Positions 1-64,000 of a stretch of 64,000 nt of DNA are shown in pieces. Position 1 is the first letter of the stretch. The number at the start of each line of letters is the position of its first letter. The position numbers and the translations under genes were made by a program. The notes under the pieces are model-generated. The model did not search any database. It had not been told where the DNA came from and saw nothing but the letters and a program-made list of their open reading frames with translations. Source of the stretch: Arthonia radiata (taxonomy: Eukaryota > Ascomycota > Arthoniomycetes > Arthoniales > Arthoniaceae); contig PSQN01000005.1 of assembly GCA_002989075.1 (NCBI GenBank), forward strand, positions 620,001-684,000. The letters are read 5' to 3'.

Positions 1-21
1 TTTACTGACATCCCCGCGTAG

Positions 22-1900
22 GTCTCGTCTTCTCCGTATCCGGTCCGGTCATTGTTGGCGAGAAAATGATCGGATGTGCTATGTACGAGCTTGTTCGAGT
101 CGGCCACGATAGGCTGGTAGGCGAAGTCATCCGAATCGAAGCGGACAAGGCTACCATTCAAGTATACGAGGAGACAGGTCATTCAGCTTCATCAACTCAA
201 ATAGGATATCGCTGATTTGCTTTAGCTGGTGTCACTGTGGGAGATCCAGTGGAGCGAACACAAAAGCCTCTCTCAGTGGAACTCGGCCCCGGGCTCATGG
301 AGACTATCTACGACGGTATCCAACGACCGCTGAAAGGCATCTATGACGAATCCCAAAGCATTTACATTCCACGTGGTATCAACATCCCGCCCTTGGACCG
401 CAAGAAGAAGTGGGACTTTAAGCCAGCTGGGAAGAAAGTCGGCGATCACATCACAGGTGGCGATGTGTTCGGCATAGTCTACGAGAACAGTCTGCTGAGT
501 GAGCACAAGATCTTGCTGCCTCCGCGCGCTCGTGGCAAAATCACAAGAATCTCCGAGGCCGGCAGCTACACCGTGGAGGAGAAGATTCTCGAGGTGGAGT
601 TCGAAGGCAAGAAAACCGAGTACCCCATGTACCACAACTGGCCTGTCCGTGTTCCTCGTCCAACTGCGGAGAAGCTAGCCTCCGATCAGCCTTTCATCGT
701 TGGACAGCGAGTCCTGGATGCGCTCTTCCCCAGTGTACAGGGTGGCACAGTCTGCATCCCTGGTGCCTTTGGCTGCGGCAAGACTGTGATCAGTCAGAGT
801 GTCTCCAAATTCTCGAACAGTGATATTATTGTCTATGTGGGATGCGGCGAGAGAGGTAATGAGATGGCAGAAGTGTTGATGGACTTCCCAGAGGTGCGTT
901 GGCAGTCGCCTGCCCAACGAATGGCCTAGCTGACTGTGCATAGCTTACGATCGACATCGACGGACGACAAGAGCCTATCATGAAGCGAACATCGCTAATC
1001 GCTAACACATCGAACATGCCCGTGGCTGCCCGGGAGGCCTCCATCTACACCGGTATCACAGTGGCAGAATACTTCCGCGATCAAGGCAAGGATGTGGCCA
1101 TGATGGCTGACTCTACCTCGCGATGGGCCGAGGCGTTGCGTGAGATTTCAGGTCGCTTGGGAGAAATGCCTGCAGATCAAGGCTTCCCCGCCTACCTTGG
1201 TGCTAAGCTGGCATCATTCTACGAGCGCTCTGGCCGCGCGATCTGCCTCGGAGGCCCTGATCGAAGTGGCAGTGTCAGCATTGTCGGCGCTGTCAGTCCA
1301 CCAGGTGGTGATTTCTCCGACCCTGTGACAAGCAGCACGCTTGGTATCGTGCAAGTGTTTTGGGGATTAGACAAGAAGCTGGCGCAGCGGAAGCACTTCC
1401 CTTCCATCAATACGTCGCAGAGTTACAGCAAATACACGACCGCACTCAACAAGTACTACGAGAATCACCGACCCGACTACCCCAAGCTCCGCGATCGCAT
1501 CAAGGAGTTGCTCTCAAACTCGGAAGACCTCGATCAGGTCGTGCAGCTTGTCGGAAAATCCGCGCTCGGCGATGGAGACAAGATCACGCTCGACATTGCC
1601 AGCCTGCTCAAGGAGGACTTCCTGCAGCAGAATGGGTACAGTGACTACGATCAATTCTGCCCCATGTGGAAGACAGAGTGGATGATGAAGAACATCATGG
1701 CTTACCACGACGAATCGCAAAAGGCCATCTCACAGGGACAGAACTGGTCTAAGGTCAAGGACCAGACCTCTGATATTCAGAAGTCACTCCGAGACATGAA
1801 GTTCGAAGTGCCAAAGGAGGGCGAAGAGGCGATCACAAAGAAGTACGAGGAGCTGCACCAGCGCTTGATGGACAAGTTTGCATCTGTGTCGGACGAGTAG
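22..1900 (+). CDS. vma1: V-type proton ATPase catalytic subunit A (5' partial)
   Basis: Catalytic A subunit of the vacuolar H+-ATPase V1 sector, which hydrolyses ATP to acidify vacuoles and endosomes. Exons seen: 22-177, 226-893 and 944-1900, with introns 178-225 and 894-943 (branch site gctgac). The first exon or exons lie outside the window, since the sequence opens at the end of an intron (tag at 19-21). The Walker A GAFGCGKT is encoded near nt 762-785. Downstream come the family blocks [21 protein letters not shown]-like, [20 protein letters not shown] and GGDFSDPVT, and the usual C-terminus [16 protein letters not shown]. The P-loop, which is the VMA intein site in some yeasts, is uninterrupted. 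One stretch, [20 protein letters not shown], is less typical of the family but is in frame. Identification is secure; only the N-terminus is missing. Confidence 0.97.
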
Positions 1901-2268
1901 ACGACGGAATGTGGCTGGGTGTATTATGTATGAGGCATCAGCACGCACGGCTATGAGCGTTGATATGGCATCGACATCGACCTGAGTCTCATTGTTCATC
2001 CGCTGTGCGGTGTCACATTAGTCTTTAGCGACACGCATCAGGCCGCAACTTTGCACATGCGAGACATCCGCGTGGTCTTGCGCTTGCTCCTCCCCAAATA
2101 ATTCTAATGCCTGCTGCGCCTTGACGACGTCGTCCTTGTTTGCTCCACGTCTACTAGAGAGTGTTCTGATGATTCCAACGGTATTGCTTCGACAATAATC
2201 ACAATCGACCGTTCGCGACACCATCCCATCTTCTTGCAGCGCATATCGAGCCCGTCCCATCGCCAGCC
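1901..2268. other. intergenic, vma1 3' side / vps1 promoter
   Basis: Between two genes on the same strand. It must contain the vma1 3' UTR and the vps1 promoter and 5' UTR. I see no ORF with family similarity and no repeat. Confidence 0.6.
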
Positions 2269-4705
2269 ATGGCCGCGGCCACAGCAACAAGCTCGTGCGT
2301 TTTCCAAAGGGTCGAAATCATGGAATAGGTGCTGACAGACACCTAGCATCAACGTCAATGATCCAGGTCTTATTACACTGGTGAACAAACTGCAGGATGT
2401 TTTCACAACGGTTGGCGTAGGTTCAAGCATGAGCACCATACAGGTTTCCGACCTTGAGTCTTGACGCCTGAGATCACAGGTTCAAAACCCAATCGATCTA
2501 CCGCAAATCGCAGTTGTTGGTTCACAGTCCAGTGGGAAGAGCTCAGTGTTGGAAAACATTGTCGGACGAGACTTGTACGCTACCATACCGGGCTGTTCAG
2601 CTACTCGCATGGATGCCGGCTAACTCTTTCAGCCTTCCTCGGGGCACTGGCATTGTCACACGGAGACCCCTCATCCTCCAACTCATCAACCGCGCCCCTT
2701 TACCGACAGCGCAAGCGAATGGCGTACCAGATGGTGTAGACTCAACAACAGACAAAGAAGCCAACATCGAGGAGTGGGGTGAATTCTTGCATCTCCAAGG
2801 ACAGAAGTTTTACGACTTCAACAAGATCCGAGATGAGATCGTCAAAGAGACGGACTCAAAGACGGGCAAGAACCAGGGCATTTCACCACAACCCATCAAT
2901 CTCCGCATCTACTCTCCAAATGTTCTTACTCTCACACTGGTGGATTTGCCGGGTCTTACGAAAGTGCCAGTGGGCGACCAACCTCGCGATATCGAGCGAC
3001 AGATCCGGGAGATGGTTTTGAAGCAGATCACGAAGCCTAATGCGATCATACTTGCAGTCACAGCCGCGAACACTGATCTGGCCAACTCCGATGGCTTGAA
3101 GCTGGCTCGAGAGGTCGATCCTGAGGGTCAAAGAACGATTGGTGTCCTGACTAAAGTTGACCTAATGGACGAGGGGACGGACGTCGTCGATATTCTTGCT
3201 GGACGCATCATTCCACTCCGGCTGGGATACGTCCCGGTAGTCAACCGCGGCCAGAGGGACATTGAGAATAAGAAGGCGATCTCCGTTGCTCTCGATGCAG
3301 AAAAGGCTTTCTTTGAGAATCACAGGGCGTATCGAAACAAGGCATCGTATTGCGGCACCCCATACCTGGCGCGAAAGTTGAACCTGGTAGGTCCTAATGC
3401 GTGAGGCTTCAGCCACACCTTACTGACTTTCTCAGATTCTTATGATGCACATCAAACAAACATTGCCGGACATCAAGGCTCGCATTGCTTCATCACTCCA
3501 GAAGTACTCTGGAGAACTACAGCAATTGGGCGATTCTATCCTTGGCAATAACTCCAATATCGTCTTGAACATCATCACAGAATTCTGCAATGATTACCGG
3601 CTGGTATTGGACGGAAACAGTCAAGACTTGTCAAGCATGGAACTCTCCGGTGGTGCGCGTATCAGCTTCGTATTTCATGAGCTCTACTCCAACGGCGTCA
3701 AAGCGGTAGATCCGTTCGACGTTGTGAAAGACATCGATATCAGAACGATGCTTGTGAACTCTTCTGGGCCATCACCGGCTCTATTTGTTGGCACCAGCGC
3801 TTTTGAGAACATTGTCAAGGCACAAATCAAGCGACTAGAAGAGCCCAGCTTGAAGTGTGTATCGCTGGTGTACGACGAGCTCGTGCGCATACTCACGCAG
3901 CTTCTGAACAAGCAACTGTTCCGAAGGTATCCTTCACTCAAAGAGAAATTTTACCAGGTCGTAGTATCATTCTACAAGAAGATCATGGATCCTACAAATA
4001 AACTCGTCAGAGACTTAGTGGCGATGGAGGCAACCTACGTCAACACTGGCCACCCCGATTTCATCAACGGCTCACGAGCTATGGCAATCGTGCACGAGCG
4101 ACACAATGCTGCCAAGCCAACTCAAGTCGATCCGAAGACTGGAAAGCCAATGCCAGCGGCTGCCTTACCTCCGCGATCGAACAGTCCCACGCTAGAAGAG
4201 GGACAAGGCAGCGGCTTCTTTGGCAGCTTCTTTGCGAGCAAGAATAAGAAAAAGCTGGCTGCTATGGAGGCGCCACCGCCGACTCTGAAGGCTGTCGGGA
4301 CGCTAACCGAGAAGGAGTCGCAGGAGGTGGAGGTCATTAGTGAGTCCCTCAAAGCGCGTATATATAGATGACCACATTGCTGAACTTCCTCGCAGAGCTC
4401 CTCATCACATCCTACTTCAACATTGTGCGAAGAACACTGATCGACATGGTGCCAAAAGCGATCATGCTCTCGCTAGTACAGTATGTCTCTTGTCCCACCA
4501 CTTCCTCATTTGCGATCTCACTGACCGAACTGCCAGACACAGCAAAGAAGAAATGCAACGCGAACTCTTGGAGAACATGTACAAGACAACCGAGCTCGAC
4601 GAGCTCCTCAAAGAGAGCGAATATACCCAACGACGCCGCAAAGAATGCCAGCAGATGGTCGAGAGCTTGGGACGCGCACAGGAGATCGTCAGCCAAGTTC
4701 AGTGA
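2269..4705 (+). CDS. vps1: dynamin-like GTPase Vps1
   Basis: Large dynamin-family GTPase for membrane scission at the late Golgi, endosome, vacuole and peroxisome. Seven exons give 700 aa: 2269-2294, 2347-2416, 2480-2574, 2633-3386, 3436-4339, 4396-4480, 4537-4705. All phases join in frame. The start is ATG 2269; the tiny first exon is supported because its splice joins directly to the conserved [15 protein letters not shown] helix. G1 motif GSQSSGKSS, the switch region [14 protein letters not shown]3 DLPGL and G4 TKVD are all present. The linker [19 protein letters not shown] and the GED end [12 protein letters not shown] match Vps1 rather than the mitochondrial fission dynamin Dnm1. Several introns cut conserved motifs, so single-exon ORFs look broken here although the gene is intact. 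Confidence 0.96.
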
Positions 4706-5434
4706 GTAGACTGTGCGTCGCATGGTATACTTATCTGTCCCTTGTCCCTGCCTGCATCACTTGAACGCCAATGATACCCGTACCGCTTGAAGCATCTCTT
4801 AGCCCGACAAGACCTTTGCAATATCCACATCGGCCTAGCGCACTCGCCGCCGACACCGACTAGTGTTCTCCCACATGACTGACGACACTAGGATTGAGAA
4901 TGCCGCGATGACTACTATGAACACAACGCAGGCTGCAGCTACACCCATGAGGCGCCGGCCCGACCTACATGTTGACTTGTCGCCGGCTACTGTGGCGGGC
5001 ACTTCGAGCGACGCATCACCGGTGAGATCAAGAGCATCGAGTATTTCTGGCGTCACGGGGTCGCCGACGAGGTCGCGGCTGGATCAGTGAGATGAGCAGA
5101 AGCGAGCGGTAGCGGGCAGTAATAAGAGGAGCGTTCGAGATCTCTGCGTTACTGTTGAGCGAGCTTGGTTTGACTGGGGCGCTTGATACCCATAGACTAC
5201 AATGCCAGACGTTGTGTTATCGCTTTGCTCTTGTGCCGTGGTCACCTGTGCGCTTCACAATTGCCCCCTATAAACGCAAACCCTTAGACCTGTGAGAGAT
5301 CGTGAGGACGTTGAATGCCTTTATAATTGGCATCTGTAAATGATTACTATTCAATACTCTTGCCGTTAACTCATGCCCAATTCTTGCTAATCTTCACAAC
5401 GCTTTTTCCCCGCCACCCCTATACCGCACCCCAA
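4706..5434. other. intergenic between convergent vps1 and the CTK1-like kinase gene
   Basis: A 729-bp convergent gap. It contains the small ORF described separately at 4875-5090. From about 5380 the plus strand becomes very pyrimidine-rich, continuing into the kinase 3' coding end. No repeat or RNA gene seen. Confidence 0.5.
4875..5090 (+). CDS. possible small protein, unrecognised
   Basis: An ATG-initiated ORF of 71 codons (MTDDTRIENAAMTTMN...). The composition is rich in Ser, Thr, Arg and Ala, with SPVRSRASS and GSPTRSR patches like a disordered phosphoprotein tail. No family is recognised. It lies 170 bp after vps1 on the same strand, so it may be vps1 3' UTR or chance. Kept at low confidence because its composition resembles disordered fungal proteins more than random translation. 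Confidence 0.2.
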   Translation: MTDDTRIENAAMTTMNTTQAAATPMRRRPDLHVDLSPATVAGTSSDASPVRSRASSISGVTGSPTRSRLDQ

Positions 5435-8400
5435 TCAATCCGGCGGCAACATCATCGCTTCGCCATCACTTCCCTCCTCCTCTGTCCGTCTCCGCTTACT
5501 CTCCCTTTCCTTTTCATCGCTGACTCTCTTCCGCTCACTCTCCTTCTGCCGCGCGCGCCTCCTCTCATACTCCTGCCGCTCCTTTTCCTTCCTTAGCGCC
5601 TTACTCTCGAACTCATGCCACTCGCCCCCGATATCGCCCAATTCTAACGCCTCTTCCGGCGGCTCCTCCTCCAAAAAGTACGGATGCCTCAGCACCTCAG
5701 CCGCCGACGGCCGCTTGCTCGGGTCGTACGTTAACATCGACTCAAGGAGGATAAAAGCTTGTGGGGACATTTTGTCCGAGTACTTCTCCCCGAACGTGCT
5801 GGGTTTCTCAAAACTGGGCCGCAGCAGCTCGAACCACGGCAGCTCTTTCAGCCCCGCCCAGTGCGCCACCGACGGCGTGCCGAGGATGTGGTAGATCTTG
5901 TCGAGCTGGGAGATCTCCCCGCCGTCGCCGGGGAAGATGGCGTGCCGCGTGAAGATCTCGACGAGCACGCACGCCGCGCTCCAGATGTCGACCTCGGGGC
6001 CGTAGCGCGTCTCCCCGAGCAGGAGCTCCGGGGAGCGGTACCAGATGGTAATCACCCTATTTGTGTAGTCGAGCTGTCTTCGCTTGGCGTAGAAGCGCGC
6101 GAGGCCGAAGTCCGCGAGTTTGAGCTCGCCGCGGGAGGAGACGAGGATGTTGGCGGCTTTGATGTCGCGGTGGAGGACGCCGCGCTTGTGGAGGTAGTCG
6201 AGGCCGGCGAAGAGCTGGCGGGCGAGGTGTTTCTTCTGCGGGGCGGTGAGTTTGAAGGTAGGGTGGTTGAGGAGGCCGGTGAGGTCGTGGGAGAGGTACT
6301 CGAAGACCATGTAGCAGTCGTTGCGCTCGACCATGACTTCGCGCAGGGAGACGATGTATGGGGAAGAGAGCGACTGAAGGAGCTTGACTTCGCGGATGGC
6401 TGTTACGGGGAACTGTGGGGTGCGAGGTTAGCCTGGGGCTGTTGGGGTGTGGGTGAGGTTGGACTCCGGGGATGGATGGTGATGGCCAAAGGGAAAAGGA
6501 CTTACTCCGTCTCGCTCGCCCTCCATGCGGATCTTTTTGAGGGCGACCTTTTCTTTCGTATATACGTGAATGGCTTTGAAGACTTTACCGTACGTGCCTG
6601 AGCCTACGACGGATTCGTTGCCTGGTTTTCGGAAGTAGACGGAGTCGGATTTGGTGTGTTCTGCCTCAACCTTCGGGCGCGGCTTGATGCGTTCGACTCT
6701 CCGCAGCTCTTTTCGAGGCTCGCGCTTCCGTTTAGAAAAGGAGGATACGCGTGTGGAGTCGGGTGATTGTGCAAGAGGCGGCTGTGATATCGTACTAGGC
6801 GAGGCTTGATCAGACTTTTCGACCTTTTCGGGCTGACTTTTGAAAGCTGTGAGTACTGGTGATGTCTTCGCTTCTGGTGATTGCGGACTGATGGACATTG
6901 ACATTCTGCTATCATTGTCCGAATCGTCGGCTTTCTCATCCCTATTCTCTCGTCGTTCTCGGGCGCCTTTGTCTTCCGACTGGAGGCTCTTCGAGGGTCT
7001 GAAGGGGTTGTCGTCGTCGTCATCTCGATCATTTCTTGGCGGAATGTGGCCACCGCCCGTTCTGCCAGCGTTAGGTGTCCAGGACAGGTTCTGATATCTG
7101 CCCCGTCCTCTGCCCCCTCGCGGAGGAGCACCACTCTCGAAACCACCTCTGCTGTCTGCTGACGAGCGTCGGTCTGGTGGGCCGTAGTAGCTGCCGCGTC
7201 CTCGTCCGCGATCGACGTACCCTCCTTGTTGAGGTGGGTAGCCTTGAGGAGGGCCGTATGGTGGAGACCCACCGTAGTACGAGCCGGGACCTTGATGATA
7301 CGGACTTGCTGCGGGTGGGTAGCTGTTCTGTCTGTGGGGAGTATGTTGAGGCGGGTAGCCATATGGTGGGGTACTGGATCATGAAGTCAGCAAGGTCTAT
7401 AGCGTACACACCCATATAAAGCTCACCCATGTTGACTCGCATAGCCACCATAGCCGCCTCGGCCAGGCGCGTTGTATGGTGATGGACTAGCTGAGTTCTG
7501 ATGCGAAGGCATGAAGGGTGTTCCGGCGCCCGACTGCGGAGGCATATCATATCGTTGAGGGCGAGGTGGGCCACCTCTATGGCTGTAGTATGGGTAGCTC
7601 ATGTCGTCTTCCTCACGGTCGTCGCGCTCTCTTGGATATGGGTCTTCTCCTGTCCGCCTTCTTCTTGACTGAGAACGAGCTAGACGTCTTTTGCGCTCCC
7701 TGCGCGACGGACGGCCGGAAGATGAGGGACTGGCACCTCTTGGCGGGGGACCTCGCGGCTCTCTCTCTGCTCGCGAGGCAGGGGATAATCTTCGTTCTGT
7801 GGGTGCTGCGCGTCTGGACGATGGCTGAGGTGGGGGTGACCGAGATGCTTTTCTCTTTCTGGCTGTGTGGGAGGGTGCTGCTTGATATGAACGATCCTGA
7901 GATCGTGCTCGTCTATCTGACAACGAATAATCAGGCCTATATGTCGAGTTGATGGGAGATCTTGAGCGTCGACGTGGTCCTGGAATGTAGCTGTCACCAA
8001 CAAGACCTCTGGGTGGGGATCGATCGCGTCTCCGAGCAGGTTCTGTAGGATAGTGTCGACTGACGTCGTAATCTCTATTCCGGCTTTCTCTCCGCGTGCG
8101 ATTTCTGAGTGGCGATGGGGAGCGTTTGCGATAGCGTGGTGGGGGACTGCGAGAGCGACCTCGATGTGCAGGGCGGTAAGTGTCGGTGTCCCGGGGTGTA
8201 GGAGACAAGCTTGGCCTCCGCCTGCGCGCAGAAACTCTTGGTAAGGAACGTGAACGCAAGCGCGGTGCTGGCGGTGAGTGTCAATAATGGTGTTGTTGAA
8301 ACAAAATTGAGAGGTGCAAGAAAGGTTCAAGCTAAGTAAGACCAACCTCTGGGATTGCGCAAAGGTGAGCGCCGTGAAAGCTGCCTATCAAATCCGCTTT

Positions 8401-8443
8401 CTTCAGGTCTCCACTGGTCTGCAAATGGTCGACGGGAACCCAT
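5435..8443 (-). CDS. ctk1: CTD kinase catalytic subunit (CTK1/CDK12-like) with N-terminal RS domain
   Basis: Cyclin-dependent kinase expected to phosphorylate Ser2 of the RNA polymerase II C-terminal repeats. Four exons give 927 aa: 8443-8347, 8267-7427, 7373-6506, 6412-5435; phases agree. Start ATG 8443 (MGSRRPFADQWRPEESG); the upstream frame is closed. The first donor (gttggt) is weak. Residues about 33-310 are Arg/Ser/Pro-rich (RSRSPPPRYRKRSPSP), followed by a Gly/Tyr/Pro-rich region to about 430. The kinase domain spans about 562-849: GSGTYGKVFKA loop, VALKKIRMEGERDG, the cyclin-binding helix PVTAIRE (split by intron 3), HRDIKAANIL, DFGLAR and the T-loop YTNRVITIWYRSPELLLG. A Lys/Arg/Glu-rich coiled tail ends the protein. 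CDK9/Bur1 is less likely given the RS domain and the helix sequence. Confidence 0.93.
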
Positions 8444-9824
8444 CAAAACTCGTTCAAGTCATGAGCCGCGGCGGCGACATAGTCAAGCACGCATTAGCAG
8501 AAGGGAAAGAAGTAAGAGAAAGATGGTGCCGGTGTGATTTGCTGTACGGATACCGTAAGCTGGTGGGAGGATTGTGATGTTGTGCGAGCTCGAGAGACTT
8601 GCACCCAGAAGACTCGATCGACGGCGGGGAGAAGGAGTACTTCTTCGCAATTTGTGTGAAGTAAAATACCAATGCCGCGACGTGAGCGGCGTGCGCGTTG
8701 CGGTTGTCGTCGGAGCTGGGCAAGTCGTTGAAGGCGCAAGATCGCACCAGCAGTGCCACGTTGTTGCTTGGCAGCCCACCTCGAGCCTCATAACTCCCAT
8801 CCGCCCACATAATTCTGTATTGCCAACAAGAACCGGAGGCGTGTGCCTGTCAAGGCTCAGTATCTGGTGCCTGTACCTGCTAGCCTGGTTGCTTTGTGTG
8901 TTTTCCAATCTCAAACGGTACCGGCGACGGGCTTCTTAGGTGACAGAGGCTGTGCGCATGAGATTGCCTTTGTATCACGGCGACGAGCATCACGCATGCG
9001 CAAGTCTACATAATACCTTATGTAGCATGCGCACTTTATGTGCTTACAACATCCTCTCAACCGTGCAGGCCCGTTTTCAGATGCTTTGTGAGATCCTGGG
9101 CAAGTTAGACATCGTGTCCGATGTTCCATTTGTGCACAGGCTTCCAAACCCGAGGGTACTCGCACGCAGCAGCGAAAAATTTGTAGAGACCCGAATGCAC
9201 CAGGTCTCGAGTTGACTTCGTGAGCCTGGCCAACTATCCAAACACATAGTGCTGTGTGTGGGACAAGGTCCTGAGCTCAAGAGTTGCCGTGAATAGCGAG
9301 TAGCGAGTAGCGCCATAGTCCTCCAAAGTTGCGAAAGAAGAACACACAGCCAGACTTATATAGATATCACGCGAGTCACTGGGGGTGGGTTCGAGGTATT
9401 AGTGAACACTCACCTAGTCAACCAGCGGGCATAGCTGCTGAGCTTTTCGGCTCTAGAGAAGCTGCTTCAGCTTTGAGCCGCAGCGCGCCCGGTGAGCCTC
9501 GCTCTGCAACGAACACTTTCCTCCATGTCAATGACTAACGAGTGTAGAACGGCGTCTGGCATGTGTCTCTGATGGTGATCGGCCAGTTGATGAGCGGTTG
9601 CCTGCGGAAGTCTGAGTCTTATCACAGCAGGCAGACCCTTCATAGTGAAACAAAGGAGCGTTAGCAATGGCGTGAGATGCAAAGGATGTCAAAATTCGGA
9701 CAGCTCCAAACAGAAGTTGGCCCAGCTTCGTCGTGATGGATGCTGAAGGATAATGGTGTGAGATGTACGGCAAGGTAATGTCTGGTCGCCAAGATATGCA
9801 CAGACCACTGCCATGAGAGATATT
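8444..9824. other. intergenic, 5' side of the CTK1-like kinase gene
   Basis: A 1.4-kb stretch with several unsupported ORFs in both strands, none with recognisable similarity or matching splice signals. It holds a hairpin at 8997-9033 (listed separately) and otherwise presumably the kinase promoter. The AT-richer 9500-9800 part shows nothing further. Confidence 0.5.
8997..9033. repeat. short hairpin (inverted repeat, 4-nt loop)
   Basis: Arms tgcgca..ctacataa and ttatgtag..tgcgca face each other around the loop tacc, with a small asymmetry in the middle. The 14-mer taccttatgtagca in this hairpin recurs at 9866-9879 inside the inverted-repeat element, hinting at a fragment of the same repeat family. 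Confidence 0.5.
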
Positions 9825-10170
9825 ATCCCGTCCCCTGGCCGGTCGCCCCCAGCCTTACGGATTATTACCTTATGTAGCAGTTCTGTAGAGAACGATACAG
9901 ACGTAATCAACTTTTGTGTCCCCGCCAGCACTATCACTAATTATTCCTACTCACCGGCGGCCACCAATTGCTCCTACCAGCAAAGTTGTTTAACGCAGAT
10001 ATTAGTTTTGCAATATAAGAAACTACGTAACGGTCTCTTTGACCTCTTCTAGCGCTGCTGTTGTCTTACAATGACTAGTTGAAAGCCTGGTGGGTAATGT
10101 GCGGTGACACAAAAAAGCGCCTACCTTGCCAATCTTGTAGGGCTGGGGGCGACCGGCCAGGGGACGGGAT
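9825..10170. mobile_element. 346-bp MITE-like element with 34-bp terminal inverted repeats
   Basis: The left end 9825-9858 (atcccgtcccctggccggtc..) and right end 10137-10170 are reverse complements with one mismatch over 34 bp. The ends are GC-rich while the interior is AT-richer and non-coding. A clear target-site duplication is not visible: flanks read gatatt and ggcatt, sharing only att. This is the structure of a miniature inverted-repeat transposable element or foldback element. It sits 118 bp upstream of the dephospho-CoA kinase start and so may lie in its promoter. Its ends do not match the inverted repeats of the transposon at 57.7-63.5 kb. Confidence 0.6.
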
Positions 10171-10288
10171 GGCATTCAATGCTGCGTTAGCGCGCGTACG
10201 TCTACAGCGCGTGACAATCTCACGAACAACGTTCTTCAATCTGACTACAAGGTCTTACACAGCCTGACACGGTACTGCTTTACCAGTC

Positions 10289-11122
10289 ATGCTTCTGTTA
10301 GGTCTCACTGGCTCAATCGCGACCGGCAAATCCACTGTCTCCAACATCCTGCGCTCAGAACCCTACAATCTGCCCATCATTGACGCTGATGTGCTTGCTC
10401 GTAAAGTCGTAGAACCAGGCACACCCGGTTACCAGGAGATCCTAGACAACTTCGCTGCGAATACACCAGACTTGCTGCTTCCTACGGATTCAGCCGAGTG
10501 CGCAGGCCGCGAGGATGGGCCTGATGGTAAAGGCCGGCCTCTCAACAGACCTGCCTTGGGGAGAAGAGTTTTCGGCGATAGTGAAGAAGCTGAAACGTTG
10601 AGAAAGACGCTCAATGGCATCGTACACCCAGCCGTGCGGAAGGCGATGTGGATGGAGATGGCAAGAGCTTATATGCGGGGTTGTTGGGCTGCCGTCTTAG
10701 ACATCCCACTGCTATACGAGAGCGGCTGGGAAAGGATGTGTGGATGCGTGATGGTGGTCGCGGTTAAAGATCCTGAAATACAAATGAAGCGGTTGACCGA
10801 GCGTGATGCTCATCTAAGTGCGGAGGACGCACGTAATAGAGTACTCAGCCAGATGGATGTTCGCGAGAAGGCAGAGAGATGTTTGACGCGGGGCGAAGGT
10901 GCAGGCGTTGTGGTGTGGAACGACGGCGGTAAGGAGGATCTCAAGCAAGAGATCGATCGCGTTATGTTGGAAGTGAGAAGGAACAGTCCGACCTGGTGGA
11001 CGTGGCTGTTGCTGCTATGCCCACCAGCAGCTTTCACAGCAGCCATGTACAACTTTGTGCGAAGCTGGCTCGTCCAGCGTAAGTGGCAGCAGGATAAAGA
11101 CCGCCGAAAAGCGAAGCTCTAG
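10289..11122 (+). CDS. cab5: dephospho-CoA kinase
   Basis: Last step of coenzyme A synthesis, the ATP-dependent 3'-phosphorylation of dephospho-CoA. Single exon, ATG 10289, 277 aa. P-loop GLTGSIATGKST at residues 5-16, then the IIDADVLARKVVEPGTPGY block, GRRVFGDSEEAETLRKTLNG, HPAVRKAMW and the LDIPLLYESG lid region. A hydrophobic segment near residues 237-258 (WLLLLCPPAAFTAAMYNFV) followed by a basic tail suggests a C-terminal membrane anchor, as in other fungal CAB5 proteins. An insert rich in Gly and Asp after TPDLLLPTD is a local variation. The MITE-like element ends just upstream. Confidence 0.93.
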   Translation: MLLLGLTGSIATGKSTVSNILRSEPYNLPIIDADVLARKVVEPGTPGYQEILDNFAANTPDLLLPTDSAECAGREDGPDGKGRPLNRPALGRRVFGDSEEAETLRKTLNGIVHPAVRKAMWMEMARAYMRGCWAAVLDIPLLYESGWERMCGCVMVVAVKDPEIQMKRLTERDAHLSAEDARNRVLSQMDVREKAERCLTRGEGAGVVVWNDGGKEDLKQEIDRVMLEVRRNSPTWWTWLLLLCPPAAFTAAMYNFVRSWLVQRKWQQDKDRRKAKL

Positions 11123-11296
11123 CCGCACCTATTCAAAATGCGGCCACTCGCTCTCACTTCCCTGACATCACTACCACATGTCAACACCTCTTATCTTTGG
11201 CTACTCAAGTCACTTCTCGTAAGAATCTGCTCCGCCTCTGTACCTTGTTGCGATGCTGCAACTCCTGTTGCAAGTACCTTCGAGGGACTGTTCACT

Positions 11297-14030
11297 ATGA
11301 GTGCTATCGACGATGGTTCGAGTGCTGTAAACGTAGCTGGCAATCAAATACAAGAGAAGCCTGTTCAGGTAAGCAATGTCCCTGCGTGACTCCTGGCGAT
11401 GTCTGACCTCGTAGCAGCACCCAAGATCAAACAGGCCTCCAGCGCCGCTCCCAGACTTCGAGAACTACCACGTTGCGATCGACGATGGCATGGGTGATAT
11501 GCCCACCGCTCCCACTGCAGCTTCCACACGCCGCACTTCCGAGAAGCAGAAAGCTTGTCGCACCAGCATTGATGATGGATACTCGAAAAGGAATTCTGTG
11601 AAGCTTCCAGGCGTGTCGTCAAATAGCACCAACGAGGGCCAGATGGCGCAACAGACCAAGCACTCGTTTCGCCGCGAGCTGAAATACGACATTGCGTATC
11701 CGTCTAAAGTCCACTTCAAAGGAGCCAGCAAGCTCTCCGACATTGTCATTCGTGACAAAGAGGGTAATATCCACTCGCCAGCTCCATCGCAACGTGATCA
11801 CAAAGAAGATAGCAAGACAGCGCCTGATCGTCGCAAAAGCAAGCGCAACGCTCCAAATAATGCTGTGGCTATTGATGATGGCCAGTTCACGCCTGTTACA
11901 CGTAAAGCGCAACCGCAGCCTGCAACACAAAAAAATGACGCGGGTAGAGTAAAAGTGGAAGGCCCAATTGTCGACAAGCTCGATACGAATGATGCAGGTG
12001 CTAGCACACTTGATGAGGTGGAAATCGAGCCTGAGCCCACGGAGGTCATTCAGACCGCGAAACAAGGAAAAAAGAAGAAAGGCAAGAACAAGAAAGCCGC
12101 TAACGCCGACGTTGGAGACCAGCAACAGCAGACGGCAATTGACGTTCCCGAAGTTGTGACTGAGATGCCTCAAGCTGTCCACGCTGATGAGCCTGTCGAC
12201 AACAAGAAGGGCAAGAAGAAAGATAAGAAGAAGAAAGGACCGAAAGGGGCCGATGTCGCGGAGGATGCGGACACGAAGGCCGGCGATCATGACGTTACGT
12301 GGAAGGTGGAACCTGATCAGCCAGGAGCGGCCGAAGATAACGGAAACGCCGACATCATGTTCGTTGGCGAGGGTGTATGGGGAGCGGCGATCGACGAAGA
12401 ACAAGTGGACCGGGAGCCAAAGCCTGCAATCAAGCCTAAGACAGGAAGACTGAAGCAAGGAAAAAGCAAAACCAAAGCGTCGACCCCAGATTGGTATATC
12501 CCGCCGCCAGACCTTTCCACTGTCTCGAGCGTGAAACTATCTAGCACATGGGATTCACGCAAAAGCAAGGACAAGAGCTCACCAGCTGGAGATGTCTGGG
12601 GCGGCCTAGTAGAGGCTAAGCCTGACGTGAAAGTCTCTACCACACCCAACATCATCCCCGACCAAGATTCCGACAAGGTCTCCTCGAAGGTTTCAAGCAA
12701 ACGCACCGCCAGTAACGTGAGCGCGTGGAGTATCCTCCTGGGTGGCTCCGCACAAAGTCTAAAGCATTCATCAGTAAGCTCGAGAGGCTCTTTGGGTGAA
12801 GGTGTTCAGCCTCCACCTTTCATGATTCGCAGAGAAAGACCGTCCAGCACAAAGGACGATCAACAAGACCGTAAAACGTCAACAGCCGCATCCAAAGAAT
12901 CAGCCAAACAAGCACTCGCTGATCGTCAAAAGTCAAGCTACCGCCGCAAGGAGAGCGAAGATCCAAGCCTAATGTCCACCAACATGATCGTAGAAAGAGA
13001 TGCTGATCTCCGTCGTCGCCTGAAGAAACTCGATGAGCCCTCGCACCCCGAGTCAAAGGATCAACACAGCTCATCTCATCAGCGCAAGGAGTCCTCATCA
13101 GACAACATCTGGACGCCCAAGTTCAAAACAGACGTCCACCCTGACGAGTCAGCCTCGCAGGTTCTACCCAACACCTCCTCAACTGAGACATGGGACTTCG
13201 CGTACCCCAACGCAAAGACAAAATTCCACGCATCTGCAATCTCGTCGCACTTATCCGGCTCGAGGTCCGTTCGTAGTAAAGCAGAAGGCAGCAGTCTACT
13301 GCAAGGCTCCAGAGCCGCTCGCTCAAGTAACGAGCATCAGATGTCTGGCGCCGTGCAGGACAGCCACGTCTCATCTCGTCACAGCCCTGCCCCATCCGAG
13401 GTCAAACCCTCATCCTGGGCGTCGCGCATATCAGGACTTTCCGGCCGCTCAGACCCCATTGAAGCTTTTCCCTCTCCACTCGGAAGCAGATCCGCCTCTT
13501 CCACCCGCTCGCGTAGACATGACGACGAGCGCTCGCACGTCTCGTCGCACCACTCTCGATCGCCAGCGCGAAGCGAACACTCTCACCGTTCGGAGCGTAG
13601 TCATCGCTCTCGCAATGTGGTGGATGACAGCTGGGGTGGACCAGTCTCAGTGCGCGCATCTCAGGTCTCAGCTGAAAGCTCGTCGAGGCGAACCAACAGC
13701 AGTATCAAGCCGAGTCAGGTAAGGTCTGCGGCGACGCTGGAAGACGTCAAGGAAGATGATGTGCCGTCAAATTTGAGTCGGCTTTCACGAAACTCAAATG
13801 CGGCGTCGAAGACCTCGAGGGCGTCGCGTGTGTCTAGAGCTAGTGCTGGTGATGGAGCTGCATGGGGTCAAGAGAGTGGGTGGGAAGGTGGAAAGGGCGA
13901 ACGCGAAAGCGTGCAGGATGCCGTAGACGACAGCTGGGGCGCAGAGGAGATCAAGCAAGAGAATGGCGGATGGGGGTCAGCTGCAGGAAGCGAAAGCAAA
14001 AAGGAGGGGAAGAAGACGGGCGGTTGGTGA
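11297..14030 (+). CDS. large Ser/Lys-rich disordered protein with C-terminal WG/GW repeats, unrecognised
   Basis: Two exons, 11297-11368 and 11418-14030, give 894 aa. The start MSAIDDGSSAVN was chosen because donor gtaagc and acceptor gtagcag join in phase 0 to HPRSNRPPAPLPDFENYHVAID. No catalytic domain is visible. Features: Lys-rich patches (GKKKKGKNKK, KKGKKKDKKKKG) around residues 210-260, long Ser-rich stretches, Arg/His/Ser-rich RSEHSHRSERSHRSR, and tryptophans set mostly in WG or GW contexts (GVWGAA, DVWGGL, VDDSWGGP, AAWGQESGWEGG, VDDSWGAEE, GGWGS, TGGW at the C-terminus). VDDSWG occurs twice. The WG/GW pattern resembles Argonaute-hook proteins, but composition alone cannot establish this. 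Function unknown. Confidence 0.75.
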
Positions 14031-14511
14031 GCGGTCGCGATCAAATGCAGGCATGGAGGAAGGTTTGAAATGTTCTTGAAGGCGTCCAGTTGCTCGAACG
14101 ATATTCAAGGGACTACCACTTGAATTTGTTGGACTTGACCTCGAAGAAGCCGGCTGCATTCACTGGATAACTTTGCAGCAAGGCAACACGGACAAACTGA
14201 TCACGGTAATGTAAAAGGGAGCTTGGCGCTTCGAAGGTCTAATCCGAGCACAGAAGTCGACGCTCCCAAAGACTGCTACCGATGTGACACATACAACGTT
14301 GACTCGCCGTTTTCACAAGCGTTGCTAGTCTTGCATCATTGTTTCGTCATGGCAAGGAAGACCGACAACCTCGTGGACTCATCCCTCGTCAAAGCACTTA
14401 AAGCGCTCTCTGCAACCGAGGCCCCGCTCTACACAAAAGAGTACTGCAGACACTCAACGAACAGCACCGAGGATATCTTGACCAAGTGAAAGACTTTGGT
14501 ATCCCCTCTCA
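14031..14511. other. intergenic, 5' of the F-box-like gene
   Basis: A 480-bp gap. It contains a short open stretch with an internal ATG near 14349 (about 46 codons, no similarity). Most likely it is 3' UTR of the WG-rich gene plus promoter of the next gene. Confidence 0.5.
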
Positions 14512-15699
14512 ATGGCATCGCCATCATCCTCAACCGCAGCCAACGTTTTAGACACCCTCCCCTTCCTCCCGTCAGAGATCCGCCGCGCAATCTACGATCA
14601 ACTCCCCGCGCCCCGCAACGCCTGCCTAACCCGCGCCTTCCGCCTCGACTACTACGCCCATCAAACCCTCACCTTCACTATCTCCCCTCATCCGTACCCG
14701 CGCCTCCAGTACAAAGGCCGCCGCTGGCCCACCGCCATCAGCATCGCCAATACCCGCGGCTTCACTTACCCTCCGCTCTTTCCCGCATTTTTCGACTATC
14801 GCGTGGTGCAGCATGGCGACTCCACAGGTTGTAATGAGCGCTCGTTGAAACGGCATCAGCGTTACTTACCGCTTGATCTTTACGGTGCTGTGAGGGTCGA
14901 GGTGCTAGCACCCGGCCCGGAACACCCTGATGGTCTGATACGCGCGTATAATTGCATTACCTTCCTGCTGGAGCTGTTTGCGCAGATGCGATCGCCGCCA
15001 CGAAAGATGGAGGTGGTCCTGGTGGATCAGCTGCACCGCTGGCAGCTGGATAATTGTTCAATCACCAACGTACCTCCATTCTCACATGATGAGCGACGGA
15101 AGAAAACGCCAGACTGGCGGCTTCTACTCGGGCCGCTTATGCGCCTTTGTAACGTGGAATTGCGCTTCTCTTACCCCGAACGTATGACGCAGGGCGCAGA
15201 TAGTCCTGCTTTTCTTGCGGTCCTCGACGTGGTGAAGACCGCCGCACGCGCAAAGTCACCCCACCGTCAAGCCGCCGCACGCATCCTGTTCATTACAACC
15301 TGGCTCGAGGTCGCTATGACTTGGCTGCCGAGCTCAGCGCTGATACGCGAGCGCTACGCTTTCTGGGACATATCTTACGAAATCGCTACACGCGTACGCA
15401 TGGCCACCGTTCTCTGCACCGACGGTACGTCTCCATCATGGAAGAACAAGGCCTTTTGGAAGTGCGAGGAACAACGCCGCTTGAAAGACAGGTATAACCC
15501 GCGTTCCTGGTCCTGGTACTACATCAACTTCTTCGTCGAAAACGGGGCACTGGATTTGCGGGCGCAGTATCAAAGGACCTTAGCATCGGCTGCGCCGTCG
15601 GTATATGCGTGGTTCAGCAAGGGGTTGAAGACGCCGATTCCGAAGGTTGGGGACAGGCAGTATTGGCGAGATCTGAGGAAGTTGCTGAGTGGCGCGTAG
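14512..15699 (+). CDS. fungal F-box-like protein, 395 aa
   Basis: Single exon from ATG 14512. Residues about 13-35 (LDTLPFLPSEIRRAIYDQLP) have the LPxEIRxxIYxxL pattern of the degenerate F-box that opens many Pezizomycotina proteins. The rest has the mixed hydrophobic and aromatic composition of an alpha/beta domain, ending in a Trp/Tyr-rich C-terminus (SWSWYYINFFVENGALDLRA). Such proteins are thought to be substrate adaptors of SCF ubiquitin ligases, but only the motif is visible here. High GC and strong codon bias support that it is coding. Confidence 0.75.
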   Translation: MASPSSSTAANVLDTLPFLPSEIRRAIYDQLPAPRNACLTRAFRLDYYAHQTLTFTISPHPYPRLQYKGRRWPTAISIANTRGFTYPPLFPAFFDYRVVQHGDSTGCNERSLKRHQRYLPLDLYGAVRVEVLAPGPEHPDGLIRAYNCITFLLELFAQMRSPPRKMEVVLVDQLHRWQLDNCSITNVPPFSHDERRKKTPDWRLLLGPLMRLCNVELRFSYPERMTQGADSPAFLAVLDVVKTAARAKSPHRQAAARILFITTWLEVAMTWLPSSALIRERYAFWDISYEIATRVRMATVLCTDGTSPSWKNKAFWKCEEQRRLKDRYNPRSWSWYYINFFVENGALDLRAQYQRTLASAAPSVYAWFSKGLKTPIPKVGDRQYWRDLRKLLSGA

Positions 15700-16544
15700 A
15701 GAGAACCGCACTTGATATTGGAGAGTAAGAGGAGACCGATGTTGGTGAGGTGTGAGAGCTGTGAGGAGTTTGTTTCCAGGATGAGTTTGGAGACTGTGGA
15801 CAATGGTTCTACGAGATGTTTGAAAGCCGTTGGTACAAAGAATCAAGATTTCACACATTTATCCGAGGCTGATGAGTCTCGTCTGTGCACGTTGCGTTTC
15901 AAGTCTGGATAGCAGCGCCCGTCCTTGGGAAGTCTCACCTCTGGAGTGCCGTAGCTTACTCCTATCATCGGTGTAGGCAGAGAGCAACTGCCAAGCATAT
16001 ATCAACTACTAGCTCCCGTTATTAGCGTATTAACTTTTCCGGAGTAGACTCCCACGCGTGCCATTCAATACCCACGCCGTGGACCCGCAAAGAACGATGG
16101 GGATATCTAGATAGCGAAATCGATAATAGCAATTATTTTACAGTCAATAACTTTGCCAAAAATCACCGAAACTTGGTCTTATCTTCTCGAATGGCGTTGC
16201 ACCGAGACACAAGGATTAAGCACACTAGTCACTAGCCCCCGCTGGTACCTGAGCACAACAGTTTAGATTCCATCTATATTTCACCTCGCACATGACATGG
16301 AAGCCAAAGCATCTCCACTTCAGAATGCCAGGCCACAGCTCGTTTGTTGAAAATCAGAAAAATCGTATACAATGAGACCCGATCTCAGCGCCGTCGGCCC
16401 CAAACAAAGCCCGACACCTGTTCTTTGAAAGCAAACGAACGGGATTCATTCTCCGTTGCTTACTCCAGCTTCACTTTCGCGAAGATGCGATAACGAGAAC
16501 CATACCTACTTCTTGCGTGCCGTGCATCTCACATAGTCAGAGAC
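15700..16544. other. intergenic between the F-box-like gene and the URC4 gene
   Basis: An 845-bp gap. The 15720-15910 part stays open in one frame but has no recognisable similarity. The 15950-16330 part is AT-richer with nothing notable. The last 200 bp should be the URC4 promoter. Confidence 0.5.
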
Positions 16545-17831
16545 ATGGCCCAAAACCCCGCAGACACTCTCCTATCCCTCCCCTCGGTCCGCCGCCGCTC
16601 ATCCCTCCTACTCCCCTCGATACACTCAAACACCCTAGCCCACTTCACCGTCTCCCTCCCGCATCTGCACTCGCACGTCCTGCCCGCCGTAATCTCCACC
16701 ATCAAATCATACATCGGTACCTCACCTCCCTCATCAATCCCACCCCACGGCCGCTGGCAGCACTTTTCCATTGGCTCCAAACCGCGCCTCGACGATCTCA
16801 TCACCCAATGGCAGAGCACAGGCGTAGACAAGCACGAGCAAGTCCGCCGCGTCCTCGATCTCACCGTCATCTCAGTCCTCCTCGACGCCGGCGCCGGTAA
16901 CGCCTGGAGCTACACCGAAGATGGCACGTCCTACTCACGCAGCGAAGGACTGGCAGTAGCGTCTTTTCACATGTTCACCTCCGGCCTCTTTTCTTCGGAC
17001 ACCACTCAACCATATCGCGTCGACGCCGCAGGGCTCGCCTCCCTCGCCCCGGAATCCCTAGCATCAGGTCTCCAGGTAACACCCACGAACCCCATCTCCG
17101 GCCTCAAGGGGCGCACAAAGCTCCTTCAAGACCTCGGTACCGCATTAAGACAGCCCGCCTTCTTCGGCGAGGAAGGTAGACCTGGTAACATGCTCGGCTA
17201 CCTCCTCTCGTACCCGACCGGCGACTCACTCTCCGAACCGCCTGTCATCGACGTCCAAAAACTGTGGCGCGTGCTCACAAAAGGCCTCGGCTCGATCTGG
17301 CCTGTCCGTACCACTGTCGAAGGTAGAAACGTCGGCGATGCGTGGCACTACGCCCCCCTCAAGGACCTGCCGGGAAACGAGTTGAGAGGCGCAAGAGGCC
17401 AAAGTGTCATGCCATTTCACAAGCTAACGCAATGGCTCTGCTACTCTCTCCTCATCCCTTTCAAACGCATGCTGCACGCCACTATTGTTGGCGAAGAGCT
17501 GCTGACAGGCCTGCCTGAGTACCGCAACGGCGGGCTATTCGTCGATTACGGCGTGCTCACGCTCAGGCCCGCGGATGAAATGGAGACTGTGCCCGAGTTT
17601 GAGGCGGGGGATGAGGTCGTCGTAGAGTGGCGGGCCGCGACGGTGTGTCTGTTGGATATGCTGCTGCCGATGGTGAATGAGGCGCTGGGCTTGGAAGGCG
17701 AGGAGAAACTGAGTCTGGCGCAGATGCTGGAGGCGGGGAGTTGGGCTGCTGGACGGGCTGTGGCGGCTGAGAGGAGGCCTGTGGGGAAGGAGCCGCCGAT
17801 CGGGATTGTGAGTGACGGGACTGTGTTTTGA
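16545..17831 (+). CDS. urc4: uracil catabolism protein 4 (DUF1688 family)
   Basis: Single exon, ATG 16545, 428 aa, the usual full length for the family. Conserved DUF1688 blocks include the basic N-terminus LLSLPSVRRRSSLL, GRWQHFSIGSKPRLDDL, LDLTVISVLLDAGAGNAWSY, SRSEGLAVASFHMF, RTKLLQDLGTAL, GDAWHYAPL, MPFHKLTQWLCYSLLIPF and the GGLFVDYGVLTLR strand. URC4 belongs to the URC pathway that lets fungi use uracil as nitrogen source; its exact reaction is not settled. The URC1-type cyclohydrolase and other URC genes are not in this window. Confidence 0.93.
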   Translation: MAQNPADTLLSLPSVRRRSSLLLPSIHSNTLAHFTVSLPHLHSHVLPAVISTIKSYIGTSPPSSIPPHGRWQHFSIGSKPRLDDLITQWQSTGVDKHEQVRRVLDLTVISVLLDAGAGNAWSYTEDGTSYSRSEGLAVASFHMFTSGLFSSDTTQPYRVDAAGLASLAPESLASGLQVTPTNPISGLKGRTKLLQDLGTALRQPAFFGEEGRPGNMLGYLLSYPTGDSLSEPPVIDVQKLWRVLTKGLGSIWPVRTTVEGRNVGDAWHYAPLKDLPGNELRGARGQSVMPFHKLTQWLCYSLLIPFKRMLHATIVGEELLTGLPEYRNGGLFVDYGVLTLRPADEMETVPEFEAGDEVVVEWRAATVCLLDMLLPMVNEALGLEGEEKLSLAQMLEAGSWAAGRAVAAERRPVGKEPPIGIVSDGTVF

Positions 17832-18524
17832 GAGGTTACGCGGCGACGGCCTCGCGTGATCTCCTCAACGGACATGCGGAGATCCTGTATGACAACGCCA
17901 GCGAAAGCACACTGCTCCACATATCGAAGAGTAGCCGCGCGCAGCCTACATGACATCCCACAAGCGAGAAGCTATCGATTGGCATCGTTCGATTCAACAC
18001 ATTTGACCTGGGAGGTCAATATCATGCACGTGTTCGATTCAACACATTTGACTTGCGAGGCCACCATCAAGCACGACGTACCTGGCGCAACTACCACCTG
18101 ATGTGAACGGCATTGTCTACATTGTCAATGCTGCCGAGGCCAACGCTGAGACGCTGAGGCGGATGGGATAGCGAGGAAGGCCAACGATGGGGATAGAGAA
18201 GGGAACAGTCGTATTCAGACTTGCTTTTGGCATTGCTTGAAGGCGAAAGGGGAGACGATATTGCGGCAATAACGCACACGACGTTCGGACGTGCTTTCAA
18301 CAATAGCATGAAGATGCATCAGCGTCGGCAATAGATTCATGAAAGCCGTGTCAATTCAGTCATGATTTGTCTCATCCCTAAGCAGTCATCGTAAACCCGT
18401 ACACTCTTCCGAACAGTCTCGTAAACTCTGCTAACGGCTGGTCGCGTGACGTCTCTATGCGCATCATTCATCAACCCTCAGCACACACCTGCCTCTCACC
18501 CATCTTCTTCACCTCTCACACCCC
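17832..18524. other. intergenic between convergent urc4 and the bglE-like gene
   Basis: A 693-bp convergent gap. The only structure seen is the direct duplication at 17987-18075, listed separately. Confidence 0.5.
17987..18075. repeat. two-copy 44-bp direct repeat
   Basis: Both copies begin gttcgattcaacacatttga and continue with similar sequence to a catgcacg or caagcacg end. Copy 1 is 17987-18030 and copy 2 starts at 18032. Copy 2 has several substitutions. A local tandem duplication with no evident function. Confidence 0.6.
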
Positions 18525-21500
18525 CTACCAAAACCTCCCCCTAACCCCTACATCCCTACAACTCCACCCCACCTCCACCCCAAACGGCCCCTCCGGAATC
18601 CTCCAATTCTGCGCCCTCGCACTCCAATAGCTCAAATCCCTCCTCGTCAAATAAAAAGTCACTGTCTGCCTTTCCCCAGTCGCATACTGAATCGGGCTCT
18701 GCCCCACCCGATCATGCACCCGACCTCCATCGCTGAACGCCCCCATTCCGCCTTCACCGGGCACCTTAATGTCGTACACAAGCGGATGTCCCGTATGCTC
18801 GGGATTGCTGTAGTTTTCGTAGGTCGTGGGGCCGGGCATGGGCAGCGTGGAGTCGTACTCCGGTAACGTGCCCGTGTGCGTGCTCGACGGCCAGGCATAG
18901 GGCTCGTCTTCTGCTTCGAGCGCGGCTTTTGAGGACGCGGCGGCGGCTTCGGCGGAGAGGCCGGCAAGTTCGCCTTCGGCTATGGGGTCGTGGGCTAGGC
19001 CGGCGGGGTCGATGCGTTTTTCTTTTCTGGAGCTCTTCTGCTGCCGCTGCTGCTTTGGGTGAGATGAGGTGGGTGCGTCGCGGCGCCAGTTTATGGGTGG
19101 GACGGTGCCCGCTTCTTCGGGTTCGATCTCTGGTTCGTCGGCGTAGTCGTCGCCGGGGTCTTCGTCCTCTTCGTCAGGCTCAGAAGCGAGGGCCGCGGCT
19201 TTGATCTTCTTCAGCTTCTTCGCAGCCGCGATGAGCGCGTCGAGTTTGCCGCGCGGGGTCGGGTCCTTGGCTTGGCCTGCGTTTTGCAGGCTGTGTTGGT
19301 AGATGGCGTTGTCGGGGATTGTGCTGCCGGGCGTGGGCGCGGAGATGCTGCCGCGCAGGTGGATCTTGTCGAAACCTCTGAGGACCCTCGGTGGGAAGGT
19401 GATGGGCTCGTCGCCTTCCGTGACGTCCTCGGGGAAGACGATGTACAGCTGCGGGACGGCATGGCCGGAGCGCTCGCCGAGGTTGGTGACGTCGACCTCG
19501 ATTTGGACGAGCTCTTCGAAGATGGCGGGATTGCCGCCTTCGCCGCCGCCGGCTTGAGAGGGGGAAGAGGTGGGGAAAGTCTTCCAGTCGGGGTTGAGCT
19601 CGGGGGTTATGACGGTGTTGGGTTCAATGTAGGGGTAGATGAATTTCTTGAGGCGGCGAAAGCCAGCTGGGAAGTTTGACTCCGAGGCTGGCGGGATCTT
19701 GTTGCTGTAGGGTGGAGGTTCGACTTCGTCGGACGGGCGCGCTTCTGGGAACGGGTCGGGCTTGTCGGTGTATTTGTGTGTGATCTGGAGGTTGCTGATC
19801 TCATACTCCGAGTACGAGAGTCCGTATCCGAACTCGTAGCGCGGTGTGAGCTTGTTGGCGTCGAACCAGCGGTAGTCCACGAGGAGGCCTTCGGTGAAGT
19901 TTTGTTGCGGTATGGGATCGCGAGTCTCGTAGATGAGGTCTTTTGCTGGACCATAGTCTTCGAATTTCTTGGCGATGGTGTACGGTAGGTGGCCAGATGG
20001 GTTGACGCGGCCGAAGAGAACGTCGGCCAGGGCGTGGCCTGACTCCTGGCCTGGGAGGTTGGCAAAGAGGACACCGGCAACGTTGGGATGCTCGATAAAT
20101 CTCTCCAAAATTACTGGACCGACGGCATGGATGACAACGACGACATTCCCACGCCCGTCGATGCCGTTGCCCTGCTTGTTTGCCCGTTTGTCGTTACGTG
20201 CGTCGTCTGATGGCTGCATCTTAGCGAAAGGCGTCGCGTGGTGTTTTCCGCAACGGTCAGCAACTTCATTAATGAGCTTATCACCGTCCTTGTTGAGATA
20301 GAGGTCATTGCGATCTCCTTTGATACCATCAAAAGCAACGAAACCTTCACCGCCGATAGAATTGACAAAAACGATGCAGACGTCCTGCTCTTCGGCTTTA
20401 CTGGCGTCTTGCAGCAAGCCGAGACTGTTTTCTTCGGAGAGAACTAGATCTACTGAACTCTTCCTGAAATCACGCTTCAGGGCCTCAAACGGTGAAATGA
20501 GATAAGGAAACTCGACCGCACCCGAGCCCCAGCCTGTTGCCAGTGTGCCCTTGTTGCAAGCGCGATCTTCACAAGTGTTGGGTCCGCCATTAGGTAGGAC
20601 TGCATCCTCACCATATATTGCAACACGCATTTTCTGACTGCCCATGTCGATCTCGTATTCTGCTTCGTCTGACTGTGACCATCCATTACGACTCAGTGGC
20701 AGAATGTCGCCTGCATTTTTAAGTAGCACGATGCCCTCAGCAGCTACGCGTCGGGCCAGTCCACCATGCGAAAAACCACTGCCGGAAGTGGCGTCCACGT
20801 AATGATTCACAACATGCTCGGCATCATCATCACTGCCAGGAGCATTGACGCCAGTTTCCTTCTTTGTCCAAGAAGAGAAGTTGGGACCACCTTTACCATC
20901 AGGTGGAGGTCGCTCCCATGCATCTTGGCCGATCTGATACCAAGCGGCGACAATCCTGGTGACCATGTCGTTCAATCTCTCCAGTGGCACAGTCTCGTTC
21001 AGAACCGCTGTGGTTAGATGCGGCCCCCAGAATGGCAGTCCATCTTCCCACAGCTCACCATCACCAGGCATACTCATGTCCAAGCCAGCGACTGCACTCG
21101 CTACACCACTCCGTTGTGCCAGCCAATCGGACTGGATGAACCCTTGGAAGCCTAATTCGTCCTTGATAAATCCATTAAGCAGCTTGCTGTTTTGACAGGC
21201 GTATGAGTTGTTTACCATATTGTATGAGCACATCACACTACTCACACCCGCGCGAATCGCATCCGCAAACGGCCAACCGTAAAGCTCATGCAACGTCCGG
21301 TCATGCAGATTCGAGCTCATGGCATCCGCCAACCCCCATTCATGCGCCTGCCTATAATGTTCCTGCTCGTTCGCCACAAAATGCTTGATTGTCGCCATTA
21401 CGCCCTCCTCTTGTATCCCTCTTGTCGTCAACATAGCGGCATAGCCCTGTAAGACTGGGTCGACACCGAAAGATTCCCAATTGCGCCCGCCAGCAGGCGC

Positions 21501-22343
21501 ACGCCCAAAAGCGCCTACGCTCGGTCCTAAAATGACATTAACACCTTTCGCTCGTGCTTCGTATCCCATCATGCGTCCTCGTTTATACATTAGATTTGGA
21601 TTCCAGGTCGCGCCGACTGTCACGCCGGCCGGACTGGCTGTGATATTGTCTGCAAAGCGCAGACCCAGAGGTCCGTCTTGCAGACATAGGCTGGGAAAGC
21701 CAACCCTTATGGCGGGTCCGGTATTGCCGACGCAGAGCCCCATCATCCAGCCCGTGCCTGTTGTAATGTTGACTTTTTCTGCCAATGTCATGTTTCGCAC
21801 CATGTTCCATGCCTTTTCATATGCAGTCTCCCATTTCGGCATCGTCCCTCCTCGAGGCGACGGATACCATGGCGGTGAGCCGCCGTCTATCGTCACGCTC
21901 GATTGGTAAGAGGTCGGCTTGATCCGCGGCACGTAGGTCGTGCCTCTCCATGAGACAAGCAGGGCAAGCGCCGCGACTACAGCCAGTAGAGCAACGCATA
22001 TGCGTTTTGGCGACAGATACTGTACCGGCAGTATGCCAATGTTCCGGATTCTTGAGCTCACTCTTCGATGCGAGTATGCCGGTATTGCGGACCGCGAGGA
22101 TGCCTCGGAGTCTGATGAGCTTGTCGAGTCCCGCCTGGTCCGCGATCTTCGCGCCAACAACGTATCGTTTGATTTGTCGTTGCGGTAGGTCTCATCGTCG
22201 CTGTCTGATGCCCACTCCCCGTTGGCATACGCCAGAGGATCGTCGCGGTTGATGTCATCGGAAGAAGAGCGTGTGGCTTTGGTTCCGCGACTGTTTACTT
22301 GGTTCTTCACGGGTGTGTATTTGTGGGTTTTGGAGGAGCGCAT
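18525..22343 (-). CDS. bglE: membrane-anchored GH3 beta-glucosidase (BglE-like) with a 227-residue insert
   Basis: Single exon, ATG 22343, 1272 aa. A Ser/Arg/Asp-rich cytoplasmic N-terminus of about 113 residues precedes one membrane segment (RICVALLAVVAALALLVSW, about 114-132). That makes it a type II membrane protein with the enzyme outside. The GH3 catalytic domain follows: GPAIRVGFPSLCLQDGPLG, KHFVANEQEHYR and the nucleophile Asp406 in GFIQSDW. Then come the alpha/beta sandwich (AEGIVLLKNAGDILPL) and an FnIII-like domain. The FnIII-like domain is interrupted between RGFDKIHL (about 995) and GERQTVTFYLTRRDLS (about 1222) by a low-complexity acidic, Ala/Lys- and Pro-rich segment. The acid run DEEDEDPGDDYADEP lies in the insert. 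There is no intron boundary signal around the insert, so it appears to be translated. Confidence 0.92.
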   Translation of the reverse strand: MRSSKTHKYTPVKNQVNSRGTKATRSSSDDINRDDPLAYANGEWASDSDDETYRNDKSNDTLLARRSRTRRDSTSSSDSEASSRSAIPAYSHRRVSSRIRNIGILPVQYLSPKRICVALLAVVAALALLVSWRGTTYVPRIKPTSYQSSVTIDGGSPPWYPSPRGGTMPKWETAYEKAWNMVRNMTLAEKVNITTGTGWMMGLCVGNTGPAIRVGFPSLCLQDGPLGLRFADNITASPAGVTVGATWNPNLMYKRGRMMGYEARAKGVNVILGPSVGAFGRAPAGGRNWESFGVDPVLQGYAAMLTTRGIQEEGVMATIKHFVANEQEHYRQAHEWGLADAMSSNLHDRTLHELYGWPFADAIRAGVSSVMCSYNMVNNSYACQNSKLLNGFIKDELGFQGFIQSDWLAQRSGVASAVAGLDMSMPGDGELWEDGLPFWGPHLTTAVLNETVPLERLNDMVTRIVAAWYQIGQDAWERPPPDGKGGPNFSSWTKKETGVNAPGSDDDAEHVVNHYVDATSGSGFSHGGLARRVAAEGIVLLKNAGDILPLSRNGWSQSDEAEYEIDMGSQKMRVAIYGEDAVLPNGGPNTCEDRACNKGTLATGWGSGAVEFPYLISPFEALKRDFRKSSVDLVLSEENSLGLLQDASKAEEQDVCIVFVNSIGGEGFVAFDGIKGDRNDLYLNKDGDKLINEVADRCGKHHATPFAKMQPSDDARNDKRANKQGNGIDGRGNVVVVIHAVGPVILERFIEHPNVAGVLFANLPGQESGHALADVLFGRVNPSGHLPYTIAKKFEDYGPAKDLIYETRDPIPQQNFTEGLLVDYRWFDANKLTPRYEFGYGLSYSEYEISNLQITHKYTDKPDPFPEARPSDEVEPPPYSNKIPPASESNFPAGFRRLKKFIYPYIEPNTVITPELNPDWKTFPTSSPSQAGGGEGGNPAIFEELVQIEVDVTNLGERSGHAVPQLYIVFPEDVTEGDEPITFPPRVLRGFDKIHLRGSISAPTPGSTIPDNAIYQHSLQNAGQAKDPTPRGKLDALIAAAKKLKKIKAAALASEPDEEDEDPGDDYADEPEIEPEEAGTVPPINWRRDAPTSSHPKQQRQQKSSRKEKRIDPAGLAHDPIAEGELAGLSAEAAAASSKAALEAEDEPYAWPSSTHTGTLPEYDSTLPMPGPTTYENYSNPEHTGHPLVYDIKVPGEGGMGAFSDGGRVHDRVGQSPIQYATGERQTVTFYLTRRDLSYWSARAQNWRIPEGPFGVEVGWSCRDVGVRGRFW

Positions 22344-22995
22344 GTCTGGAGAGGGAACGTGTGTAGGGTGCTAGCGGCTGCATGGGTGTGGTCACCACTT
22401 TAGCTGCAATCCGAGGACACTTCTACAGCATGCGATCGCAGAGGATCGTCAGAAGAAAACGTCTCATATGCAATTTGATCGTATAGTGGCCGACAAGAAG
22501 TGATGCAATCCTAAGTGCCTCGTCATTGCTCGAGACCATGAAACATGCGCTTGGCGGATGTGAAACGGAGTATCAGAAGCTTGGCATCGAAGAACTGATT
22601 CGTATCGCAGAATAATTCCATGTGTGCCTTCAGAGTTTAGACCCCACCGTTCATGAGCTGTCTCTTCGCTCTGCTACGCAGTGCTACGCAGATCGGCTTC
22701 TGGAAGCTCTTTACAAGCCATCGACGGCCCTCACGGCTGACAATGCGGCGAGAAAGGATGCTGTTCTGATCTATGTCCACCTTCAAGTTGTGTGGAAACT
22801 GGATTAGTACCGCCATGCAGGATCGAGCATGAAAAGCAACAATCGTCGTGCTAGCGGCGAAGGTGTGAACGTCCGCAAGTGCCAATGGGGATCGAAACAC
22901 ATTGATTCAGGTTGCTGGGCCCAATACTCATCTCTTACATTCTCGATACTGATACAGGATATTTAGTCCACTACCGGTGGCCTACAGCAATCACA
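22344..22995. other. intergenic, bglE-like promoter side / chs5 3' side
   Basis: A 652-bp gap between two minus-strand genes. A short plus-strand ORF at 22622-22807 has no similarity. I see no repeat or RNA gene. Confidence 0.5.
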
Positions 22996-24276
22996 TCATA
23001 GGTCCACATCATCAAACGTCTGACTGGGAGTCGGCGGCGCTTTCGCAGACTGCGGCTGTTCCGTCTCGTCCTCGTCTCCAGAAGTGCTCGTTTTCGACGC
23101 ATCCGCCTCCACTCTCTTCTCATCCATTGACGGCTGTTTCGAATCCTCACTCTCATTGTCCGACTCATTGACCGTGTGCGAAGCGCCTGAACTATTCGTT
23201 GCAGGCACAGGCGCTGCAATTTTCTCCGCCGCCTTCTCATCTTCCTCCTCGCTCTCACTGTCGCTCTCATCCTGCTGCTGCGCTTTCGTCCGCTCCGGCG
23301 TCGGCGGTGTAATCTCAGTCCTCGGCGTGTCCTGCGGTCGCGGCGTCTGCAAGCTCGACTGGCTCTCCTGCCTCTGAAGATTCACGCCCGGCCCAACCTG
23401 CCGCAGCTTAGGGTCTGCTGTGAGATAGTAGCCGCGCACGCCCACGATCCTGCCTTCCCGCTCGCAGCCCTTCACCCAGTCCGGTAGTACAACCGGCACG
23501 TTCAGCTCCTGCGCTTTCTCCCATGCCTGGCCCCGTCCCTCGGAGCACACAAAGTGCGTCGTGTCGATACGGACTGTCTCGATCATCTTCGCGCCCATCT
23601 TGTCCGCCGTGCGTTCCAAGCTCTCGCGTATCTCAGGCGCCATGATACCGGGTGTAATTGCGATGCCGCTGAGGTCTGTCATTTTATGCGTGCGGACTTG
23701 AAGCTTCTCGCTGCTGTATGTGCCTGCGCTCGTTCTCAGCATCAGAGAAAACGTGTACTCCGTGTCCACTGCCAGACCCGATATCTTTGTAGTCGTGTTT
23801 TCGAAGGGCTTAGGTATCGTGCCAGCCTTGCTGCCATTACGGTAGAGTGCAAGGGAGCGGAGGTCGGCGGTCGCGACAGAGATCGGGTCCCATTCGAGAA
23901 CGACAGAGGTTTGTGTGGCATTGCGACAGCGTAGGGAGGGTGCTGAGGGTTCTTCTGAGCCGAACGCGGACAGGATGGAGGACTGAAGGGACGCGAATGA
24001 TTTTGATGTCTTGGATTCCGCTTCGAAGTTGCGGCTGACGTTGACGTCTACGATACTGCCGGAGGTGATGTCTTCAGGGAGCAGGATGGACGGAAATTCT
24101 ATCTGTATATTGTGAGCTGCAGTTTGTTGCTGGTCGGGGGATGGACACACTAATCGTTTGTCGTCTGTGAGAAGAACCTAGAGCAGCGATTAGATACACA
24201 TATGTTCGTTAGCAGACGCGGAGAATCATACTGCAACGCCAGCATCAACTTTGCCAACAGTCAGAGAGACGAGCAT
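22996..24276 (-). CDS. chs5: Chs5, exomer scaffold for chitin synthase export
   Basis: Three exons give 392 aa: 24276-24232 (MLVSLTVGKVDAGVA), 24177-24151 (VLLTDDKRL) and 24102-22996. Phases are 0/0. Chs5 scaffolds the exomer coat at the trans-Golgi and carries chitin synthase Chs3-type cargo to the plasma membrane. The order is N-terminal dimerisation strand (IEFPSILLPEDITSGSIVDVNV), FnIII domain (NATQTSVVLEWDPISVATADL through YTFSLMLRTSAGTYSSEKL), then a BRCT domain (GAKMIETVRIDTTHFVCSEGRG..VPVVLPDWVKGCEREGRIVG). The tail is acidic and disordered (DESDSESEEEDEK). The length is typical for filamentous fungi, shorter than yeast Chs5. Confidence 0.95.
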
Positions 24277-24716
24277 GTTGTCTCGATCCGTTTCAGGATC
24301 ACTGCTCGTAGGATAAACAACAGCTCCGCGTGAGGACGTTCGACGAGGATGGGGTTTCCTATAGTTGACCGTGAGACTCATGAACAGCTCTTTGGCATTG
24401 ACGCTTGTTTCTCAATAAGTCTTGAGAGTAATTGGGCTTGCGCACATTGAGTCCGAAGTAGTCGCATACCAAGCATCCTTAATAAAATCCTCGCACGGAC
24501 CACTCCAGTGAGATCTCGGTCCTCAATGGCTTGACGGAGGTCTTCAAATTACTTCTCACTTCTATGTATCCTTTGTCACATAGCAATGCAACAGTCTAGG
24601 CGAATTTATCTGCATGCTTGCAAACTCCATGCTAAGACCACCAGCGCCATGCAAAACGACCAACCCTGGAGCTTTTCATCCATTCTTCTCCATTATTACC
24701 TGCCTGCCAGCAGCTA
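24277..24716. other. intergenic, chs5 promoter / new1 3' side
   Basis: A 440-bp stretch between two minus-strand genes. It should hold the chs5 promoter and the new1 terminator. No ORF or repeat of note. Confidence 0.5.
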
Positions 24717-27700
24717 TCATGCCTCATCATCCGTATCAGGAGGATGCGGCGTGCCCTTTGGAGAGTTCAGCCATTCAATATGCCTCAATCTCCTGCGGAC
24801 TTCGCGGTCTTTCAAGTCCTTCCTTGTCAACTTCTTTTTCTTTCTCGACTTGAACTTCATCTCGCCCCCTTCTGCGTCACTGTTGACGGCACTCGCGCTA
24901 GCGCTTCCGGCGTTTGAGACTGCAGCAGATGACAGAGGCGTGACGTTCCCACTTCCGTCTTCGAAGCGATCTGCTAAGACAGCAAGGTAGCCCTTTTGAA
25001 CCAGCTTGCCTTCATTGACATGCCACTGTTCAGGACAGAGAGCACTCACGAACTCGTCGTTGTGTGATATCATGACCACACCACCCTTGTATTCTCGAAT
25101 CGCAACTGCGAGCCCGCCGACAGAGTCTCTATCAAGAAAGTTGGTTGGCTCGTCAAGCACCAGCAGGTGTGGATTCGCCCAAGCCGCACCAGCCAGGACA
25201 ACCTTCACCTTCTGACCCCCTGAAAGTCCTGAGATCTCGTTGTGGTCAGCGATCTCCGGGTCCAGGCCTATGTCTTTGAAGTGTTGAGAGATGACTTTAG
25301 GCTCGAGCACACGGTAGCCAAGACCCTCCCTTGACGATTCATGGTCGTCAAACTCCTGCACCAACTTATTGAACCCAAGGTCCAACAAAGTCTCCTTCGA
25401 CACCATAGTGTTATGCTTCGGAAGTTTGTTGACCCACTTGACCTCATATTGGTAGGTCTTCTTGTACTTTTGACGACCGAGCAACGCCTCAATCTGACCT
25501 TCTACACCAGGACCGAGTTTAATATACTTAGCCATCTGCTCCTTCTCTTCGGGCGTCAGAATTCTTGTTTGCTTCATATGAATCTCGCGATCGTCGCCAT
25601 TCGCATATCGCCACTGCAGGTATTGATTGGGCGTCTTTTCCATGTGCATCTCAACGTGCTCAAGTGCGTGCTGCTTAATGTAGCCGATACGCAGATTTGG
25701 ATGCTTCTCCACTGTACCCTTCTGCGGTACCACTTCTCCGGTCAGAATCTTTATAAGGGTAGATTTGCCAGCGCCGTTGGGGCCAATGATTGCCACTCGA
25801 GACGACAGCGAAAGTTGGCAGGTCACGTCGGTAAGAGACGGTTTAGATGAGCCTGGATACGTGAAGCTGCATGCGTTCATTCTGAGGATCGAGCGGGTCT
25901 GGGATTTGACACCGCTGAGTATGCCAGGTGGTGGGAACCTGAAGCCTGCGTTGGTGGCGGAAAGGGTGTAGTAGCTCTTTGCCTCTGGTTTGATCTTGAC
26001 AAACTCCGACAGGTTGCCACGGTAGCATTTAAGCTTCTTGCCGGGCTCGTAGTGGTAGATGTCGGTACAAACCTCGTCCAAAAACCCAGAATCGTGCGAG
26101 ACGATCAGGCTTGTGATTTCTGTGTGCTTCTGAAGGTATTCTTGCAGCCACTTGACGTTGCCAACATCCAAGTGATTCGTAGGTTCGTCCAGCAGTAGCA
26201 CGTCGGCTCGCATCAGCATTGCTTTCGCCAATGCGAGCTTCATCTTCCACCCACCAGATAGAGAGCCCACTTTATGCGACTGTCGGCCATCGTCTCCAGC
26301 ATCAAAGCCAACCACCTCCAACGTTGACGAGATGCGATCCCTGGTCTCATTTGCAAATCTAGGGTCTCTGGAGACATACTCGAGAATGCTGAGATCGGCG
26401 TCTTCTCCCTGATTGTGCTCAACAAAGCATGTCTTGACTTCGTCAGGAGGAGGAAATCCCTCAAGCTTGTTATCTGCAATGCTTCTCATCAGCGTTGATT
26501 TGCCAGCTCCATTACGGCCGCATAACCCGTATCGATGACCCTTGAGCAAGCGTAGGTTCGTATGACTGAGGAGAAGCATGCCGCCATAACCAAGGGAGAA
26601 ATTAGCGTTGACAATCTCCACCTCACCGTCCTCTGGCTTAACAGGTGCACCGAACTTCCTGTTGTCTTCATCTTGGAAGTGACTCTGGGTTTCTTCCGCA
26701 GTCTTTTGAGCCACGTCCTCGCCTACGATATCCTTCAGGTATGGAGCAATGCAGAGCTTTACGCGTTCGATCTCCCGCTGGTTGACATCCTCCGCCACCA
26801 GTTCTGAGATAAATTTTCTCGTGATCTTCAACACATCGCTGTCCTTTTGAACAGTCATGTCAACGCCAGCAACTTTCAACCGCTGATCCAGTACTCTGGT
26901 GACCTCTTCAGACTTCGTGCGAGCAATTGCGCCGCTAGCAAGATTGCCGTCTTGGTCGCTCATGGCCTTGTCCATGACGTCCAAAGCTCTAGTGGCAATC
27001 TCTCGAACTTCCGGCAACGAAGCACGATTCTTAACTCCTTTGATACCAGGCTGCAGTCTCGGCAAAAATGCTCGTGCCTCGATCGGATCATGAACTAACT
27101 TAGTCAGGTTTTCGACAACGATTGATGTTTGACGCAACACTTCTTGTGAAGTCGATGGATTGTTGAGTGATCGTTCAAGTAGGGGCGTGAGAAGTGCAAG
27201 TACTGGCGATGTGACAATTGCGACGAACGTTGTTTGCGACAAGGCATGGATGGCTTTGGCAAGCGACTCTGTTGAAGGGTTCTCCATTGACTTGACCAGC
27301 AGTGGTATCCGTGGCGCGACGTCGTCGTTCTGAAGCAGCGTCGTCAGAGAATTCAAGGCCTTTTTCGCCACCTTGCCAACCTCCGCTTTGAGATCATGCA
27401 TGCCAGCCTCGACAGTAGGTATTAAACCCTCGAGCCTTTTGCCCATAGCGTCTCTTAGGATATCTTTGATCTTCTCTTCTTCAGCAGAGCCGGTCCCGAT
27501 CTTCGCCTTGTCTGCCATCTTTGCAATCATACTGTATGCTCCGACTGTTCCTTGCCATTTGCCAGTGGGGCGACTTAGGTAGTCAACCAGGACAGGGAGC
27601 AGGCCGATTGGCAGGACCTCAGGCTTTAGATGGTCGAACAATGCGTCAAGCGCGTACTGAGCACCCTCTCTGGCTGTCGAGCCCTTGTCTGCTAATGCAT

Positions 27701-28067
27701 CAAGCGCAACTTGAATCATGTCTGGTCTTTGCCGGAGGAAAAGCACTTCCGATATTGGCTGCTTTGGCGGAAAGCGCTCGATAATCGCGCCGAGCGCAAA
27801 CATCGCCCCTTCACGGCGCGCACCATTCTTTTTGTCGCTGGCTGCTTTCTTGATGGAGTCCAGTATGCCGTAGTTGACTAGACCCTCAAAGCCGACCGAA
27901 TTTAAAATTAGATTCGTAAGTGCGTATGAAGCGTCCAGCGACTCTTGTGAGGTCTTTGAAGTATAGATCTTTTCTGTAATATCATTCACATCTTGTACGC
28001 TTGGCGCATCGGCCGACATCTTAGCCACAATTGCTGGAGCCATGGGTGGAGATTCGTGGTGCGGCAT
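24717..28067 (-). CDS. new1: New1-type ABCF translation factor (EF3 family)
   Basis: Ribosome-associated ABC ATPase related to elongation factor 3; yeast New1 acts in translation termination and recycling and has been a prion-fusion model. Intronless, ATG 28067, 1116 aa. In-frame ATGs at 28043 and 28019 are alternatives. HEAT-repeat N-terminus (about 20-450); first ABC domain with Walker A GRNGAGKST, signature LSGGWKMKLALA and Walker B LLLDEPTNHLD; second ABC domain with GPNGAGKST, a chromodomain-like insert around YQYEVKWVNK, signature LSGGQKVKVVLA and LLVLDEPTNFLD. The basic C-terminus SRKKKKLTRKDLKDREVRRR and its acidic end fit New1 better than EF3. The Asn/Gln-rich prion segment of the budding-yeast protein is absent. 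Confidence 0.9.
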   Translation of the reverse strand: MPHHESPPMAPAIVAKMSADAPSVQDVNDITEKIYTSKTSQESLDASYALTNLILNSVGFEGLVNYGILDSIKKAASDKKNGARREGAMFALGAIIERFPPKQPISEVLFLRQRPDMIQVALDALADKGSTAREGAQYALDALFDHLKPEVLPIGLLPVLVDYLSRPTGKWQGTVGAYSMIAKMADKAKIGTGSAEEEKIKDILRDAMGKRLEGLIPTVEAGMHDLKAEVGKVAKKALNSLTTLLQNDDVAPRIPLLVKSMENPSTESLAKAIHALSQTTFVAIVTSPVLALLTPLLERSLNNPSTSQEVLRQTSIVVENLTKLVHDPIEARAFLPRLQPGIKGVKNRASLPEVREIATRALDVMDKAMSDQDGNLASGAIARTKSEEVTRVLDQRLKVAGVDMTVQKDSDVLKITRKFISELVAEDVNQREIERVKLCIAPYLKDIVGEDVAQKTAEETQSHFQDEDNRKFGAPVKPEDGEVEIVNANFSLGYGGMLLLSHTNLRLLKGHRYGLCGRNGAGKSTLMRSIADNKLEGFPPPDEVKTCFVEHNQGEDADLSILEYVSRDPRFANETRDRISSTLEVVGFDAGDDGRQSHKVGSLSGGWKMKLALAKAMLMRADVLLLDEPTNHLDVGNVKWLQEYLQKHTEITSLIVSHDSGFLDEVCTDIYHYEPGKKLKCYRGNLSEFVKIKPEAKSYYTLSATNAGFRFPPPGILSGVKSQTRSILRMNACSFTYPGSSKPSLTDVTCQLSLSSRVAIIGPNGAGKSTLIKILTGEVVPQKGTVEKHPNLRIGYIKQHALEHVEMHMEKTPNQYLQWRYANGDDREIHMKQTRILTPEEKEQMAKYIKLGPGVEGQIEALLGRQKYKKTYQYEVKWVNKLPKHNTMVSKETLLDLGFNKLVQEFDDHESSREGLGYRVLEPKVISQHFKDIGLDPEIADHNEISGLSGGQKVKVVLAGAAWANPHLLVLDEPTNFLDRDSVGGLAVAIREYKGGVVMISHNDEFVSALCPEQWHVNEGKLVQKGYLAVLADRFEDGSGNVTPLSSAAVSNAGSASASAVNSDAEGGEMKFKSRKKKKLTRKDLKDREVRRRLRHIEWLNSPKGTPHPPDTDDEA

Positions 28068-28422
28068 CGCTGCCGGCGGTGGTCGCCGACTACCAAAGCT
28101 GAGCGTGGGTGTCAAAATGTGATTGTATAGCGGCAATATAGTATGCTCCAATATCAGGATAGCAAATATGCTAATAGTCACCTGACTTTCGGTTTTCGAG
28201 GGTGAGGGTGGTTTTCTGAAGGTGCACAGGAAAAGGTCGCAACATTTTGAAGAATTTCTTTCACATGCGCGGCTGAGGTGATCTGAGCGCCGCAGGGTCT
28301 CAAAAAGCTTGGCATGCTCGGAGATGAGAGCAGGGTCGAGTAACGAGGCACATTGTGAAGTACATACGAGGAGTTTTCCTTGCTCTCTCTACCCACACTT
28401 TCCATTGTTATTCGGAAAGTCC
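28068..28422. other. divergent promoter region, new1 / 181-aa gene
   Basis: A 355-bp gap between divergently transcribed genes. The new1 frame stays open upstream to 28181 but without an ATG, so I read it as 5' UTR. Confidence 0.5.
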
Positions 28423-28968
28423 ATGCGTGCAACGTCGAACGTCGCCCGCTATGTTGCAAGATCATATCGTAGCAGAAACATACTCGGCGTCACAGTCCCC
28501 GACCCCGCGCGCCCCTTTTTAAAAGAGCTTTTCTCGACCTTCATCCCCATCTACAACGAGCATTACGACCCGGAGGTGAACTTTTTGACACACATAGCGG
28601 AAGACTCTATAATACTGCGTCACCGTGTGAAAACCAAGCTGGTGGCTCGGCCTCGAGATGGCTTATGGTGGGGAGTATCCATGGCTAACAGCCAGTTGCC
28701 CAAAGCATGCCCGCGAAGACACAGCGTTAGACGCGTAAAGCAGGCTTTTGTGGCTGCGCTGAAGCGGCACGGCTTGGACAGCAATGGCAAACACGTACAG
28801 GATAACGAGGCAGCGCAATCTGGCGGACTCAAAGGCAGCTTGAGACTGGTACTGTTTGAGAAGGCCATAACGAAGCCCTTTACAATCATCCAGAAAGAGG
28901 CCACTACACTTGTCGGCCTTCTCCTCGATAAGCAAAATGACAAGAGAGAATCAACACTCAATCGATGA
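28423..28968 (+). CDS. small basic protein, possibly mitochondrial, unrecognised
   Basis: ATG 28423, 181 aa. The frame is open further upstream but without a better start, and MRATSNVARYVARSYRSRN has the Arg/Ser-rich, acid-free character of a mitochondrial presequence. The middle (DGLWWGVSMANSQLPKACPR followed by a basic stretch) and the end (LRLVLFEKAITKPFTIIQKE) look like a folded nucleic-acid-binding protein. I cannot place it in a family. It ends 6 bp before the stop codon of the convergent DUF1772 gene, so the two 3' UTRs must overlap. Confidence 0.6.
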   Translation: MRATSNVARYVARSYRSRNILGVTVPDPARPFLKELFSTFIPIYNEHYDPEVNFLTHIAEDSIILRHRVKTKLVARPRDGLWWGVSMANSQLPKACPRRHSVRRVKQAFVAALKRHGLDSNGKHVQDNEAAQSGGLKGSLRLVLFEKAITKPFTIIQKEATTLVGLLLDKQNDKRESTLNR

Positions 28969-28974
28969 TCAATG

Positions 28975-29533
28975 CTACAGAGCTTGAAACGCGAGCATCG
29001 ACCCAGCAAGCGGCAGCAACCCTCGAACGATGTTGAGGACACGCCACGTCTTGATCAACTCCTTTGTCTCCGCTGTGGTTGGCGTGGACGTATCATCGTC
29101 TTCAGACTTCTTTCGCGCAGCTTCCTCTCGAGCGTGCAGCTTGCTGTTCGTCGAGCCCATGGCTACGATTGTGAAAGGCGCTATGCTCACAGTCGCCAAA
29201 GCCGAGCCGATGAACATATACGTGCGGTACATTGCCTGTGGGTGGTGGTGCGTGTATGCCGCTCCTAGTGCTGTCGCTGCCGAAAGTAGTGCCAGAGGTG
29301 GTGCGCTGCTCTTGCCGAGGTTGAACATGAATCGCCATTGGCGAAGAATGCTCGCTTCGTTGCTGTTCTGAAGGAGCATCGGTATGCCAAAGAAAGAGAT
29401 ACTGAGTATTATGCCTGGGAAAGGTATCAGTGGCATATCCGGTGGTACGCCGGTTGACGAGGGACATACCTGAGAGCAGAGACTCTGCAGTCGTCGCTGT
29501 GACGAACAAGGGCTTGGTGAGGTCGTATGGCAT
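28975..29533 (-). CDS. DUF1772 (anthrone-oxygenase-like) membrane protein
   Basis: Two exons, 29533-29470 and 29414-28975, give 167 aa (donor gtatgt, acceptor cccag, phase 1). The N-terminus MPYDLTKPLFVTATTAESLLSGIILSISFFG and four hydrophobic segments, with WRFMFNLGKSSAPPLALLSA in the second, match the DUF1772 layout. A charged loop (NSKLHAREEAARKKSEDDD) lies before the last helix. Some family members act in polyketide pathways (anthrone oxygenases), but most fungal copies are uncharacterised and no polyketide synthase is nearby. Function not assigned. Confidence 0.8.
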
Positions 29534-30121
29534 TTTCGTGTAGAATGGATGTCAGGAGATGGTTTGTCTACGCATGGATCAGGTGTCCCTATGTGTCTGA
29601 CAGAGAGTCACAGAATGAGTATCCTACAACTCGCATGAGATAGCAAATTATATAGGAATCGATAGCTATTCCTGTGCCAGTGGAAATCAGAATCCTTCCG
29701 ACGCGTCCTTTGATGGACGCGGGGAACAAACTATTTCCGAGTGTTCACGCATGATCGTCAGGGCACTTTTCCCACGTGGTCTCTTCACCTCCATCCACCA
29801 GAATCCTCTTCTCTATCAGATGTCATTGTCGGTTTGTTCTCTGACCTCCCTTTCTCACTTGGACTAGGCAATGATTGCCGATGCGAGGTGGTTCTCGCCC
29901 CTCTTGGCGTCTCTCTACTACACGTGGAAACGGGTCGTAGCGTGCATCATCTGGTCCGCTATGCAGGTCCACCCAATAGGCTTCCACGTCTCACAGTAAT
30001 ATTCTATCAGGCTGTTAGCACATCCGTAGCCTTCCGTAAGCATTGAGGCCTCATCAGGCGTCCTTGAAGCCTTCACAAACATGCCGTTGAAAGTTGCGTG
30101 CACGTAAGTTCGCGGTCCTAA
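29534..30121. other. divergent promoter region, DUF1772 / LtrA-like genes
   Basis: 588 bp between divergent starts. A short palindrome ggaatcgatagctattcc is present near 29656-29673. ORFs in 29741-30046 are unsupported. Confidence 0.5.
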
Positions 30122-32540
30122 ATGGCCGACGACCATGAGCCTCCTCAAAGCCCGAAGCCGCAGCATCATCATCCACACCACCACACTTTGCGCAAAACAG
30201 GGCAGAGGCTTAAACACTTGATCCATGCCGATGGGCGCAAAGTCCATATTGCGCAAAACCCAGCAGAAGCAGAGGAGCTGAAAAGAGATCTATCGGAGGA
30301 AGAGGATGAAGTGGAGATCTTTATTCACGGCAGCGAGGAGCATTTGGATGCGCTGAGGGTGATACGTGCGCATCATGATGAACGAAGGAGCGAGTTGCGG
30401 GAGAAATATGGGCATATTTTTGAGCAGGCGGAGGCTGTATCGCTGGAGCTGGAGGCGCTTTCTGAGGTAAGATGCTCTTGGACCAAACCCCATCAAGGCG
30501 TGAAATATCAGCCGTCAGCATACGACCAACCGTAGCTATCTTCTACCGCCGGAGTGACGAAACAGGGATGAATGCAGAGAGCTCCGACTCGACTGGAAAT
30601 CGACGACCGCACTCAACGTGACAGCGATGCTAAGCTCCGGGTCAACAGGAACTACGACAAGTCACAGATCGCTCCGTTCAGTTCGATGCCAATTTGAGTC
30701 GCTTCGGATACAGCGCGACATTGCGTACACATGGCAACACCAGCCAGCCACACTCGTCCTCCGTGTCCCTGGCAAGTGGCAAGACTGGCCAACAGGCGGT
30801 GGACGACTTCCATGCGCTCAAGTTTCAAGGCCAGGCTTTGAAGCCGTGGCGTAAGCCCATCATTCGACAGTATTTTCACCAGGGTCTACTATGGCGAGCG
30901 CAAGAAGAAGAGCAGACGGCAAGCTACGAGCTCTTCCTCGACCTGATCTACGTCGGTATCATCGCCATCAGTGGTGACAACGCCTCCGAAGAAGCCAGCG
31001 GCCAAGCACTTCTTCGTTTTGTCATCACCTTCATCATGTAGGTACTAGCTCCAAACTCCTCAACACTTCCGCTAACATACCACGGCAGGGGCTGGAAAGT
31101 CTGGTTCGACCTCGTCACCGTCATGAACTGGTTCGACCAAGACGACATCTGGCGCCGGCTCTTCGTGCTCTTCTCCCTTGCCTGCCTCGTCGGCTTCACG
31201 ACCAACATCTCCGAGTACGAGCACTACACATACGCCCCACTCATCGCCTTCTACCTCGCCGCGCGCCTCGGCAACGCAGCATACCTGGCTTGGACCGCGT
31301 ACCTCATCCCCACGATCCGGTGGTCGCTGTTCTTCAACATCGCTGCAACAGTGTTCCCAGCCATCTTCTGGATAGGCTCGGTCCACCTCGAGGAACCAAA
31401 CCGCTACATACTCATCTGGCTGGCGCTCTTCTTCGACGTCTTTGGCAATATGGTGGTGATGGGTGTCTACCAGGGCTTGCGACTTTTAAGCACGAGGAAA
31501 GAGTGGGTTGAGAAGCGGTTTGCTTTTGGTGCGTTCGCTCACCCTTACTGCTCTTTTCCCCCCTTGTTTTTCAAGTCGAATAGTGCGCTCATACCAACAC
31601 AGGCCCCGCAATGAACATCGAACACCGCATCGACCGCACCGGCGCCTTCGTCACTCTCGTGTTCGGCTATTCTGTCGTCTCGCTCCTCTACAGCTCCGCC
31701 TCCCATATCGGCGCCAACGCTTTCCTCGGCAAAGCGATCCTCGGCTTAGTACAGGCGTTCTCGCTCAACACACTGTACTTCGAGATCGACTCCTTCAACT
31801 TGCATACGCACGCTATTCGGCGGCATGCACTAAGCACAATGTTGTGGATGACGTTCCACCTGCCTATGATCCTCGCGTTTGTGATCGCCGGTGCGGCATT
31901 AGCCAGACTGGTGATAACGGATGACGTGCATGGGACGAGCGCGGAGAGCCTGGCAGAGGCGAGCCATGCGAAGAGTGAGCATGACATCAAAGAGGGTTTA
32001 CGCTGGTTCTATACGGCTGGGCTGGGGATCGGAATGTTGTGTTTGAATGGAATCGCGGCGACGCATGTGTACCGGGATATTGCGCCCGCGCCCGGTGCGC
32101 AGATTCCGGTGTTGTTCAAGCGGCCTGCGAGATTGGGGTATCGGACTGTTGTTGGCTTGATTCTCGTCTTTCTTGGGTTTGCGGAGGGGCTTGATTCGTT
32201 AAGGCTGATCGCGCTGACGACGGGGCTGGTGTTGAGTGCGTGTCTGATGGAGCTGGTGGGCAACATGTTGACGGGGTGTCAGCGGCATTTAAAGCGGAGG
32301 GGGAGTGTGATGAGTGGGAGTACGTTGGGCGAGGGGCAGAGGAAGGTCAGGCTGAAGGAGTGGTGGCGGGCGATGAAGGAGGAGAGTTGTAGGGAGGGGA
32401 AGTGCCATTATCGGGCGAGGATGAGTGAGAAGAGGGGAGATGTGGAGGTTGGAGGGAGGGGTGGAACGACTATTGAGGTGACGGAGTTGGAGCGGGAGAA
32501 GGGGGTCGTGGAGGATGAGAAGGGTGGACCGGAGATTTGA
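30122..32540 (+). CDS. low-temperature-requirement A (LtrA)-like multipass membrane protein
   Basis: Four exons give 703 aa: 30122-30466, 30649-31037, 31089-31528, 31603-32540. All phases agree. The acceptor at 30648 is inferred from frame: upstream is closed, and the segment DANLSRFGYSATLRTH, usual in fungal LtrA proteins, follows it. N-terminal His/Pro-rich and coiled region (about 1-115), then WRKPIIRQYFHQGLLWRAQEEE and ELFLDLIYVGIIAI, the LtrA signature. About ten membrane helices follow, including WFDLVTVMNWFDQDD and a C-terminal block with LIALTTGLVLSACLMEL. The final 100 residues are basic and cytoplasmic. Family function is unknown; bacterial LtrA was named from a cold-sensitivity mutant. 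Confidence 0.85.
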
Positions 32541-32860
32541 GATGTTGATAGACTGCTGTAGATTGTTGCATAATAGATTCACTGCCCTGCGAGATTAGTA
32601 TTCGATTTCATGTGATGCGACCTCAGATAAGCGACGATGGAATGGATTGAGGTAGGTATGACGAATGTGTTAGATGTATTCTGATTTGCATTGCTGCTAT
32701 CGTGCGCTATGAGCAAATGGCAAGCGTAGTACAAGGTCGTTCGCTCGACGCATTGCTGTGGTGTGTGTGTGATGTTCTGCTCCACCCTGACTGCTTTCAT
32801 CAACGCCTTGAACCGCTCTTCGTCGTACCCTCTCGTCTCTGTCTGGACAACACGAGGCAA
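32541..32860. other. intergenic between convergent LtrA-like and rpl14 genes
   Basis: A 320-bp convergent gap, AT-richer than its flanks. Nothing beyond 3' UTR sequence is seen. Confidence 0.5.
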
Positions 32861-33500
32861 TCATGCCTTAGCAGACACAGTCGCCAGCGTCTTCCGCACC
32901 TCATAGCGTTGCTACACACAGTGTCAGTCAGCACACCTCCGCAAATAAAACGACGCCTTGCCTACTACGGCTGGAACCAGCAAACAACTCACCTGCTTCT
33001 TCAACCTCATGACCTTGAACCGCTCGAAATCACTCAACTCCCGCCTACGATCCAGCTTCGCCCTCGTCTTCGCCCAGCTGCTCTCGTCGAACTTCTTCGT
33101 CACGTCGTGCGCCTCCCATGCCTTTCGTAGCGGCCCTGTGCCGGCTGCGCGGGGGAACTTTGGAATGACAATGCCGGTGAGTGTGACGTGTGCGAGAGGG
33201 AAGGCCTGGCGTGGGACATGTGGGCGCTTGGTTTCTGAGTGCTCGGTTGGGTTGTCGAGGAGGACCTGGAGTTGGGCTGTTAGCTGATGGTCTTGGAAGC
33301 TTCTGCGACTGTGAATGGCAACTTGTCGGCGCTCTAGGAGGCGTTGCTAGGTGGATGGGATAGTATGATCATACCCTCTTGTGATCAATGATTTCGACAA
33401 TGGCCGCGAGCTTGTTCCGGAACGCGCCGCGGGTGATGAGGACGACACGGCCGACCTCGACTTGTCTCCATACTGACGTGATGACCTCGGCGTCGCCCAT
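32861..33500 (-). CDS. rpl14: 60S ribosomal protein L14 (eL14)
   Basis: Three exons give 149 aa: 33500-33375, 33265-32993, 32911-32861, all in phase 0. The start [20 protein letters not shown] was chosen over an upstream in-frame ATG because it matches the eL14 N-terminus and sits in a good context (cacaATGG). KOW-like strand [23 protein letters not shown], then [20 protein letters not shown] and the conserved basic helix [20 protein letters not shown]. The last exon adds only 16 residues. Introns of 80-110 bp are longer than elsewhere in the window. A telomere-repeat-like box lies upstream. Confidence 0.96.
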
Positions 33501-33982
33501 TGTGATTGCGATGTGTGGAAGGTCGGCGATGGGGACGGATTGTGGTGAGGTTGAAGCTCGACGTTCACGCTTGGGCATATCGCGAATTGAGCGTGTGTGC
33601 CAAGAGACGTAAGGCTGATCACCGCCAAGCGGCGCAAATTCCGTGCTCCGATATCTGTGCGCTAGGGTTAGGGCGCACCGTGAGATTTCCACGATCCAGC
33701 CCCAAAATTTGCAGCTTCCTCAAGCTTGCAAGCCTGCTTTTGCCCTGGTCATTGACGACATGTCTCATCCGCGTTTGCGGGAAGACACTCCGGCGTCAAT
33801 AAGGGCGGCTGGTCGTTGTGCCCTCCGTTTGATTGATGTGATTGAGGTGCCCTTTTAATACTGTCTGAGGAGACTGTCGCAGAGAACGCCTGTGTTCGAC
33901 TGATCAAAGCAGCTCCCACCAACATCCTACTTCAAATTTTGACGCCGGAGTCTGTCACACCTGCTAGTCCGGCGACTCAACG
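33501..33982. other. divergent promoter region, rpl14 / Pmp3-like
   Basis: 482 bp shared by the two start sites. It contains the telobox-like site at 33663-33673. No other element recognised. Confidence 0.5.
33663..33673 (-). promoter_or_regulatory. telobox-like site upstream of rpl14
   Basis: The plus strand reads tagggttaggg, nearly two telomere repeats, about 165 bp upstream of the rpl14 start. TTAGGG-type boxes bound by Tbf1-like factors are known in ribosomal protein promoters of many ascomycetes. One site only, so this is suggestive. Confidence 0.4.
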
Positions 33983-34408
33983 ATGGTTCGTCACCGCGTG
34001 GCTATATGCCTGATCAACATCCTCTTCCCTCCAGCAGCCGTGTACGCTTTGACTGAAGACCTGGGATATGACTTTTGGATGAACTGCGTCCTCTTCATTC
34101 TGGCCGTCATACCTTCTCACGTCCATGGTTTCTACATGAGCAGCGTTTACTTCCACCGCAAGAATAAAGTCAAGAAAGGCAAATACCCCGGGGGTCCGAA
34201 AACTTTCATATCCAGCCAAAGAGTGCTCAATGGCGGGGCAAGTGATAGAGAAGTCATGAGACTCAAGAGCGCCCAGAAGCTGCAGAGAACCGGAAGCAGA
34301 GGCAGTCAGATATCAAGACGCTCAATGGGCAGTCAACGAGTGTCGAGACAGTCAACGGGCAGCCAACGAGTCACAAGACAGTACACCACGGAGGTCAAGA
34401 AGTACTAG
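33983..34408 (+). CDS. Pmp3/UPF0057-family plasma-membrane proteolipid with long basic tail
   Basis: Single exon, ATG 33983, 141 aa. Two membrane helices (ICLINILFPPAAVYAL and DFWMNCVLFILAVIPSHVHGFYM) with the UPF0057 hallmark FPPAAV and the VHGFY turn. Classical Pmp3 is about 55 aa and affects membrane potential and salt tolerance; this is the long fungal type with a cytoplasmic Arg/Ser/Gln-rich tail. The tail contains near-repeats (RRSMGSQRVSRQSTGSQRVT). High confidence in the family, none in a specific role. Confidence 0.88.
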   Translation: MVRHRVAICLINILFPPAAVYALTEDLGYDFWMNCVLFILAVIPSHVHGFYMSSVYFHRKNKVKKGKYPGGPKTFISSQRVLNGGASDREVMRLKSAQKLQRTGSRGSQISRRSMGSQRVSRQSTGSQRVTRQYTTEVKKY

Positions 34409-35392
34409 AGGATGCCCAGCTGAGATTTGGAAACACCCTTGGCAACACTGTACAGCACGAAGGTACGTACAGGTTCGTCTTTCATTCTGCTCACATGAAG
34501 ACATAATTTGCGAGGGACGGCAGTCACCGGAGGTCATGCCTAGATCTCTTAACGGGACTGTCGAAATGACCGTCAATTTCTTACATATACTGATACGACA
34601 TCTGCGATGCTGGAAGCTTGGTCATCAAAGACGTTTACAGGAAGAAGCTAACGGAGCCGCGCAGGGTACATTGACAGACTTGACAGACTTCATGGACAAG
34701 ATGGATCGTGTCTAGGCCTCGCAGCATTTGGTGAGTCATTCCCGTTTTCTTTACACCTACCTTTTTCACATGATGCATACAATCGCTAGAAATGTAGTTG
34801 AACTTCTTCTGTTCGGGGGAAGCAATGAGAATTCACCAATCACCAAGATCTCTGATCAAAATCCCCGGGCTAGCTCTCACTACCACTGCCTCTTGAGAGA
34901 TAATACTGATCATGGACAGACAGGACAAATCTAAATCTACTTCTTAAATTCTACTTGAGAGGCTCAATTGACGACGCGATGGTTCTCTGTTTCCGCTTTG
35001 TTGACCCCATGACGTGCTTCATGCGGAAGGTGTACCCGAAGTCGCGTTGGACAGCTATTGAAGTGATATGGAAAACCCCTCGCCAGACCTTCGAGTTGGC
35101 GCTAAACCTTCATTGGTTGGATCCGGTAAAGGTCTTCTTTCTATAATGTTCTCACTTACATTGCATAGACATAAGCCGCTAGGCTGCAGCCTGCATTAGG
35201 AAACCCTTGCCGCTCTCCTCAAGGTTTCGCGTGGGGCCTTCGCTTCTTCACTCTCACTCCCACTCTTGTACTCTGATTCGTGATACACAATCGACTCTGC
35301 CACTTCTTCTGGACGTCCTCTCGATTCTCTTCGAGCTTCTTCATCTCTGCGCCCGATCATCAAACAATATCGCCATCTTCTCCACCTGCACC
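34409..35392. other. intergenic, upstream of the RID-like methyltransferase
   Basis: A 984-bp gap with no ORF of recognisable similarity. The 35207-35392 part is open in frame with the methyltransferase but lacks an ATG before 35393 and is pyrimidine-rich (leader-like). The first 500 bp are unremarkable. Confidence 0.5.
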
Positions 35393-36988
35393 ATGTCCAA
35401 TGTTGACTTCTCCAATACTGCAAGCTACCCGCAGATACAAGTGACAGATCGCACAAGTCTTTCCGTTGGTGATACTGTGCAGTTGGCCCTGGCTGAGAAT
35501 TTCGGAGCCAACCAACGATTTCTTCGTGTCATACAGATATTACACAATCGCATTGATGGTGGGGTCAACCTCAAGGGATTCCTGCTCATTCGAGTCAAGC
35601 ATTCTGGACTCCTATTGCAGGGGCGCGTGAATGAGGTGTACATAGCCGTCGATCACGTTAGAGAAGATGTTACAGAGCTGTGGCCAGACCCAAGCATTGC
35701 CATTCGAGACGTGGATGCCTTCACAGAGGTTCAATTCGACGATCAAGACCAGCCAATCAAGCGAGAGCTCAGGTTCACCAATCGCAGATATCCGGAAGAC
35801 AATATTTGCACAGAGATCGACTTCGATGACAAAAACGTGCAGCAAATCAGGTTCATCCAGCAACACGAGATGTTGACTTGCCGCTGGATGATGATTGAGC
35901 ACAGGCAAGCAAAGAGGGTCAAGACTGATAGGCTTCCAAGTTCCGCTCGAATCAAGATGCTTCAGACCAAGGACATCTTCGCGCTTACAGGCATGGCCGC
36001 TAATATAGAGGACTTCACGCTATTTGAGACCTACCGAGGATCTCTGCCTACTGAGGATATGCTCACTTGTGGTGATGGATTTTGCGGTGCTGGAGGCTTC
36101 AGTCAGGGGGCCGCAAAAGCCGGTCTTGTTATCAGGCTCGCCTTTGACATGGATGGGAAGCCGTGCGGGACGTACAAACTAAATCAACCAGGGTCAACCG
36201 TATACAAACTTGACGTGTTTCGCTTCATCAGTCTCGTGGCGGAGCATCCCGGACAGTTTCGAGTGGACGTACTCCACATCTCACCTCCATGCCAGGGATG
36301 GTCTCGTCAAAATCCGTTTGCTGGCCATCGCGACCCAAATTCGAGGCAAGGGAAACTCGATGAAGCCAGACAAGCCGCCTCGTTTGTCACCGCCGCGCTG
36401 ATTAGAAAATGCAAGCCCAGAATCTTGAGCATGGAGCAAACTAACTGTATTCTCGACCCCGACAAGGTCGACTTCTTTCGCGGTATTATTGCTGATATAA
36501 CTGGCGAAGACTTCAGCGTCGCTTGGCAAATCCGAAATTGCGCTGGGGATGGCCATCCTCATGCTCGCTGGCGCCTCTGCTTGTTGGCTGCGTGTCCTGG
36601 AGAAGTCCTGCCGCCATTTGCGCCTGCAACTCATGGCCCTGGTACGCAAACGCAATATACAACAATCGGTGATCGCATCAGCCTGATAGACGAGACATTA
36701 TCTGACCACGATCCACACTATGAGCGTCTAAAGCCTGAGCGAGCGATCAAACCAGATCAGATGCTCAGAAACATTATTGATTGCTACGGCACTAAAGACA
36801 CTCTTTGGGATCCCGACCCTGCTAAGAATGGGAGAGAGTTCACTGTTCGCGAAAATGCTGTGATGATGGGACTACCACCTCATTTCCAGTTCCATGCTTT
36901 GCTTTTCAAAGGAGATAAAAAGCAGCAGATTGGAAACATGGTCGTCCCTGATACTGCAGAAAAACTTGATGAAGATTGTTGTTGCTAG
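35393..36988 (+). CDS. rid: RID/Masc1-type C5 cytosine DNA methyltransferase
   Basis: Putative DNA methyltransferase of the fungal family needed for RIP (Neurospora RID) or premeiotic methylation (Ascobolus Masc1). Intronless, ATG 35393, 531 aa. Residues about 20-95 look BAH-like (SVGDTVQLALAENFGANQRF..LQGRVNEVYIAVD). Methyltransferase motif I DGFCGAGGFSQG (228-239), motif IV SPPCQGWS with catalytic Cys300, motif VI EQT (348-350) where most C5 enzymes have ENV, motif VIII GHPHARWRL and motif X IGNMVVP (about 513-519). EQT is, to my knowledge, the RID/Masc1 mark. The reading frame ends DEDCCC; in the +1 frame from 36969 the sequence continues with a plausible family tail (MKIVVASLRKSGK, stop 37008-37010). 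A one-base insertion may therefore have altered the last residues. Catalytic motifs are intact. Confidence 0.88.
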   Translation: MSNVDFSNTASYPQIQVTDRTSLSVGDTVQLALAENFGANQRFLRVIQILHNRIDGGVNLKGFLLIRVKHSGLLLQGRVNEVYIAVDHVREDVTELWPDPSIAIRDVDAFTEVQFDDQDQPIKRELRFTNRRYPEDNICTEIDFDDKNVQQIRFIQQHEMLTCRWMMIEHRQAKRVKTDRLPSSARIKMLQTKDIFALTGMAANIEDFTLFETYRGSLPTEDMLTCGDGFCGAGGFSQGAAKAGLVIRLAFDMDGKPCGTYKLNQPGSTVYKLDVFRFISLVAEHPGQFRVDVLHISPPCQGWSRQNPFAGHRDPNSRQGKLDEARQAASFVTAALIRKCKPRILSMEQTNCILDPDKVDFFRGIIADITGEDFSVAWQIRNCAGDGHPHARWRLCLLAACPGEVLPPFAPATHGPGTQTQYTTIGDRISLIDETLSDHDPHYERLKPERAIKPDQMLRNIIDCYGTKDTLWDPDPAKNGREFTVRENAVMMGLPPHFQFHALLFKGDKKQQIGNMVVPDTAEKLDEDCCC

Positions 36989-37205
36989 TCTTCGAAAGAG
37001 CGGCAAATAGCTGCGCGAGGCCAAAGCTGCCTCTATCGCGGCTATTGAGGTTATTGATCTGGACGGCTACAGCTCAGATTCTACCCTCGGATAATGAAGG
37101 GCGGCGAAGACGGCTCATATGTCAGACATTAAACACGTCGCTTTTCCGATTGGTGACCGCATCCTCTCGCTATGCTTCTCTCATACAAAAAGTCTGCTCG
37201 CTTTC

Positions 37206-37940
37206 TCAGCCTACGCTAGACCAGAAGTCATGTGAACCACTCAGATAACTCTCCAGCTGCCTTGCCGCAACAAGGGTAAGACAGCACTGTAAATGTTAGC
37301 AACAAGAGTCTAAGTATGGCATTACATCGTGCCCAATGTCTGGCGACAGGTAACATACCACGGCAACATCCTTCCTGTTCTCTACGTGGACTGCATAGTG
37401 GCGCTCCGTCCCAATAGAGTTGTTGTGTTCAATCCCAACGTCACGACCCTCCAGGCTCATTTGGAATGCGTGGCCATCCCACTGCGTTGTTCCACAAGGG
37501 ACTCCGAACATGATAAGATCACAAGACTTGGCTTTATCGTCCTTTGCAACTACTACGAGTTTCCTGCGAGTCGTTTCGCATTCGATGACCATGCTCGGTC
37601 TTTGCCCGTCCTTATTCTCTGGAAAATGGTCGATCGTAAATGCGAGTTCTTCGCCGTGCGAAAGCTCTGTAGAGCAACGAGAAAGTCAGTAACGGCTCGA
37701 TGTGATCTTTCTCTACCAGATGGTTAGGATGAACGTGCCTGTACGCTCTTTCGTATGGATGCCGCGGAGAGGCGAGCCTTTGGTGGCCAGCAAACATCCC
37801 GGCTCTGATCTTTCCCCCTCTTTCATGATAGTCGCACGATGTGCACTATGCGATATATTGACCTTATAGATCTGAATCGTATACGGATCGGTTTGAAAGC
37901 GCGCGTCATTAAAAGTAGCTTTTGAAGCCACGTTCGGCAT
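37206..37940 (-). CDS. unrecognised protein A of a small tandem family
   Basis: Three exons are inferred from comparison with the copy at 38.4-39.1 kb: 37940-37739, 37666-37359, 37286-37206, giving 196 aa. Exon 1 is 202 nt, exactly as in the neighbour. The first intron would need a GC-AG pair (donor gcacgt, acceptor ctacag); the second is normal. The protein looks like a beta-rich domain (ELAFTIDHFPEN, HYAVHVENRKDVAV) ending in a hydrophobic helix (CCLTLVAARQLESYL). The strand-then-helix ending resembles tubby/LURP-one-like proteins, but similarity is too weak to name. No signal peptide seen. Confidence 0.5.
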
Positions 37941-38396
37941 TGCAGCTGATGCTTAAATTTCTTAGTTATTGGGTAGAATCCGGGAAGACAGAAACAATTT
38001 AAGACAGTTGAGCTCTCAGTAGATGCTGCGCGCAAGTTGATTGAAATGGCTCGGCGGAGCTAATACTAACGGTTAACTTTCGAGTCGCATGTGCCTGTGT
38101 ATCTTCGATGAGATAAGCAACGTTTTTTTGTTGTGACAGAACTGGTAGAAACAGCCCCCTCTCGAAGATGTGTTCGCTTTTGTGATGTGAAACGCGATGC
38201 AAACAGGATAGGTGTCCGTCCTCGCAAAACTACCTTAGATTGGGTACGCTAGGAGGCAACAAATCTTTGAAGAAGCGAGGCTCAAGTGAGGCGTCGTCGA
38301 GATGCCAAAGTTCACTATTCTACTGTCGCCTGCGCGCACGATGCGTGTCAGAGAGATCAAAAAGGATATTGCATTTCAAAAGACTCAATATCACAG
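37941..38396. other. spacer between family members A and B
   Basis: A 456-bp gap between two minus-strand copies. It presumably contains the promoter of A and 3' end of B. Nothing else seen. Confidence 0.4.
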
Positions 38397-39145
38397 CTAA
38401 CGTCTGACGCTCGAGAACTCTGCCGCGGCAATGAGCGCTAGACAAATCTGGTAAGCAAAGCAGTTAGCATAACACAGCTTACTGCAATCGGCGTCCCAGC
38501 GATTCATTCTACAAGGCACTTACAAAAGCGAAATCATCACCGGGTTGTATCTCTACCTCGTAGCTGTTGACGTAGCTGCTGGGAGAGAAAAGATTCCCCA
38601 AATCGTGGCTGTGCTTGAACTTGATTTCTCGATTGCCGATTGTCAGAATCGGATTTTTCTCGCGCCAATTGATGTGCCCATCGACTGCTCCGCCCTTGTC
38701 AAAGATGGTAAATTCTGTAGGTCCTGCACCAGGTTTCGGTCGTAGGATTTTGAGCGAATCGTTGCGCTTGCAGGTGATCTTCATGCAGTGGCGCTCTTCG
38801 TTGCGTTCGTCGCGCTCCCTTACGTGATCAATAGTAAACAATACGTGGTCTTGTTGCGGATCACCACGTTGCGTGTCATAAATTACTTCCGAAACAATGA
38901 GCTCATTGATTCATTGACTGCGGGCGTATATCGGGACGCATACCTGTAGTATCCTTGGTACTGCTAAATAGAGCAAAATAGTGAAAACCTTTTGTTCCGA
39001 GTACCAAGGTGCTTTGCGAATTCTGGGCATCCTTGTTGGGAATTAATTCAACACACGCGTGGTTCGTATTATGAGCCATGTGGACCACGCAGACGCCGGG
39101 TTGCGCTTTTGTCTCGACATATTGTGGATAGCCGAAGGTAGCCAT
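38397..39145 (-). pseudogene. unrecognised family member B, possibly damaged at a splice site
   Basis: Exon 1 39145-38944 (MATFGYPQYVETKAQPGV..., 202 nt), exon 2 38903-38524 and exon 3 38447-38397 would give 210 aa. The exon 1-2 junction only joins in frame if the intron is 40 nt and ends in tg instead of ag, so the copy may be inactivated or spliced differently. Exon 2 shares with copy A the block FTIDH followed by a beta-rich region. Exon 3 encodes a hydrophobic end (ICLALIAAAEFSS) at the same splice position as in A. YEVEIQPGDDFAF precedes that helix. Function unknown. Confidence 0.45.
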
Positions 39146-40130
39146 AGCTGCGCGGAACTACGTGATTTCGAATAGGAGGGTGGAGGTCGAGCTTATGTAA
39201 CAGAAGGACAATACGATCGTCGAGATGCCGCCAAGAGGTACATAATCGCGGTTTATAAACCCTTAAAAGCGGCCAGAATGCTGAGGTAAGTACACGTTTA
39301 GGAAACCAGGGTGCTGTTGTGGCTGTACAGATGTCCTTGGCTAGCGTTATGCGCTCGCAAACACACGATAATACATGTGGGACCGCACGCGGGACTTGTC
39401 CTCGCGCATTTGCCCGTCTTTAGAAAAGGAGCGGGACGGGAGAATGAAACAGCTGTAGGAAGTCAGCTCGGCACACAGAACATGCCGCATCACCATTTCT
39501 AAAAAGCGCTGCATGTAACCGCCTCTGACGTCCTATTGCGTGGGTAGACAGGGATCGCTTGATACGTGTGTGCTCATGCTGAGCCAAGACGATTCTACTG
39601 CATACTCTTTTTTCGTGAATATCAAACTACTGCAACTGGCTCTTGTGTTTCGGATGTGATACGCTGTCGTTATGCACAGTCGTTCTGCACAGTCGTTCTG
39701 CACAATCGTTCTATTGTGTCTATGTGTCCCCAACCGCGCAAATGAGAGGCATTCACGTAGGGCTTAGGGCCGTACGCCTGTGTAGAGAGGCAGGCGAGCA
39801 GCCGGGAGCAGCAAGCAAATTGCGATGGGCCTCTTAACAACGGCGACGATTTCAAGGCGTAGATGTAAGGTGTGTCGAGAGGGTTCGAAAGAGAGAGCGG
39901 TCTACTCGGTGAGATGCCAAGATGATACACCAGTCCAAAAAAGGATTAGCGCATTGAATGAGCGCGTCTTTCGTTGAAAGATGGCGGCGCTACCGCAGAC
40001 ATATACGCAGCTTTTCTAAGGTAACTACATCAATGCCGTTTCCAACAGGCCGAGCTTGTAAGACTTTACCTCCACATAGCGACGCGGCAAAGCTGATGGA
40101 TGAGCCTGCCAAACGGCCTGCAATTAGTGC
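39146..40130. other. spacer between family members B and C
   Basis: A 985-bp gap holding the 13-bp tandem repeat at 39666-39714. Several ORFs on both strands have no similarity and no convincing start. Confidence 0.4.
39666..39714. repeat. 13-bp tandem repeat, about 3.5 copies
   Basis: The unit gtcgttctgcaca is repeated head to tail with single-base changes, in the spacer upstream of gene B. A simple minisatellite. Confidence 0.7.
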
Positions 40131-40846
40131 TCAAGCGCCTGCGCCACCCTCGCACATTGCATATGCAATGGGAAGCAGAGCCATCAGCGCCCTGTCGAAT
40201 CCCGGCTTGACCTCTACGATGAAGTGCTGCTTCCAATCCCTATGCCGCTTTTCCTCTTCGACGACCAGCGCCTGTGTTGGCCACCTTCCAGAATATAGAT
40301 CAATGCTTAATTGGTTGTACGAGCCCACAGAATTGTCGCGGACGTTGCCCTTCTCAATATATCCACGGCGCTCATTACCAGACACAACTTGCAGTGATCC
40401 ATCATTGCTCCTGGGTGAAAGCTCTATCGTCTTGAAGACGCGCCCTCTTTGCTCAAATGTAGTTGTGATGCCACCTCCCGGCTTTGGATGCAACTTGAAC
40501 ACATTATGCACGTTTGGATCGGAATCATGGATGTCTGCAGGTTTCAAAATGAGCAACCCAGCTTTCAAGACAGACTGAGAAGATATGCCCTACCACCGAT
40601 GGTGAATCCAAATCCTAGAAACGTCGGAAAGTCCAGCATGTTATGGAACCACTCCGTCTCTAAAATGTATTTTCCATGTGCAGGATTCTCACTAGGGTTT
40701 TGGACGTCTTTGACTCCGGCACGGGGATGGTGATGAGAGAGGAATGCATTGTACCACTCCGGCTCTCCAGTGTTGTTGATGTACCGGTCGTCGCCGAAAG
40801 TCAGGCGCCCACCTTGAGACAGGTTGGTGCGTTGATAAGGCTACTC
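40131..40846 (-). CDS. unrecognised protein C, N-terminus unresolved
   Basis: Two exons are clear: a 5' one ending at 40594 and 40534-40131, joined across a 59-nt intron (gtaggg..ctgcag, phase 1) to read FLGFGFTIGDIHDSDPNVH. The upstream exon is open from about 40846 (LTFGDDRYINNTGEPEW, ETEWFHNMLDFPTF) but I find no ATG that joins it, so a first exon is missing or lost. The C-terminus QHFIVEVKPGFDRALMALLP resembles the strand-helix endings of A and B, which is the only link to them. No known family recognised. Confidence 0.45.
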
Positions 40847-41195
40847 GCTTCTGCTGAGGCTACTCGTTGATACACAATTGAAATATTTCCTGTTTAACCG
40901 TGCATTGGTCGGACGTTTAGACGCAAAAGATAATCCTGGGTTTGAACAGAGACGTGGTCCCGTCTAGCAAACTAGATGTTGGTATATAATGGTGCTGACG
41001 AGAACTGTAAAGAATCAGGCAATGGGACGGCTAAATCAGAGGCACGTTCCATGGCCCCGAGCGAACACCTTATGTACGAAGATGGACACAGTGTCCGTCG
41101 CAAATTGACCCACGTTGTAAGTATTCCGTTACTTATCGCCCAACATCCGTGTCAGCTGTTTTTGCGCGTCGCAGACGTTGTCTCGCTAAGTCTCG
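40847..41195. other. spacer, gene C 5' side / permease 3' side
   Basis: About 350 bp. It may hide the missing first exon of gene C, but no convincing candidate is seen. Confidence 0.35.
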
Positions 41196-43373
41196 CTAGC
41201 TGCTGTGCTCGAGTTCGACCTCTTTGATGGGACCAACAAACTCTCTTCGACCGACGCACAGATACCAGATAACTCCGAGCAGCATCACCCCACCAAACAT
41301 AACCACGCTAAAGTTCATGGTCGAGGCATCGACTGGAGTTTGTGGTGGCCAGAAGCTCCAAAACCAAACTATCGACAGGTAAATGCATGCGAAAGCATTA
41401 TTACACGCGCCCAGCACTCCTGGAATCCGCCATCGTCCCCACTGCAAGCTTCCCGGTCGCAGGAACGGGATCGAGTCATCGAAGGGCATAATCTCGCCGC
41501 GAACACGCCTCCAGAGGAGAAGTACACAGCATATGAGATAAGAGGCATATAAACCGGCGACTGTGAGCGATACGATATCGTTGAATGCGACTGCTGAGCC
41601 GAGCGTGATGAGTGACAGCAGCACTGAGACAAGCGTCGTCAAGGCGACAGTATATATGGGGATTGAGGTTCGTCGCTGAAACTATTGAGATTGAACGCGC
41701 TGAGGTGAGTTACTGACTCCTGACCAGCCAGACTTGATCATGTAAGATTGACGTACCTTGACAAAGATGCTCCAGAAAGGCAGACCGCGATCTCGTGCCA
41801 AAGACCACATCATCCTGGAGGACGACGCCAGTGCACCAACAGTGCTGCAAACGCCCAGTATAGCGACCACAACTCCCATCAAGCATGCGCCGACGGTGGA
41901 GTTTGTTGCCTGCAGAAATATTTCAAGGAACGGAAAGCCGAAAGTTTCCTTGGCGTTCAGGGCAGCTTCGATGTCACCAATGCAGTAAAGGACTGCTATT
42001 ACCATTGCAAGCCCCAACACACCATTGATAATGATGCTCGAAATCAGTGCTTTGGGCACAATCGTGCTGGCATGTTTGACCTCCTCGGACATCTATGAGC
42101 GGTCAGTCTCCAGCTTTCAGTGTAGCCTCGCGCGTAGTATAATGCTTCTCTCCTTACATGAACAGCGCTATCAGCTCCTGACCAGGGTCAGTGGTAAAGT
42201 TAACCCTGAATTCAACGAACGTGCTCACCAATCAGCGAGAAAACAGCCCCTGGAAGTCCCACAAAGAAGGAAAGCGACTGCGTTGACCAGTTGCCCTCGT
42301 TCAGGAAGGTAGTAAAAACTGAGCCGTCGCCATGAGGCCCCAAGTATACTAAAGGTATCAATACTGCTATGAAGCCAAAAAGATGAAGGACGAGGATAGC
42401 GCCCTCAAAGCTCGCCAGCGCTCGACTGGCTACCGTGTTGATGAAGACTGCGAATGCGAGTACTGCCCAGAAGAATAGCATGCTTTGATATGGTTGTGGG
42501 ACATAGTCGGAGTGGGTAAGAATGACGAGACCTTGTATCAGTGTCCCGATCAAATAGGCTGCGGATGCCGTTGTGGCTTGCCACCCCCAGACAGTCAGCC
42601 AAGCTATTCTCAGGGTTAGCGCTATCCTCTACGTATGGAGCAGAGGCTTTACATCCTCAGAAAACCTGTTACCTGTCACGTAAGTTAAGAGAGTCCGAGA
42701 TGACTCTGGGGAGAGCAGTGCGACCCAGCTAAGCGATGATATGAGTTAGGGACAGCTTTTTAAAATCTTTGCTTTGATGCTGACTGACTGGTATTGGCCA
42801 CCTGCTGTGGGTGCCCTGCGGCGAAGTTAGTATCACTTGCCGGCACCACTCTATGAGATGATAGAACTTACATCGATGCAAGTTCCGCAATAACCGTAAA
42901 CGTTGACAGTGTGCCAGCCCAGACAATCAGGAACCCCCATATTACGCCTGCTGGTCCGCCACTAAGAGCTTGTGAGCACTCTGATACAGTTCCTCGTTCT
43001 GCGTCCTTGAACGAGTAGCATACTTCAATAGGCTCTGGGTGAATACACTGCAAAGCTGTTAGTCAACTCTCCGCAGAGCCGAAGCCCGCAACTGTTGCTT
43101 ACACAAGAATGCCCTCCCAAGTAATGAGGACAGTGCATGAAAAGCCCAGAATGGACATGAATCCGAAGTTTCGCTGCGTTCATCAGTGCATTCCGTTACG
43201 ACAGCAATGCGGATAGGAAGAAACGCAAGGTCACGTACCCTCAATACAGGTTTCTTGCCCAGCCGTAGCAAATCTTCATCGTCTTGAGTGGTCGCATTGA
43301 CATGATCGTCCCCGTGTGAAGGTAAAGGGTCATGTGCTCGAGCTCGCAATTCGAAGTTATTGGAAAGGTCCAT
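41196..43373 (-). CDS. APC-family amino-acid/GABA/choline-type permease
   Basis: Nine exons, about 559 aa: 43373-43239, 43173-43105, 43047-42872, 42815-42789, 42728-42673, 42603-42229, 42177-42158, 42092-41757, 41681-41196. Phases agree throughout. Two junctions are less certain: around exon 3 an extra CIHPEPIEVCYS segment may be partly intron, and exon 9 could start at 41675. Twelve membrane helices of the fungal GABA/choline permease type: RNFGFMSILGFSCTV, GGPAGVIWGFLIVW, ELASMAPTAGGQYHWVALLS, WLTVWGWQATTASAAYLIGT, GADSAVHMSEEVKHAS, ASSSRMMWSLARDRGLPFW. It sits at the edge of the candidate RiPP cluster and could import a nutrient or handle a product; substrate not deducible. Confidence 0.85.
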
Positions 43374-44312
43374 GTCATTACCAATATTGGAACAGTGCGG
43401 TATGGTTCCTCTCAGAAGTCTTTTATGGATGAGATACAGGTAGCCGAACGAAGGGAGATGCGGCCCAGCCCAAGATCATGGGTCACGAAGCACGCGTGTG
43501 CGCGCAAGCTGGACCGCGCTGCATGTCAGCAGGCTTGTGGCACCTTGTCGATGCAACTTGCCGTATGGGTGTTCCCCGGTCCAATGATGTGGCTAAAACA
43601 TGGTCGGTATCTGCACAATCATTGCCGATCGACAGCTCTTCAGAGGCTGATCTGGCAGGAGCTGGTGCGATCTCTACGGACGGACAAGCTTTTAGACGCC
43701 GGGAAGCTGGCGCGATTGGAAGAGGCACGTCCCGAAGCGGAGGCGTTGCAGGCTTGTGCTTCACCTCGCCGTTGCCTTGTTCGCATTTCGCTCTCGTACT
43801 TCCTAAAGTAGCAAATACCGGTAGGGCTAGGTTCGGTTGTATCGACCGCAACAGCGTTTTCCTGCATGCTGAGCCGCATCATGGATGATCTTTCGCCTCC
43901 CCCGGGTCTCATTCCCACTTGAGTTGTATATGATCACGCGCATCACATTTGGTGTTGATCATGGACCTCATGTTACGCGCGGAGGAGGCGACGATGCTGT
44001 GACCCGCTGCCTTCTTGACGCCTCGCTCAGCACGCTCTCGCATGAGCTTTGTGCGTCACCCGTAATCCAGCTCTCGGGCCCTTGCAAGCATCACTAAACA
44101 TTATGTCCGGCGATCGTGAGAAGAGTCCCCAATGGTCTCGTTGAAGTCGCATGCCTGCCAAACCCACTCTGGCATCTTACTGAACAAGCAGTTTTGGAAG
44201 CTCACAATCACTGCATCGCCTTTGCCCCCCTACCCCAGCGTGTTGGCTTCAAAAATGGGCCAATTCCCCGCGAGTAAGACGCTTGCTTCCACAAACGCTT
44301 TTCCTGAATTCA
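43374..44312. other. divergent promoter region, permease / rhodopsin-like gene
   Basis: 939 bp between divergent starts. Long plus-strand frames at 43332-43888 lack an ATG in context and any similarity. I see no gene. Confidence 0.45.
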
Positions 44313-45583
44313 ATGTCGAACACAACACGCCCGACTATGCTCTCACGGAACCGGCCGATCATCACTAGTGATAACCTCTCAGGCGTTGTTCCTTTGGCGA
44401 CCTGGCTCACATTAGCGACAAGTCTGTTAGCGGTGGCCATTCGAATTCTGACGAAGGTGTTCCTGCCCAGAAAGCTAAGGTCGGATGACTTGCTCATAGT
44501 TGCGTCCGCAGTAGGAATTTTCTGAATTCGGAGTTCGTCACATCATTGGTTTACTTACGCCCTTACAGATTTTTGCTGCCGGGGAGTCAGTATGCTTCCT
44601 AGTTCCATCAGACTCTATATGGGGTGCGTCTATCTCACTTGCTCGCCCAGAGAAGATTGACGGCGGGCTGAAGGTACGCATATGAACAATGGTAATCATA
44701 GCCCCACAAAGCATCTAACTGGAACATTTCAGGTATTCTATGCAAGCCAGCTGCTGTTTCTCCTCAGTCAAGCTTGCGCAAAGATCTCAATCCTCGTGTT
44801 CCTTCGGACGTTGACACCAGTGCAATGGCATCTGAGAGCAACGGCAGCCATCTCCTGCATCATAGGTATCTGGGCGCTTTCAAGTTTTTTGGCGGTTTGT
44901 TTTCAATGTGGCGCCCTTCAACCCTGGAATTTTGTCGCAAAAACTTGTCTCGATCGCGTAAGTCTCTGTTGGCAATGGTTCAAACCAAGTCTTGAGAGGC
45001 CAGATTTGACTGTAATCGCAGCGGTCGTTGTACACATATAGTGGCATCCTCAACGTGATCACCGACATCATTGTCGTCATATGCCCTACGGTAATTGTTG
45101 CGCCTCTGCAAATGTCATTCGCGAAGCGTATCGCAATAATTGCGTCTTTCGCAACCAGAGTATGGTATGATCCCCAGGATCCTTCCGCGCCGACGGTGTC
45201 AACCTAACAATGACTGCAGTGTGATCGCTGCCTTGGTCTGCCAGCTTATCTACCTTGCAGACTTGTTAAGTGCAGACTTTACAAGAAACGGCGTTGCATA
45301 CATTGTCTGTACGCAGATTGCGCAGGCATTGAGCATAGTGACAGCTTGTATTCCGTACCTCAAACCTTTCCTGGAGAGTTTGGAGTCTGGTTATTTGCGC
45401 GCAGATGATACGAGGCGCCATTTTGACGCTTCATCAACCGCACACGGAAACAGAGGTGGAAGGAGGGATTACTATGTGCAGCTTGGCTCGCATCCAAAGA
45501 CTGCGATGGAGTTGTCAAACTTGCAAACAACAAAGTCTGAGCGGAGTCGCGGGGCGGCAAACAACGGTTGTTCTCAGCACTAA
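44313..45583 (+). CDS. fungal rhodopsin-fold (Pth11-like) integral membrane protein
   Basis: Five exons give 344 aa: 44313-44510, 44569-44673, 44733-44957, 45022-45164, 45220-45583. All phases agree. About seven helices: VPLATWLTLATSLLAVAIRI, LRSDDLLIVASA, VFYASQLLFLLSQACAKISI, ATAAISCIIGIWALSSFLAV, YSGILNVITDIIVVICPTVI, VIAALVCQLIYLADLL and an amphipathic ending. The block KISILVFLRTLTP and the CLDR..NVITD pair are typical of the fungal rhodopsin domain family. Members occur in secondary-metabolite clusters and as Pth11-type receptors. It ends 280 bp before the convergent precursor gene. Without a CFEM domain, a receptor role is only a guess. Confidence 0.85.
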
Positions 45584-45863
45584 CGGGCGATCTTGTTCTC
45601 GGGAAATTTGGCAGTCTGAGAAAGACTAATACACAGAATGATTGATTTGTATGACACAATTGTCTACACGGATAGCTCACTCTACATGGCTCATCTACCG
45701 CGATGGCTAGTGCAAAGGAATGTGCGCTCAGCCATTTGTGTCAAGCTAATTGGACTTGATCGAGACGCCCAATCCAATGTTTAGAACCTTAAATCCAGAA
45801 ACGACCATCATCCAGATTCTATCGCGGATCTCGCATCGTAGATTGGCGGTGGTGACAGGGTCA

Positions 45864-46188
45864 TTAGTGTTCAGGTGGAGTCCCTGAAGGAGTATCACTT
45901 GCGACTCCCGCGTCGTAGATTGGGGGCTCCGGATTGCGGGCTTCCAAAGCTTCACCGCTGGTAGGAGTAACCGGAGGGGCATCGCTTGCGACTCCCGCGT
46001 CGTAGATCGGGGGTACGCGGGCTTCCAGGGCAGCATGTCCGTCGTTGAAGCCTATGCATTAAGGGTTAGGCGCATTGTCTCGAAAAGACTGCAGAACTTC
46101 ACATACTGTCGGCGCCAGCGATGGGGGCTCCTAGAACTTGAGCCGCGGGTGCGGTGGCGAGAAGAAGTAGTTTGATAAAGGCGTGCAT
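45864..46188 (-). CDS. candidate RiPP (dikaritin-type) precursor peptide, secreted, two core repeats
   Basis: Two exons, 46188-46107 and 46051-45864, give 89 aa (donor gtatgtg, acceptor gcatag, phase 1). Residues 1-20 (MHAFIKLLLLATAPAAQVLG) form a signal peptide with likely cleavage near Gly20-Ala21. The mature part carries two copies of ALEAR (35-39, 62-66), each followed by PPIYDAGVASD (41-51, 70-80) and a Thr/Ser/Pro linker. LEAR resembles kexin-type processing sites, though it is not dibasic. A Tyr-containing repeated core behind processing sites, beside a UstYa-type oxidase, is the layout of ustiloxin and phomopsin precursors. There are no cysteines, so a disulfide effector is unlikely. 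Alternative reading: an ordinary secreted repeat peptide. Confidence 0.7.
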
Positions 46189-46321
46189 GGCGAGTCGCGG
46201 CGTTGGCGTCGTGAAGTATGCAGGAGCTTTAAAGTCGGAGCATGCTGCAGAAAGATAACGCAAAGCATCTCTGCCACGCTACATATAGTCAGCATGGAGG
46301 TCCGTGCTCTAGTTCAACGTC

Positions 46322-46334
46322 GTTGACGACGCAA
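46322..46334. promoter_or_regulatory. 13-mer gttgacgacgcaa, copy 1
   Basis: About 135 bp upstream of the precursor start. An identical copy lies at 47016-47028. The core tgacg is a bZIP-type half-site. A shared cis-element is possible but unproven. Confidence 0.3.
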
Positions 46335-47015
46335 TGAAGATAGCTGAACCTACATTTGCCGATCAACAGCTGTTCCGTGTGCGAGGTATGACGTTAGCTC
46401 AGATCCTTGCATGGTGATGCGGAATAGCTTGCGGGGCGTACTAGACGAGGCCTCGCATTTGCTGCCGGTATCTATGCAGCACGTTGAGCTGTGATCTGCA
46501 AGGCTCGTGACTGTCGGTGAAGAGCTCAGCGCGGCTTTACCGCTCTACGGGGAAGCATAGAAAGCAACGTTCTGCGCCGCATATGTGCATATTAAGCCGA
46601 TGACAATGCATCCCTGATCGACTGATATTGCTCCTAGCTGCAAACTGATCCATGGAGAGGATGCAAAGGGTAGGCTGACTTGATTTATTGGCCGAGGAAC
46701 ACCTCGGACTCGGTGATCGTTTGGATAGAAAATGGGCCAGACGGTTGCAGAGAGAAGGCTGATTCTCATAGGAGAAATTTGATACGGGGACACGGAGATC
46801 GGGAGTATTACTTGCTCTACTACTAGCCCCGTGGACTGGGAGCGGATCCCTGCCTTTGCCTAGTGGTTGCCTTGCGCAGTCGTGTCACATAGACACGGAT
46901 GCCTACCTCGAGGAGCGTCATAAGCGTGCACATCACATCCTGACCTGGTTGCCTGGCGTGGGACGGGTTTTGTGGCCAGACTCAACATCGCGTCTTTGTC
47001 AACTTCTTTCCTGCT

Positions 47016-47028
47016 GTTGACGACGCAA
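47016..47028. promoter_or_regulatory. 13-mer gttgacgacgcaa, copy 2
   Basis: Identical to 46322-46334 and just 15 bp before the UstYa-like ATG, so the pair brackets the divergent promoter. It would lie in the 5' UTR or at the core promoter of the oxidase gene. Confidence 0.3.
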
Positions 47029-47042
47029 AAGTGGTCATTAAT

Positions 47043-48040
47043 ATGAACAGACTGTCCGTCGACTCATCTGAAAAGCTTCTTGGGAGCGATCTTGTAGTCG
47101 ACAGTGAACACAAGCGGCGTTCCGAGTCGCTATGGATACGCCAACATTGGCTATCCCTCGCAGCATTGATCGTTCTTCTCTACTTGAGTGTTATCATTAC
47201 TATCGATAGATTCTCAGAGGGTGTTGCAAGCAAGATGCCATACTGTAAGTATCTAAAATATACGCGGCAGCGTCGAGCTGCGCTGTGGAAGCTGAAACAA
47301 ATCACCAGCTCCTGCAAATTCTGTCCTGCGATATCAACATCAGCAATTTTGGGAAGGCGAGAACTCACTGTACGGCGAGTATCCGTCAAAGGAAGTCGAT
47401 GAAGCCTGGGACGATCTTTTGCGAGGTACTTTGATGCGAGGGTAACTTCTTTGAAGCCCCATGAAGCTCTAACGCAGCAGCAGGCGTTAATATACGTGCA
47501 TCGCGTCAAGAAATGAGCCAAGCCGGAGAGAATGTCACAAACGCCGCTCAGGTTGTAGACGGAGACTATGTTGCTGTGCTTGGCGTTTTTCATCAACTGC
47601 ACTGTCTTGTGAGAAATCAACCAGCCTGCACGTATGCTTCAGCCATCTGATCTGATTGTCCAGGATGCTCTTCGTCAATTTGTCTATCAGAAGTACTACT
47701 TTGCGAACATGACTGATGCTGAGTGGACATACCAAGAGCATCACCTCGGTAAGTCACAGCATGCAAATGAACGAAGACGATTGCTTCAGAGGTGAGCATT
47801 AACCAACTGGCAGGACACTGCATCGACAAATTGAGAAAGTCTACGATGTGCCACGCGGACCTTGCAATGTACAGCACAGAATGGCTCGATGACTCGCATA
47901 GCAGCCCTAGTAAGCGCCTTCGCTCGAACGCTCAGGTCAGATGTGTCGACTGGAAGGCCGTGAATAGCTGGGCGCAACAGCGAGCACTTGATCGACATAG
48001 GTTCTTGCTGAAACCAGGCCCATTCGAAAATTTGTCGTGA
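47043..48040 (+). CDS. UstYa-family (DUF3328) oxidase
   Basis: Five exons give 251 aa: 47043-47244, 47309-47425, 47484-47608, 47664-47748, 47814-48040. Phases agree. A short cytoplasmic N-terminus, one membrane segment (LSLAALIVLLYLSVIITI, about 38-56), the YSPANSVLRY box that follows the anchor, GEYPSKEVDEAWDDLL, then the two HxxHC motifs: HQLHC and HLGHC, the second completed across intron 4 and followed by IDKLRKSTMCHAD. These motifs are thought to bind copper and are needed for oxidative macrocyclisation in ustiloxin-type pathways. It is divergent from the precursor gene and presumably co-expressed. The intact motifs argue for an active enzyme. Confidence 0.9.
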
Positions 48041-48388
48041 AGGGAGAGCTTTGAGGGCTTGGTAGATGTTGTAGACCGGTTCGTAGGGTTCGTATTGAGT
48101 TTGAGTAAGGAGGGTGGCCGATTTTGGGTGATATTTATCGTTTGCGGTCGCGACTGCCAACAATGTTAAGTCATTAGATCGCTAGCTAGCAGCTAGGCGA
48201 GTACATGGGAAATTGTCCTTTAGGCTTAGCTTCGACAGCAGCATGCTTCCCCGCCTCTCCAGCTTGCGTGACATGAAAACTAACGCAAACTCAGTTCGTT
48301 GAGATCATCAAAGCATTACAGGTCATAAAAGGCCCCATGCGACCCTTTACAGATTTCTCCATCTCGAGTGACTATCCTGGCATTCGCA
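48041..48388. other. intergenic, UstYa-like / peptidase
   Basis: 348 bp, with an out-of-frame upstream ATG at 48337 before the peptidase start. No repeat seen. Confidence 0.45.
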
Positions 48389-49541
48389 ATGACAAACGGA
48401 GCTTTTGCCGATTTCCACATTCCTGGCGTTGGTAAGATTTGCCAAACCTGGTACAGGGTCGTCGGAGATATCAAGGTGAGTTAACAGAAACCTTGGTTCC
48501 TACATCTTACGTATCCAAGTAAGTCATAGGAAGGCTTTTGCACGGACGAGGCCGATTTTCCAGTGACCGTCTGCTAATTTCGTGTCAATACTCAGGCGGG
48601 AGTTCCGCTCATCATCGTCCATGGAGGACCCGGCGCAGCGCATGAATATCTTCTGAGTCTCGAAGACCTAAGTAAGAGCCATGATGTGCCACTCATCTTC
48701 TACGATCAGATTGGCTGCGGTCGCTCAACAGCGTTGAAAGAAAAGGCTGGGGACGAAGCTTTCTGGACGGAAGACCTTTTCCATCGCGAGCTTGACAACC
48801 TGATTGACCACGTTGATATCTGCACGCCTGGTTTCGATCTCCTTGGGCACAGCTGGGGCGGCATGATGAGCGCTTCTTACGCTGCTAAACGTCCAGAGGG
48901 TCTGCGTAAACTGATTATCGCCAATGCTCCATCCAGTATCGAGACGTGGCTCCAAGGCGTAAACACTCTGCGCTCGCAATTACCGGAGAAAGTTCAGAAG
49001 GTGCTTGACCGCTGCGAACGGGAGGGAAAAATGGAGAGCAAGGAGTATGAAGACGCAGTCAATGTTTTTTACCAGCGTCATTTGTGCTTGAAACGACCGT
49101 GGCCGCCCAAGGAGGTTGAACTTGCGTTAGACCATGTGGTCGGTGATCCGACTGTCTACGGAACGATGTGAGTCAGTTTATCACAACGCGCTGTAGCTCT
49201 CGCAAGCTCATGGTTGCCTCCAGGTACGGCGTCTCTGAGCTCGTCGTCACAGGAAATCTAAAAGACTGGTCTGTAGTGAGCCAAGCCAGTAATATACAGG
49301 CCAGTGTGTTGCTCATTAACGGTGTACATGATGAGGCTCAAGACGTTTGCATCCAGCCATTCTTCGCAAATATCTCAAAGGTGAAGTGGGTCACACTAGA
49401 AAATGCAGGGTGAGTCGCTGTGGCTCGAATTGAAATCATTGTTCACAGCCTTGGTTGACGTGCACATTCTGCAGCCATTTCGCACACGTTGACGTCCCCC
49501 GGAAGTTCATTGAGGTGGTCGCAGGCTTTCTCAAAGCTTAG
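48389..49541 (+). CDS. proline iminopeptidase-like alpha/beta hydrolase (S33)
   Basis: Four exons give 303 aa: 48389-48475, 48596-49167, 49224-49409, 49475-49541. Phases agree. Removes N-terminal residues, typically proline, from peptides. Oxyanion-loop HGGPGAAHEYL, DQIGCGRS, nucleophile elbow GHSWGG, acid in INGVHDEAQD and the final catalytic His in AGHFAHVD; KFIEVVAGFLKA closes the fold. The substrate-cap region HLCLKRPWPP is present. No signal peptide. The precursor repeats begin with Pro-Pro or Asn-Pro-Glu-Pro-Pro, so an aminopeptidase of this specificity could trim cores after kexin-type cleavage; that link is inference from proximity. Confidence 0.88.
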
Positions 49542-50478
49542 GGTCGGACGAATCAAGAGTCTCGGAACGGTGTCTTGCACTCAAGGGAGGACCTCCTGTG
49601 AATGTTGCGATGGCGGTCTAATGGAGCGAACCGGATGGGGCCATTGGCATGTCGTATCTTCCTCGCTGATGCGTTTAGGGACAGCGCCCGTATGTCGTCA
49701 ACATCTTCGTAGCGGTTATGATTGAGCGTTTGCTTTGGCATACCAACCGCAGCCGATCAGTAGCCATTAGCTTTTTATACCTCGACGTAGGCCAGGAGTG
49801 AAACACCTACCGCATTAATTGTCAAATGAAGGAGGAAAGACAAAAAAAAGGTATTGGAGACTCAGGAGAGAAATACAGAATGGTGTTTTAGAAGGGGTCT
49901 AGCGCCCCCGTGGATGGGGAAAAAGACTCTGAAAAGTCAGTAATTTGGTACGTTCGCGCCCGCCTGATTGATTATCCAAAAGAGAGTCTTTAGTACTTAG
50001 TCCTGGAGGGGTGCGCTGGTAGTTCGTGCCGAGTACGCCTCCTAGGAACAGTGTAACGCCTTAATGTAGTATTTCTAGGGGTCTAGTAGCCTAAATTAGG
50101 GCGGTCTTTTATTATAGAGTAACCTCTAATAGTAGTAAAGTAAAATATTATATATACAACATCTAGTAACTTAAAGCGGCCTCGCTAATGTACTATTAAT
50201 ACCCCCGTTACCCTCTAAATAACTAGGTTACTGTAATCTGGGTGTAGGGCAGGGAGCAGTCAGGTAGCAAAAAGAGCCCAAATAGGCCCTACTGGTGTTC
50301 AAGCTAATTATTGAGGAGACTAGAAAGGGATGCGTCCACTAGAGGGAAGATATCCTTCTAGGATCGCAGCCTTCCTAAATAGGCAATATTCCGTCCTAAT
50401 TCGCTATCGGGACGTCTATGCATTACAACTACCTTCCCCCTTAAGGAGAATCGCCCTCAATTCGGGTTGTTCAAAAGG
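49542..50478. other. transition from gene space to the AT-rich repeat island
   Basis: Sequence shifts from mixed to AT-rich with many ta steps after about 50000. A 69-codon ORF at 50330-50539 runs into the copia LTR and has no similarity. Probably degraded repeat sequence not assignable to a family. Confidence 0.45.
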
Positions 50479-50973
50479 TGCAGGGAAGAAGAAGGATACT
50501 ACTACAAAGAGTAGAAAGACGAGACCAGCTTGGGACTAGTACAATACTTAGGCTTGGTACAGGTACAATACTTAGTAACAAAGAGAAGCTGTTGTTGTAT
50601 TATCTGTCTTATTAGCTAAAATTCTCTAGAGAGATCTTAGCTTATATATATAAGTCTAGCGGCCTATATAGAACCTACTAGATATCTATTCTTTTTAATA
50701 GAGGCCAGATAACCCGTAACTTACTATACAAGATAGTAATTCTGTCTATCTAAAACTATTAGTCTTAGTCTATTCTATGTTATCTTAGACTACGGGCTAG
50801 CTATCTAGAATAGGTCGTACAATACTTCTTTTTGTCTTAGGGCCGGGCTACTAGGCCCGACCTTTAAGGTAAAAGGCTTGTTCTATTCTAGATCGAGACA
50901 GCCGGTAGGACCTACCCAATACTCTAGGTCCCTAGAGGTTCCGGCTAACTAGCTAGTTAGTTAATTTCTAATA
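50479..50973 (-). repeat. copia 3' LTR
   Basis: 495 bp, the same length as the LTR at 55379-55873 and mostly identical. Differences are nearly all transitions, as expected from RIP. Confidence 0.88.
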
Positions 50974-50989
50974 TACCCCCTTAATCGAC

Positions 50990-53900
50990 TAGTTACTTTA
51001 GCCAGATTATAAGCTAATTTGAGTTCTAAATGTTAGTATTTTAGCTAAGTCGATTAGTTTTATTAAACTGTCTACTAATTGTTCCTTTATAGAAATGTAT
51101 TTAAGCTCTGTTTGGCCTGCCTAAACGTTTTCTCTAATATAGTGATACTGTATATTAATATGCTTAGATTTAGCTTAGAAGGTAGGGTTTTTTGTAAGTT
51201 CTTTTGCCGAATTGCTGTCGGTAAGTAACAGTTTTACCGGCAAAACTAGGGTCTCTAGTCTAATTTAACCGGCTTGCCCGGGCAAATCTATGCTTGCCTA
51301 GTGTATTAGAGCCCGCCGAGTCCTTTTATCCGCAGACTTTTTAAAAGTACCCGTTAAATCGGTAGTAATCGAATTTTCTTTGAAAATCCCGGACAGTTCG
51401 GTAGCGATTGATCGAATAAATAACTGTTTCTTTATAGCTTCTTTAAGGGCTATATATTTGGCCTTACAAGAGCTTAAGGCGACCATTTTTTGTAGCTTTG
51501 AATTCTAGCTAAGGGCTCCGTTCCTAAGTAGAAAGATATAGCCGATAGTCGATCTCCTAGTGCTAAGGTTCCCCCCCCAATCTACGTTACAATAGCCGGT
51601 TATACCGTCTATTAAGGGAGATTTATAGTAAAGGCTAAGGTTAGGAGTTTTATCTAAGTAAGTCTAAAGACTACTTAAAACTCTCTAGTGCTCCTCGCTA
51701 GGATTCGATATATACCGGGCTAGTAGGCTAGTTGTAAAGGCAATATCGGATCTTGTTTTTGTTATTAGATACAAAATCGACCCAATTTGTTGCTAATAAT
51801 TAGAAATATCGGCACTACTAGCTTAGTTAGGATTCGGTGCCAATTTTGAGCCGACGGGTTGCGGTATTTTTCCGGGCATTCGGCCGTTTTTCTTCGAATA
51901 TTTGGTTAAAATTTTAGCTAAATAAGTCGACTAGTCTAGACAAATCGTTTTTGCTGGGCGATCTCGGGTAATTTTAATTCCTAGGAACTTACTAACGTCT
52001 TCTAAGTTCTTAACCGTAAGAGTCTTATTTAGTTCCTAGTAGATTTCAGAGATTGTTTCGGTAGAATCGGATACAGCTAATATATTGTCTACATAGGCGA
52101 TCAAAATTGCCTGCTTTCCGGTTCTTCGAATATAAACCGACTAATCGGATACTAGGGGTTTGAAACCTATTCCCCTTAATAATTCTCGAAGATAGGCTTT
52201 CTACTGTCGGCCGGCCTGTTTTAGACCGTAAAGGGCCTTCTTTATTCGACAAACTTTATTAGTTCTATTAGATAGGCTAGTTAGTTGCTCGATATAGACA
52301 ATCTCGTCTAACTTTGCGTTAGAATAAGCTAATTTTACGTCCCATTGCTTTATTTTCTAGTCTTTCTCTGCTGCTAAGGCTAGTATAAGCCGGTAGGTAA
52401 TTAGATTTACTATATTCGCAAAGGTCTCTATAAAATTAAGGCCGGGTCTTTGCTGGCAGCCCTTAGCTATCCAGCGGGCTTTAAAAATTGGCTCGCCCTC
52501 CGGGGGATACTTAATCTTTGGTACCCAGCGTCCTTTTAGCGCCTTTCTACTCGGCGGCAGCTTAGTTAATATCTAGGTTTCTTAGTTAGCTAGCTCTTTG
52601 AGCTCCGACTGCATTGCGTCTAGCCAAGAAGGCTAATCCTTAGATGCCCTTATTTCTTTTAAATTAGTAGGCTCTTTAGTAATTGCGACTAAGGCCTGTT
52701 TGGCGTATTGTTCTAGATTATTGTAGAACTCGTTAAACTAATTTTTGTTAGCGTTTTTGTATATAAAATCTATTTCCTGGGCGCAATTGGTGTCTACCCG
52801 GCTAGGGTCTTCGGTACTTCTGTAATCTAACTCAGTAGGAAGGTTAGACTCGTCTAGAGCTCTAGATTAGTATAGTTCTTGTTTAGATTTGTCCGCTAGT
52901 TGTTAAGATATAGGGAAGGTATATTGTTTCTCGTATAGGGGACTCCCTCCTTCATCGAGAGGTACCTCCCTATTATCTTGGGATCCAGCGGTTAGATTTA
53001 GCTTAATTTTGAACTCAACTTTTAGTTGTTCTTCGGGCTCTTTAGAAATACTCTCGGTTAATCGATTAACTATAGGTCCCCGTAGGTCACAAACAAATTT
53101 TCCTTTCTAGACGTAGACGTCTCTCCCCTATAAACCTTCCGGTTATTGGGGTCTAAGAGCTTGTATTAGTTCGATCCGTAGTCTATTAGGATATAGGTAG
53201 TTGCTCTTGCGTCTAGTTTCTTTAGTTTGGGTTCTTTGAGGTAAGTAACTAAGCCCCAGATTTTAATAGTACTGACATCCGATTTTTTGCTATATTTTGC
53301 TTTGTACGGGATAATAAACCCTAGCAATCCGGTATAGGGGGTCCTATTGTAAATATAGGTAGCTACTTTTAGCGCTTTACCCTAATATATCTAGGGTAGC
53401 CCGGCGATATAAAGCATTGCTCGAACTTTACTAATAATTGTTCGGTTAAAGCGTTCGGCTCGTCTGTTTTGCTAGGGGGTATATAATGCGGATGTCGTTA
53501 GAATAGCTCCTTTCTGTTCTAGGAGCTGTTTTACCCGGCCTTCCCGGTATTCTTTTGCGTTGTCTAAGTGTAGTCTTTTAAAAGGATGCTCGGACTACGT
53601 TTCTTCCTAAGTAATATAGATAGATAGTGCATCGAAAACCTAGCCTTTAGACTATAGTACCTCGATAGTCGTATACCGGGTTTTATTGTCTATAAAGCTA
53701 ATAAATAATCGACATTTAGAAGGAGTTTGCGGTATAATTGGCCTGCAAATATCCGAGTAGACTTTTTCCAAATAATTGGCCAATTCGTCCGGAGTTTTTC
53801 GGCTAACTTTAGCCGTTGCCTTTGCTTCGAAGTAAATTTAGCAATTATCTCCTGATTTGTCCGAATAATCTGTTCCTAGGGCAACTTTTTTGAGCTGTTT

Positions 53901-54600
53901 TAAGGCGTTTTCGCCTATATATCCTATCTGTTGATGCCAAAGGTCAGTTTTCGAAGAAATAGTGTAGAGAGATTAGACTGTGTTAATAGTCTGAGCTTCT
54001 ATTACTATTAGGCCGTCAATATACCGCCTCTTAGTGGTTAGTTGTCCGGCCCAATCAACTTTTGACTTGTTTTGGCTAAGAGTTACCTTACCTCCCCTCT
54101 TTCTAAGCTTGTCGAAGCTTAGGAGGTTAATTCCGAATTCCTTAACAAACAAAACTTTGTCTAGAACAATTATTTTGTCCTTAAAGAATAGTTTTGCTTT
54201 GCCTGTTTATAAGGCTCGGATTAACTTCCCCCCTCCCCAATAAATAATCTGGTTAGTTGGCCGGATATCCGTTAGAAGGTCAATATTCGAGCAAATATGA
54301 CTTGTTGAGCCTGTATCGAGGATCCAAGAATTGATAGAGTGGTTAACTCCGTCTAGTAATGCTATAAAGCATTGTTCTTCTTGTAGATCGGAACTCTGTA
54401 CAGAAAACATTGAAAAATCGGTATTTTCGGAGCTTTTGTTGGAATTTGGCCGGAGGTTTGGGTATTTTTTCTAACAAGTTGCCGGCTTATGCCCTTTTTT
54501 GTTGCAAAAGGGGCATTTTTCTTAGTTTTTATTCGGAGATTTTAATTTATCTCTGATCCTTTAAGTTAATTTGTTGTCTATTGCAGTAAAAACCTTTTCT
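50990..54600 (-). pseudogene. copia gag-pol remnant
   Basis: Recognisable pieces on the minus strand: CCHC zinc knuckle CPFCNKKGHKPATC near 54487-54530; protease WILDTGSTSHIC near 54300-54340; integrase C-terminal part with GLLGFIIPYKAKYSKKSD and IKIWGLVTYLKEPKLKKLDA near 53210-53340; RT catalytic box YVDNILAVSDS near 52063-52110 (YVDD with D to N); RNase H VALSSCKAKYIALKEA near 51440-51486. Many in-frame stops replace Trp and Gln codons. Not functional. Confidence 0.88.
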
Positions 54601-55378
54601 GCTAGAGTACTACCGCGGATTCGGCGAGACTCGTCTATAAGTTAACTAAATAAGTCCTGTAGACTTATATCGCTAGTCGTTTGCCGGTAGGTTTGGCTAA
54701 TAATAGCTACCGTGTGCTCGTATTCGGGGGTTAGATTGTAGAGGACGTAGGCAGCTACTACCTTGTTAGGTAGTGCTAGTCCTTAGGTTGCCAAATTGTC
54801 CGTTAATTACCTAATTTTAGTAAGGTATAGCTCAAGGTTTTTTACCTTACTAAGTGTAGTGCTAAAGAGCTCCTTGCAAATTAGAAACTCGGAACTAAAA
54901 CCTTTTGATTCGTATAACCTTTTTAGGCTATCCTAAAGCTCTAAAGAGTTATAGATTCCCTTTGTTTAAATAAGGGGACCGTCCTCTAGAGTTAGTCGAA
55001 TAAGGGCTGCTGCCCTTGTTAACTGTTCCTAACGGCTAGCTTCGGTAACATCTCTAGCTAAATAGCCAGAAAAGGGGATCATAACATTATCGTAGCCCTT
55101 TTTAGTTAAAAGGGCCTCCATTCGAATTGACTAAATGTCCTAATTAGTAGAGCCCTTAAGTTTAGGGATCTTATAAGAGGAGTCTATAGCCGAATATATA
55201 GTCGGAGATTTCTAAAAAAAGGAAATCCTATTATAATAGTTAAATTGGGCTCAAAATTTAGAGTCGATTGGTAATAGGATCGTCTAGAGGTGCCAATAGG
55301 TGTCGTAGAGGAAATATTTCCTAAAAAGGAAATTCGAAAGGAATTGGTGCTAACCCAGGCTTATAACCTATTAAAAGG

Positions 55379-55873
55379 TATAGGGAAGAAGAAGAATACT
55401 ACTATAAAGAGTAGAAAGACGAGACTAGCTTAGAACTAGTATAATACTTAGGCTTGGTATAGGTACAATACTTAGTAACAAAGAGAAGCTGTTATTATAT
55501 TATCTATCTTATTAGCTAAAATCCTTTAAAGGGATCTTAGCTTATATATCTAAGTTTAGCGGCCTATATAGGACCTACTAGATATCTATTCTTTTTAATA
55601 GAGGCTAGATAACCTGTAACTTACTATACAAGATAGTAATTCTGTTTATCTAAAACTATTAGTCTTAGTCTATTCTATGTTGTCTTAGACTACGGGCCAG
55701 CTATCTAGGACGAGTTGTATAATGCTCCTTTTTGTCCTAGATCCGGGCTACTAGGCCCAATCTTTAAGGTAAAAGGGTTGTTCTATTCTAGACCGAGATA
55801 GCCGGTAGAACCTATCCGATACTCCGGGTCCCTAGAGGTTCCGGCTAACCAGCTAGTTAGTTGATTTCTAACA
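55379..55873 (-). repeat. copia 5' LTR
   Basis: 495 bp, upstream LTR in the element orientation. Its outer edge abuts gypsy-related sequence at 55874. Its inner edge reads cctttt..aggttataagcctggg on the element strand, where a primer-binding site should be; the tRNA is not identifiable by eye. Confidence 0.88.
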
Positions 55874-57664
55874 ATAATTCTATACAACGATAGAGACTTA
55901 GTTAATTACTAAGATACCTAAGAAATATAATTAGTTCCGATATCTATTTAAGAAAGCTAAGCTAAACTTAGCTCTTTTAGAATATAAACTATAGGATTAT
56001 ATAATATCTTTATAGAAAGGTAAAACACTAATATTTAGTTTAATATACTCTCTATTAGAAGTAGAAAATTAAGCGCTCTACAACTATCTCAATAAAAACC
56101 TTAAGAAAGACTTTATTTAGAAATTAATATTACTAGCCGGATACCTAATACTCTTTGTACTAAAGAAGAATAGTAAATTACGACTCTACGTACATTATAG
56201 ACAACTTAATAGAGTAACTATTAAAAACCGGTACCCCTTACTATATATTAATAAAATAACAGACCAATTATATAATATATAATAGTTTACTAAGTTTAAT
56301 CTATAAGGAGTCTATAACCTTATCTATATAAAGAAAGGTAAAGAATAGAAAACAGCCTTCTATACTAGATACAGACTTTTTAAGTATTATATTATATTCT
56401 TTAGGCTTACAAACGTACTAGTATTATTTTAGAAACTAATTAACAATATACTTAGTAATTACCTAGATATATTTATAACTACTTATCTAGGTAATATCCT
56501 AGTATATAGCTGTATACTAGAAGAATATAAGAAATATATTAAGAAGATATTAGAAAGATTAGTACGTATCGATTTACAAATTAATATTAAGAAAACCTAG
56601 TTTTACTAACGATCCATTAAATTTCTTAGATTTAAAATTACCGAGTATAGTCTCTAAATAAAAGATTCAAAGATCTAGTTTATTTTAATTTAGCCTATAC
56701 TAAAGAATATAAAACAATTATAATAGTTTCTTGGTTTTACTAACTATTATAGATAATAGATATCTAACTTTAGCTAAATTATAGTACTACTATCTTAATA
56801 AATAATATAATCGATAGAATTCTTCTAGACGTAAAAAGAATAATTAGTATTTAAAGAGCTTAAGGTAGCTTTTAAGATCGAACCTATACTAGCTATATTT
56901 AATCCTAAGCTATTAATTATTATAGAAATAGACGCGTTAGACTATATAATTAGAGTATATATAAGTTAAAATAATAAGGAAAGAAAGCTTAGATTAGTAG
57001 CTTTCTACTTAAGAAAAAAATTATCTATAGAACAAAACTACAATATTTATAATAAAGAGCTTTTAGCTATTATAGCAGTATTTAAAATATAGCGAGCTTA
57101 CTTAGAGAGAGCAAACTATATAATTATAGTATATATAGACTATAAGAATCTAACTTACTTTATAATAATAAAGAAACTTAACTATAGATAAGTTAGATAG
57201 TTAGAAACTATAGCTCTATACAACTTTATTATTATCTATAAGAAGGGTTCTAAGAACAATAGAGCCGACGCTCTAAGCTAACGTTTAGATTACCTTAATA
57301 ATAAGCAATATATCGAGCATATAATATTCTAAGAATATAATAACGAGATTAGATATAATTAATTAGCTATAATAACTAAGTTTGTTATCGAACTAAATAG
57401 CCGAATCCTAGATATCCTAAACAACCCTAAGACCTACTAGGAAAACGAGAAACAATACCTAAGATTAATAAAAAATAATAAAGACTATTATAAGTTCTAA
57501 GGTAAAATCTACGTTCTAAGGAATCTAATCTAATATATTATTAGTAACTTCTATAATAACCTAACGAAAGGATATAAGAGTATCGATAACACTATTAAAA
57601 AAATTACGAGAATGTACTATATCCCAAGAATCTAACACTACGTTAAGGATTATATCTAAGAATA
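55874..57664 (+). mobile_element. RIP-degraded Ty3/gypsy remnant, RT and RNase H part
   Basis: Plus-strand translation with stops reads as a chromovirus-like pol. [50 protein letters not shown] followed by stop-KTAFYTRY (Trp lost to stop). RNase H: ETDALDYIIRVYIS, NYNIYNKELLAIIAVFKI and KKGSKNNRADALS. The integrase zinc-binding region begins at about 57600 (MYYIPRIQHYVKDYI with Q lost) and is cut at 57664. Extremely AT-rich. The 5' part of the element is missing, presumably at the copia boundary. Confidence 0.88.
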
Positions 57665-57697
57665 CTGTCCATCCCGGTGTCGCGGGACACCCTGCGT
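57665..57697 (+). repeat. left terminal inverted repeat of the Fot1-like transposon
   Basis: Begins ctgtccatcccgg and continues tcgcgggacaccctgcgt. It pairs with 63516-63548. Weaker similarity between the ends continues for about 20 bp beyond (gacgc, atttct). Confidence 0.92.
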
Positions 57698-58545
57698 CGC
57701 GAGACGCTATCGCGTATTTCTAGAAATATCTCTCCACACACTCATTTTTGGCTCTTTGTCTTAGTAAAAGCACTTTTCTTTCTCCCTTCATGCGACACTT
57801 TTACATACTTTTGCGCAAAATAGCCCATCCTAAGCTGATCCCTCCGCTATCAAAATGTGCAGCTATGTTCTAGCTGAATCTTTATCGTATCATAGAAAAC
57901 ATTTATTAGATTATAATGATCTGAAACACACATCTACGAATAGCTCGACTGAATAACTTCGATCAACAATACACGCCGAAGCAAATATCGACTTTGCGAG
58001 TGTTACTGCAAGAATAAGAAGGTAGATCTACCACTACCTGCATAAAGCCAAGCTCGGATCGTGCGGGGAGTTGTTAGCTTACTCCTACTCAGCTCGGCCG
58101 AGAGCTCGGCTCATCCACTCCAGACACAAGTAAGCTACGGTCGGGTCGGCGAGGTCGGAAGCCAGAACACTCTTGTTGGTTCAGCAAAGCAAGCTTTCCT
58201 CACACCCTGAGAAGTAGAATAGACAGCAATCCCAGGCTTCAAGTAAATGCATACAAGTATGACACTGGCATCGTGTCAATTCTTCAGAGTAAGATGGCCA
58301 AAAGTCGGTTTCCGCGATGCTACACCAGGCCTTTGGCAGTGTTGTGAATACTCCTCCTCAGCTGCGGTGGCAAACGCTTAGACGTCGATCAGGAGGCTGT
58401 ACGCCGCCGATCAGGTGGCTGTACGGTGGTGATCAAGAGGCAGTGCTCGAGGCAGTGCTCAGGATGGTAGGATACATAAGCGGTGCTCCTGTACGCAGTA
58501 GCTAGCAAGGTCGGTAGTAGTACTCAATCGACAGTATCCTCTGCA
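57698..58545. other. left non-coding arm of the transposon
   Basis: About 850 bp between the inverted repeat and the NLR stop codon. It contains short direct repeats (ggctgtacg.. near 58390-58420, aggcagtgctc twice near 58439-58460). No gene recognised; the frame at 58317-58505 lacks similarity. Confidence 0.5.
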
Positions 58546-60717
58546 CTACGCACAACAGGCAGCTCTGAACTGTCGTTGACACTCAAGTGTGTGCGGATGC
58601 TCTATCCCTAGAACTACGACGAGTCCGGTTGAGGCGCGCTCATACAGCAAGATGGTTTCATCGCGTCGACCGAGACGGTTAAGTAACTCTGCACGACACC
58701 ATACACTAGTCAGCGTGTCAGGATGCTCCCTCCCAAGCACCTTCTCCCTTCCCTCCATCGCTCGCCGATTCATCTCCTCCGCCGCCTCGTATTGTCCCTG
58801 GTCTTGTAGCACTAATGCGAGGTTGTTTACGCTTGTTAGCGTGTTGGGATGCTCCTTCCCAAGCACCTTCTCGCTTCCCTCCATCGCTCGCCGATTCATC
58901 TCCTCCGCCGCCTCGTATTGTCCCTGGTCTTGTAGCACTGATGCGAGGTTGTTTACGCTTGTTAGCGTGTCGGGATGCTCCTTCCCAAGCACCTTCTCCC
59001 TTCCCTCCATCGCTCGCCGATTCATCTCCTCCGCCGCCTCGTATTTTCCCTGCCTTCGTAATACTCCTGCTAGGTCGGTCAGACTCCACAACCATCCCCT
59101 CTCATCTATTTCTTTGAGACCTTCCCGCTCTACCAGTTCAAACGACCGGAGCTCATATTCAGCATGATATTGTCCTGTGTACCTGAGGAAGTCTCCCAAT
59201 GATCTAATCAGGTCGAGACTACGCCCTGGTATCTGTGCTGATATCTTATGCCATTCCCGTAGTCGCGCTACGCTCGACAATATATGCGGTGTGATTCGAC
59301 TTCTCCATGCTGGATCACGCTGCCTCTGCTGCACTGCCCACTCCAAGAATGCGAGACTACTCGAGCTGTACTCTCCTTGCTTTTTCTCTTCTAGCCGGTC
59401 AAAGCCCCATGCGTGTACTAACTTGTGCATAGAGTATCCGTCCTGCTCGTTCTTCAATTGGATCAAAGAGTATTTTGATAATGCTTCCAGTGCCTCGTCG
59501 AGCACCGCCTCAAATGGCGCGTCGGCCGACAGAAACGTTTTCCACGCGTCTCCCTGACTCTCGCTAGGCGCAACAAATGAATCAGGCTGGGGATGGAACA
59601 GCTCGAGGAAGATGTCCTCCGGATCCAAGAAAGCGAAGAAGCTAAGCAGCCTTACTGCCATAGGACACTGCTTCGCTATTGCATCGAGCGAAATTTCCCA
59701 CGTGGTCAACACACTCTCCCCATACTGGTGAATCTGTTGTTTCGCTTTCCGACTCAACAACCTTCTCCTTCCTTGCCGGTACTCCAGCAGATATGTTTGG
59801 ATGTTCGACCATATGCGTGGAGTCGCCGCGACGTATGCTCCCGCTAGCGTAACAGCCAATGCTAGGTAATCGAGCTCTGCAACGATGCGATCCGCCTCTT
59901 CCGGCACAGCCTCCGTAGCGTTGCGCATTTTGCTGCATCGCACGAACATGTCCACCGCTTCCGCAGGCGCCAGCTTGCCGACCTCCACCGCTTCGAGCTC
60001 TGTCATGTCCACCGCTGTCCGGCTCCGCGTCGTGACGATGATTTCAATTCCGGGCACATCGAGAAGATACCGTCGAAGATCGATAAAGTAAGGGTCGCTC
60101 TCGTCATCGAGGCTGTCCGCATTGTCGAACACGAATAGCCATCTGCCGGCGCGACCATGAAAGTATGACTTCACCGCAGTGATAACGCGATCAATATCGA
60201 GCTGGACCGAAGCTGCGTCCTGGCCGCCGCCAAACAGCAGGCCATATATCTGCAGGTAGTCGCGCTCTACCGACTCTCGCAGTCTTGTATCTACCCAGAA
60301 TACTGCCAGATAGTCCTCGCGATGCGTGTGAATGTAATTCAGAGCAAGCTGCGACTTTCCCGCTCCGCCCAAGCCGACTAACACGAGGATGACGTTTTGG
60401 GAGATCTCAGTAGCACGCATACTGTGCAGCCGCTCTTCCACCTGCTTCTGCAGCTCTGGCCGTACCACATAGGTGGCGACTGGCTTTAGCGATCTATACG
60501 AGTACGTGCCGGTGTAGCCTGGCCGCGTCTGCGCTCGCTCGACGTAGTGAATGGTATCTGCGATGAATTGGTTGCCAGCTCCGCTCTGGTTGTAGTTCTT
60601 CTGTGCTCCGTAGCCCGCATTGACGTTCAGCGACCCCGCATCGGAATGCGAATAATGCGCGGGCCGGCAGCCGTCCGCCGGTCGTAATGTCGGCGCGACA
60701 TTCGTGTCGTCAGACAT
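58546..60717 (-). CDS. NLR-like STAND protein: amyloid-like N-terminal motif, NB-ARC, TPR repeats
   Basis: Single exon, ATG 60717, 723 aa. Residues 1-60 are disordered and carry NVNAGYGAQKNYNQSG (31-46). NB-ARC domain about 80-400: Walker A GLGGAGKSQ (115-123), Walker B WLFVFDNAD (193-201), the TTRSR sensor (IIVTTRSRTAV) and a winged-helix part with MHKLVHAWG. The C-terminus holds kinesin-light-chain-type TPRs with three near-identical 42-residue units (EAAEEMNRRAMEG..VLGKEHP). Fungal NLRs of this design detect non-self and trigger cell death through a partner. The partner gene starts 498 bp away in the opposite direction. No frameshift or premature stop; codon use is normal, unlike the surrounding repeat DNA. 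Confidence 0.92.
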   Translation of the reverse strand: MSDDTNVAPTLRPADGCRPAHYSHSDAGSLNVNAGYGAQKNYNQSGAGNQFIADTIHYVERAQTRPGYTGTYSYRSLKPVATYVVRPELQKQVEERLHSMRATEISQNVILVLVGLGGAGKSQLALNYIHTHREDYLAVFWVDTRLRESVERDYLQIYGLLFGGGQDAASVQLDIDRVITAVKSYFHGRAGRWLFVFDNADSLDDESDPYFIDLRRYLLDVPGIEIIVTTRSRTAVDMTELEAVEVGKLAPAEAVDMFVRCSKMRNATEAVPEEADRIVAELDYLALAVTLAGAYVAATPRIWSNIQTYLLEYRQGRRRLLSRKAKQQIHQYGESVLTTWEISLDAIAKQCPMAVRLLSFFAFLDPEDIFLELFHPQPDSFVAPSESQGDAWKTFLSADAPFEAVLDEALEALSKYSLIQLKNEQDGYSMHKLVHAWGFDRLEEKKQGEYSSSSLAFLEWAVQQRQRDPAWRSRITPHILSSVARLREWHKISAQIPGRSLDLIRSLGDFLRYTGQYHAEYELRSFELVEREGLKEIDERGWLWSLTDLAGVLRRQGKYEAAEEMNRRAMEGREKVLGKEHPDTLTSVNNLASVLQDQGQYEAAEEMNRRAMEGSEKVLGKEHPNTLTSVNNLALVLQDQGQYEAAEEMNRRAMEGREKVLGREHPDTLTSVWCRAELLNRLGRRDETILLYERASTGLVVVLGIEHPHTLECQRQFRAACCA
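58715..59092 (-). repeat. three tandem 126-bp units encoding TPRs
   Basis: Units 58715-58840, 58841-58966 and 58967-59092 are nearly identical at the DNA level, differing at a few positions, with the third diverging at its end. Each encodes one 42-residue TPR. Confidence 0.9.
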
Positions 60718-61215
60718 GTGGAGAGTAAGAACGTCGTATCTCGTTTTCAGTAGGATAACAATTCAGATTGCGCTGTAGGAGCGGCTTAGGCTTGGTTTGC
60801 AGACAGGGAGCTTGTGGGAAAAGCGAGGACAGAGTGGCCGCATTATGCCACGCAGCGGCTGAGCTGGACGTGCAGCTCAAGGCTGGAAGGAGCGTGGCTG
60901 GGTCACACCATGCAGCAGCTGAGCTTGGCAAGACCGGTCATTGGGCTTGCCCGCATGAGCTTTTATCTTCGGTGCAGAGGTCCAATGAAACACTCACACG
61001 TTTTGTCGCGCAGTAGGAATGGAGTGGGGATCTAGAAAGCATGCTCCTCTACATAAATAGCTCGACAGCCTTGCGCTGCTGCTCCGTCGTGGTAATCGAG
61101 CTCAAAGCCATTTGCTCGCCTTCGATATCTTTCCTGAAACAGGTACTCGTGCACACCAAGTCTGCCCCAGAAAAAACACGCTAAAGCCGCATACTACAGT
61201 TCTAGCTCATGTAGC
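60718..61215. other. divergent promoter between NLR and SesA-like genes
   Basis: 498 bp shared by the head-to-head pair. It contains related copies of gcagctgagct..ggc (near 60850 and 60912). ORFs here are unsupported. Confidence 0.5.
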
Positions 61216-61833
61216 ATGGCGGATCCACTGAGCATCATCACTTCGATTATCACACTGTTAGATGCTACCAAAAAAATCTACGACAAGGTCCAAGATACAA
61301 CACATCTCCCGCAGGCGTTCGCCCAGATATACTCGCGAATCGGCTTAGCCACTCAGACACTACGCGAAGTCCACCAGAAATATCAGACGAACAGCGAAGA
61401 AGAGGCGAAGATTGCGGGCACACTGCAGGGATGCCAAAGAGACGCAGAAGACTTGAAGAACATGTACGAGATTACCTGCACGGCAGCGAACTCAGAGTGG
61501 TTTCGACGCTACAAAGGATACCTCTCGAACATGGTGCATGACCGCAAGGGTAAGGTAGAGGACAAATGGAGAAGCCTACTGGAGGGCCTCGAAGTGCTGC
61601 GAGGGTATCACTTGTTTAAGACCTTATCGACCGCGAAGGAGATTGCGGCTGCAATGAAGGAAGCGCAGGAGATCGAAAGCTCACTGCCTGACGATGAGGC
61701 ATCGTTCAATCACTATGGGCCAGGGCCTATGAATGTTAACACTGGCGTGGGTACACAGCGTAATTACAATCAGAGCGGTGGCTCGAATAATAAACAATAT
61801 AACGCAGAAACTCAGCACTTCGGCAAGAATTAA
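61216..61833 (+). CDS. SesA-like N-terminal-domain protein with C-terminal amyloid-like motif
   Basis: Single exon, ATG 61216, 205 aa. Residues 1-150 match the NACHT/NLR-associated SesA-type helical domain: MADPLSIITSIITLLDATKK, the IYSRIGLATQTLREV helix, CQRDAEDLKNMYE and WRSLLEGLEVLRGY. There is no nucleotide-binding domain. The C-terminus carries NVNTGVGTQRNYNQSG (173-188), 12 of 16 residues identical to the motif at the N-terminus of the divergent NLR, then NNKQYNAETQHFG. In known fungal pairs the NLR motif templates the same fold in the effector, switching on a helical cell-death or enzyme domain. SesA is linked to the sigma element of Nectria. Effector activity is inferred, not shown. 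Confidence 0.85.
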   Translation: MADPLSIITSIITLLDATKKIYDKVQDTTHLPQAFAQIYSRIGLATQTLREVHQKYQTNSEEEAKIAGTLQGCQRDAEDLKNMYEITCTAANSEWFRRYKGYLSNMVHDRKGKVEDKWRSLLEGLEVLRGYHLFKTLSTAKEIAAAMKEAQEIESSLPDDEASFNHYGPGPMNVNTGVGTQRNYNQSGGSNNKQYNAETQHFGKN

Positions 61834-61898
61834 TTGGAGGTCTACTCAATGCGGAAATGGATGCAGTGTCGTCCAGATCAGATACCCTGTATCTGAGT

Positions 61899-63152
61899 CT
61901 AATTTGGCAGATTCTTCAATACCTTATCCGGGTTAAATAGGAACAGTCTGCTTTTACTCCATCCTGCAAGAACGTTCCGCTTGGTGAATGCTCTTTCCCT
62001 GGCGGGGCTATATAGAGAGGTGAAATGCTCTTTACCAATAGTATTTACATCTCCGCGCTCAAGTCGCTCTACACTGTCGCGGTAGGCTGCTTTCAATGAC
62101 GCAAATACGGCAATGTCACATGGCTGAAGCTTGTCTGATGTATGCGAAGGGAGGCGGCAAAGAATGATGTTGTTAGCGAAGCAAAACTCCAAAATTTCAA
62201 GCGATTCGTGTGCGCCAAAACCGTCGCAGATCAGCACCCGTGGTTTGTGGCCAGCTCTGTCTTTGGTCTGGGGATCGAATACACACTTCAGCCGTTCAAA
62301 GCTGATCTTCGAATTAGTATATCCAGATTCGGAGCAGGCGTAATGCCATTCAGGTGTAGAAAACGTGGTCCAGTCGCTTCGATAAGTCGTAGCTAGCCAG
62401 ATGATCATGAGTTTCAAGTACCTACCGTCAGCGCTAATACACTCAATCGCAGTAACTATCGTTCGCTTGACACGCGCGCCTCTGTAATTTCGCATATCGT
62501 CCTTTCCCATAAGAACTTTCACGGAACCAAGCATGGAAAGCATGACCCTAGTCTCATCAGTGTTATAAACATTCTTAGGCAGAACATCTAGATCTTCGAG
62601 CACCTTTCTGATCACCTCGTACCAATGTTTAATCTTTGGTAAAGTATTCTTCTCGTGACGAGTCCAATCAAGTGCCGTGACTCTCTTCGCTTTGAGTTCG
62701 GGGTGACGATTCTCGAAGGCCTTGGCCCAGTTCTTACCAGGGGTCTTAGAGGGTCTGTCTTGCGCAGACCGGTGACGGGTAGCACTAAAGGCAATGAAAG
62801 GCACATGCTTGATTCGCACAGGTTGTCCGAGCGCAGACCTTTGTAGCAAGAACTCTACTACCGCCTTCTCTTCAGCCGGCGTAAGGTACTGCTGGCTCTG
62901 GCCTTTGGCTTCGATCGACTGGCGACCATGCGCACGGTAATGGAGGGTGGAGCGCGGAACTCCGCTGTTATCTGCAAAGACGCGGTAAGATCTACGTACG
63001 CCGGAGGGCATACTATGTGCGAGCGCTCGACTAGCTGAATCCATGTCGACGACAGCATGTCGAAGGCGGAGACGTGTGAGAACGGTAGAATTGGCGAGCG
63101 CGGCTACAGATTCTTCTAGAAACACATCGGTTTGAACTAAATATAGCTTCAT
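61899..63152 (-). CDS. Fot1/pogo-type DDE transposase
   Basis: ATG 63152, 417 aa (a GTG codon precedes it in frame). Psq-like helix-turn-helix near residues 40-75 (GVRRSYRVFADNSGVPRSTL), CENP-B-type second DNA-binding part (LTPAEEKAVVEFLLQRSALGQP and WAKAFENRHPELKAKR), then the catalytic domain: first Asp in VYNTDETRV, second in LICDGFGAHESL and third in LQPCDIAVFASLKAAY, after the CRLPSHTSDK box. The WxxxxxxLFNPDKVL ending is typical. No stops or frameshifts, so it may still be active. It is convergent with the SesA-like gene (65 bp apart) and probably acts on the inverted repeats at both ends. Confidence 0.92.
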   Translation of the reverse strand: MKLYLVQTDVFLEESVAALANSTVLTRLRLRHAVVDMDSASRALAHSMPSGVRRSYRVFADNSGVPRSTLHYRAHGRQSIEAKGQSQQYLTPAEEKAVVEFLLQRSALGQPVRIKHVPFIAFSATRHRSAQDRPSKTPGKNWAKAFENRHPELKAKRVTALDWTRHEKNTLPKIKHWYEVIRKVLEDLDVLPKNVYNTDETRVMLSMLGSVKVLMGKDDMRNYRGARVKRTIVTAIECISADGRYLKLMIIWLATTYRSDWTTFSTPEWHYACSESGYTNSKISFERLKCVFDPQTKDRAGHKPRVLICDGFGAHESLEILEFCFANNIILCRLPSHTSDKLQPCDIAVFASLKAAYRDSVERLERGDVNTIGKEHFTSLYSPARERAFTKRNVLAGWSKSRLFLFNPDKVLKNLPN

Positions 63153-63515
63153 CACCAGAACGAATCTCCAATTGCGACATCCGGTGACAAAGCTGTGGCT
63201 TGGCTTGAGATGAGGCGCTCGGCCGAGCTAGCCGGGGCTAAGCTACTTCTTTCTCCGCCTTTCTGGGTTTCGCTTCCTAGAAAAGCTGGGTGATCAGCCC
63301 TGTTTATCCCTGTAATGGCGCTCACAAGGTCTGCATTAGCTTCAAAAAGAGCGTGCACTTTGACGGCAGGGGGATAAGCTCGAGAAGTGCCGTTTTGTAT
63401 AAAAACACGCGGAAATGGCGTATAAAGATAAAAAGAGAAAGGCGTTTACTAAGGCGAATAGTCGAAAATGGGTGTGTAATGAGTTATTGTAAGAAATGTA
63501 GGATTGCGTCCCGGC
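63153..63515. other. right non-coding arm of the transposon
   Basis: 363 bp between transposase start and right inverted repeat, likely the transposase promoter. No ORF of note. Confidence 0.5.
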
Positions 63516-63548
63516 ACGCAGGGTGTCCCGCGATGCCGGGATGGACAT
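63516..63548 (-). repeat. right terminal inverted repeat of the Fot1-like transposon
   Basis: Reverse complement of 57665-57697 with three mismatches (outermost base and two central bases). Followed directly by ta at 63549-63550. Confidence 0.92.
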
Positions 63549-64000
63549 TACAACATATATATAAGAACTAAGTATCTAAGATATTTACTATACAGTAAAC
63601 TATAGCTACTAAAAATACCTAAGAGACTATAGTATATAGTATTACTAGACTATATTACTAAGTTACTAATTTCTAAGAATTTACTTATAGAAGTAGCTTA
63701 CAACGCTATTCTAGTTATATACAATAAACTAATAAAGTACGTATACCTTATACCTTATAGAGAAGCTAGTAATTTAGAACAATTAGTATATATTTCTTTA
63801 GATTATCTTAGCTAACTATAGTTAACTACAAAGAACTGTCTCTAACAGAGACTAAAAATTTATCTTACGGTTTTAGATATCCCTAATATAATAGCTAGGG
63901 ACAAAATAAAAAATGTCTACGTTGTTCTATTTGCAAACAGACAGACAAACAGAAAGAATAAACTAGACCCTAGAATAGTATCTACAAGCGTACATTAATT
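63549..64000 (+). mobile_element. Ty3/gypsy remnant, integrase part (continues beyond the window)
   Basis: Downstream half of the gypsy pol interrupted at 57664. The plus strand reads SLDYITKLL-like, NAILVIYNKLIKYVYLIPYRE and, near 63930, NRQTNRKNK, the remnants of the integrase core (..LTKY..YF.PY and DGQTER box). Stops and AT enrichment are the same as on the left side. Confidence 0.85.

What the first reader, a model, noticed from the sequence alone, without database searches (positions are those of the whole stretch)
57665..63548. A DNA transposon carrying a complete NLR/effector pair as cargo
One Fot1/pogo-like element, bounded by 33-bp inverted repeats and TA, encloses a transposase plus a head-to-head NB-ARC/TPR gene and SesA-like gene. 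Non-self recognition genes packaged inside a small cut-and-paste transposon would give a direct route for their spread and copy-number change between genomes. I know of NLR genes in large Starship elements, but not of such a pair inside a 6-kb pogo-type element.
Basis: partly seen in the sequence, partly recalled or inferred. Interest (0 to 1): 0.9.

Follow-up and report, generated by a model that had tools for sequence, protein, structure and literature searches.

The report
Fungal transposons carrying immune-receptor genes
A small cut-and-paste transposon in a fungal genome carries an immune-type receptor gene and its likely cell-death partner, and three more copies of related transposons in the same genome carry other receptors, two of them near-identical at different sites, so self/non-self recognition genes here appear to travel inside small transposons.

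Summary
57665-63548 is one Fot1/pogo-type element: TA flanks, 33-bp inverted ends (30/33 identical), a DDE_1 transposase gene, and a head-to-head NB-ARC/TPR receptor plus SesA effector sharing a sigma-like motif. It sits in a degraded high-copy repeat; of 29 other copies tested, 28 show the uninterrupted sequence, 24 with the single TA. It inserted as one unit.

The genome added more. The only other transposase matches above 27% identity (three, 58-66%) also lie in TA-flanked inverted-repeat elements with NB-ARC/TPR receptors: one hydrolase-type (7.7 kb) and one PNP-type in two 6.87-kb copies, 99.5% identical end to end at unrelated sites. So 4 of 4 copies carry receptors, of three kinds. Five of six distant pogo-like loci examined span only 1.8-2.1 kb.

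No copy looks autonomous: the window transposase lost its C-terminal region; the PNP copies share eight stops and a lost catalytic Asp, so they probably moved with transposase made elsewhere.

Closest precedents: ToxTA, Starships, Pyrenophora transduplication. New variant of a known kind. Cell-death function and trans-mobilisation are inferred; no other strain or species could be examined for cargo.

The parts
57663..57664 (.). TA target-site duplication, left
   Evidence: present once in 24 of 28 clean empty copies; 2-bp overlap of flank matches
57665..57697 (+). left terminal inverted repeat (33 bp, 30/33 identical to the right one)
57663..57857 (+). left long arm, 71% complementary to 63356-63550
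58546..60717 (-). NLR gene, 723 aa: sigma-like motif, NB-ARC, TPR
60547..60654 (-). N-terminal sigma-like motif of the NLR (aa 22-57; Pfam NACHT_sigma 14.4 bits, below its cut-off of 27.6)
59770..60444 (-). NB-ARC domain
58712..59052 (-). 126-bp tandem repeats (2.7 copies, 96% matches) coding 42-aa TPR units
60718..61215 (.). 498-bp gap between the head-to-head genes (possible shared promoter, inferred)
61216..61833 (+). SesA effector gene, 205 aa
61699..61821 (+). C-terminal sigma-like motif of SesA (aa 162-202), 51% identical to the NLR N-terminus
61899..63152 (-). Fot1/pogo-type DDE transposase, 417 aa; Asp199, Asp310, Asp346 kept; C-terminal region of its relatives (about 165-200 residues in P0010 and P0009) missing
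63356..63550 (-). right long arm
63516..63548 (-). right terminal inverted repeat
63549..63550 (.). TA target-site duplication, right

Best explanation
57665-63548 is a composite cut-and-paste transposon of the Fot1/pogo branch of Tc1/mariner. A receptor/effector pair (sigma-like-motif NB-ARC/TPR receptor and SesA effector) lies between the transposase gene and the left inverted repeat, and the C-terminal part of the transposase gene is missing there, which suggests loss during capture (inferred). The whole unit inserted at a TA in a degraded repeat copy (shown). The four copies of this transposase type found in the genome all sit in elements with NLR cargo: three elements, three NLR kinds (shown). 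Copies B and C show that such a unit has moved with its cargo (shown). Because their transposases share eight stops and a lost catalytic Asp, the last movement was probably driven in trans by a working transposase elsewhere acting on the inverted repeats (inferred). The cargo most likely works as proposed for fungal sigma pairs: ligand binding to the TPR repeats oligomerises the receptor, its N-terminal motif nucleates an amyloid fold that templates the SesA C-terminus, and SesA triggers a cell-death or incompatibility response (inferred from published models, not tested).
For: Inverted ends, TA, and only two matches of the end pattern in the genome. Empty sites: 28 of 29 other copies clean, 24 of these with TA and 4 with TG or CA; 13 pairs of flank matches overlap by exactly 2 bp, counted by eye from the tables. 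Element A C11:241140-248854 and copies B C11:226091-232960 and C C9:1576079-1582948 share the first 12 bases at all six ends and have TA on each side; TANCGTCCATCCCT occurs 7 times exactly in the genome and 6 are the ends of A, B, C (up to one mismatch gives 31 hits against 21 for the reversed control). B versus C: 37 differences in 6870 bp, unrelated flanks. Cargo: A NB-ARC-TPR with a hydrolase-like N-terminus, B/C PNP_UDP-NB-ARC-TPR. Control: of six low-identity pogo-like loci examined, five have inverted repeats spanning 1.8-2.1 kb, one showed none. Shared stops in B and C, and Asn for the third catalytic Asp. C-terminal transposase profile: found in A, B and C, not in the window element. 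Motif shared by NLR and SesA. Only 8 NB-ARC matches in the genome, so receptors in four 6-8 kb elements are unlikely to be chance neighbours.
Against: The window element is single copy, so cargo gain after insertion is not formally excluded for it. Its transposase is truncated and diverged. Differences between strains could not be tested. NACHT_sigma is below the Pfam cut-off for the NLR and P0006 and gave no match for the window SesA. The DNA-binding domain hit is below its cut-off (19.0 against 22.2 bits). Pfam found no hydrolase domain in A's own open stretches; that label rests on alignment with P0136. No structure prediction was possible. Shared stops in B and C could come from gene conversion. 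Four of the five control elements have the same end sequence and are probably one family, so they are not independent controls.
Confidence: 0.86

Rival explanations
1. The transposon inserted empty and the NLR pair was gained afterwards in situ, so the pair never moved as cargo here.
For: Only one copy of the window element in the genome; the transposase C-terminal region is missing exactly where the cargo begins.
Against: Sister copies B and C moved with their NLR. The flanks have GC 0.26 and TpA/ApT 1.54 and 1.82, while all parts of the element, cargo and ends alike, have GC 0.48-0.55, as expected for one unit.
Confidence: 0.08
2. NLR carriage is an old, conserved property of this transposase family: the elements are NLR vehicles in many ascomycetes and cargo is exchanged within the family. 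(This extends the main reading rather than excluding it.)
For: 4 of 4 copies here carry an NLR; 1337 proteins match the transposase at E 0.001 or better; the three local transposases sit in separate supported parts of the tree among proteins from elsewhere.
Against: The cargo state of the relatives is unknown; differing cargo orientation and NLR kinds equally fit independent captures.
Confidence: 0.35
3. Inverted repeats and NLR genes are near each other only because pogo elements tend to insert around NLR genes in repeat-rich DNA.
For: One further NB-ARC match (C9:1572167-1572652) lies about 3.4 kb from copy C.
Against: Repeats flank the genes on both sides with TA; B and C match from end to end and their flanks do not; the window unit is absent from 28 of 29 other repeat copies tested.
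Confidence: 0.03

Closest known systems
ToxTA (formerly ToxhAT) of cereal-infecting Dothideomycetes (PMC12506042 and PMC6737239, passages read)
   Same: 14-kb cargo transposon with inverted repeats; PMC12506042 reports TA duplications and an empty site and places it near Tc1/mariner as non-autonomous; PMC6737239 describes a Patatin-TPR gene of the NLR family inside it.
   Different: Eight genes and 74-bp repeats; the transposase that moves it is not established (PMC6737239 found no duplications). Here 6-8 kb elements each hold a pogo-type transposase gene and one NLR or NLR/effector pair.
Starship giant elements (PMC12134995, PMC12506042, PMC9594970, passages read)
   Same: Mobile elements of Pezizomycotina that carry NLR genes as accessory cargo.
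   Different: Tyrosine-recombinase captain and very large size; here DDE transposase, TA sites, 6-8 kb.
Transduplicating DNA transposons of Pyrenophora tritici-repentis (PMC3538342, passages read)
   Same: A non-transposon ORF between the inverted repeats of a Tc1/mariner element, multiplied in the genome.
   Different: Cargo there is an ORF with coiled-coil domains (Tc1/mariner) or a histone H3-like gene (hAT); 'NACHT' and 'tetratricopeptide' do not occur in the text.
sesA/sesB/het-eN locus and other sigma-motif STAND/effector pairs (PMC3321046, PMC5485727, passages read)
   Same: SesA-domain effector next to a STAND receptor, with a shared G- and N/Q-rich motif at the receptor N-terminus and effector C-terminus.
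   Different: Described as genomic gene clusters; the passages read mention no transposon ends around them.
Fot1/pogo-type elements (DDE_1, Tc5-type DNA-binding domain)
   Same: Transposase type, TA target, inverted repeats.
   Different: Five distant members examined in this genome are 1.8-2.1 kb, too short for such cargo.

Membership tests
Fot1/pogo (Tc1/mariner) transposon | DDE_1 transposase domain | tested here: met
   1.5e-25, 90.2 bits, cut-off 22
Fot1/pogo (Tc1/mariner) transposon | CENPB/Tc5-type DNA-binding domain | tested here: inconclusive
   HTH_Tnp_Tc5 0.0014, 19.0 bits, below cut-off 22.2
Fot1/pogo (Tc1/mariner) transposon | three catalytic acidic residues | tested here: met
   Asp199, Asp310, Asp346 in the window copy (which Asp are catalytic is recalled family knowledge); the third is Asn in B and C
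Fot1/pogo (Tc1/mariner) transposon | terminal inverted repeats and TA duplication | tested here: met
Fot1/pogo (Tc1/mariner) transposon | full-length transposase (needed for autonomy, not for family membership) | tested here: not met
   19 changes at positions conserved in at least 90% of relatives and C-terminal region missing; C-terminal profile finds A, B, C but not the window element
sigma-motif NLR/effector pair | NB-ARC or NACHT receptor with repeat domain next to a SesA/SesB-type gene | tested here: met
sigma-motif NLR/effector pair | shared motif at receptor N-terminus and effector C-terminus | tested here: met
   51% over aa 162-202 of SesA, E 8.6e-5; 50% over 38 positions
sigma-motif NLR/effector pair | match to the Pfam sigma model | tested here: inconclusive
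   NLR: NACHT_sigma 0.042, 14.4 bits, cut-off 27.6; window SesA: no match
sigma-motif NLR/effector pair | amyloid templating and cell death | not testable with these tools
   needs experiment
Starship | tyrosine-recombinase captain (DUF3435) | tested here: not met
   no such domain in the three main ORFs of the element; element is 5.9 kb

The most novel reading that the evidence does not exclude
There is a widespread family of pogo-type transposons specialised as NLR vehicles in ascomycetes: each lineage carries a receptor module (sigma pair, hydrolase-NLR, PNP-NLR), spreads it with transposase acting in trans, and so supplies fungal genomes with ready-made, transferable non-self recognition modules. 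The receptor cargo may be kept because it helps the element, for instance against loss or against competing elements.
Probability: 0.33. Interest if true: 0.92.

Novelty: new variant of a known kind. Interest (0 to 1): 0.8.

Why it matters
Fungal NLR repertoires vary widely, and repeat-induced mutation should conflict with NLR duplication (PMC12258605, passages). NLRs packed in small TA-targeting transposons give a concrete, testable route for gain, loss, copy change and possibly transfer between species of receptor or receptor/effector modules. In this genome four NB-ARC receptor genes lie in such elements (window, A, B, C), while the NB-ARC family search lists eight matches in all, two of them the window and A; B and C are not listed, and other receptors may be missed too. 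It also offers a frame for ToxTA, a TA-flanked cargo transposon with an NLR-family gene.

Tried and rejected
Donor copies of the cargo: DNA searches of the own genome with the window element and with the cargo of A and B found the elements themselves, fragments at 66-83% identity, and a 227-bp stretch at C7:35218 that is 93% like 58337-58563; tblastn of the window NLR and of 120 NLR relatives found no NLR coding in that locus.

Remnant of the lost transposase C-terminus in the window element: tblastn of 120 relatives gave, in the part of the output that I could see (it was cut in the middle), only weak matches outside the main one, E 0.012 or worse, among them repeated ones (E 0.28 or worse) of relatives' residues near 517-545 to about 58138-58230 on the opposite strand. 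A profile of the C-terminal region from 96 relatives finds A (5e-59) and B and C (1.2e-53, 1.5e-53) but only E 7.7 in the window element, so I reject a remnant.

Related elements in other organisms: none in viral contigs; the assembly has no relatives in the genome collection; the protein collection gives no gene neighbourhood. Equal contig length and source (994,354 bases, ena) suggest that the NLR relative P0129 and the SesA relative P0006 lie on one contig; that is an inference.

A seventh exact end sequence at C12:748492, 78% like the first 160 bp of B, could not be read.

Literature: eight searches combining NLR, NB-ARC or NOD-like terms with pogo, Fot1, mariner, cargo, capture or Starship terms listed no paper that by title or start of abstract reports an NLR inside a pogo/Fot1 element. 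The library holds open-licence papers only. I opened eight papers and read passages, none whole.

Single local origin of the cargo: the three local transposases do not group together to the exclusion of proteins from elsewhere, so I do not claim one.
Full report
What is there. The window lies at C11:620001-684000 of a 33.5-Mb, 16-contig genome. Some of the best named relatives of the cargo come from Dothideomycetes, such as Elasticomyces and Cryoendolithus, and one SesA relative from Zymoseptoria tritici (its class recalled); mobile cargo is a poor guide to the host, and the species is not known to me. At 57665-63548 lies a 5884-bp unit with inverted ends: 30 of 33 terminal positions agree and weaker homology (71%) extends to about 195 nt. 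Each end is flanked by TA. A 32-base end pattern with up to three mismatches occurs in the genome only at these two places.

Genes. On the minus strand 58546-60717 codes for 723 aa with NB-ARC (5.7e-6) and TPR repeats; on the plus strand 61216-61833 codes for 205 aa with a SesA domain (6.8e-21); on the minus strand 61899-63152 codes for 417 aa with DDE_1 (1.5e-25). The receptor's repeats include 126-bp tandem units, 2.7 copies at 96% matches. The receptor N-terminus and the SesA C-terminus share a motif: 51% over aa 162-202 of SesA, E 8.6e-5. Pfam's sigma model touches the receptor at 22-57, below its cut-off, and does not match the window SesA. Of the eight SesA relatives, P0006 and P0008 end with the same motif and the other six do not (by eye). 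The window SesA looks like a recombinant: its domain is 70% identical to P0001 and 27% to P0006, its tail 48% to P0001 and 69% to P0006. The closest receptor, P0129 (74%), and P0006 come from records of equal contig length and source, so probably one locus. This agrees with the published remark that such extensions are more alike within a cluster than between orthologues (PMC3321046, passage).

Insertion as a unit. The flanks are GC 0.26 with RIP-like dinucleotide bias; the parts of the element are GC 0.48-0.55. Left and right flanks each match a high-copy repeat (368 and 363 candidates, 40 scored and listed in each search). In 13 pairs of listed matches, counted by eye, left and right match meet with exactly 2 bp overlap, the TA. 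Thirty left-flank loci were cut out: one is the occupied site; of the other 29, 28 show the joined flanks with no insertion and one (L067) has a gap across the junction. At the site itself 24 of these 28 have TA, three TG and one CA. The first run of this test looked at one strand only and aligned 14 of the 30 loci, 13 of them spanning the junction. So the unit between the two TAs arrived in a pre-existing repeat copy.

The rest of the family in this genome. The transposase search has 28 matches. Four are at 58-100% identity: the window copy and three more; all others are at 27% or less. The three lie in elements of the same build. A: C11:241140-248854, 7715 bp. B: C11:226091-232960 and C: C9:1576079-1582948, 6870 bp each. 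All six ends begin ACGTCCATCCCT and have TA outside. The pattern TANCGTCCATCCCT occurs seven times exactly in the genome; six are the ends of A, B and C, the seventh is C12:748492, 78% like the first 160 bp of B and not read; the 24 further hits with one mismatch are at the level of the control (31 in all against 21). B and C differ at 37 positions in 6870 and their similarity stops at the ends: the same cargo at two unrelated TA sites.

Their cargo. A carries, on the transposase strand, NB-ARC (4.7e-7) and TPR in a gene that reads in four open stretches; Pfam finds nothing in its first two stretches, but they align with P0136, which has Abhydrolase_6, NB-ARC and TPR (60% over residues 88-132, 28% over 165-565), so I call it a hydrolase-type NLR. 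B and C carry, on the strand opposite to the transposase, PNP_UDP_1 (1.8e-9) followed by NB-ARC (7.4e-10) and TPR, with a 53-base intron with GT and AG ends inside the P-loop codons, predicted and not supported by RNA (both read from copy B). Whether the other gaps between open stretches are introns or damage I did not settle. Receptor kind and orientation differ among the three elements. The NB-ARC family search lists only eight matches genome-wide, among them the window and A; B and C were missed, presumably because the intron splits the P-loop. Of six low-identity pogo-like loci examined as controls, out of 24 such matches, five have inverted repeats spanning 1.8-2.1 kb and one (L037) showed no such repeats; four of the five share an end sequence and are probably one family.

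Can they still move? The window transposase keeps three Asp residues at the expected catalytic places, but differs at 19 of the positions conserved in at least 90% of 120 relatives (median of the relatives 6, maximum 19) and lacks the C-terminal part with 25 more such positions. A profile of that part, from 96 of the 97 relatives of 500 aa or more, finds A, B and C but not the window element. The B and C transposases share all eight stops, six of them where P0009 has Trp, and both have Asn for the third catalytic Asp. The simplest reading is that this transposase was dead before the two copies separated, and that they moved with transposase supplied in trans. A is nearly full length (P0009 5-586 aligned at 55%) but has stops.

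Origin. In a tree of 118 family transposases (three local, 115 of the 120 listed relatives, five dropped as shorter than 430 aa) and two controls, the window groups with P0009 and P0010 (support 97), B branches elsewhere in a 35-row group with them (97), and A falls in another 34-row group (99), next to P0060 (88) (quick method, A has a long branch). The three local elements are therefore separate lineages. Either NLR carriage is old in the family, or NLRs were captured several times; the cargo state of the relatives is unknown.

Known relatives. Starships carry NLRs but use a tyrosine recombinase. ToxTA is the closest precedent: a TA-flanked, probably non-autonomous Tc1/mariner-like element (PMC12506042) with a Patatin-TPR NLR-family gene (PMC6737239). 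Transduplication in Pyrenophora includes a Tc1/mariner element with a captured ORF (PMC3538342). The sigma pair is a known kind (PMC3321046, PMC5485727). None of the passages read describes NLRs in Fot1/pogo elements, and the listings show no such title or abstract. Hence: known parts, a new combination, and one that recurs in this genome.

Noticed in passing
window 35393-36988 (+): 531-aa ORF with a C-5 cytosine DNA methylase domain (PF00145, 1.8e-25); a candidate for a RID- or DIM-2-like gene (names recalled), of interest because the surroundings look RIP-mutated.
   Followed up: partly
window 55665-57662 and 63551-64000: The element sits in a degraded high-copy repeat, by eye a Ty3-type retroelement near its integrase region (recalled motifs, not tested).
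   Followed up: partly
G000:C12:748492-748653: A further copy of the family's left end (78% to B over 160 bp); the only transposase match on C12 is over 200 kb away. Could be a solo end, a non-autonomous element or another cargo carrier.
   Followed up: no
G000:C9:1572167-1572652: Another NB-ARC match about 3.4 kb from copy C, outside its ends.
   Followed up: no
window 9820-10143: Near-perfect inverted repeat (up to 32 of 33) with a short spacer, a possible hairpin or small element.
   Followed up: no
C7:35218-35445 (L002): 227 bp, 93% like 58337-58563 at and past the NLR 3' end, with no NLR coding found in the locus; several weaker matches to part of it elsewhere suggest a small repeat inside the cargo region.
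   Followed up: partly
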